Shown here: positions 1 through 33,075 of the stretch, piece by piece | Layout: each line of letters opens with the position of its first letter | Numbering within the stretch: the stretch's first letter is position 1 | Source of the DNA: Oscillospiraceae bacterium | GTDB lineage: Bacteria > Bacillota > Clostridia > Oscillospirales > Oscillospiraceae | DNA: 33,075 bases | Reading direction: 5' to 3' | Assembly: GCA_017435615.1 (NCBI GenBank) | Contig: JAFSET010000024.1 | Coordinates: 1 to 33,075, forward strand | Notes under the pieces: model-generated | Database searches by the model: none | Seen by the model: only the letters and a program-made list of their open reading frames with translations | Told to the model about the DNA's origin: nothing | Translations under genes and position numbers: made by a program

Positions 1-1
1 G

Positions 2-355
2 CACCACGAGGGCGTGGACGTGTCCATCACCGGCAACTCCACCAACCCCACCCGGTTCCAGCATCCTGTGGCCGGCACCTACAAGAAAGAGTGCATCGAG
101 CAGGGTAAGAAGTACTTCTCCGTGGCTTCCGGCGGCGGCACAGGCCGTACGCTGCACCCGGACAACATGGCTGCCGGTCCCGCTTCCTATGGCCTGACCG
201 ATACCATGGGCCGTATGCACGGTGACGCACAGTTTGCCGGTTCTTCCTCCGTCCCTGCCCACGTGGAAATGATGGGCTTCCTGGGCGCTGGTAACAACCC
301 CATGGTCGGCATGACCGTTTCCGTGGCTGTTGCTGTGGAAGAAGCTTTGAAGTAA
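2..355 (+). CDS. GGGtGRT-family protein, C-terminal part (5' end outside window)
   Basis: The reading frame is open from the left edge and ends at TAA 353-355, giving 117 residues of the C-terminus. The segment GGGTGRTLHPDNMAAGPASY contains the motif that names the GGGtGRT family, a conserved clostridial protein of unknown biochemical function. Glycine-rich stretches (SVASGGGTGR, GFLGAGNNP) and a hydrophobic alanine/valine-rich tail are visible. No catalytic role can be assigned from this fragment. It is followed by a strong rho-independent terminator, so it is the last gene of its transcript. The family call rests on the motif and is fairly sure; the function is unknown. Confidence 0.75.
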   Translation, partial: HHEGVDVSITGNSTNPTRFQHPVAGTYKKECIEQGKKYFSVASGGGTGRTLHPDNMAAGPASYGLTDTMGRMHGDAQFAGSSSVPAHVEMMGFLGAGNNPMVGMTVSVAVAVEEALK

Positions 356-365
356 TTTAATAATA

Positions 366-391
366 CCGTAGGGGACGGGTTTCCCGTCCCT
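366..391 (+). repeat. REP-like palindrome, subtype with GGGACGGG stem
   Basis: A GTAG-type foot is followed by an 8-bp perfect stem (GGGACGGG 372-379, CCCGTCCC 383-390) with a TTT loop. An inverted copy lies at 470-496. The two bracket the terminator of the upstream gene. The stem differs from the GGACACCCC stem of the other REPs in the window, so this is a second subtype. Confidence 0.75.
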
Positions 392-409
392 TTGCGTACA
401 GCGTAAAAC

Positions 410-459
410 AAAGAAGCACATCCTTGCTGAGTGATCAGCAGTGATGTGCTTCTTTTTTT
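410..459 (+). terminator. Rho-independent terminator of the GGGtGRT-family gene
   Basis: AAAGAAGCACATC (410-422) pairs with GATGTGCTTCTTT (443-455). An inner TGCTGA/TCAGCA stem sits at the tip and a run of seven T residues follows (453-459). It lies about 55 bp after the stop codon at 355. Confidence 0.9.
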
Positions 460-469
460 GCATATTCGG

Positions 470-496
470 TGGGACGGGAAACCCGTCCCCTACGGT
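470..496 (-). repeat. REP-like palindrome, inverted partner of 366-391
   Basis: The stem GGGACGGG (471-478) and CCCGTCCC (482-489) is followed by CTACGG, so its GTAG foot points the opposite way to the copy at 366-391. It ends directly next to the stop codon of the RAYT transposase gene (498-500). Confidence 0.75.
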
Positions 497-497
497 G

Positions 498-1019
498 TTA
501 TTCATACCCTTTATTTTGCATGATCCATTTTCGCGGATTGTTGTCGATGTATTCCCATACCTCGTTATAATCCTGTTGATTTCGGATCACATGGTCGTAA
601 AACCGAGGTTGCCAAATATTGCAGCCGTATTCTTTGTTGCAAAACCGTTTGAATGTGCCGACAAAACGTGAGATAACAGATGATCTTTGGCCGATGCTCG
701 TAGGGACACCCCTCCCGGGGTGTCCGGTTTGGGCGTGGATCGTGATCAAAAGGTGGATATGATCCGGCATGATCACATATTTATCTACAGAAAAAATATC
801 GTAAAAATCATATAATTGTCCAATGACCTTATCGGCGATCTGTCCACAATGCAATAATTCCAACCGTGGCTCATGCGGACACCCCGGGAGGGGTGTCCCT
901 ACGGAAAAACGGGAAAGTATTTTCTTTCTGTTTTGGGTACAGACGGTAATGAAGTAGGCACCGGATTGGCTGTAATCGTATGGGATGATACGATTGGACT
1001 TTCTGTTTGGCAATTCCAT
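498..1019 (-). CDS. REP-associated tyrosine transposase (RAYT, Y1/HUH family)
   Basis: A 173-residue single-domain HUH transposase of the RAYT group, which nicks single-stranded REP hairpins carrying a GTAG foot. Visible motifs are GAYFITVCT near residues 20-28, the HUH motif MPDHIHLL (His87, His89) and the C-terminal segment DYNEVWEYIDNNP. The catalytic tyrosine is probably Tyr151 in that segment (inference). The length is normal for the subfamily and there is no frameshift. The oddity is that two loop segments, residues 40-48 (VGTPLPGCP) and about 99-107 (GHPGRGVPT), are the translation of two perfect, oppositely oriented REP sequences lying inside the gene. The gene lies 25 bp downstream of the sugar isomerase on the same strand, with an AAAGGA site about 11 bp before the ATG. 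Confidence 0.88.
   Translation of the reverse strand: MELPNRKSNRIIPYDYSQSGAYFITVCTQNRKKILSRFSVGTPLPGCPHEPRLELLHCGQIADKVIGQLYDFYDIFSVDKYVIMPDHIHLLITIHAQTGHPGRGVPTSIGQRSSVISRFVGTFKRFCNKEYGCNIWQPRFYDHVIRNQQDYNEVWEYIDNNPRKWIMQNKGYE
699..726 (+). repeat. REP copy inside the RAYT coding region (left)
   Basis: A CGTAG foot, 9-bp stem GGACACCCC/GGGGTGTCC and TCCC loop, 28 bp in all. It is the exact reverse complement of 876-903. Read on the minus strand it encodes about GHPGRGVPT, just after the HUH motif. Confidence 0.92.
876..903 (-). repeat. REP copy inside the RAYT coding region (right)
   Basis: A 28-bp perfect inverted copy of 699-726, with the GTAG foot at the right end. It encodes VGTPLPGCP (residues 40-48) of the transposase. 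The pair has the same head-to-head arrangement as the intergenic REP elements. Confidence 0.92.
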
Positions 1020-1044
1020 TGTGTAATTTGTCCTTTTGCGGGTT

Positions 1045-1977
1045 TTATTGGATATGCTTGCGCAGGTATTCGCCGGTTTTGCGCAGTACCGTCAGCCAGG
1101 GCAGCAGCAGGGCCTGATCGAAATCCAGCACACGCCGGGCTTGGGCAAAGGTCTCGAAGCTCAGGTCCGCATCGTAGCCTGTCTGACGGAGGCTGTCGCA
1201 AAGACCTTTCCAATCAAATTTTCCGGTAAAGGGGGCATAATGCCGGTCTTCGATGCCGTCATTGTCGTGCAGATGCAGGCATTTGATGCGCTTGCCCAAA
1301 ACAGGCACATAGGTGCGCACATCCTTGTGCAAAAGCAGCAAATGGCCGGAATCCAGGCACAGACCGAAGGCCTCCCGTCCGGCTTTTTCGTTGAGGATAT
1401 CAATATATTCCGCTGCCTGATGGGGATCGGAGCATACCCCTTCCAGCACACCACATTCCGGCCGCCGGTAAAACAGATTTTCCAGGCAAACCGTCACATC
1501 AGGGCATTGGCGCAAGGTGGGGATCAGCGCTTCGTAAAGATCTAAATTCATTTTTCGCAGATCCGCAGGCGTCATTTCCGGCTCCTTGGGATCCGGGGAG
1601 ATCCCGTGGATAACCAGGTTCGGACAGCCTACATGCTGGCAGACTTCAATAGCCCGGCTGTAGATACCGGTCATATAAGTCAGCACCTCTGGATGCCCCG
1701 GAATGTAGGCAGGAAAAGGGGCATGGGCCTGGGCGATCTTCAGGTCATATTTGCGGATCAGCGCCAGTTCTTCGGAAAAATGCTCCAAAACCGCATCCAA
1801 CGGCTGTTCCAAAATGCAGTTGCCCCGGTAGTCCAGCTTGCGGATGGTTTTCACCGGCAGCGTATGCTCCAGGCCAGTCCAGTCAATGCCTGTGAACCCG
1901 GCCCGGTGAATAAGCCGGTAGCATTTTTCAGCACCGATATGCTCGATGATACCACCGGTTTGGACGCAAATATTCAT
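1045..1977 (-). CDS. Sugar phosphate isomerase/epimerase family protein (TIM barrel)
   Basis: A 310-residue protein of the xylose isomerase-like / AP endonuclease 2 TIM-barrel superfamily, which uses metal-bound Glu, Asp and His residues to isomerise or epimerise sugars. Expected barrel motifs are visible in order: IAQAHAPF (about 82-89), NLVIHGISP (about 120-128), CLENLF (about 164-169), FGLCLDSGHLLLL (mid-200s), CLHLHDNDG (about 235) and LSFETF near the end. The start has AAGGGGGAT 6 bp upstream. It follows the AEC permease on the same strand but is separated from it by a REP element of about 210 bp that fills the gap, so it is probably a distal member of the fucose unit. The exact substrate cannot be read from the sequence; a keto-sugar or inositol derivative is possible. 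Confidence 0.82.
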   Translation of the reverse strand: MNICVQTGGIIEHIGAEKCYRLIHRAGFTGIDWTGLEHTLPVKTIRKLDYRGNCILEQPLDAVLEHFSEELALIRKYDLKIAQAHAPFPAYIPGHPEVLTYMTGIYSRAIEVCQHVGCPNLVIHGISPDPKEPEMTPADLRKMNLDLYEALIPTLRQCPDVTVCLENLFYRRPECGVLEGVCSDPHQAAEYIDILNEKAGREAFGLCLDSGHLLLLHKDVRTYVPVLGKRIKCLHLHDNDGIEDRHYAPFTGKFDWKGLCDSLRQTGYDADLSFETFAQARRVLDFDQALLLPWLTVLRKTGEYLRKHIQ

Positions 1978-2014
1978 GGAAATCCCCCTTTTTATTGTGA
2001 AATAAATGGGCCTT

Positions 2015-2226
2015 CAAATTCTTATTTTGGAGCCGTTGCAGATTTTTTCGTAGGGACACCCCTCCTGGGGTGTCCGAAACAAAATTGGGCCTCGATGGGC
2101 CGATTTTGTTCCTGTGCATAAACGAAACAGAAAGATTTTGGCGCATCGAGCGCCAAAATCTTTGCGGACACCCGGGGACGGGTGTCCCTACGAGTTTTAA
2201 CAAACAGCTGGAAAAATAAGAAATTG
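2015..2226. repeat. REP-containing MITE-like element, full copy 1
   Basis: The outer imperfect inverted repeats CAAATTCTTATTTT (2015-2028) and AAAATAAGAAATTG (2213-2226) match at 13 of 14 positions. Inside are a left REP (2049-2075), a hairpin with loop TCGAT (CAAAATTGGGCC / GGGCCGATTTTG, about 2081-2109), a perfect 12-bp hairpin with loop ATCGA (AGATTTTGGCGC / GCGCCAAAATCT, about 2133-2161) and a right REP (2166-2192) with the opposite foot. It has no coding capacity. It fills almost the whole gap between the isomerase start and the permease stop. Copy 2 lies at 12703-12914. Confidence 0.82.
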
Positions 2227-2230
2227 TTTT

Positions 2231-3142
2231 TTAACGGAGCAGGGCGGCGGACAGGGCAAAGAGCACCACGGTCACCAACGTCAGCGCTGACAATGCAGAG
2301 GAAATCTGCACCCGTTCCGACGGCTCGTCGGCAAACACCGGGATCACATAAGGCGGCGGCAGGATGACCATCAAAAGGGCTGCCCCTTCGAAAATCATAC
2401 CTTGCAGCACCGTGCGGTTTAACAGCACCATAATGCCCAAAATCACTGCCATCACGGCCAAACGCATCAAAATCAGGCCAAAGGTCTTTTTCCAGGGGAT
2501 TTGACTGGGCACAAGATCATAGCCCACGGTCAGCAGAATGATGGCACCGGTGGGGGCGGAGATAAAGTCAGTCACGGCGTCAAATATGCCGCTGACACCC
2601 CAGGAACCCATGGCATTGTACAGCCCGGTGGAACCCATCAGAACGCCGGCCAGCACGGCCCACAAAATAGGCGTATGGCACATATCCCGGACGATGGCCT
2701 TCCTATCGGTCTTTCCGGACAGCAGAATTTTATACAGGGTAAAGACAAACAGGGTCTGGCCGATATCCAGCAGAGCAAATTCGGAAACGCTCTTATCCGG
2801 AAACAGCAGAACAAACAGGGCATAGCCCAGCATACCGGCCTCAAAGCCGGCAGCCAAAAAACCGCAAATTCTGCCTCCCAGGCGGAAAAGCCGGACGATC
2901 AGCTTGCCCAAAAGCAAACTTACACAGCACAGCAAAAACATAACCACCGGCAGGATCAGAGAACGCAGTGTGTACTCCGCCGTGGCGAAGGCCCCAAGGA
3001 GCACAAAGGGCAGCGTGATATTGACCACTACCCACTTCAGCGCGTCAATGCCGTCCCGGGAGATGAAGCGTTTGCTGCGGCACAGCATACTCAGCGCCAG
3101 TACCAAAAATACCGGCAGGGCGGTTTGCAAAACAGCAGTCAT
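2231..3142 (-). CDS. AEC-family (auxin efflux carrier type) permease
   Basis: A 303-residue integral membrane protein with about ten hydrophobic segments. It opens with LQTALPVFLVLALSMLCR and then VVVNITLPFVLLGAFA, the N-terminal pattern of AEC permeases. An inverted-repeat fold of two five-helix halves is expected for this family. Members carry organic acids or amino acids; the substrate here is unknown. Its ATG lies 1 bp after the fucU stop codon, so the two are almost certainly translated in a coupled way. Export of an acid end product such as lactate, or uptake of a co-substrate, would fit a deoxy-sugar operon but is inference. The ribosome binding site is weak (AAGG about 13 bp upstream), which also suggests coupling. 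Confidence 0.85.
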   Translation of the reverse strand: MTAVLQTALPVFLVLALSMLCRSKRFISRDGIDALKWVVVNITLPFVLLGAFATAEYTLRSLILPVVMFLLCCVSLLLGKLIVRLFRLGGRICGFLAAGFEAGMLGYALFVLLFPDKSVSEFALLDIGQTLFVFTLYKILLSGKTDRKAIVRDMCHTPILWAVLAGVLMGSTGLYNAMGSWGVSGIFDAVTDFISAPTGAIILLTVGYDLVPSQIPWKKTFGLILMRLAVMAVILGIMVLLNRTVLQGMIFEGAALLMVILPPPYVIPVFADEPSERVQISSALSALTLVTVVLFALSAALLR

Positions 3143-3143
3143 A

Positions 3144-3587
3144 TCAGATCACGCCTTTTTGCAGGATGATGTTGGCGTAGATCTGTGTTTCGCCGGTTTG
3201 GATGATGCAGTAGCACTTTTTGGCTTCATCGTAGAAGTCAAACCGGTCAATATTGCCCACAGCTTCCGCGCCGCGGCTGTCGTATTTGCTCACAATATCT
3301 TTGTAGGTCTCCCACACGGGGATATTCAGGTCCTTGTCACGGTCCATTTTCTCCATCAGGATCGCAGGCTTTTCCACATAGGTGTCCAGCGGGATGACCT
3401 GCAAAATGGCATCGAGCAGCTCCGGCACGCCGTGGCCGTCAGCCCGGAGGAAAATAGCGCCGCCGGCCTTGGCCATAGCCGCACCGGGGAAATTGCCGTC
3501 ACCGATGCAGATGCGGTCGCTGTGACCCATTTCGCACAGCACCTTCAAAAGCTCCGGAGAGAGAATAGGGGGGATGTTTTTCAGCAT
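3144..3587 (-). CDS. fucU: L-fucose mutarotase (RbsD/FucU family)
   Basis: A 147-residue cytoplasmic protein of the RbsD/FucU fold, which interconverts the alpha and beta anomers of L-fucose so that the isomerase receives its preferred form. The N-terminus LKNIPPILSPELLKVLCEMGHSD and the following IGDGNFPG match the family signature, with the conserved His of GHSD and Asp of GDGNFP. The C-terminal IIQTGET-x-YANIILQKGVI is also typical. The length is close to the usual 140-150. GGAGGT lies 7 bp before the ATG. It sits between fucI and the AEC permease, which supports fucose rather than ribose. A strong hairpin separates it from fucI. Confidence 0.93.
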   Translation of the reverse strand: MLKNIPPILSPELLKVLCEMGHSDRICIGDGNFPGAAMAKAGGAIFLRADGHGVPELLDAILQVIPLDTYVEKPAILMEKMDRDKDLNIPVWETYKDIVSKYDSRGAEAVGNIDRFDFYDEAKKCYCIIQTGETQIYANIILQKGVI

Positions 3588-3611
3588 AAGATTACCTCCA
3601 AAAAATCAGTT

Positions 3612-3637
3612 CAGGGGGCTGTTGGAACAGCCCCCTG
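3612..3637 (-). terminator. Hairpin between fucI and fucU (partial terminator or RNA processing stem)
   Basis: A perfect 12-bp inverted repeat (CAGGGGGCTGTT / AACAGCCCCCTG) with a 2-nt centre. Read in the direction of transcription (minus strand) it is followed within 7 nt by a run of six T residues. It lies just before the fucU ribosome binding site, so it could reduce transcription of fucU and the permease relative to fucI. Confidence 0.75.
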
Positions 3638-3643
3638 TGTGAA

Positions 3644-5479
3644 TCAATAAGCCTTGTACATCGGGCCGTAGGCGGCGCAGGCACGGTAGTCCTGACCTTC
3701 CTTGTCCATGCCAAAGGCATTCCAGGCCGCGGGACGGTAGATGTCCTCCTCCGGTACATTGTGCATGCACACGGGGATGCGCAGCATAGAGCACATGGTG
3801 ATCAGGTCAGCACCGATGTGGCCGTAGGAGATGGCGCCGTGGTTAGCACCCCAGTTCATCATGACCTCGTAAGCGGTCTTGAAGGGGCTGCCTTCCTTGC
3901 CGTCACAACGGGGAGCAAACCAGGTGCAGGGCCAGGTGGGATTGGTGCGCTCCATCAGCTTGTCGGATACATCGTCCGGAAGCTGTACGGTCCAACCCTC
4001 GGCGATCTGCAGCACAGGGCCCAGACCCTTGACCAGGTTCAGACGGATCATGGTGCAGGGCATTTCCGCACGGGTGGTGTAGTGGCTGGAGAATCCGCCG
4101 CCACGGAAGTTGTCGAAGCCGGCCTCGCACCATACGGTGGCGTCGGTCATCTTCCTGATGTCTTCCTCGGTGACCTCCCACCACTTCTTCATAATGGCGT
4201 TGCCGTTTTCGTCGGTGCACTCACCGCAGGCATCCAGGCAGGCTGCGCCGGAGTTCAGCAGGTGGATGATACCGTTGCTTTCGGCAGCCTTGCCCTCCAG
4301 CTTGTAGCCGGTAACACGCTCAGTAGCCTCGCCGGACCAGTATGTACGCACATCCGCGAAAATCTGAGCACGGTGGGTCAGAAGACGCATCATCAGCATA
4401 CCCATGCCGTTGAGGATGTCGTTCTCTGTTGCCAGTGTGTAGGGCTCACGGGCACCTTCGTAGTCGAAGGTGGAGGAAAGCAGTGCCTCGGGGTAGTCGC
4501 AGTTGGGCCAGTGGTCGGTCCACTGACGCTGGCCCTGGAAGCCGCCGGCGATGGCGTTGTGGCCCACCTTTTCCTCTTCAAAGGCATCGGGCAGATTGGG
4601 GTTGCCTGCCATCAGGTCCTTGATGATGCAGTACATCTTGACGGTGAACTCCCACTGCTTTTCCTTTTCCTCGGGGGTAAACTTAATGCGGCGCTCTTCG
4701 CCCAGGAAGTTAACGGACTCAGGGTTATCGTCCCGGCCCTCTTTGCAGTGCTCCTTGGTCCAGGCCAGAGCCTTCTGATACTCTTCTTCGTTGTAAATGC
4801 CCTCTTCCATACGGCGCAGGATCTCTACCTCGTCTACAGACTCGATGCGCATACCGAAGTAGCTTTCCATCATATCCTGGTCCATAATGGAGCCGGCAAT
4901 ACCCATACACTGAGAGCCGATCTGCAGGTAGGACTTGCCGCGCATGGTGGCAACCGCAACGGCGCAGCGGCCAAACCGCAGCAGCTTTTCCTTTACATCC
5001 TCAGGGATGTCGGTGATCTGATCCAGATCCTGGACCTCGTGGCCGTAGATGCCGAAAGCAGGCAGGCCCTTCTGCGCGTGACCGGCCAAAACAGCAGCCA
5101 GGTAAACAGCACCGGGACGCTCTGTGCCGTTGAAGCCCCAAACGCCCTTGATGTTCTGAGGATCCATATCCATGGTCTCAGAGCCGTAGCACCAGCAGGG
5201 GGTCACGGACAGGGTGATGGAAACGCCTTCCTTGCGGAACTTGTCCGCACAGGCGGCAGCCTCGGGAACACGGCCGATGCAGGTGTCTGCCATAACCACC
5301 TTGACAGGCTCACCGTTGGAGTAGTACAAATTCTCCTCAAAGAGCTTTTTGGCGGCATTGGCCATAGCCCAAACCTGGGGCTCCAGGCTCTCACGGAGCA
5401 TCATAGGGCCACGGCGGCCGTCTACGATGGGGCGAATACCAATGACAGGGTACTCACCGATGTATCTGTTTTTTGCCAT
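3644..5479 (-). CDS. fucI: L-fucose isomerase
   Basis: A 611-residue enzyme converting L-fucose to L-fuculose (also D-arabinose to D-ribulose in some organisms), Mn-dependent and hexameric in known homologues. The N-terminal IGIRPIVDGRRGPMMLRESLE, central GVWGFNGTERPGAVYLAAV, the metal-site region FQGQRQWTDHWPN to ATENDILNGMGML, FADVRTYWS and C-terminal NWGANHGAISYGHIGAD all match FucI. The Glu and Asp of the metal site and the C-terminal His are present. The length is slightly above the E. coli enzyme (about 590). The start is chosen at 5479 (MAKNRYIG): AGGAGG lies 7 bp before it, whereas the ATG two codons upstream (5485) would be only 1 bp from that site. It is preceded by the lacI-type gene and followed by fucU. 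Confidence 0.96.
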   Translation of the reverse strand: MAKNRYIGEYPVIGIRPIVDGRRGPMMLRESLEPQVWAMANAAKKLFEENLYYSNGEPVKVVMADTCIGRVPEAAACADKFRKEGVSITLSVTPCWCYGSETMDMDPQNIKGVWGFNGTERPGAVYLAAVLAGHAQKGLPAFGIYGHEVQDLDQITDIPEDVKEKLLRFGRCAVAVATMRGKSYLQIGSQCMGIAGSIMDQDMMESYFGMRIESVDEVEILRRMEEGIYNEEEYQKALAWTKEHCKEGRDDNPESVNFLGEERRIKFTPEEKEKQWEFTVKMYCIIKDLMAGNPNLPDAFEEEKVGHNAIAGGFQGQRQWTDHWPNCDYPEALLSSTFDYEGAREPYTLATENDILNGMGMLMMRLLTHRAQIFADVRTYWSGEATERVTGYKLEGKAAESNGIIHLLNSGAACLDACGECTDENGNAIMKKWWEVTEEDIRKMTDATVWCEAGFDNFRGGGFSSHYTTRAEMPCTMIRLNLVKGLGPVLQIAEGWTVQLPDDVSDKLMERTNPTWPCTWFAPRCDGKEGSPFKTAYEVMMNWGANHGAISYGHIGADLITMCSMLRIPVCMHNVPEEDIYRPAAWNAFGMDKEGQDYRACAAYGPMYKAY

Positions 5480-5529
5480 AATCATTCCTCCTGTTATTTC
5501 GCCCGGTGATGGGCGGTTCTTATAAGGTT

Positions 5530-5558
5530 ATATAAAAAGCAGCGCACTGCTTTTATAT
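5530..5558 (-). terminator. Terminator-like hairpin between lacI-type gene and fucI
   Basis: ATATAAAAAGCAG and CTGCTTTTATAT pair around CGCA with one bulged A. In the direction of transcription the stem is followed by TTTTTATATAA. It overlaps the end of the regulator gene and would limit read-through into fucI. No clear separate sigma-A promoter for fucI is visible in the 50 bp that remain. Confidence 0.6.
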
Positions 5559-6535
5559 CAATAGATGAGCGAACAGGGAAGCCGTGTCAGCCGGGGCTCG
5601 CCGCTGTAGCCCTGCAGCCGGTCCAAAAGGTACTGGGCGGCGGTGCGGCCCAAAAGCTCCTCCGGCTGGGAAACCACCGGCAGTGGTGGCTTCATCATGG
5701 TGCAAACCTGGGTGCAGTCGAAGCCGAAAACGTCGATATCCTCCGGAATACGAAGCCCCCGGTCCCGGACCGCTGTAAACAGGCCGATGGTAATATCGTA
5801 ATTGGCAGCAACCACTGCAGTGGGACGGTCAGGGACGGCCATGAGCTGCTCAAAACCCTGATAGCCGGTGGCAAAGGTATGGTCGTTGCAGATAAAGAGG
5901 GCATCGTCAAAGAGGATGTCGTGATCGGACAGTGCACGCAGATAGCCTACCTGCCGTTCCTTGGCGGTGGACACGGATTTGGCACCGCTGATCAGGGCCA
6001 CCCGGCGGTGCCCTTTTTTGATCAGGGAGGCAGTGGCGGCATAGACCGCGTCGGCGTTATCCACCAGCACCGCATCACAGTCCAGGCCTTGAATGATCCG
6101 GTCCATTTGTACAGTGGGGATACTGTAGCCGGCAGTCAGCTCGTGGTATTCCTCAGCGGACAGATTTTCCGGAATGTAGATCAGGCCGTCGATACCGGCG
6201 CAGATCAGGTGGCGCAGGTTGTCCCGTTCCATACCGTGATTGGAGCTGTAGCAGGAGATCAGTGCGTGGTAGCCGTGCTCCCGGAAGACTTTTTCCAAGG
6301 CGGTGACTACCGTGCCGAAAAAAGGAGCGGAGATATCCGGCAGCAAAATACCGATGGCCCGGTTACGCTGGCTTTTTAAGCTGCGGGCGAAGGGATTGGC
6401 TCTGTAGTTAAGCTCCCGGATGGCCGCACGAATGGCGATTTCCTTGTCACTGCGGACAGTTTGGCCGTTGATGTATTTGGAAACCGTAGACATCGATACG
6501 TTGGCCAGTCGGGCCACATCCTTAATGGTTGCCAT
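5558..6535 (-). CDS. LacI-family transcriptional regulator
   Basis: A 325-residue LacI/GalR repressor. The N-terminal helix-turn-helix TIKDVARLANVSMSTVSKYING (residues 3-24) and the hinge region LNYRANPFARSLKSQ are followed by a periplasmic-binding-protein-like effector domain starting at AIGILLPDISAPFF. The start has GGGAGGT about 7 bp upstream. The gene is divergent from the sugar ABC transporter and upstream of fucI on the same strand. Its own leader holds a CGAAACATTTCG palindrome and the transporter leader holds CGAAACGTTTCG, so autorepression and control of the transporter are likely. The inducer is probably a fucose-pathway sugar, but that is inferred from location only. Confidence 0.93.
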   Translation of the reverse strand: MATIKDVARLANVSMSTVSKYINGQTVRSDKEIAIRAAIRELNYRANPFARSLKSQRNRAIGILLPDISAPFFGTVVTALEKVFREHGYHALISCYSSNHGMERDNLRHLICAGIDGLIYIPENLSAEEYHELTAGYSIPTVQMDRIIQGLDCDAVLVDNADAVYAATASLIKKGHRRVALISGAKSVSTAKERQVGYLRALSDHDILFDDALFICNDHTFATGYQGFEQLMAVPDRPTAVVAANYDITIGLFTAVRDRGLRIPEDIDVFGFDCTQVCTMMKPPLPVVSQPEELLGRTAAQYLLDRLQGYSGEPRLTRLPCSLIY

Positions 6536-6555
6536 AGGGGACCTCCCGCGAAAAA

Positions 6556-6567
6556 CGAAACATTTCG
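6556..6567. promoter_or_regulatory. Putative LacI-family operator in the regulator's leader
   Basis: CGAAACATTTCG differs at one position from the perfect palindrome CGAAACGTTTCG at 6787. It lies between the lacI promoter -10 (6605-6610) and the regulator start codon, where bound repressor would block elongation. Confidence 0.65.
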
Positions 6568-6604
6568 CTTAGAATGCGAAATACAAAATCATACTATCAC
6601 TAAT

Positions 6605-6633
6605 ATAGTATAAAAACATTTTTGCTGTGTCAA
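6605..6633 (-). promoter_or_regulatory. Sigma-A promoter of the lacI-type regulator
   Basis: On the minus strand, TTGACA (6628-6633 on the plus strand as TGTCAA), a 17-bp spacer and TACTAT (6605-6610). The spacing is ideal and the -35 is perfect. Confidence 0.85.
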
Positions 6634-6654
6634 TAGAAAATTTGAAAAAAATAC

Positions 6655-6683
6655 TTGATTTTTTTAGGAAAATTTACTATAGT
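6655..6683 (+). promoter_or_regulatory. Sigma-A promoter of the sugar ABC transporter operon
   Basis: TTGATT (6655-6660), a 17-bp spacer and TATAGT (6678-6683). Transcription would start near 6690, giving a leader of about 200 nt. A half-operator GAAACG lies at 6693-6698, close to the start point. Confidence 0.8.
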
Positions 6684-6786
6684 ATGAAGTGTGAAACGCA
6701 AGGGAATTGTACAATATGTCGAAAGTGCCTATAAATGCCTGAGCAAACTCACCTGAATGATGAAGGCTTTGTGGAAAGCATACAGG

Positions 6787-6798
6787 CGAAACGTTTCG
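6787..6798. promoter_or_regulatory. Perfect LacI-family operator in the ABC operon leader
   Basis: CGAAACGTTTCG is a 12-bp perfect palindrome of the kind bound by LacI-family repressors. It lies about 105 bp downstream of the -10 and 100 bp upstream of the first gene. A small leader hairpin (TGTGCC 6831-6836 / GGCACA 6843-6848) follows. Confidence 0.75.
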
Positions 6799-6897
6799 AT
6801 TTTGTGCAAAAGGTATATTCCCCTAAAAACTGTGCCGCGGCAGGCACAAATCGGTTTTCCTTTTTGCTCGGATACTATTAGGAAAGGTGATGTTCGA

Positions 6898-8397
6898 ATG
6901 GGCGAAACAATTCTGACGATGCAGGGCATCCAGAAGTATTTCTCCGGTGTTCACGCACTCAAGGGCGTGAATTTCGATCTGCGTGCCGGCGAGGTCCACG
7001 CGCTGATGGGAGAAAACGGTGCCGGCAAATCCACCCTGATCAAGGTTTTATGCGGCATCCATAAAAAGGATGGCGGATCCATCACGTACTTCGGTGAGGA
7101 TGTCCAGTTTGGCAACATTGCGGAGTCCCAGGCTGCCGGTATCAGCGTGATCCACCAGGAGCTGAATATGATGAACCACCTGACGGTGGCGCAGAATATG
7201 TTTATCGGCAGAGAATTTAAAAGAGGTGTATTGATCGACGACCGGAAAATGGAAGAAGAGGCCCAAAAGCTTTTCGACCGGATCGGCGTGCGGATCGATC
7301 CCGGCGTCAAGCTGGGCGAGCTGACAGTCGGTAAGCAGCAGATGGTAGAGATCGCAAAAGCGGTTTCCCGTGACTGTAAGCTGCTGGTGCTGGATGAGCC
7401 AACTGCCGCGCTGACCCAGCCGGAGGTGGAAGAGCTGTTCAAGATCATGAACGACCTTCGTGACAAGGGCATCGGCATGATCTACATATCACACCGTATG
7501 GATGAGATCAACCGGATATCTGATCGGGTCACCGTTATGCGTGACGGCGAATATGTGGGAACCGTCAATACCGCTGAGGTCACCAAGGACGACATCGTGA
7601 AAATGATGGTAGGCCGTGTGATCATGGGTGAGCAGAAGCAGAAAAGCGCAGTCGCTGAGGATGCGCCGGTGGTGCTGGAGGTAAAACACCTGAACGCCGG
7701 CAGAGAGGTCCGGGATGTGAGCTTTCATCTGCGCAGAGGCGAGATCCTTGGTTTTGCCGGATTGATGGGCGCAGGACGCACCGAGGTGGTTCGGGCGCTG
7801 TACGGCGCTGACCCCAAGCAGTCCGGAGAGATTTGGCTGAGCGGCAAAAAAGTGAAGATCAAGACCCCAGCCCAGGCGGTGGAGCATGGCATCTGCTATC
7901 TGTCCGAGGACCGCAAGCGTTACGGTCTGATGCTGATGAAATCTGTCACGGAAAACACCGTGATCGCCTCTGTGGATGACTTTATTTCCGCAGGACTGAT
8001 CAACGACAGTAAAATGAAGGAGGCCTCTGCCGAATTCAATGAAAAGCTGCGCACCAAGACCCCTTCTATGGAGCAGCTTCTGAAGAACCTCTCCGGCGGC
8101 AACCAGCAGAAGGTCATTGTGGCCCGCTGGCTGATGAAGAATTCCGATATCTTTATTTTTGACGAGCCCACCCGTGGCATCGATGTGGGTGCCAAGAGTG
8201 AGATCTACCGGCTGATGGAGGACCTGGCTGCCCAGGGCAAATCCGTGATCATGATCTCCTCCGAGCTGGCGGAGATCCTGCGAATGAGTGACCGGATCCT
8301 GGTGATGTGTGAGGGCCGGAAGACCGGTGAGCTGGATATTTCCGAGGCGACCCAGGAGAATATAATGCAACTTGCTACAATGCGGGAGGAGAACTGA
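6898..8397 (+). CDS. Sugar ABC transporter, duplicated ATP-binding protein (RbsA-like)
   Basis: A 499-residue protein with two ABC domains in tandem, the energising subunit of a CUT2-type monosaccharide importer. Domain 1 has Walker A GENGAGKST near residue 40 and Walker B LLVLDEPTAAL. Domain 2 has the degenerate GLMGAGRTEVV, signature LSGGNQQKV and Walker B IFIFDEPTRGID, the usual asymmetry of RbsA/MglA proteins. The start is placed at 6898 (MGETILTMQG), with AAAGGTGAT upstream; this gives the normal family length, whereas an earlier in-frame ATG at 6757 would add 47 non-conserved residues. The stop is 1 bp before the permease ATG. The substrate is probably a deoxy-hexose such as fucose or rhamnose, by position. 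Confidence 0.93.
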   Translation: MGETILTMQGIQKYFSGVHALKGVNFDLRAGEVHALMGENGAGKSTLIKVLCGIHKKDGGSITYFGEDVQFGNIAESQAAGISVIHQELNMMNHLTVAQNMFIGREFKRGVLIDDRKMEEEAQKLFDRIGVRIDPGVKLGELTVGKQQMVEIAKAVSRDCKLLVLDEPTAALTQPEVEELFKIMNDLRDKGIGMIYISHRMDEINRISDRVTVMRDGEYVGTVNTAEVTKDDIVKMMVGRVIMGEQKQKSAVAEDAPVVLEVKHLNAGREVRDVSFHLRRGEILGFAGLMGAGRTEVVRALYGADPKQSGEIWLSGKKVKIKTPAQAVEHGICYLSEDRKRYGLMLMKSVTENTVIASVDDFISAGLINDSKMKEASAEFNEKLRTKTPSMEQLLKNLSGGNQQKVIVARWLMKNSDIFIFDEPTRGIDVGAKSEIYRLMEDLAAQGKSVIMISSELAEILRMSDRILVMCEGRKTGELDISEATQENIMQLATMREEN

Positions 8398-8398
8398 T

Positions 8399-9469
8399 AT
8401 GAGCAACAAAAAAAGTCCGCTGCTGAATGTCAAGGGCGTGCTTGCCGGCGGCAAGCAGAATATGGTGATCATTTTGGCCGCTGTTGCCCTGTTTTTCGTA
8501 TTTTACCTGATCAACCCCAGCTTTGCCAGTGACCTGAACCTGAACAATATGGCAAAGTCCTTTGTGCCCTATGCTATTTTGGCTTTGGGCGTGACCTTCG
8601 TTATTGCCACCGGCGGTATCGACCTGTCCATCGGCACCGTTTGCATCGGCTCTGCTGTTTTGGCAGGCGCCATCTGCCGCACCGGCGTTGCTCTGGAAGA
8701 CGGCATCCTTTGGCTGACCATTCCCATTATCGTCCTGACCGGTACCGTGTTTGGCCTGATCAATGGCCTGCTGGTAGCCAAGTGTAAGCTGGCTCCCTTT
8801 ATCGCAACTTTGGGCACGATGCTGGTTTCCCGGGGCTTGACCTCCGTGGTGGCTGAGGCGGTTCGTGAGACCTCCTCCGCTGTGAAGTATCCCACTGTCG
8901 GCTGGTTCCAGGATATTTTCGTTAAATACAACGGCTTCCCTGTAGGTCTTCTGTGGGTTTTGGCTCTGACCGTTATTTGCATGGTGGTCATGTACAAGAC
9001 CAAGATCGGCCGCTATATTCTGGCCATCGGCTCCAATGAGGAAGCTGCCCGGCTGTCCGGTATCGATACCGACAAGTATAAGATCATTGCTTATGTGATC
9101 GGCGGCACCTTTGCCGGTCTGGCAGCTCTGTTCTATACCGCTGCCAACCCCTCTTTGACCATTGCAGGCGGCAACGGCATGGAGCTGGACGCGATTGCCG
9201 GCGTTTACATCGGCGGCACCAGCACCACCGGCGGCGCGGCCTCCATTATGGGTACCATCCTGGGCTCTTTGATCCTGGTGATCATCCGTAACGGCCTGAA
9301 CCTGGCTTTGAGCGGCGGCAGCATCGTCTCTGCTACCAACATCACCTACGCCGTTACCGGCGTGATCGTGGTGGGTGCGGTTATGCTGGATATTCTGAAG
9401 AAGAAAAACGCTGCCAAGGTAAAGATCCCTCCTACGGCGGAAAAGAAAGCTGAAGCATCCAAGTCCTGA
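8399..9469 (+). CDS. Sugar ABC transporter permease (RbsC-like)
   Basis: A 356-residue membrane protein of the BPD_transp_2 family with about ten hydrophobic helices. FVPYAILALGVTFVIATGGIDLSIG near residues 60-84 is the hallmark of RbsC/XylH/MglC permeases, and GSNEEAARLSGI further on is the loop that contacts the ATPase. The C-terminus is a short lysine-rich cytoplasmic tail. The start at 8399 has GGAGGA about 8 bp upstream and follows the ATPase stop by 1 bp, so the two are coupled. Confidence 0.93.
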   Translation: MSNKKSPLLNVKGVLAGGKQNMVIILAAVALFFVFYLINPSFASDLNLNNMAKSFVPYAILALGVTFVIATGGIDLSIGTVCIGSAVLAGAICRTGVALEDGILWLTIPIIVLTGTVFGLINGLLVAKCKLAPFIATLGTMLVSRGLTSVVAEAVRETSSAVKYPTVGWFQDIFVKYNGFPVGLLWVLALTVICMVVMYKTKIGRYILAIGSNEEAARLSGIDTDKYKIIAYVIGGTFAGLAALFYTAANPSLTIAGGNGMELDAIAGVYIGGTSTTGGAASIMGTILGSLILVIIRNGLNLALSGGSIVSATNITYAVTGVIVVGAVMLDILKKKNAAKVKIPPTAEKKAEASKS

Positions 9470-9490
9470 TGATCAGGCAATCACACTGTA

Positions 9491-9510
9491 ATAAAACCGT
9501 CAGGTTTTAT
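9491..9510 (+). other. Hairpin between permease and binding-protein genes
   Basis: ATAAAACC and GGTTTTAT pair perfectly around GTCA, ahead of the AGGAGG of the binding-protein gene. It could protect the 5' end of a processed binding-protein mRNA. No T-run typical of a terminator follows. Confidence 0.5.
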
Positions 9511-9534
9511 ATAAAAATTTAGGAGGAACCAAAA

Positions 9535-10635
9535 ATGAAAAAACTTCTTGCACTGCTCCTGGCACTCGTTATGGTCGCTGGCCTGGTAGCTTGCGGCGGC
9601 GGTGAAGCCACCCCCACTACCACAGAAGCTCCTGTCGAGAACCCCACTGATTCCCCCGCACAGGAAGACCCCACTGATGCCCCCGTTGCTGCTGACAAGG
9701 GCACCATCGCTGTGATCGCCAAGGGCGAGACCCACGCTTTCTGGCAGGCTGTTAAGGCCGGCGCTGTTGATGCCGGTGCTGCTGCCGGTTACGAGGTCAC
9801 CTTCCGTGGCCCCACCGCTGAGAGCGAAGAGTATGTTCCCGAGCAGCGTGAAATGGTTCAGGCCGCTCTGAACAACGATGATGTGAAGGGCATTGTCCTG
9901 GCTACCATCGGCCTGGGCTTCGCTGACGAGCTGACCGCTGCTTTCGACAAGGGCCTGCCCGTTGTCGAGTTTGACTCCGGTCTGTATGACAACAATGCTG
10001 ACGTTACCGCAGAAAAGGATCCCACCATCGGCTCCGTTGCTACCGACAACTTTGCCGCTGCAGGCGTTGTTGCTGAGAACTTCTATGCTTACCTGAAGAA
10101 CAACTCCCTGGCTGTTGACGGCTACAAGATCGGCATCATCCAGCACGACTCCACCTCCACCGGTATTGACCGTGCAGGCGGCTTCAAGGCTAAGATCGAA
10201 GAGCTGGCTGCTGCTGACGGCATCACTCTGGACATCAACGTTCAGGTCAAGGCCAACAACGAAGGCGAGTATAAGCTGGGCCTGTCCGCTCTGAAGGATT
10301 GGGGCGCTCAGTCCATCTTCATGACCAACGAAGGCGTTGTCAACGAAGTGTTCCCCGAAATCTCCACCAACGCGGATGCCTACAAGGACATCCTGTTCGC
10401 AGGCTTCGACGCAGGCACCAACCAGTACACCTGGATGAAGGACGCCGGCGCAACCTACGCTCTGTTGGTTGGCTCCGTTGCTCAGGACTCCTACAACATC
10501 GGCTACAAGGCTGTCGAGATGGCTATCAACAAGCTGGAAGGCAAGGAAGTTTCTGATGTGGGTATCGCCGGTGTTTGGTACACCGCCGAGAACATCGACG
10601 AGCAGAAGGACCGCAACATTTTCTACATGGGCTAA
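9535..10635 (+). CDS. Sugar ABC transporter substrate-binding lipoprotein (RbsB-like)
   Basis: A 366-residue exported lipoprotein. It has a KK-rich start and a hydrophobic signal, then the lipobox LVAC with Cys20 as the lipidation site, followed by a threonine/proline/acid-rich linker to about residue 52. The type 1 periplasmic-binding fold begins at GTIAVIAKGETHAFWQAVKAGAVDAGAAAGYEV. It captures the sugar outside the membrane for the preceding permease and ATPase. It is third in the operon behind a 65-bp gap with a hairpin and a strong AGGAGG. Its codons are strongly biased to GCT/GCC, GGC and AAG, consistent with high expression. Confidence 0.93.
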   Translation: MKKLLALLLALVMVAGLVACGGGEATPTTTEAPVENPTDSPAQEDPTDAPVAADKGTIAVIAKGETHAFWQAVKAGAVDAGAAAGYEVTFRGPTAESEEYVPEQREMVQAALNNDDVKGIVLATIGLGFADELTAAFDKGLPVVEFDSGLYDNNADVTAEKDPTIGSVATDNFAAAGVVAENFYAYLKNNSLAVDGYKIGIIQHDSTSTGIDRAGGFKAKIEELAAADGITLDINVQVKANNEGEYKLGLSALKDWGAQSIFMTNEGVVNEVFPEISTNADAYKDILFAGFDAGTNQYTWMKDAGATYALLVGSVAQDSYNIGYKAVEMAINKLEGKEVSDVGIAGVWYTAENIDEQKDRNIFYMG

Positions 10636-10667
10636 TCGCTTTTTGAAGAATTTGTAATTCCATAAGG

Positions 10668-10697
10668 ACCGGCACCGCTTCGGCGGTGCCGGTTTAG
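10668..10697 (+). terminator. Terminator after the ABC transporter operon (copy 1)
   Basis: ACCGGCACCGC and GCGGTGCCGGT form an 11-bp stem closed by a TTCG tetraloop, with a short TTT after it. A sequence duplicate lies at 10882-10910. Confidence 0.8.
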
Positions 10698-10713
10698 TCT
10701 GTCAAAAAAACCC

Positions 10714-10845
10714 TGTCATTGCGAGCCAGTGCTCACACTGGCGTGGCAATCCGTTTCTCAAAAAATTCCGTTTTCGCTTATTTTTCAGGTAAAACATATA
10801 CTTTTAGGAACGGATTCCCACGTCGCTTCGCTCCTCGGAATGACA
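10714..10845. repeat. Inverted-repeat element (TGTCATTGCGAG family)
   Basis: The ends TGTCATTGCGAG (from 10714) and CTCGGAATGACA (to 10845) are inverted repeats matching at 11 of 12 positions. A second inner pair, TGGCAATCCG and CGGATTCCCA, lies further in. The right half contains CACGTCGCTTCGCTCCTCG, familiar from small dispersed repeats in many bacteria. It has no coding capacity. It sits between two copies of the same terminator. Confidence 0.7.
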
Positions 10846-10881
10846 CGCATTTTCGGAAAAGGTGCTTTTTTGACACTCTGG

Positions 10882-10910
10882 ACCGGCACCGCTTCGGCGG
10901 TGCCGGTTTT
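10882..10910 (+). terminator. Duplicate of the ABC operon terminator (copy 2)
   Basis: The same ACCGGCACCGC-TTCG-GCGGTGCCGGT stem as at 10668, about 214 bp further on, here followed by TTTT. The shared block begins with GGACCGG in both copies, so it is a duplication rather than chance. Confidence 0.8.
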
Positions 10911-10956
10911 CTGCCCTTTTCATCAATTGCAGTTTGCAAAACGGATATGAAATTTT

Positions 10957-11111
10957 CGTAGGGACACTCCTCCGGGGTGTCTGCAAGGAATTATGCTTAT
11001 TAAGGCTTAGAATTTATGCCATTTATTCTTCTTTTTGTGTAAGAAAGAGAATAAAATCAGCCCATCGAGGTCCTATTTTATTTCGGACACCCCAGGAGGG
11101 GTGTCCCTACG
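10957..11111. repeat. REP pair element (diverged copy)
   Basis: A left REP (10957-10982, slightly degraded: GGACACTCC) and a right REP (about 11085-11111) in opposite orientation. Between them is a hairpin with loop ATCGA and arms ATAAAATC and ATTTTAT, like those in the copies at 2015 and 12703. Together with the terminators and the 10714 element it accounts for most of the 622-bp gap between the transporter operon and the dipeptidase gene. Confidence 0.75.
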
Positions 11112-11199
11112 AGATTTGATGAAGCGCTTATAAAGCGGAATTTATTCGTATTGAACGGCAATGGGAAGAATTATTGTGTCCGGGTTTTTGCTGTGCGTG

Positions 11200-11228
11200 T
11201 AGACAAGGCGGAAAACCTGTGATAAAAT
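11200..11228 (+). promoter_or_regulatory. Sigma-A promoter of the dipeptidase gene
   Basis: TAGACA (11200-11205), a 17-bp spacer and TAAAAT (11223-11228), 30 bp before the start codon. Confidence 0.7.
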
Positions 11229-11257
11229 ACAAAGCAAAGACCAAGGAGGTTTTGTTT

Positions 11258-12700
11258 ATGGAAGCAAACAAGCTGCAGGGGCTGAAGCCCCAAAAGGTAT
11301 TTGCCTATTTTGAAAAGCTCTGCTCGATGCCCCACGGCTCCGGCAATACAAAGATCATCAGTGATTACCTGGTGTCCTTTGCCAAGGAACAGGGGTTGGC
11401 GTATATCCAGGATGAACTGAACAATGTGATTATGTTCTGCCCCGGCACAGCCGGTATGGAGGACCGGGAACCAGTGATCCTCCAGGGCCATATGGATATG
11501 GTCTGCGAAAAGGATACCGACTGCCCTATTGATATGGAAACGGAAGGCCTGGATGTGACCCATGACGGAAGCTGGGTGTTTGCTAAGGGAACTACGTTGG
11601 GTGGAGACGACTGCATTGCCGTGGCCTACGCTCTGGCCCTGATGGAGGACAAGTCCATTCCCCATCCGCCACTGGAGGTGGTGATCACCGTGGACGAGGA
11701 GACCGGCATGTACGGCGCTGCCGGGATCGATCTTTCTATGCTCAAGAGCAGGACCCTGATCAATATTGACTCCGAGGATGAGGGCATTTTTACCGTGTCC
11801 TGCGCCGGTGGCGCAAGGGGAACCATCAGCCTGCCGGTGAAGCGGCGTGCGGTGTATGGACCCTGTGTCAAGCTGACAGTGGAGGGACTGCAGGGCGGTC
11901 ACTCCGGCGTGGAGATCCACAAAAACCGGGCCAATGCCAACAAGGTGATGGGAGAGCTGCTCAGCCGTGTGCAAAAGCTGATGCCCCTGTGCATCACCGG
12001 CTTTACCGGCGGCGCAAAGGACAATGCCATTCCCCGTTCCTGCCAGGTGACCCTGGTTGCTATGGGTATCCATTTGGAGCGGATCAACGAGATCACCGAA
12101 ACCCTGCAAAAAGAGCTGCGTGAGCAGTATGACGAGCCGGATGCCATCGTCCGTGGGGACGATGTGGATGCTTTGGGAGGCAACGCCCTGACTACTGAGG
12201 ATACCGCCAAGGTGATCGCGCTGCTTTGCAGCGTGCCCAACGGCGTGCAGGTGTGGAGCCAGGACATTGAAGGCCTGGTGCAGACCAGTCTGAATTTGGG
12301 CGTGGCGGAGCTGCGTGATGAACTGCGGCTGACCTTTGCGGTAAGAAGCAGTGTCAATCAGGAAAAACGGGAGCTGCTGGACAAGCTGAAGGAATTGGCA
12401 GAATTCTATGGCGGCAACTACAGCGAAACCGGCGACTATCCAGCCTGGGAGTATAAAAAGGACTCCTATTTACGGGATACCATGGTCCGGGTGTATACAA
12501 AGCTGTTTGAGAAAGAGCCTCAGGTGGTTGCCATCCACGCAGGACTGGAGTGCGGCCTGCTGTCGGAAAAGCTGCCGGGACTGGATTGCGTATCCATCGG
12601 ACCGGATATGCAGGATATCCACACCAGCCGGGAACGGCTGAATGTGGCCTCCGTGGAGCGCACCTGGAACTTCCTGCTGGAAATCCTCCGGGAACTGTAA
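11258..12700 (+). CDS. pepD: Aminoacyl-histidine dipeptidase / cytosol non-specific dipeptidase (M20C)
   Basis: A 480-residue zinc aminopeptidase of the PepD group that hydrolyses dipeptides in the cytoplasm. The metal and catalytic motifs of family M20 appear in order: LQGHMDMV (about residues 80-87), GGDDCIAVAYALALM (about 118-132), VDEETGMYGA (about 148-157) with the catalytic Glu pair, NIDSEDEG, and a C-terminal HAGLECGL. The length is close to the 485 of E. coli PepD. The start is set at ATG 11258, with AAGGAGG 8 bp upstream; upstream in-frame codons lack a binding site. It forms a single-gene transcript between two catabolic clusters and has no evident functional link to sugar use. Confidence 0.93.
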   Translation: MEANKLQGLKPQKVFAYFEKLCSMPHGSGNTKIISDYLVSFAKEQGLAYIQDELNNVIMFCPGTAGMEDREPVILQGHMDMVCEKDTDCPIDMETEGLDVTHDGSWVFAKGTTLGGDDCIAVAYALALMEDKSIPHPPLEVVITVDEETGMYGAAGIDLSMLKSRTLINIDSEDEGIFTVSCAGGARGTISLPVKRRAVYGPCVKLTVEGLQGGHSGVEIHKNRANANKVMGELLSRVQKLMPLCITGFTGGAKDNAIPRSCQVTLVAMGIHLERINEITETLQKELREQYDEPDAIVRGDDVDALGGNALTTEDTAKVIALLCSVPNGVQVWSQDIEGLVQTSLNLGVAELRDELRLTFAVRSSVNQEKRELLDKLKELAEFYGGNYSETGDYPAWEYKKDSYLRDTMVRVYTKLFEKEPQVVAIHAGLECGLLSEKLPGLDCVSIGPDMQDIHTSRERLNVASVERTWNFLLEILREL

Positions 12701-12702
12701 CA

Positions 12703-12914
12703 CTTCAAATTTCAGTTTTTAAATTCGTTGCGGATTTTTTCGTAGGGACACCCCTCCTGGGGTGTCCGAAACAAAATTAGGCCTCGATGGGCTAATTTTG
12801 TTCCTGTGCATAAACGAATCAGAAAGAATTTTGTGCATCGAGCCCTAAAATCTTTGCGGACACCCGGGGACGGGTGTCCCTACGAGTTTTGATAAACAGC
12901 TCAAGGAATAAGAA
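12703..12914. repeat. REP-containing MITE-like element, full copy 2
   Basis: A near-duplicate of 2015-2226 with the same order: left REP (12741-12767), hairpin with loop TCGAT, hairpin with loop ATCGA, right REP (12858-12884), and flanks ending in AATAAGAA. The first hairpin differs from copy 1 at two paired positions that both keep pairing (T-G to T-A and G-C to A-T). The second hairpin is partly degraded here. It sits between the dipeptidase stop and the terminator at 12957. Confidence 0.82.
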
Positions 12915-12956
12915 TATGCCTCTCAATTGGCAGAAGAAAAGACTTTAAGATTTATG

Positions 12957-12991
12957 ATCCGCTTCGGCAGAATTGCCGGGGCGGATTTTTT
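12957..12991 (+). terminator. Terminator downstream of pepD
   Basis: ATCCGCTTCGGCA pairs with TGCCGGGGCGGAT (two G-T pairs) around GAAT, followed by six T residues. The REP element lies between pepD and this terminator, so it is transcribed with pepD. Confidence 0.8.
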
Positions 12992-12992
12992 G

Positions 12993-13022
12993 TAGACAAA
13001 TGGCTGTAGGGTGTGGTATAGT
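12993..13022 (+). promoter_or_regulatory. Promoter of the AraC-type regulator
   Basis: TAGACA (12993-12998), an 18-bp spacer and TATAGT (13017-13022), directly after the pepD terminator. Confidence 0.65.
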
Positions 13023-13059
13023 AAATGCAAGAAAGGTTATTTTTGGAAAGGGGAGAGGC

Positions 13060-14016
13060 ATGTTGGAGCAGCAGCTTTTGGAAAGGCTCCGGTCGGTGAC
13101 CCAGGAGGAACAGGCTATTTTACAGGGCCGGACCAGTATCGACCGGGATCTGTACATGGGCGGTCAGGGCAATACGGTCAACAGCGCAAAGCTTCTGTCC
13201 TCCGGTAAGCTGATCACCCTGCGGCCCCACACCCGGTTTATTGATTTTCCTGATCACCGCCACGATTATGTGGAAATGGTCTATATGTGCAGCGGCAGCA
13301 CCACCCACTATGTCAACGGTAAGCCTATATCCCTGCGGCAGGGAGAGCTGCTGTTTTTAAGCCAGACGGCTTTGCACCGGGTAAAGCAGGCGCAAATGGA
13401 CGATGTGGCGGTAAACATTATCGTGCTGCCGGATTTTTTCAGCACCACACTGTCCCTGATCGGTGAAGAGCAGACCCCCTTACGGCAGTTTTTGGTGGAT
13501 TGCCTCTGTGGACAAACAGAGGGCCCGGGCTACCTGCATTTTCAGGTTTCCGGGGTAAAACCCCTGCAAAACCTGGTGGAAAATTTGATTTGGATCTTGC
13601 TCAACGATACTCCCAACAAGCGAAAAGCCAGCCAAATGACTATGGCGGCACTGTTTTTGCACCTGATGGGCAGCACGGAAAATCTGCGCACTGAGGATCA
13701 GGAAGAAGCGGTGGTGCTGAAGGCCTTGCGGTATGTGGAGAGCAACTATGCCCACGGAAGCCTGTCGGAGCTGGCAGAGCAGCTTCACTATGATGTAAGT
13801 TGGCTGTCCCGGGAGATCAAGCGAAAGACCGGCAGGACCTATACCCAAATTTTGCAGGACAAGCGGCTGGCCCAGGCGGCATTTTTGCTGCGCAATACCA
13901 ACCGGAATGTTTCGGATATCTCCCTTGCGGTGGGCTACGAGAATATCAGCTACTTCCATCGCATCTTTGCCCAAAGCTTCGGCCGTTCTCCCAAGCATTA
14001 CCGGGACGGAAAATGA
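13060..14016 (+). CDS. AraC-family transcriptional regulator with cupin sensor domain
   Basis: A 318-residue regulator. The N-terminal half holds a cupin-type pocket (FPDHRHDYVEMVYMCSGS near residues 66-83, then LRQGELLFLS). The C-terminal 100 residues form the double helix-turn-helix of AraC proteins, with LSELAEQLHYDVSWLSREIKRKTG as the first and VSDISLAVGYENISYFHRIFAQSFGRSPKHYR as the second. The start at ATG 13060 follows AAGGGGAG. It lies directly upstream of, and codirectional with, the rhamnose genes, so it is most likely a rhamnose-responsive activator (RhaS/RhaR role). It is not clearly orthologous to either by sequence. Confidence 0.9.
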   Translation: MLEQQLLERLRSVTQEEQAILQGRTSIDRDLYMGGQGNTVNSAKLLSSGKLITLRPHTRFIDFPDHRHDYVEMVYMCSGSTTHYVNGKPISLRQGELLFLSQTALHRVKQAQMDDVAVNIIVLPDFFSTTLSLIGEEQTPLRQFLVDCLCGQTEGPGYLHFQVSGVKPLQNLVENLIWILLNDTPNKRKASQMTMAALFLHLMGSTENLRTEDQEEAVVLKALRYVESNYAHGSLSELAEQLHYDVSWLSREIKRKTGRTYTQILQDKRLAQAAFLLRNTNRNVSDISLAVGYENISYFHRIFAQSFGRSPKHYRDGK

Positions 14017-14020
14017 TTTG

Positions 14021-14060
14021 CAACACAGGACACTTTTTTGGAAACTCAGGACCTGCAAAG
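14021..14060 (+). promoter_or_regulatory. Candidate AraC-type binding region upstream of rhaB
   Basis: The direct repeat CAGGAC occurs at 14026-14031 and 14047-14052, exactly 21 bp apart (two helical turns). The outer TTGCAACACAGG and CCTGCAAAG add partial symmetry. A TATTAT -10 lies at 14077-14082 with only a poor -35, as expected for an activator-dependent promoter. This is inferred from spacing. Confidence 0.4.
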
Positions 14061-14112
14061 ACGAAGCAGGATATGGTATTATAAAATTATTATGGGAAAG
14101 GAAGGTTTTATT

Positions 14113-15411
14113 ATGAAGTATTGTCTTGCAATCGATATTGGCGCATCCTCCGGTCGGCACATCGTGGGCTGGGAGGAAAACGGTGCGATCCAAACCCATG
14201 AGGTTTACCGTTTTCCCAATGGCGTAAAAGAGCTTGACGGCCATCTCGTATGGGATATGGAGGAATTGCTCAAGTACGTGGTTGCCGGTATTCGGGAGGC
14301 TTTTCAGGCATACCCGGATATCCAAAGCCTGTCTGTGGACACCTGGGGCGTGGACTATGTTCTGATGAAGGGTGATCAGGAGGTTTGGCCCTGCTATGCC
14401 TACCGTGACAGCCGCACAGATCGCTCTATCCCTGAGGTACATAAGATCATGCCCTTTGAGGAGCTGTACCGCCACACAGGTATTCAGTTCCAAACCTTCA
14501 ACACCATCTATCAGCTTTATGACGATAAGATGACAGGCCGTCTTGAGGGCATTACCGACACGCTGATGATTCCGGAATATTTGATGTATAAGCTGTCCGG
14601 TGTCAAGGCCAGAGAGTACACGGAAGCTTCCACAGGCGGTATGCTGAACGCGCAGACCGGAGAATTTGATATGCAGATCGTGGATGCACTGGGATTGCCC
14701 CGTCATCTGTTCCCCAAGCTGTCCCAGCCCGGAACGGTTTTGGGTAATCTCCGCCCCGAGATCGCACAGGCCGTAGGCGGCGACTGCAAGGTTGTTCTGT
14801 GCGCCACCCACGACACCGGTTCTGCCGTTGAGGGTATTCCGATGGAGGGCAATCATCCCTTTATTTCCTCCGGCACCTGGAGCCTTTTGGGCGTCAAGAT
14901 CCCCAAACCTCTGACGGACGAGGGCAGCTACCGCGCCAACTATGCCAATGAGGGCGGTGTGGGTTATATCCGCTACCTGAAGAACATTATGGGTATGTGG
15001 CTGATCAACGAATTGAAACGGGATCTTTGCCCCGATACACCTTTCCCGGAGATCGTGAAAATGGCAGAGGAGAGCACCTGCGACATTTTGGTGGATGCCA
15101 ACGCACAGGAATTTTTGGCACCCAAGAGCATGAAAGAGGCCTTTGATCAGGCAACGGAAGGCAAGCTGCAGTCTGTGGGGGATTATTTCCGCTGCGCCTA
15201 CCGGAGTTTAGCGGTGTGCTACCGGAATGCTTTAAATAACCTGGAAGCAAACACCGGCACAAAGTATGAAAAGCTGTATATTGTCGGTGGCGGTGCCAAA
15301 AACCAGTTCCTGAACCGATTGACAGAGGAAGCTACCGGTAAGAAGGTCGTTGCACTGCCCATTGAGGCAACCGCTCTGGGCAATTTGAAAATACAATTGG
15401 AGGTAAACTAA
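14113..15411 (+). CDS. rhaB: Rhamnulokinase
   Basis: A 432-residue FGGY-type carbohydrate kinase that phosphorylates L-rhamnulose at C1 using ATP. The N-terminal phosphate loop CLAIDIGASSGRH, the segment VDTWGVDYVLM, ATHDTGSAV with the catalytic Asp, SSGTWSLLGV and the C-terminal adenosine-binding GGGAKNQFLNRLTEEATGK all match RhaB. Start at ATG 14113 with GGAAGG 8 bp upstream, giving a normal N-terminus. The rhaA start follows 1 bp after its stop codon. Related kinases in this family can also accept L-fuculose, which matters here because no fuculokinase is in the window. Confidence 0.94.
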   Translation: MKYCLAIDIGASSGRHIVGWEENGAIQTHEVYRFPNGVKELDGHLVWDMEELLKYVVAGIREAFQAYPDIQSLSVDTWGVDYVLMKGDQEVWPCYAYRDSRTDRSIPEVHKIMPFEELYRHTGIQFQTFNTIYQLYDDKMTGRLEGITDTLMIPEYLMYKLSGVKAREYTEASTGGMLNAQTGEFDMQIVDALGLPRHLFPKLSQPGTVLGNLRPEIAQAVGGDCKVVLCATHDTGSAVEGIPMEGNHPFISSGTWSLLGVKIPKPLTDEGSYRANYANEGGVGYIRYLKNIMGMWLINELKRDLCPDTPFPEIVKMAEESTCDILVDANAQEFLAPKSMKEAFDQATEGKLQSVGDYFRCAYRSLAVCYRNALNNLEANTGTKYEKLYIVGGGAKNQFLNRLTEEATGKKVVALPIEATALGNLKIQLEVN

Positions 15412-15412
15412 T

Positions 15413-16666
15413 ATGAGCTATCAGGAAGCAAAAAAGCAGTACGAAGCCTTGGGCGTGGATGTAGAAGCCGCCCTGGAAAAGCTGAAGACCGTGCCGGTCT
15501 CTCTGCACTGCTGGCAGGGTGACGATGTGCGTGGCTTCGACACCGATCCCAACAAGCCGCTGACCGGCGGTATTCAGACCACCGGCAACTATCCCGGCCG
15601 TGCCCGTAATCCGGAGGAACTGATGGCTGATATCGATCAGGTCATTTCCCTGGTTCCCGGTCAGGTGAAAATGAACCTGCACGCCAGCTACGCCATTTTT
15701 GACGAGGAAAACGGCGGCTGGGTGGACCGTGATAAGCTGGAGCCCAAGCACTTCAAAAAGTGGGTGGACTTCTGCAAGGAGCGGAAATTGGGCTGTGACT
15801 TTAACCCCACCTTCTTCTCCCATCCCAAGTGCGATCCGCTGACCCTGTCCAGCACCAACGAGGAGACCCGGAAGTTCTGGGTGGAGCACGGCAAGGCCAG
15901 TATCCGCATTTCTCAGTACCTGGCTGACGAGCTGGGTCAGCCCTGTGTTATGAACATTTGGACCGGTGACGGCTTTAAGGACATTCCTGCTGACCGCCTT
16001 GGCCCCCGTCAGAGATACAAAAAGTCCTTTGATGAAATGCTCAGCGAGCCCTTTGACAAGGAAAAGGTCTATCCCTGTGCGGAAAGCAAGGTCTTCGGCA
16101 TCGGCGTGGAGAGCTACACCGTAGGCTCCGCGGAGTGGTGCCTGAAGTATGCCGCCAGCCGGGATGACTGCATCAGCCTGATGGACAACGGCCACTATCA
16201 TCCCACTGAGGTGGTCTCCGACAAGATCTCCGCCGTTATGGCTTACGACAAGAAGATGGCTCTGCACGTGACCCGTGGCGTCCGTTGGGACTCCGACCAC
16301 GTGGTCCTCTTTGACGATGAGACCAAGGAGCTGTGCAAGGAGATCGTCCGCTGCGGTATCGACAATGTGTTTATCGCGCTGGACTACTTCGATGCCTCCA
16401 TTAACCGCATTTCTGCCTGGGTCACCGGCTTCCGGAACCTGCAGAAGGCTCTGCTGTTTGCCATGCTGCAGCCCCATCAGAAGCTGACCGACCTGCAAAA
16501 TGCCGGTGACTGGACGCAGCTGATGGTGATGCAGGAGGAGCTGAAGACCATGCCCTTCGGCGACATTTGGAACGAGTACTGCGCCCGCTGCGGCAAGCCT
16601 GCTGACGGCCAGTGGTTCCCGGTGATCCAGCAGTACGAAAAAGATATCCTTTCCAAGAGAGTATAA
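15413..16666 (+). CDS. rhaA: L-rhamnose isomerase
   Basis: A 417-residue metal-dependent isomerase converting L-rhamnose to L-rhamnulose in the cytoplasm. The N-terminal VSLHCWQGDDVRGF, GGIQTTGNYPGRARN, MNLHASYAIFD, CDFNPTFFSHPK, the metal-site segment MDNGHYHPTE and HVTRGVRWDSDHVV are all characteristic, and the length matches E. coli RhaA (419). It overlaps functionally with rhaB: the GGAGG that serves it lies inside the last codons of rhaB. It is followed by the aldolase fusion after 11 bp. Confidence 0.96.
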   Translation: MSYQEAKKQYEALGVDVEAALEKLKTVPVSLHCWQGDDVRGFDTDPNKPLTGGIQTTGNYPGRARNPEELMADIDQVISLVPGQVKMNLHASYAIFDEENGGWVDRDKLEPKHFKKWVDFCKERKLGCDFNPTFFSHPKCDPLTLSSTNEETRKFWVEHGKASIRISQYLADELGQPCVMNIWTGDGFKDIPADRLGPRQRYKKSFDEMLSEPFDKEKVYPCAESKVFGIGVESYTVGSAEWCLKYAASRDDCISLMDNGHYHPTEVVSDKISAVMAYDKKMALHVTRGVRWDSDHVVLFDDETKELCKEIVRCGIDNVFIALDYFDASINRISAWVTGFRNLQKALLFAMLQPHQKLTDLQNAGDWTQLMVMQEELKTMPFGDIWNEYCARCGKPADGQWFPVIQQYEKDILSKRV

Positions 16667-16677
16667 GGAGGTACATC

Positions 16678-18603
16678 ATGTATACAGAAGCACTTTCTGC
16701 CCTTGCGGCAATGTCTAATAAATACGGCAAAGACCCCCAGTTCGTGCTGGCCGGCGGCGGCAACACCTCTTTTAAGAGCGCAGACCGTCTGTGGGTCAAG
16801 GGCTCCGGCACCAGCCTTGCCACCATCAAGGGTGAGGATTTCGTGGTTTTGGAGCGTCAGCTTTTGGGTCAGATGTGGTCTGCCCAGTATTCCGACAACG
16901 AGGAAGAGCGTGAGGCTCAGGTCCTGGCTGACATGATGAACGCCCGTGTCCGTGGCGAAAACCGCCGTCCCTCCGTGGAGACACTGCTTCACGATCTGTT
17001 CCCCCAGAGCTATGTACTGCACGTACATCCCACCATCGTCAATGGCCTGACCTGCTCCAAGGAGGGCAAGGCTGCCATGGAAAAGCTGCTGCCTGAGGCA
17101 GTTTGGGTGGATGCCTGCAAGCCCGGCTATATCCTGGCACTGGAGTGCAAAAAGGTAATGGATGCTTATAAGGCCCAGAAGGGTCAGGACGTGCAGGTGC
17201 TGTTCCTGCAGAACCACGGCATCTTCTTCGCTGCCGAGACCCCGGAGCAGGTGGACGTGCTGGCAGAGCAGGTGATGGGTGCCCTGAAGAGCGCTGTGAC
17301 CCGTCAGCCTGACATGGAGGAATGTGCCTACGATCTGCAGAAGGTGGTTGCCATCTCTCCGGTGCTGCGTGCGCTGTACGGCGCAGGTCAGCCTGCCACC
17401 GTCAAGTTCGCGGCCTGCCCGGAAATCCTGCGTTATGATCCGGCCACCAAGAGCCTGTCTCCCGACCATATCGTCTATGCCAAGGCCAAGCAGCTTGTGC
17501 TGCCTGAGAATGTGGAGCCGGAGCAGATCAAGGAGCTGTTTGATGCCTTTACCGCCGAAAACGGCTACAAGCCCAAGATCGTTTTTGCCAAGGGCCTGGG
17601 TATGTTCGCCTGCGGCAACACCATGCAGGAGGCTGTGACTGCCCGGGAAGTGATGCTGGACGCCATCAAGGTGGTGGCCTATGCCGACTCCTTCGGCGGT
17701 GTCAGCGTGATGCCGGATTATTTGATCGACTTCATCGTCAACTGGGAAGTGGAGAGCTACCGTTCCAAGGTCAGCCTGGCTTCCGGCAACGCCAAGCGGC
17801 TGGCCAACAAGGTGGCTGTGGTTACCGGCGGTGCCCAGGGCTTCGGCAAGGGCATTGCAGAGGCACTGGCCGCTGAGGGCGCTTATATTGTCATTGTGGA
17901 TATGAACCTGGACGGTGCCAAGGCTACCGCTGCGCAGTTCGGTGACAAGGGCCTGGCCGTGGGCGCCAATGTGTCCGACGAGGACTCCGTCAAGGCGATG
18001 ATGGACCAGGTAGTGCTGTACTTTGGCGGCGTGGATGTGTTTGTCAGCAACGCAGGCGTTGTCCGTGCAGGCAGCCTGGACGAGATGACCAAGCAGAACT
18101 TTGAGTTCGTCACCGCCGTCAACTACACCGGCTATTTCCTGTGCGCCAAGTACGCTTCCAAGGTGATGAAGATTCAGCATCAGTTTGCACCCCAGTACAT
18201 GATGGATATTATTGAGATCAACTCCAAGTCCGGCCTGGAGGGCTCCAACAAGAACTTTGCCTACGCAGGCTCCAAGTTTGGCGGTGTGGGCCTGACCCAG
18301 TCCTTTGCCCTGGAGCTGGCTCCCTACAACATCAAGGTCAACGCCATCTGCCCCGGCAACTTCCTGAACGGTCCTCTGTGGTCCGACCCGGAAAGAGGCC
18401 TGTTTGTCCAGTACCTGAAGGCCGGTAAGGTCCCCGGTGCCAAGACTGTGGAGGATGTGCGCCGGTTCTATGAGTCCAAGGTACCCCTGAACCGTGGCTG
18501 TGAGCCTTTGGATGTGGCCCGTGCCATCATCTATGCGGTGGAGCAGGATTATGAGACCGGCCAGGCCATCCCCGTTACCGGCGGCCAGGTCATGCTGAAG
18601 TGA
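16678..18603 (+). CDS. Bifunctional rhamnulose-1-phosphate aldolase / lactaldehyde dehydrogenase (class II aldolase-SDR fusion)
   Basis: A 641-residue fusion. Residues 1 to about 365 form a class II aldolase/adducin domain, with AGGGNTSFK, the zinc-site motif LHVHP (His115, His117) and LQNHGIFF. Residues about 375-641 form a short-chain dehydrogenase, with the nucleotide motif TGGAQGFGKG from 383 and the catalytic Tyr529-x3-Lys533 (YAGSK). Known homologues of the RhaEW type split rhamnulose-1-phosphate into DHAP and L-lactaldehyde and oxidise the latter to L-lactate. Start at ATG 16678 with AAGGAGG 7 bp upstream. The fusion means the aldehyde can be handled without release, and no propanediol microcompartment genes are seen here. 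Confidence 0.9.
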   Translation: MYTEALSALAAMSNKYGKDPQFVLAGGGNTSFKSADRLWVKGSGTSLATIKGEDFVVLERQLLGQMWSAQYSDNEEEREAQVLADMMNARVRGENRRPSVETLLHDLFPQSYVLHVHPTIVNGLTCSKEGKAAMEKLLPEAVWVDACKPGYILALECKKVMDAYKAQKGQDVQVLFLQNHGIFFAAETPEQVDVLAEQVMGALKSAVTRQPDMEECAYDLQKVVAISPVLRALYGAGQPATVKFAACPEILRYDPATKSLSPDHIVYAKAKQLVLPENVEPEQIKELFDAFTAENGYKPKIVFAKGLGMFACGNTMQEAVTAREVMLDAIKVVAYADSFGGVSVMPDYLIDFIVNWEVESYRSKVSLASGNAKRLANKVAVVTGGAQGFGKGIAEALAAEGAYIVIVDMNLDGAKATAAQFGDKGLAVGANVSDEDSVKAMMDQVVLYFGGVDVFVSNAGVVRAGSLDEMTKQNFEFVTAVNYTGYFLCAKYASKVMKIQHQFAPQYMMDIIEINSKSGLEGSNKNFAYAGSKFGGVGLTQSFALELAPYNIKVNAICPGNFLNGPLWSDPERGLFVQYLKAGKVPGAKTVEDVRRFYESKVPLNRGCEPLDVARAIIYAVEQDYETGQAIPVTGGQVMLK

Positions 18604-18618
18604 TTGTGAGGAAACGCT

Positions 18619-19803
18619 ATGACCGTTAACGAACTGCGTGAAGCTTATGAAAAGACCCTCCGTGGGGAGCTGCCCCAGCCGGAGGATACCATTTATGTGA
18701 ATAACCATATCCACACCACCTATTCCTTCTCTCCCTATGACCCCACTGCCGCTGTGTACATGGCATGGCAGAACGGCCTGAAGACCGCCGGTATTATGGA
18801 CCACGATTCCGCTGCCGGTGTCCGGGAGTTTTTGGAGGCGGCACAGGTGATCGGTATGCCGGTGACCTGCGGCGTGGAGTGCCGGGTGGATATGTCCATG
18901 ACCGCCCTGAACGGCCGCCGGATCAACAATCCGGACCAAAAGAGCGTGGCCTATGTGACCATGCACGGCATCCCTCATCAGAATATTGAGGCTGTGGATG
19001 CGTTCTTTGCTCCCTACCGGGCAAAGCGCAACGAGCGCAACCGGAAGATGTGTCAGAATATCACCGAGCTGGTAAAGCCCTACGGCCTGAGCCTGGACTT
19101 CGATCAGGATGTTCTGCCCCTTTCCAACTATCACAAGGGCGGCTCCGTCACCGAGCGTCACATTCTGTTCGCCCTGACCAAGAAGATCACTGCTCGGTAT
19201 CCCACTCCGGCTCAGGTGGTGGACTTCCTGAAAAATGAGATGAAGCTGGCTCTCTCCGACAAGGTGATCGCACAGATCGCCGACGGCGAGAAAACCCCGG
19301 ATTTCTACGAGTATGACATTTTGGGTGCCCTGAAGAGCAACATGGTGGAGAAGTTCTATATCGATGCCACCGATGAGTGCCCCAAGGTGGCAGACTTCGT
19401 GGAGATGGTCCACCGCAACGGCGGCATTGCCGCTTACGCCTATTTGGGTGATGTGGGCCAGTCTGTGACCGGCGATAAGAAGGCACAGAAGTTTGAGGAT
19501 GATTACTTAGACGAGCTGATCGAGGTGATCAAGGCCTACGGCTTCGATGCCATCACCTATATGCCCACACGCAATACCCCGGAGCAGCTTGCCCGGCTGA
19601 CAAAGCTGTGTGAGGATCACGGCTTCTTCCAGATCAGCGGTGAGGATATCAATTCTCCCCGTCAGTCCTTCCGCTGCAAGGCTTTGGACGATCCTGCCTT
19701 CGGCCACCTGATCGACGCTACCTATACGCTGATCAGCTATGAGCAGATGGCAAGTGAGGACCTGGCTGCCGCCAAGGAAAAGTACAGCCACCTCTTTCGC
19801 TAA
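18619..19803 (+). CDS. PHP-domain metal-dependent hydrolase of unknown substrate
   Basis: A 394-residue protein with a PHP phosphoesterase fold. Metal-binding motifs are NNHIHTTYSFSPYD (His30, His32), IMDHDS (Asp61, His62), GVECRVD (Glu near residue 88), VTMHGIPH and the C-terminal SGEDINSPRQ. PHP domains act on phosphoesters (histidinol phosphate, DNA polymerase proofreading, cyclic phosphates). It is longer than the minimal domain (about 220-280), with an insert around residues 125-260. It starts 15 bp after the aldolase fusion and is followed by the operon terminator, so it is cotranscribed with rhamnose catabolism. A role in removing a phosphorylated sugar by-product is possible, but I do not recognise a described function. 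Confidence 0.8.
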   Translation: MTVNELREAYEKTLRGELPQPEDTIYVNNHIHTTYSFSPYDPTAAVYMAWQNGLKTAGIMDHDSAAGVREFLEAAQVIGMPVTCGVECRVDMSMTALNGRRINNPDQKSVAYVTMHGIPHQNIEAVDAFFAPYRAKRNERNRKMCQNITELVKPYGLSLDFDQDVLPLSNYHKGGSVTERHILFALTKKITARYPTPAQVVDFLKNEMKLALSDKVIAQIADGEKTPDFYEYDILGALKSNMVEKFYIDATDECPKVADFVEMVHRNGGIAAYAYLGDVGQSVTGDKKAQKFEDDYLDELIEVIKAYGFDAITYMPTRNTPEQLARLTKLCEDHGFFQISGEDINSPRQSFRCKALDDPAFGHLIDATYTLISYEQMASEDLAAAKEKYSHLFR

Positions 19804-19817
19804 TCCATAACCAAAAC

Positions 19818-19846
19818 GCCGCGGATGAGCCTCATCCGCGGCATTT
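19818..19846 (+). terminator. Terminator of the rhamnose operon
   Basis: GCCGCGGATGAG (19818-19829) and CTCATCCGCGGC (19831-19842) form a GC-rich 12-bp palindrome, followed by a weak ATTTGT tract. It lies 14 bp after the PHP gene stop. Confidence 0.7.
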
Positions 19847-19874
19847 GTATGTTAAGAGCGAATATTGAATTCTT

Positions 19875-19900
19875 GTAGGGACACCCCTCCCGGGGTGTCC
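19875..19900 (+). repeat. Solo REP
   Basis: A single GTAGGGACACC...GGGGTGTCC palindrome. The right flank GAGTTGATAAGCAG resembles the right flank of the full elements (GAGTTTTGATAAACAG), but the central hairpins and the right REP are missing. Confidence 0.8.
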
Positions 19901-19945
19901 GCGAGAGTTGATAAGCAGTCCATAAGTGAGAATTTCAAAAAACTC

Positions 19946-19974
19946 TTGTACCAATGTGCGAAGTTTGCTATAAT
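19946..19974 (+). promoter_or_regulatory. Sigma-A promoter of the aldo/keto reductase operon
   Basis: TTGTAC (19946-19951), a 17-bp spacer and a perfect TATAAT (19969-19974), 23 bp before the GTG start. Confidence 0.85.
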
Positions 19975-19997
19975 GCTTTTGTAAAGGGGGAAAAACT

Positions 19998-21101
19998 GTG
20001 TTTGAAAAAATTCAGAAAAATTTTGGATTTGGCGCTATGCGCCTGCCAATGGTAAATGGCCGGGTGGATCTGGAGCAGACAACGCAAATGGTGGATCATT
20101 TTATGGCATCCGGCTTCAATTATTTCGATACTGCCCATATGTATTTGGATGGGCAAAGTGAGCCGGCCCTGAAGCACTGCCTGACAAGCCGCTATCCCCG
20201 GGAAAGCTTCGTGCTGACCAACAAGCTCTCCGGAAGCTGCTTTGAATTTGAAGAGCAGATCCGTCCGCTGTTTCAAAGCCAGTTGGAGGCTTGCGGCGTG
20301 GAGTATTTTGACTTCTACCTGATGCACTCCCAAACCCGGCGGATATTCCAAAAGTTTCAGGATTGCCACGCTTATGAAGTGGCAATGGAGCTGAAAAAAG
20401 AGGGCAAGGTGAAGCATTTGGGCTTTTCCTTCCACGACGGCCCGGAGGTCTTGGAGCAAATCCTGACGAAGTATCCTGAAATGGAGGTCGTCCAGCTTCA
20501 GTTTAATTATTTGGATATGGAGGCACTGAATGTCCAGTCCCGTGCCTGCTACGAGGTCTGCCGCAGACATAATAAGCCGGTGATCGTGATGGAACCGGTG
20601 AAGGGCGGCAAGCTGGCACAGCTACCACCTAAGGCTCATGAGATCTTTGCCGGCCTGGGCGGCGGCTCCGATGCCAGTTATGCGGTGCGGTATGCCGCAG
20701 GTTATGAAGGGGTTATGATGGTGCTGTCCGGCATGAGTAACCTGGCAATGGTCCAGGATAACTGCGGCTATATGCAGGATTTTCAGAAGCTTAATTCCCG
20801 GGAGCTGGAAGCTGTGGCGGAGGTTTGCCGCATTTTAAAGCAGCAGGAGCAGATCGAATGTACATCCTGCCGGTACTGCACAGAGGTTTGCCCCCAGCAG
20901 ATCCCCATACCGGAATTGTTCGGCTGTATGAACAAAATGAACCAGGGGGACCCGGCATATATGGCCGAATATCAAAAAGTCATTGCTGAAAAAGGCAAAA
21001 AGGCCAGCCAGTGTGTAGGCTGCGGTGCCTGTGAAAAGGCCTGTCCCCAGCATCTGCCCATCCGCAAGCTGCTGCGTACGGTTGCGGAGGAATTTGAATA
21101 A
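19998..21101 (+). CDS. Aldo/keto reductase with C-terminal 2[4Fe-4S] domain
   Basis: A 367-residue protein. The aldo/keto reductase barrel covers residues 1 to about 270, with the tetrad visible as Asp and Tyr in YFDTAHMYLDG, Lys in LTNKLSG and His in YLMHS. The C-terminal part has two ferredoxin-like cysteine clusters, CTSCRYCTEVCP and CVGCGACEKACP. Proteins of this architecture are common in anaerobes; the natural substrate is usually unknown, and a role on a sugar or aldehyde such as lactaldehyde would suit the neighbourhood. It uses a GTG start (19998), with AAAGGGGG about 8 bp upstream. It is the first gene of a two-gene unit with the TIM gene, with its own promoter. Confidence 0.9.
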   Translation: MFEKIQKNFGFGAMRLPMVNGRVDLEQTTQMVDHFMASGFNYFDTAHMYLDGQSEPALKHCLTSRYPRESFVLTNKLSGSCFEFEEQIRPLFQSQLEACGVEYFDFYLMHSQTRRIFQKFQDCHAYEVAMELKKEGKVKHLGFSFHDGPEVLEQILTKYPEMEVVQLQFNYLDMEALNVQSRACYEVCRRHNKPVIVMEPVKGGKLAQLPPKAHEIFAGLGGGSDASYAVRYAAGYEGVMMVLSGMSNLAMVQDNCGYMQDFQKLNSRELEAVAEVCRILKQQEQIECTSCRYCTEVCPQQIPIPELFGCMNKMNQGDPAYMAEYQKVIAEKGKKASQCVGCGACEKACPQHLPIRKLLRTVAEEFE

Positions 21102-21115
21102 TATTGGAGGATACG

Positions 21116-21811
21116 ATGGCAAATTGTAAAATTAAGGCACCGTTTTTTGAAATCGGACCCAAGTCCTATCTGTACGGTGATGACATTCTGGAGCTGGCGC
21201 TGGCTGCGGACGCAGCTTCCCAAAAGTATGACATTGATGTGATTTTCACCTGTCCGGTGGTGGATATCCGCCGGGTGGCCCAGGCCACCAAACGGCTGCA
21301 CGTTTTTGCGCCCCATATGGATCCCATTTATCCCGGCCGTGGCCTGGCAGATACCTTGCCGGAGTCCCTGGTGGCTGCCGGTGCAGAGGGCGTTATGCTC
21401 AACCATGTGGAAAAGCCTCTGAGCTTTGAAGTGTTGGCAGAAACCATCAAACGGGCTGACGAAGTGGGCCTGACCACCATCGTCTGTGCAGACTCCATGG
21501 CGGATGCCAGCAGCATTGCAGGCCTGCACCCGGATATTATCGTGGCTGAGCCCTCGGAGCTGATCGGCACCGGTGTCAGCGTAGGCCCGGAGTATGTGGC
21601 TGCCGCCACCAATTCCGTGAAGAAGGTGGACGAGCATATTTTGGTGCTGACCGCTGCCGGCATTGCCGGGGGCGAGGATGTGTACAACACCATTATGGCC
21701 GGAGCGGATGCCACAGGCTCCTCCTCCGGTGTGGCTAAGGCGGCTGACCGTCCCAAGATGGTCGACGAAATGATCAGCGCTGCACGCCGCGCCTGGGATG
21801 AGCGGCATTGA
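21116..21811 (+). CDS. Triose-phosphate isomerase, archaeal-like type
   Basis: A 231-residue TIM-barrel protein that resembles the short archaeal-type triose-phosphate isomerases (about 225 residues) more than the usual bacterial form (about 250). The catalytic residues are in place: Lys16 (IGPKSYLYG), His97 (LNHVEKP) and Glu145 (AEPSELIGTG). The phosphate-binding segments TAAGIAGGEDV and GSSSGVAKAAD follow. It would interconvert DHAP, the aldolase product, and glyceraldehyde 3-phosphate. Start at ATG 21116 with TTGGAGG upstream; an in-frame TTG at 21104 overlaps that site and is rejected. It follows the aldo/keto reductase by 14 bp. Confidence 0.82.
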   Translation: MANCKIKAPFFEIGPKSYLYGDDILELALAADAASQKYDIDVIFTCPVVDIRRVAQATKRLHVFAPHMDPIYPGRGLADTLPESLVAAGAEGVMLNHVEKPLSFEVLAETIKRADEVGLTTIVCADSMADASSIAGLHPDIIVAEPSELIGTGVSVGPEYVAAATNSVKKVDEHILVLTAAGIAGGEDVYNTIMAGADATGSSSGVAKAADRPKMVDEMISAARRAWDERH

Positions 21812-21817
21812 TATATT

Positions 21818-21846
21818 AAAAGGACTGCCTCAGGCAGTCCTTTTTT
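21818..21846. terminator. Bidirectional terminator between the TIM gene and the P-type ATPase gene
   Basis: AAAAGGACTGCCT and AGGCAGTCCTTTT form a stem with T-runs usable in both directions (TTTTTT after it on the plus strand). It serves the TIM gene and possibly the convergent ATPase operon. Confidence 0.88.
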
Positions 21847-21886
21847 GACGCATAAATTCTTATTTTTGAATTGATGCAAAATTATT

Positions 21887-21917
21887 GTACGGACACCCCT
21901 CCGGGGTGTCCCTACGA
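21887..21917 (-). repeat. Solo hybrid REP
   Basis: A single palindrome whose left side lacks the full GTAG foot (GTACGGACACC) and whose right side is the right-REP form (GGTGTCCCTACGAG). Both outer flanks of the full element are still recognisable (AAATTCTTATTTTTGA on the left, GGCTCAATAAATTG on the right), but the middle is gone. Confidence 0.75.
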
Positions 21918-21966
21918 GATTAATATGAACGGCTCAATAAATTGAAACTTGGTTTTTTAACCGTCA

Positions 21967-24318
21967 TTATTTTTTCTTTAGTTTACTTTTCAAGAAGCTC
22001 CACAGACGGTCCCATTGCTCAAACAGCCGTTGCAGGGCATAGAACACCGTCGGTGCCATGATCAGTGCCGACAGCAGCACAAGATAGGAACGGCTGTCGC
22101 TGATAGTCAGCTCAAAGGGCGCACCCAGCAGGGTGAAGCTGCCAAGCAGGGCAATGGCCATAGCGCCCCAAATCAGCTTGCGGAACAGATCGAAGGGTAC
22201 GGATACCTTATACAGTACCATCAGGCCTACCAGTGCCAGCACCGCTGTGCAGACTGTGGCGGAGTCGCCCATAGGAAGCTGGAAGCTGATCATCATTACG
22301 TGGGTGATCAGCACGACGATCAGGTCTGTCAGGCCGCCGGGCAAAGCTTGCCGCAGCACCGTGGGCAGGAATTTGCCCCGTACACGCTCATAGTTTGGCT
22401 CCATTGCCAGGAAAAATCCCGGCACACCAATGGTCAGGGCGGAGATCACGCTCAGGTGGAAGGGCATAAAGGGATAGGCCCAACCGGTGAACAGGCAAAC
22501 CAAGGCCAAACACAGGGAGAAGATATTCTTGACCAGGAACAGGGATGCCGCGCGCTGGATGTTGTTGATCACCCGGCGGCCCTCGTTGACGATCTGGGGC
22601 ATTGCGGCAAAATCCGACTGGGTCAGCACAAGCTGGGCCACCTGACTGGCTGCCCGGGCACCGCTGGCCATTGCTACGCCGCAGTCTGCCTGTCGCATTG
22701 CCAGCACGTCGTTCACGCCGTCACCGGTCATGGCTACTGTATGTCCTTGCTGCTTCAGTGCAAAAATAAGCTGCTTTTTGATCTCCGGGGTCACCCGGCC
22801 AAATACCGTATATTCGGCTGCCGCATGGCTGATCTGCTCCGGGGTTTGCAGAGTACCGGCATCTACAAAGGCCTCAGCGTCGGGAATACCGGCCCGGTTG
22901 GCTACCTCGGATACCGTCACCGGGTTGTCACCGGAGATCACCTTCACCGTAACCCCTTGCTGCTTGAAAAAGCCAAAGGTCTCCGGGGCGGTTTGCCGAA
23001 TTCGGTTGGTCAGCAGGATCAGGGCCAGGGGCTGCGGCTTTTCAGGCCGATCCGGCTGTGGAAGCCGGTCATACCTTGCTACCAATAACACCCGGTACCC
23101 TTTGGAGGACCACTGGGTCACAGTGCTTTGAAGCTCCTCAAAGTACTGGCCCATCAGGATCTCCGGCGCACCCACCAGGAAGCTGCCCCGGTCCTCAAAA
23201 ACGCCGCCGCTGTATTTGTATTTGGAGTCGAAGGGAATATAAGCAGTGCAGTTCCACGTGCTCTGCCCGCAAAACAGCTCGGAGATGGCCCGGGCGGTGT
23301 CGTTGTCCGGTTCCCGGCTGCCGTACAGGGCAGTCAAAAGCTGTTCCAAATAGTCATAGTCACACCCATCTAAGGGCAAAACGTGCTCTGCGATCATGGC
23401 AGGCTCCGTAATAGTGCCGGTTTTGTCCACGCACAGCACATCCACCCGGGCCAGTGCCTCAATGCAGTTCATATCCTGCACCAGAACCTGTGCCTTTGTC
23501 AGCTTCAGGGCAGAAACCGCCATAGCTACACTGGTCAGCAGATACAGGCCCTCCGGGATCATACCCACCAGGGCTGCCACCGTAGCTTCCGCACTGGTCT
23601 GCACCCCAAGCTGCAAAATCTTAAATTCCTGATAAAACAGCATCAGGCCCACCGGGATCAAAATCATGCCCATTACCCAGATCAGCTTGTCCAGGGCGCG
23701 CATCATTTCGGACTTTGCTGCCCGGGGATCGGCCTTGGCCTCCCGGGCCAATTTGGCGGCAAAGGCGTTGTCACCAACCTGAGTGAGCTGTGCCACACCC
23801 CGCCCGGAAACCACAAAGCTGCCGGATAAAAGCTGGGAGCCGGGCTGCTTTTCCACTGCATCGGCCTCACCGGTCAGCAGACTTTCATTGACCTGAACGC
23901 TGCCGCGCAGCACAACAGCATCAGCGCAGATCTGGTCTCCGGGACCAAACCGCACCACATCGTCCAGTACCAACAGGTCAGACCGCACCGGTGTCCATTG
24001 GCCGTCACGAAGGGTCTGTACCTGCTGGGCGGTCACCAATGTCAGCTTGTCCACAGCCCGTTTGGCCCGGAGCTGCTGCACGATACCAATGACGGTGTTG
24101 ATCAGCACGATCACCAAAAAAGTCATATTCTTAATACTGGAGCCGCACAGCAGCAGGATCACCGCCAGCACCGCGAAAACCAAATTGAAATAGGTCAGGC
24201 AGTGCTCTAATATGATCTGTTTTTCTGTTTTTCCGGATTTTGCGGTGGTAATATTGCTTTGTCCTGCCTGCTGCCGCTGCAGGACCTGGCTTTGTGAAAG
24301 ACCGTGATATTCCTCCAC
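21967..24318 (-). CDS. Cation-translocating P-type ATPase (HAD superfamily, CtpE-like)
   Basis: A 783-residue membrane pump. Motifs in order: actuator loop VNESLLTGEAD (about residue 143), fourth-helix GMIPEGLYLLTS (about 250), phosphorylation site CVDKTGTIT (about residue 300), and the hinge MTGDGVNDVLAMRQADCG (about 545). The C-terminal third has about six hydrophobic helices. The absence of an N-terminal heavy-metal domain and of a CPC helix argues against copper or zinc transport. The PEGL helix and short length resemble CtpE-like pumps, some of which move calcium. The ion is not determined. It uses a GTG start (24316-24318) with GGGGGG about 8 bp upstream, and follows the MATE gene by 27 bp on the same strand. 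Confidence 0.88.
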   Translation of the reverse strand: MEEYHGLSQSQVLQRQQAGQSNITTAKSGKTEKQIILEHCLTYFNLVFAVLAVILLLCGSSIKNMTFLVIVLINTVIGIVQQLRAKRAVDKLTLVTAQQVQTLRDGQWTPVRSDLLVLDDVVRFGPGDQICADAVVLRGSVQVNESLLTGEADAVEKQPGSQLLSGSFVVSGRGVAQLTQVGDNAFAAKLAREAKADPRAAKSEMMRALDKLIWVMGMILIPVGLMLFYQEFKILQLGVQTSAEATVAALVGMIPEGLYLLTSVAMAVSALKLTKAQVLVQDMNCIEALARVDVLCVDKTGTITEPAMIAEHVLPLDGCDYDYLEQLLTALYGSREPDNDTARAISELFCGQSTWNCTAYIPFDSKYKYSGGVFEDRGSFLVGAPEILMGQYFEELQSTVTQWSSKGYRVLLVARYDRLPQPDRPEKPQPLALILLTNRIRQTAPETFGFFKQQGVTVKVISGDNPVTVSEVANRAGIPDAEAFVDAGTLQTPEQISHAAAEYTVFGRVTPEIKKQLIFALKQQGHTVAMTGDGVNDVLAMRQADCGVAMASGARAASQVAQLVLTQSDFAAMPQIVNEGRRVINNIQRAASLFLVKNIFSLCLALVCLFTGWAYPFMPFHLSVISALTIGVPGFFLAMEPNYERVRGKFLPTVLRQALPGGLTDLIVVLITHVMMISFQLPMGDSATVCTAVLALVGLMVLYKVSVPFDLFRKLIWGAMAIALLGSFTLLGAPFELTISDSRSYLVLLSALIMAPTVFYALQRLFEQWDRLWSFLKSKLKKK

Positions 24319-24345
24319 TGCCTGTACCCCCCTTTTTTTAATCCC

Positions 24346-25776
24346 TTATAAAGTTTTGACCTTGCGCTTGTAAATGCGGCAGAAGAAGATCACCGTCAAT
24401 ACGGAGCTGACGATCTCTGCCAGAGGGAAGGACCACCATACGGCATCCACGGTGCCTGTCAGGCTCAGCAGATACGCTGCCGGAACCAGCACCACTAACT
24501 GACGGCATAATGAAGTGATGGTGGAATAAATGCCGTTGCCCAAGGCCTGAAAGCTGGCACCCAAAGCAATGCCAACTGCCGCAATGGGGAAGTGGAGACT
24601 GACGATCCGCAGGGCGCTGATGCCGAATTTCACCAGATCCTGGGATGCTGCGTCTTCAGAGGAGCCGAAGATTCCCATCAGTACATCCGGGATAGTTTGG
24701 AACACTGTCAGGCCCACCAGCATAATGGTCATAGCTGCCCCAAGGGCGTATTTTAAGGTTTTTGTGATCCGGTCAGGCTGCCGTGCGCCGTAATTGTAGG
24801 CAACGATGGAGATGGATGCGTTGTTGATGCCGAAAAGGGGCATCAGGAAGAAGCTTTGCAGACGGAAATAGATGCCGAACACCGTGGCCGGGGTCTGCCC
24901 GTAGGTGGGGGCAAAGCCCATAAAGATCTGATTCATGCAGAAGTTCATTATAGAGCCGATGGCCATCATGATCATCGAAGGAACGCCCACAGCCAAAATC
25001 TTTTTGATGATGTCCTTCTGCGGCTTAAAGTATTTCAGGGCGAACTGTACATCGTGGTTTTTGGTCAAATTGAAGATGACTGCCATAATGGCGGCAACCC
25101 ACTGACCGATCACGGTGGCAACAGCAGCACCTGCAACCTCCATCCGGGGGATATAGAAGGGGATGTTGATGCCAAACATTTGGCTCAGACCCTCAGTGCC
25201 CAAAATAAACAAAGGATCTAAAATGATATTCAGTACAGCGCCGGTGCCCTGGGTGAACAGGGTGTACACTGTCCGGCCGGAGGCCTGCAAAAGCCGTTCG
25301 CCCAGGACTTCCACGAAAATGCCCAGGGTAAACACGGTGCAGATCGTGGTGTAGCTGATGCCATAGGCGGTGGTGCGCTCGTTGGCACCAAACACGCTGT
25401 AATAGGGCTTTGTTCCAAAGAAACCGAAGAGCATAAACGCTGCCACCAGCACCATAGTCAGCATAATGCCGTTGCCGGCGGCCCGGTTGGCCTGCTTTTG
25501 ATTTCCTTCACCAAGGGATTTGCTCAGCAGACTGTTCATACCAACCGCAATACCGGTGGCACAGCCGATCTGCAGATTTTGAATGGGGAAGGCAAAGGAC
25601 AGGGCGGTTACCGCATCGGTGGAAACCAGGGATACGAAATAGCTGTCCACCACATTGTACAGCGCCTGCACCAGCATAGAAAGTGCCAAAGGCAGCGCCA
25701 TGGTAAACAGCAGCCTGCCCACCGGCATAGTACGCATTTTGTTCTCCCGACTGTCGGGAATTTTTCTTTCTGACAC
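24346..25776 (-). CDS. MATE-family efflux transporter
   Basis: A 476-residue membrane protein with twelve predicted helices. The N-terminal LPLALSMLVQALYNVVDSYFVS and the mirrored GVPSMIMMAIGSIMNFCMNQIF at the start of the second half are typical of MATE proteins, which export drugs or metabolites in exchange for Na+ or H+. The first possible start is GTG 25776 (MSERKIPD), with AAGGA about 12 bp upstream. An alternative is ATG at residue 14 (25737) with GGGAG 7 bp upstream; the family motif begins after both. A short palindrome (ATTCCCGAC / GTCGGGAAT) lies between the two starts. It is first in an operon with the P-type ATPase. Confidence 0.9.
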   Translation of the reverse strand: MSERKIPDSRENKMRTMPVGRLLFTMALPLALSMLVQALYNVVDSYFVSLVSTDAVTALSFAFPIQNLQIGCATGIAVGMNSLLSKSLGEGNQKQANRAAGNGIMLTMVLVAAFMLFGFFGTKPYYSVFGANERTTAYGISYTTICTVFTLGIFVEVLGERLLQASGRTVYTLFTQGTGAVLNIILDPLFILGTEGLSQMFGINIPFYIPRMEVAGAAVATVIGQWVAAIMAVIFNLTKNHDVQFALKYFKPQKDIIKKILAVGVPSMIMMAIGSIMNFCMNQIFMGFAPTYGQTPATVFGIYFRLQSFFLMPLFGINNASISIVAYNYGARQPDRITKTLKYALGAAMTIMLVGLTVFQTIPDVLMGIFGSSEDAASQDLVKFGISALRIVSLHFPIAAVGIALGASFQALGNGIYSTITSLCRQLVVLVPAAYLLSLTGTVDAVWWSFPLAEIVSSVLTVIFFCRIYKRKVKTL

Positions 25777-25816
25777 TTAATTCATCATTCCTTACATATC
25801 GATCTTTAACCTTTAC

Positions 25817-25845
25817 ATTATAAAACAAAAACCGCAGAAAAGCAA
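25817..25845 (-). promoter_or_regulatory. Sigma-A promoter of the MATE-ATPase operon
   Basis: On the minus strand, TTGCTT (25840-25845), a 17-bp spacer and TATAAT (25817-25822). The mobile element begins 17 bp upstream of the -35. Confidence 0.8.
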
Positions 25846-25853
25846 CACCGGAA

Positions 25854-25862
25854 AATTGGACA
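25854..25862. repeat. Target-site duplication, left copy
   Basis: AATTGGACA directly abuts the left terminal inverted repeat; the same nine bases directly abut the right one at 27128-27136. Confidence 0.8.
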
Positions 25863-26051
25863 TTATATAGTCCAGTAATCAGTTATTATTGAAATCCACA
25901 ATTTGTGCGATACGATTTGCTAACCAATCACGCATCTTGCGTTCAGCACAACAATTTACTTATAAAACGTCAAAATCTTCACCGCGAAAAATCGAAATTT
26001 GATTTAGTTATTCGGCAGATGTGTAAATAGCAAGAAGGTGTATAGAATATC

Positions 26052-26080
26052 TTGATTTCCTTTTGCTATCAAATTATAAT
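26052..26080 (+). promoter_or_regulatory. Sigma-A promoter inside the mobile cassette
   Basis: TTGATT (26052-26057), a 17-bp spacer and perfect TATAAT (26075-26080), about 38 bp before the zinc-ribbon gene. Confidence 0.85.
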
Positions 26081-26118
26081 AGAGTTAGACAAACTTGAAT
26101 TTGACAGGGGGAAAGAAA

Positions 26119-26364
26119 ATGAAGTGCCCTAAATGCGGAAAAGATATGATACTGGGAGAGCTTGCCAATCATCGTGGAGATACGTCTTTTTATTGGCTAC
26201 CGCAGTCTTTTATAGATAAGCATTGGGCTTTTCCGTATAATCACACAAAGAAAACCATTGAAAATGAAGGTGGAATGATTATCAAGGCCAATAGCAAGGT
26301 TAATCAAGTATCAGTTTGCTATGGGTGTAAAGAGTGTAATGTAATCGTGGTGGATTGTAATTAG
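26119..26364 (+). CDS. Small zinc-ribbon protein (DUF6487-like)
   Basis: An 81-residue protein with two cysteine pairs, CPKCGK at residues 3-8 and CYGCKEC near the C-terminus, that would bind one zinc ion. YWLP and a strongly basic middle lie between them. It resembles small PF20097/DUF6487-type zinc-ribbon proteins, whose function is not known; the family match is from memory of the pattern. Start at ATG 26119 with AGGGGG 8 bp upstream; an earlier in-frame codon at 26095 lies upstream of that site. It is the first passenger gene of the mobile cassette, 26 bp ahead of the phosphatidyltransferase gene, and is visibly richer in A and T than the chromosomal neighbours. Confidence 0.75.
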   Translation: MKCPKCGKDMILGELANHRGDTSFYWLPQSFIDKHWAFPYNHTKKTIENEGGMIIKANSKVNQVSVCYGCKECNVIVVDCN

Positions 26365-26390
26365 ACAAATTCCAATTTGTAGGTGAACAG

Positions 26391-26897
26391 ATGACGAAGC
26401 ATATTGCAAATATACTCACGGGTTGTCGTATTTTCGGCAGTATTTTGTTGCTGTTCTTTCCTGCTTTTTCTTTCGTTTTTAATATCACATATCTTCTATG
26501 CGGTTTTAGTGATATTGTAGATGGAACAATCGCCAGAAAGACAAACAGTACCAGCAAGTTTGGAAGCCAACTGGACACGATTGCTGACCTCATTTTTGTA
26601 GTGGTATCTTTGTTTAAGTTGTTGCCTGCAATCCATATTCCACTATGGTTATTGATATGGGGTGGTGTGGTTGCGGTTATCAAAATCAGTAATATCATAT
26701 GGGGATATGTTTCTAAAAACCAGTTTATAGCCTTGCATACGATTATGAACAAAGCAACGGGACTACTGCTGTTCCTATTGCCTTTGACAATATCCTTTGT
26801 GGAATTGAAATACACTGCCATAGTTGTTTGCTCTATTGCAACATTTTCCGCAATTCAAGAAGGGTTTTATATTATTACAGATAGTGGACCCAAGTAA
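26391..26897 (+). CDS. CDP-alcohol phosphatidyltransferase family protein
   Basis: A 168-residue membrane enzyme. It carries the full family signature D-x2-DG-x2-AR-x8-G-x3-D-x3-D as SDIVDGTIARKTNSTSKFGS followed by QLDTIAD (about residues 41-66), so catalysis is likely intact. The rest is hydrophobic, with about five to six membrane helices. Family members transfer a phosphatidyl or phospho-alcohol group from a CDP donor to an alcohol (phosphatidylglycerol phosphate, phosphatidylinositol or cardiolipin synthesis); the acceptor here is unknown. Start at ATG 26391, with AGGTG upstream. It is the second passenger gene of the mobile cassette, and its AT-rich codons suggest a foreign source. Confidence 0.87.
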   Translation: MTKHIANILTGCRIFGSILLLFFPAFSFVFNITYLLCGFSDIVDGTIARKTNSTSKFGSQLDTIADLIFVVVSLFKLLPAIHIPLWLLIWGGVVAVIKISNIIWGYVSKNQFIALHTIMNKATGLLLFLLPLTISFVELKYTAIVVCSIATFSAIQEGFYIITDSGPK

Positions 26898-26920
26898 TCC
26901 AATTCCAATATGTCGAACTG

Positions 26921-26954
26921 TAAAATCGGCACCCACTCAGGGCGCCGATTTTAT
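26921..26954 (+). terminator. Terminator of the mobile cassette transcript
   Basis: TAAAATCGGC-ACCC and GGGC-GCCGATTTTA pair with one mismatch around ACTCA, ending in TTTTATAT. It lies 24 bp after the phosphatidyltransferase stop. Confidence 0.8.
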
Positions 26955-27127
26955 ATGTTAGGCACAAAAAGCAGTATTTTCGCGGTAAAGGTAGCAGTCA
27001 AAACGGTGCATTTCACCCAGTCAATGGTAAAAAACACTGTTTTATAGGGGGAATTACATCGTTTTAGGTTGCTTATGGGGCATATTTTGAACAAATATCA
27101 GCTTCAACTACTAACTGGACTATATAA

Positions 27128-27136
27128 AATTGGACA
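27128..27136. repeat. Target-site duplication, right copy
   Basis: AATTGGACA directly follows the right terminal inverted repeat, matching 25854-25862 exactly. Confidence 0.8.
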
Positions 27137-27150
27137 AGCTTGGGGTCAAG

Positions 27151-27423
27151 CTACTGCCACAGCCGGACATAAAGCACCATCAGCAGGATGATCTGCGCCA
27201 CCAGTATGACAGGCAGACCCACAAAAAATTTAGGATGCTTTGTCTTGTGGCGGAACAGCCGCATACCCAAAATACAGCCCAGGCTTCCGCCTAAGAGGCC
27301 GATGCCCATCAAGGTGGCTTCCGGAATTCGCCATTGGTTTTTTTGTGCTTTTATTTTATCGGCAAGCATAAAAAGCAGGCCTAATGCATTGATTACTATC
27401 AGGTAGTATATGAGAATATCCAT
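27151..27423 (-). CDS. DUF1294 membrane protein
   Basis: A 90-residue protein with three or four hydrophobic stretches. DKIKAQKNQWRIPEATLM, LLGGSLGCILGM and FRHKTKHPKF are the three conserved blocks of DUF1294 proteins. The function is unknown. The start has AAAGGGTC 6 bp upstream. It is divergent from the lipoprotein gene, with only 28 bp between the two start codons. The mobile cassette ends 14 bp beyond its stop codon, so the insertion did not damage it. Confidence 0.85.
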   Translation of the reverse strand: MDILIYYLIVINALGLLFMLADKIKAQKNQWRIPEATLMGIGLLGGSLGCILGMRLFRHKTKHPKFFVGLPVILVAQIILLMVLYVRLWQ

Positions 27424-27451
27424 AATGACCCTTTCTGAAGGAGGAATGGCA

Positions 27452-27976
27452 GTGCGCAGATTGTTGTTGGTGTGCTTGACGGTGTTGCTGTTGACGGGGT
27501 GCAGCCAGCCGGAAAGCTATGAAACCGTGATGGACCAGGTGCTCACACCGGTGCAGCATCGTCCTATGCAGCCGGTGATGGAGCTGCCGGGGGATGCGGT
27601 GGAGCAGGTGTTCAGCGAGAATTCTGACCGGAAGGTCTATTTTTGTGATGGCTTTACCTTAACTCTGGATACCTACCCTTCCGGGGACCTGGAAAAGACT
27701 TTGCGGCGGACCACCGGCTTTCCAAAAGAACAACTGGATTTGATTGCAACAGAAAAAGCCGGTGTTAAGCACTATGTTTGTGCCTGGAGTGCTGCCGGTG
27801 GAGAAGGGGAGCAGGTCTGCAGAATGTGCCTGCTGGATGACGGAAACTACCACTATGTACTTACGGCTGTGGCACCGGCAGAGCAGGCCGGAGAACTGGT
27901 CCAGGGGGTATGGAAGCAGGTGTTTGCCTCCTTCCGGCTGATGGCACCGGAGGATGTGGTCAATAGTGGCTCATAG
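27452..27976 (+). CDS. Hypothetical lipoprotein
   Basis: A 174-residue predicted lipoprotein. The start is set at GTG 27452 (MRRLLLVCL), because AAGGAGG lies 7 bp before it; the in-frame ATG at 27446 is only 1 bp from that site. The signal peptide ends in the lipobox LLTGC with Cys17. The mature part has four more cysteines or so and no family I recognise. It overlaps the convergent WYL regulator gene by 17 bp at the 3' ends. Confidence 0.75.
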   Translation: MRRLLLVCLTVLLLTGCSQPESYETVMDQVLTPVQHRPMQPVMELPGDAVEQVFSENSDRKVYFCDGFTLTLDTYPSGDLEKTLRRTTGFPKEQLDLIATEKAGVKHYVCAWSAAGGEGEQVCRMCLLDDGNYHYVLTAVAPAEQAGELVQGVWKQVFASFRLMAPEDVVNSGS

Positions 27977-28934
27977 CCTGCTGACAAAGCTTTTTACATT
28001 CGTCGATGACCGACTGAGGGTAGAGGATTTGGGCTTTATCACCAAAGCCGATGACCCAGCTTAAAAACATAGGCGATACCGCTACCTTTACGGTGAAATT
28101 AAAATGATCCGGTCCGTCGGGAATGAGCATGGTTTCCCGGCCAAAGCGGTCAACCACCACATTGAGAAGGACCTTATGGAAGCGAAGCTTCACATCTACG
28201 GAATCTCCGGCGAACATCTGAAACAGCTTGTTGGCGTGATCGGTAAAGGCTTTGCCGGTAAGATCGGGGCAGGGGATACGCTTATCCTGGGTGATCTGCA
28301 GATCGGTCATACGGTCCACCCGGTAGGAGGTGATGCCGTGACGCTCAGAATATGCCAACAGATAGCAGTTTTCGTTGTCCTGGCACAGGCCGTAGGGACT
28401 GGCAAGATAGTGCTTTTCCCGGTAGTGCCGCTTGCCGTCCATTCCCCAGTCAAAGTACCGGAAGGTGATCTGCCGGTTTTGACTGATGGCTTCCTGAATA
28501 TCATTGACATTGTAATAAATGGTCTCATTCATGCTTTTGACCCGGCCGGAAACATACACATTTCGTTTCAGTAGTCCGGCTTCATGTTCTCCCACCTGAT
28601 CGCAAAGCTTCTCGATCAACTGCCGGGATTTGGCTTCCGTCAGGTACCGGGAGGATTGCACAGCGTCGATGAGCAGCTTCAGCTCCGGAAGCTGGAAGCT
28701 GCGGGACGCAATATAGTAGCCGCCGTTTTTTCCGGGAACGGTAATGATGTCCACGCCATACTGCTGCAAGGCAGCAATATCGGAGTAGACAGTCTTCCGA
28801 TCACAGGATATTTCCTTTTTCTTCAGCATGTCAATCAGCTCTGCGGCTCTCACGGGGTGATCCTCGTGAGAGTTTTTTTGCAGGTGGTCCAAAATGTAAA
28901 GAATTTTCAGCTTTTGATCATAGGATTTGGGCAT
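27960..28934 (-). CDS. WYL-domain transcriptional regulator (DeoR/YafY type)
   Basis: A 324-residue regulator. The N-terminal winged helix-turn-helix shows YDQKLKILYILDHLQKN, with the recognition part SCDRKTVYSDIAALQQYGVDI. A WYL domain follows (about residues 130-210, ending in RVDRMTDLQI), and then the C-terminal extension common to this group. WYL domains sense small ligands or nucleic acid. Start at ATG 28934 (MPKSYDQK), with GTGAGGTG about 7 bp upstream; the open frame extends 8 codons further to a GTG without a good site. The target is unknown; neighbours are a lipoprotein gene and the ATP synthase operon. Confidence 0.9.
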   Translation of the reverse strand: MPKSYDQKLKILYILDHLQKNSHEDHPVRAAELIDMLKKKEISCDRKTVYSDIAALQQYGVDIITVPGKNGGYYIASRSFQLPELKLLIDAVQSSRYLTEAKSRQLIEKLCDQVGEHEAGLLKRNVYVSGRVKSMNETIYYNVNDIQEAISQNRQITFRYFDWGMDGKRHYREKHYLASPYGLCQDNENCYLLAYSERHGITSYRVDRMTDLQITQDKRIPCPDLTGKAFTDHANKLFQMFAGDSVDVKLRFHKVLLNVVVDRFGRETMLIPDGPDHFNFTVKVAVSPMFLSWVIGFGDKAQILYPQSVIDECKKLCQQAMSHY

Positions 28935-28966
28935 CCGTAACACCTCACTTAAATACACTTTACAGT

Positions 28967-28972
28967 ATTATA
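28967..28972 (-). promoter_or_regulatory. Extended -10 of the WYL regulator
   Basis: On the minus strand, ATGCTATAAT gives an extended TGn and perfect TATAAT. A clear -35 is not visible. Confidence 0.55.
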
Positions 28973-29083
28973 GCATATTTTCGGTAATTGGGAAATAATA
29001 ATTTGCAGCGGAGCCTCAAACGGGCATTTTTTACGGAATTGAAGACAGCCTGTAAAGTTTTGGTAAAAATAAGAGGTTACCCC

Positions 29084-29112
29084 TTGCAACTTAACAAAAT
29101 CTTTAGTATAAT
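29084..29112 (+). promoter_or_regulatory. Promoter of the ATP synthase operon
   Basis: TTGCAA (29084-29089), a 17-bp spacer and perfect TATAAT (29107-29112), 37 bp ahead of the first gene. Confidence 0.85.
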
Positions 29113-29149
29113 AATTTGGATTTTTCAGGAAGTTTTTAGGAGGCGCACG

Positions 29150-29404
29150 GTGAAGGATATCAACTTACTGGTTTGGCTGACCCAGCTTGGACTTTCCTTT
29201 GCGTTACCCTTTGCAGGCTTTTTGCTCCTGAGCATTTGGCTGTATCGTCAGTTCAGCTTGGGGGCCTGGGTGATTGTTGCAGGTGTAGTGCTTGGCGTGT
29301 TTGGCGCTGCCGGAAGCATCAGAAGCTCCCTGAAGGCAATGGAAAAAATGTCGAAGGATGCCAAGGAGGAGAAGACTCCGGTTTCCTTTAACGAGCATAG
29401 TTAA
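29150..29404 (+). CDS. AtpZ/AtpI-family protein (putative F0F1-ATPase subunit)
   Basis: An 84-residue membrane protein with two hydrophobic helices (LVWLTQLGLSFALPFAGFLLL and AWVIVAGVVLGVFGAAGSI) and a charged C-terminal tail. This two-helix pattern at the head of an atp operon fits the AtpZ/AtpI group, proposed to help c-ring assembly or to move ions such as Mg2+. The start is GTG 29150, with AGGAGG 6 bp upstream; the open frame extends well upstream but has no binding site there. Confidence 0.8.
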   Translation: MKDINLLVWLTQLGLSFALPFAGFLLLSIWLYRQFSLGAWVIVAGVVLGVFGAAGSIRSSLKAMEKMSKDAKEEKTPVSFNEHS

Positions 29405-29414
29405 GGGGGTCAAT

Positions 29415-29810
29415 ATGGAATCCCGTAAGGTCGTTTTTCATGAGACGCTGATCATATTGATCGGTCAGCTGATTTGCATTGCTGTCATGTTCGGTGTTTA
29501 TTGGCTGTTGAAGCTGCTTACCCTGAAGGTGCTGCTTGGTGGTCTGCTGGGCGCCCTGCTCACCGTGGCGAATTTCTTCTTTATGGCTGTTACCGTGTCG
29601 TTAGCCACCGATAAGGCACAGCAGGAGGATGTTAAAGGTGGGCAGAAGCTGATGCAGAGCTCTCAGCTTTTGCGCAATATGCTTTTGTTTGTAGTGCTGA
29701 TCGCAGCAGGCGCCAGCGGCTACTTTGATATCATTGCTTTAGCGCTGCCGCTGTTGTTTGTAAGACCTATCATTACAGTGGCGGAGTTTTTCAGAAAGAA
29801 AGGAGAGTGA
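29415..29810 (+). CDS. atpI: ATP synthase subunit I (AtpI-like)
   Basis: A 131-residue protein with four hydrophobic helices, the usual topology of ATP synthase subunit I, which assists c-ring assembly and is not part of the final enzyme. The position before atpB supports this. The start is ATG 29415, with AAGGGGG just upstream. It is 10 bp after the preceding gene. The sequence family is fast-evolving, so the call rests on topology and location. Confidence 0.78.
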   Translation: MESRKVVFHETLIILIGQLICIAVMFGVYWLLKLLTLKVLLGGLLGALLTVANFFFMAVTVSLATDKAQQEDVKGGQKLMQSSQLLRNMLLFVVLIAAGASGYFDIIALALPLLFVRPIITVAEFFRKKGE

Positions 29811-29817
29811 GTGGTCT

Positions 29818-30714
29818 GTGGAATTAAGTGTAAATGGCGCATTTGTCTATTTTACGATCCCAATTTTCGGTGGTATTCCCATCACCCAGACCACGGTATC
29901 GTTTTTTGTAGTGACGGTACTTCTGTGTTGGCTCAGCATCTATTTTGGCAAGCGGTTAAAGAAGCGGCCTGACGGAAAGCAGGTTTTGATCGAAAAGGGC
30001 GTTATGATGTTGCAGAAGATGGTTGTAGAAACCATGGGCGCTCACAATGTGGGTTGGACGCCCTTTATTGGCACAATTTTCTTGTCCTCCATCTGCGGTA
30101 CCTTAATTGGCTTGACCGGATTTCTGCGCTCGGCAACGGCAGATATTAGCTGTGTAATGGTCTGGGCTGTTATGGTCAGTGTGATCATTTGGTACCACAG
30201 CATCAAAAACAACGGTTTCTTGGGCTGGCTGAAAGGCTTTACCCAGCCCATTGTGGTTATGACACCGATGAATTTGGTCAGCGAGATCGCACAGCCGGTG
30301 TCAATGGCCTTTCGTCATTTTGGCAATGTTGCCGGCGGCGGTGTAATTACCAGTATTATCTACGCTGCATTGAGTGCATTGTCTGTGGCGGTTATGAATT
30401 TGATCGCAGGCAACGGCTGGTTGGTTTCCGCTGTGCTGCTGGTTGTATCGGCAGTGCTTTTCCTGCTGTTTAAAAAGAAGGGCAAGAAGGTATTTCTTGT
30501 GTTTGCCATTATCAGTGCTGTGCTGGGCTTCTTCGGACTTCTGCAAAGCACCGGAATCCTTTCCGGCGTTCCCATTATGGCATACGGCATCCCTGCGGTG
30601 CTTTCCTGTTACTTTGATCTGTTCTCCGGCTTTGTCCAGGCCTATGTATTCAGCTTGTTGACTATGGTCTATATCTCAGGCGCACTGCCTGAGCCCGCTG
30701 CTGCGGAACAATAA
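29818..30714 (+). CDS. atpB: ATP synthase F0 subunit a
   Basis: A 298-residue membrane subunit that forms the ion half-channels beside the c-ring. The essential Arg lies in QPVSMAFRHFGNVAGG, and the preceding MNLVSEIAQP and N-terminal FTIPIFGGIPITQTTV are typical. It uses a GTG start at 29818, with GGAGAG about 12 bp upstream, and lies 7 bp after the preceding gene. Confidence 0.94.
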   Translation: MELSVNGAFVYFTIPIFGGIPITQTTVSFFVVTVLLCWLSIYFGKRLKKRPDGKQVLIEKGVMMLQKMVVETMGAHNVGWTPFIGTIFLSSICGTLIGLTGFLRSATADISCVMVWAVMVSVIIWYHSIKNNGFLGWLKGFTQPIVVMTPMNLVSEIAQPVSMAFRHFGNVAGGGVITSIIYAALSALSVAVMNLIAGNGWLVSAVLLVVSAVLFLLFKKKGKKVFLVFAIISAVLGFFGLLQSTGILSGVPIMAYGIPAVLSCYFDLFSGFVQAYVFSLLTMVYISGALPEPAAAEQ

Positions 30715-30753
30715 CTGTGTTATCAAAATAATAAATATATTAACAATTCTTAG

Positions 30754-31011
<258 letters not shown>

Positions 31012-31049
31012 GACTCCCTGTAAAAAATTAAAGAAAGGAGTCTGCGGTT

Positions 31050-31556
31050 TTGGGATACTTTGAAAGTTTTATCGGCGTTAATTTTTGGGATGCCCTTTTC
31101 GTGCTGCTCAACACCTTAACCATTTTCTTTGTGGCGAAAAAATTCCTGTTTAAGCCTGTGATGAAGATGATCGAGGATCGTCAGCAGGAGATCGACACCA
31201 TGTACGAAGATGCTGACAAGGCCAAAGAGGCTGCTGCCGCGCTGCAGCAGGAGTATCAGCAAAAGCTCTCCGTAGCTTCCGAGACCAGTGAGAATCTGGT
31301 GAAGGATGCAATGGCCCGTGGCAGGGACCGGGAAGAGGAGATTATCCGCCAGGCCAATGCCCAGGCAGCCATGATCATGGACAAGGCGGCTGCCGATATT
31401 GCCCAGGAGAAGAAAAAGGCCATCAATGATGCCAAGGATGAGATATCCGGAATGGCTATGGCCATTGCCGAAAAGGTAGTAGGCCGCGAGCTGAACAGCG
31501 CAGACCAGGAAAAATTGGTTGACGAATTTATTAACGAATTGGGTGACGGTGTATGA
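31050..31556 (+). CDS. atpF: ATP synthase F0 subunit b
   Basis: A 168-residue peripheral stalk subunit with one N-terminal membrane helix (FWDALFVLLNTLTIFFVAKKFLF). A long alanine/glutamate-rich coiled coil follows, from about residue 40 to 150. It uses a rare TTG start at 31050, with AAAGGAG about 9 bp upstream. Its last codons overlap the atpH start (ATGA), indicating coupled translation. Confidence 0.93.
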   Translation: MGYFESFIGVNFWDALFVLLNTLTIFFVAKKFLFKPVMKMIEDRQQEIDTMYEDADKAKEAAAALQQEYQQKLSVASETSENLVKDAMARGRDREEEIIRQANAQAAMIMDKAAADIAQEKKKAINDAKDEISGMAMAIAEKVVGRELNSADQEKLVDEFINELGDGV

Positions 31557-32092
31557 GCCAGGTAGCAAGCGTATACGGCGGTGCCCTCTACAGCCTTTGC
31601 AAGGAAGAAGCCCTTACGGATACGGTACTGCAGGAGCTTTCTGTTTTGCAGGAAAGCTTTCGGGAAAGTCCGGACTTTTTGCGGCTGCTGTCTGCCCCCA
31701 ATGTGGCGGTGCAGGAGCGTTGCCAGGTTTTGGATGACTGTTTCAGGGGCAAGGTCCAGCCCTATGTGCTGAACTTTTTAAAGCTTCTGACAGAAAAAGG
31801 CTTCGCAAAGGCCTTTTCAGATTGTGTCGAGGAATATCGGCATATGTATAATGAGGATCATCAGATCCTGCCGGTGACGGCGGTGACTGCCATCCCCCTG
31901 ACACAGGAGCAGTCTGCCCGTTTGACAGAAAAGCTGTCAAAGCTCACCGGAAAAAACGCGCAGCTTCATAACCGGGTGGATCCGTCCTGCTTAGGCGGTG
32001 TACGGCTGGATTATGACGGCAAGCGTGTGGATGGCAGTGTGGCAAGTCGGCTGGAGACTGTCCGTAATCTGCTGAAAAATACTGTTCTTTGA
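31553..32092 (+). CDS. atpH: ATP synthase F1 subunit delta
   Basis: A 179-residue subunit joining the b stalk to the top of the alpha/beta hexamer. The N-terminus SQVASVYGGALYSLCKEE and the C-terminal DPSCLGGVRLDYDGKRVDGSV match the family, with the conserved glycine turn near the end. It overlaps atpF by 4 bp. Confidence 0.92.
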   Translation: MSQVASVYGGALYSLCKEEALTDTVLQELSVLQESFRESPDFLRLLSAPNVAVQERCQVLDDCFRGKVQPYVLNFLKLLTEKGFAKAFSDCVEEYRHMYNEDHQILPVTAVTAIPLTQEQSARLTEKLSKLTGKNAQLHNRVDPSCLGGVRLDYDGKRVDGSVASRLETVRNLLKNTVL

Positions 32093-32110
32093 TCAGAGAG
32101 TAGGGAAATT

Positions 32111-33075
32111 ATGGAATTACGACCCGAAGATATTACGAAAATTATTCGTGCGCAAATCAAAAACTATGAAAACAAGCTGCAGACCTCCGAGACCGGCGTG
32201 GTCATCCTGGTGGGTGACGGCATTGCCAAGGCCACAGGCCTGGATCAGTGTATGGCCGGTGAGCTGGTGGAGTTTCCCAACGGCTCTTACGGTATGGCGC
32301 AGAATTTGGAAGAGGACACCGTTTCCATCGTTATCCTGGGTACAGACCAGGGAATTAAGGAAGGTGACACCGTCAAACGCACAGGCCGTGTGGTTTCCGT
32401 GCCGGTCGGTTCCGCACTGATCGGCCGTGTGGTCAACGCCCTGGGCGAGCCCATTGACGGCAAAGGTCCTTTTGAGGCGGAGGGCTACCGGCCCATCGAA
32501 ATGCCGGCACCCGGCATCATCGAGCGTCAGCACGTCAGCCGTCCTCTGCAGACCGGTATTAAGGCAATTGACTCTATGATCCCCATTGGCCGTGGCCAGC
32601 GTGAGCTGATCATCGGAGACCGCCAAACCGGTAAGACCACCATCGCCACCGATACCATCCTGAACCAAAAGGGCAAGGATGTGATCTGTATTTATGTGGC
32701 CATCGGTCAGAAGCGGTCTACCGTGGCTCAGGTGGTGGAGAATTTGTCTGCCGGCGGCGCAATGGACTATACCATCGTGGTTTCCGCAACTGCCTCGGAG
32801 CTGGCTCCTATGCAGTATATCGCGCCCTATACAGGCTGTACCATTGGTGAGCACCTGATGCACCAGGGCAAGGATGTGCTGGTGATCTATGATGATCTGA
32901 GTAAGCATGCCGTGGCCTACCGTGCCATTTCGCTGCTGATCCGCCGGCCTCCCGGACGGGAAGCCTACCCCGGCGACGTTTTTTACCTCCATTCCCGCCT
33001 TTTGGAGCGCGCGGCCCAGCTTTCGGATGACTTGGGCGGCGGCAGTCTGACGGCCCTTCCCATCATTGAGACCCA
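32111..33075 (+). CDS. atpA: ATP synthase F1 subunit alpha, N-terminal part (3' end outside window)
   Basis: Open from ATG 32111 to the right edge (321 residues). It shows the nucleotide-binding P-loop GDRQTGKTT (near residue 172), the family segment [37 protein letters not shown]-type sequence and [20 protein letters not shown]. It forms the non-catalytic nucleotide sites of the F1 hexamer. It follows atpH after 18 bp, and the remaining atp genes would lie beyond the window. Confidence 0.96.

Follow-up and report, generated by a model that had tools for sequence, protein, structure and literature searches.

Inverted REP hairpins inside the reading frame of RAYT transposase genes in Clostridia

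Results

A RAYT gene with a REP pair in its reading frame

The window, by which we mean the whole 33,075-nucleotide stretch of an Oscillospiraceae bacterium contig that was analysed, contains a RAYT gene with two REPs inside its reading frame, as well as further REPs of two types (Table 1). We confirmed the ORF as RAYT/TnpAREP-like on the basis of its HUH and Y-xxx-NP motifs and its predicted TnpAREP fold. The Pfam profile Y1_Tnp (PF01797) scored above its gathering threshold (26.8 bits, cut-off 23); the NCBIfam model NF047646 (REP_Tyr_transpos) scored below its own (72.7 bits, cut-off 80), and we claim no NCBI-equivalog name. The top PDB match was 4er8, the E. coli TnpAREP with a REP hairpin, both by sequence (E=5e-7) and by the fold of an AlphaFold2 model (E=2.9e-7). 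Together with the HUH and YIDNNP motifs, these matches bore out the original prediction of a RAYT. H87 and H89 were invariant in alignments A1 and A2, and Y157, the probable catalytic tyrosine, was invariant in A1 and present in at least 90% of A2. The genome of origin (G000; 2.27 Mb, 98 contigs, 77% complete) contained one such gene at E<=0.001. The host is probably a gut Oscillospiraceae, since the RAYT protein of G039, a genome of the same genus, is identical over its last 150 residues to that of an Oscillospiraceae MAG from roe deer gut (JAFULI010000121.1; loci L036 and L089). The window gave no Rfam family at threshold and no PADLOC match, and the single matching PHROGs family is of unknown function.

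Table 1. Features of the window, with positions, strands and supporting information
Feature	Position	Strand	Basis or context
RAYT/TnpAREP-like Y1 (HUH) transposase ORF, 173 aa	498..1019	-	ORF list, profile and structure matches
HUH motif codons H87-I88-H89, between both REP arms	753..761	-	sequence and alignments A1, A2
Y motif codons YIDNNP, residues 157-162	534..551	-	sequence, alignments, motif form of PMC6006769 Table 1
In-gene REP arm 1, 5' arm on coding strand; GTAG foot 899-902; reads VGTPLPGCP	876..903	-	
In-gene REP arm 2; GTAG foot 700-703 on template strand; reads GHPGRGVPT	699..726	+	
Nearest dispersed pair of in-gene REP type (2050-2075 + / 2166-2191 -)	2050..2191	.	between ORFs 1045-1977 and 2231-3142
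Dispersed inverted pair, in-gene REP type	12742..12883	.	
Dispersed pair, in-gene REP type, one arm degenerate	10958..11110	.	
Single dispersed REP, in-gene type	19875..19900	+	
Inverted pair, second REP type (GTAGGGGACGGGTTTCCCGTCCC)	368..493	.	abuts RAYT ORF 3' end

Both in-gene arms are 28 nt long, 100% complementary and in opposite orientation, with 149 nt between them. These two identical REPs were as originally described, each with a GTAG foot and neither breaking the frame. In translation, arm 1 lies within SVGTPLPGCPH and arm 2 within TGHPGRGVPTS (arm peptides at codons 39-48 and 98-107), and the two flank MPDHIH. They had been expected to fall in loops on either side of the HUH motif, which is where the AlphaFold2 model of the 173-aa protein (mean pLDDT 87) places them: arm 1 mainly between strands E36-39 and E52-55, ahead of helix 57-72, and arm 2 in the stretch linking strand E87-94, the site of H87 and H89, to helix H115-131. 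By block, residues 41-50 averaged a pLDDT of 76, residues 91-100 one of 79 and residues 101-110 one of 52; most remaining blocks reached 91-98, and both protein ends were low too.

At <=2 mismatches, GTAGGGACACCC matched the window 11 times compared with 2.17 matches expected, and the own genome held 48 matches to the 23-mer at <=3 mismatches compared with 0 for the reversed control. In G000 the in-gene type occurred 46 times, twice inside the RAYT gene (reversed control 0). Chance origin of the REP matches was rejected on reversed-pattern controls, which gave 0 in every genome counted for most types; the control for the second REP type (GTAGGGGACGGGTTTCCCGTCCC) gave one match, in one genome (G055).

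The pair recurs at the same two loops among relatives

We searched 99 genomes, 61 of the genus including the own genome and 38 of the order, and homologues were found in 38. These genomes yielded 64 matches besides the window, 49 of which were fetched, the remainder being mostly the weakest, and we added the best 80 of 502 named loci and 29 loci from 393 genomes of the class (54 with a match). Of the 159 ORFs, 141 were scored; the other 18, among them the 72% identical L033 with its interrupted frame, had only one of two anchor motifs or were truncated. An ORF was called a carrier when its arm-arm complementarity score was at least 14, a value also reached by 265 of 3,000 random pairings of arm 1 with the arm 2 of another ORF.

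An inverted REP pair was present at the same two loops in 106/141 scored ORFs (29/45, 55/67 and 22/29 by set) and in 100/135 without duplicates, six carriers duplicating another row. Because alignment A1 was built from carriers and covers near relatives only, 106/141 overstates the share among all RAYTs. Among the relatives sampled this layout is the usual one, and the pair is no local accident. Carriers were mostly Clostridia; one (L145) belongs to a Spirochaete. The GTAG core was missing in 6/106 carriers and two usable feet in eight, so that later counts have n=100 and n=98.

In the aligned homologues of the 38 genomes, the same two loops hold gene-specific peptides, and the loop DNA is mostly an inverted pair with GTAG feet. 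The 98 carriers with both feet contained 113 distinct 24-nt arms, and their arm 2 sequences formed 13 groups at <=4 differences. The foot of arm 1 lay 12 or 13 residues past a conserved Cys in 77/99 cases. Arm 1 was read in two frames (94, in frame 0, and 5 of 99), and so was arm 2 (83 and 17 of 100). An own-type REP was present in the examined flanking DNA of only 34 of the 100 carriers scanned. We found no support for flanking REPs being arranged around the gene in a fixed alternating array; orientations of the nearest flanking REP within 300 nt were mixed (11 to 4 upstream, 8 to 6 downstream).

As a control, 30 loci in the class were chosen by NF047646. They were mostly long RAYTs of ~250 aa, with HUH not found in the frame chosen in 6/30, and an inverted pair scoring at least 14 occurred in one. 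This locus (L195) is a short MPDHIH RAYT with arms 266 nt apart, compared with 106-251 nt in carriers. A plasmid collection gave six matches, and none of the four examined (Leptolinea, Spirosoma, E. coli and Monoglobus) had the pair.

The pair is a DNA-level feature whose arms change in concert

When both loops were recoded synonymously, 60 times per carrier, the observed score was reached in 1/6,360 recodings, and mean complementarity was 22.9 as observed compared with 8.1 after recoding. The pair is a DNA-level feature. Across 48 disjoint carrier pairs with backbone identities of 0.40-0.97, arm 1 accounted for 167 changes and arm 2 for 175. At 126 positions both arms had changed, at 108 of them identically (permutation mean 38, maximum 60), and the partial correlation of arm distances, given backbone distance, was r = 0.92.

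All 196 arms of the 98 carriers formed at least 6 hairpin pairs under RNA parameters, and the two arms were identical over 24 nt in 29/98 carriers. Within genes, the arms differed at 157 positions in the 98 carriers, 64 being shared stem positions and 76 lying in loops. Because Watson-Crick pairing was kept in both arms at 54/64 of the shared stem differences, each arm is kept as a hairpin.

In a tree built without the loop columns, which is unrooted and has many unresolved forks, REP sequences largely followed RAYT clades by eye. Changes between carrier and non-carrier numbered 22 on this tree, compared with a shuffled mean of 31.3, and 0/500 shuffles were as low. RAYT gene and REP appear to evolve together.

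One clade comprises ten RAYTs that have no pair. In nine of them (L056, L059, L074-L080), 43-44 residues separate the conserved Cys from HUH, compared with a median of 53 in carriers, a difference of ~10 residues or about one REP; in the tenth, L139, the distance is 51. Loop 2 showed less contrast, with medians of 47 (carriers) and 44 (all non-carriers). Because L050, L065, L176, L178 and L179 are open ORFs of carrier loop-1 length without arm complementarity, a gene can stay open without the pair. On this unrooted tree, the lengths fit either gain or loss of a REP-sized block, with decay once the pair is unmaintained. As a separate observation, the RAYT matches L066 and L069 (G060, C78 and C77) start at the REP of arm 2, at query residues 98 and 96, respectively, and extend to the C terminus; tandem REPs 35 nt apart precede the match, an arrangement suggestive of a cut or a join in the gene at that REP.

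In many genomes, in-gene REPs match dispersed REPs

We counted four REP types across the genus, with in-gene copies subtracted by hand. The type was present elsewhere in 17/18 carrier genome-type cells and 47/226 non-carrier cells, and at least 5 copies were present elsewhere in 12/18 and 21/226, respectively. The contrast between carrier and non-carrier cells (pooled Mann-Whitney p=1.9e-14) held within the 33 genus genomes with a RAYT match (non-carrier cells 33/114, p=9.5e-10), but because rows are related, these p-values are not those of independent genomes. L041, which is unscored, was counted as a T8 carrier genome (G017) from its peptide and in-gene pattern matches, and L065, whose arms are decayed, as a non-carrier. 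An alignment of homologues had been proposed as a check on whether the segments vary with the REPs of each host; they do differ between genes, and REPs of a given type are enriched in genomes whose RAYT carries that type in-gene.

Exact subtype matches occur in G028, G111, G421 and G449, where the variants of the in-gene arms recur among the dispersed copies listed; G111, home of the L169 type, had 45 exact REP copies outside the gene. Other genomes had few copies at <=3 mismatches. In G019 (100% complete), 4/4 copies lay at the RAYT locus, two in the gene and two flanking it; the same locus held 3/3 copies of the type in G039 (82% complete), and in G135 (97% complete) 2/2 copies found were inside the gene. 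G043, with the T4 type in its gene, had 0 copies elsewhere. These four genomes indicate that the in-gene pair needs no crowd of dispersed copies. According to the original prediction, the same peptides in genomes lacking the REP would mark them as ordinary coding sequence; G019 alone presents this case to the letter, but it keeps the REP DNA too. Contrary to a simple rule of matching, the window's type was counted 40 times in G055 and 20 times in G032, and T2 35 times in G043 and 42 times in G009, with a same-type RAYT absent among the matches read in these incomplete genomes (77-91%; one weak match each excluded in G043 and G009).

We compiled pair lists by hand for G000, G055, G028 and G043, with both arms matched and the in-gene pair included for G000 and G028. 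Start-to-start spacing was 51-122 nt in dispersed pairs of four genomes and 177 nt (G000) and 180 nt (G028) in in-gene pairs. The in-gene spacing is longer because of the HUH-coding segment between the arms. Given this difference in spacing, the dispersed pairs did not arise by straightforward duplication of the in-gene segment. Two stem variants were combined in 14/15 dispersed pairs of G055, 14/15 of G028, 5/6 of G043 and 7/17 of G000; among in-gene pairs, variants were mixed in L032 and L040 and uniform in the window. Within G055, G028 and G043 the spacing of dispersed pairs was near constant, commonly about 56, 104 and 85 nt.

For REPs in other genes of the own genome, 30/48 loci were fetched, and nine non-RAYT ORFs of at least 100 aa spanned a REP. 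Pfam, run on 7/9 of them, gave one match, DUF3786 (L009), where the REP precedes the domain and may lie beyond the true gene, and no match for the remaining six.

Discussion

Relation to known systems

REPs inside tnpAREP genes have been known since 2018 (PMC6006769), and the clostridial pair is a variant of that phenomenon. Quentin et al. 2018 describe in-frame REPs in tnpAREP genes as a feature that predominates in subclass 2.4 and is unique to it; they treat this subclass as the same as group 4 of the RAYTs in Bertels et al. 2017. The insertions generally lie between HuH and Y, REPs flank the gene too, and the in-gene copies were suggested to affect the protein little (PMC6006769). Subclass 2.4 is marked by NH[IFV]H, WQ and YIxNNP, by an insertion between beta3 and alphaC, and by an 8-aa insertion ending alphaB (PMC6006769). 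The window's RAYT has DHIH, WQ and YIDNNP (A2 consensus NHIH), and the loop after its HUH strand contains arm 2. Compared by motifs, it resembles subclass 2.4 in being a short TnpAREP with the WQ and YIxNNP motifs and in-frame in-gene REPs. Unlike subclass 2.4 as described in that text, the genes studied here carry an inverted pair with one arm before and one after HUH, occur in Clostridia, have flanks mostly without own-type REPs, and show concerted change of both arms. The anatomy given in the original prediction held; the presence of REPs inside tnpAREP genes had already been described.

The E. coli TnpAREP (4er8) is similar in fold, in its HUH and Y motifs and in its GTAG-footed hairpins. 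In E. coli, paired inverted REPs form BIMEs, but the rayT gene (L192) has no in-gene pair, its best inverted pair measuring 8 nt. The REPINs of Pseudomonas, in which two inverted REPs form a unit, are dispersed elements, whereas here RAYT coding sequence lies between the arms. The REPIN unit is duplicated by a RAYT (PMC8049555). Two TnpAREP groups recognise REPs in a GTAG-dependent manner and co-evolve with their own REPs (PMC8266576). Intragenic REPs translated in frame have been reported in various host genes, many of them for DNA synthesis or repair (PMC3733652); in contrast to these, here the gene is that of the transposase itself, with fixed sites in many species. The portions seen of PMC8266576, PMC8049555 and PMC2817692 contain nothing on in-gene copies, and the titles and opening abstract lines of the literature searched mention neither a pair round HUH nor such clostridial genes. 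Within that literature, the paired layout, the concerted change and the reach in Clostridia look new.

Possible roles of the in-gene pair

We propose that RAYTs of one clade in Clostridia retain, inside the ORF, an inverted pair of their cognate REP hairpins, in loops that bracket the HUH strand and accept many peptides while the frame stays open. Conservation lies in the DNA, as two hairpins with GTAG feet; their stems change in step with each other and correspond to the dispersed REPs in many of the genomes. If the encoded RAYT recognises the in-gene hairpins as it would dispersed REPs, the gene carries a label of its own substrate. Whenever the gene is inherited or transferred, the matched REP pair would come along and could seed a dispersed REP family, and enzyme and repeat would thereby stay matched; the RAYT would presumably both bind and cleave at the in-gene pair, and the seeding step is likewise presumed. 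We consider this carried seed and matched label the likeliest explanation, ahead of autoregulation and passive insertion, and would give it an even chance of being right. A stronger version, in which the pair is an obligatory working part and self-contained REP seed, every gene transfer founds a matching REP family, and new families arise from mutated in-gene hairpins and then spread, is conceivable but doubtful.

Alternatively, the pair may act in the mRNA or single-stranded DNA of its own gene and keep RAYT expression low, either through RAYT bound to both hairpins or through a nuclease acting on the 28-bp arm-arm stem, with protein-hairpin co-evolution keeping the arms matched. The mRNA segment folds strongly (-106 kcal/mol, z -6.4 compared with 200 shuffles), with the arms paired together around the HUH codons, although any inverted pair would fold so. 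The pair also persists in genomes with few or no dispersed copies, where seeding would leave no visible product, which suits such autoregulation. The arms often differ (29/98 identical), yet the hairpin of each is retained, so that the best-conserved feature is not the duplex between them. We regard this role as unlikely.

The pair could also be functionless, the result of one or a few REP insertions into tolerant loops, with template switching at hairpins or inverted repeats and gene conversion with dispersed REPs keeping the arms alike. The arms do lie in loops of lower model confidence, the two frames of each arm suggest repeated insertion or frame change, other species have REPs inside other genes (PMC3733652), and 35/141 scored ORFs had no pair at threshold. 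Against such passive insertion, the layout recurs in the same two loops of 106 ORFs, and the pair persists where dispersed copies to convert from were not found (G135, and G019 outside the RAYT locus). The differences between arms mostly keep the stems, for which inter-arm homogenisation alone is insufficient, although template switching at the level of the hairpin could suffice. We find this explanation as improbable as the preceding one.

That the peptides are ordinary coding sequence, conserved for protein function and with only a secondary resemblance at the DNA level, is hardly credible. Arm-1 peptides were 75% identical compared with 65% for the backbone, averaged over paired relatives, and are thus no more variable than the rest between near relatives; a VG start and a PT end recur, and G019 has nearly the window's peptides without dispersed REPs. 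This reading fails, however, because across the clade the peptides change widely (VGTPLPGCP, VGGGALDAP, VGASIARP and others), differing between distant relatives, while complementarity and hairpins are kept; moreover, nine of the ten RAYTs in the pairless clade have no such ~10-residue block in loop 1. A conserved-peptide origin had been ruled out by the synonymous recoding, which destroys the complementarity.

The proposed seed and label bears on what keeps RAYTs and REP families matched and on the origin of new REP families. Because many of the RAYT genes studied here carry the likely substrate sequence, the gene by itself, irrespective of its flanks, yields a candidate enzyme-substrate pair, and ~100 natural RAYT-REP pairs become available for mapping recognition residues against hairpin bases.

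Other repeats in the window

The GTAGGGGACGGGTTTCCCGTCCC pair directly follows the RAYT stop (359-502), and between its arms lie an inverted repeat and then a T run (406-459). This second type has 16 copies in the own genome at <=2 mismatches, where the only RAYT match carries another type. In relatives, RAYTs with the GTAGGGGACGGGTTTCCCGTCCC type inside the gene are L051, L116 and L128; the genome of L051, G058, contains 85 copies. ORF 2231-3142, which borders the nearest dispersed pair, matches the membrane transport protein family PF03547 below the Pfam cut-off (23.9 compared with 25.7). Two identical 30-nt GC-rich palindromic repeats (GGACCGGCACCGCTTCGGCGGTGCCGGTTT) are located at 10666-10695 and 10880-10909, 214 nt apart.
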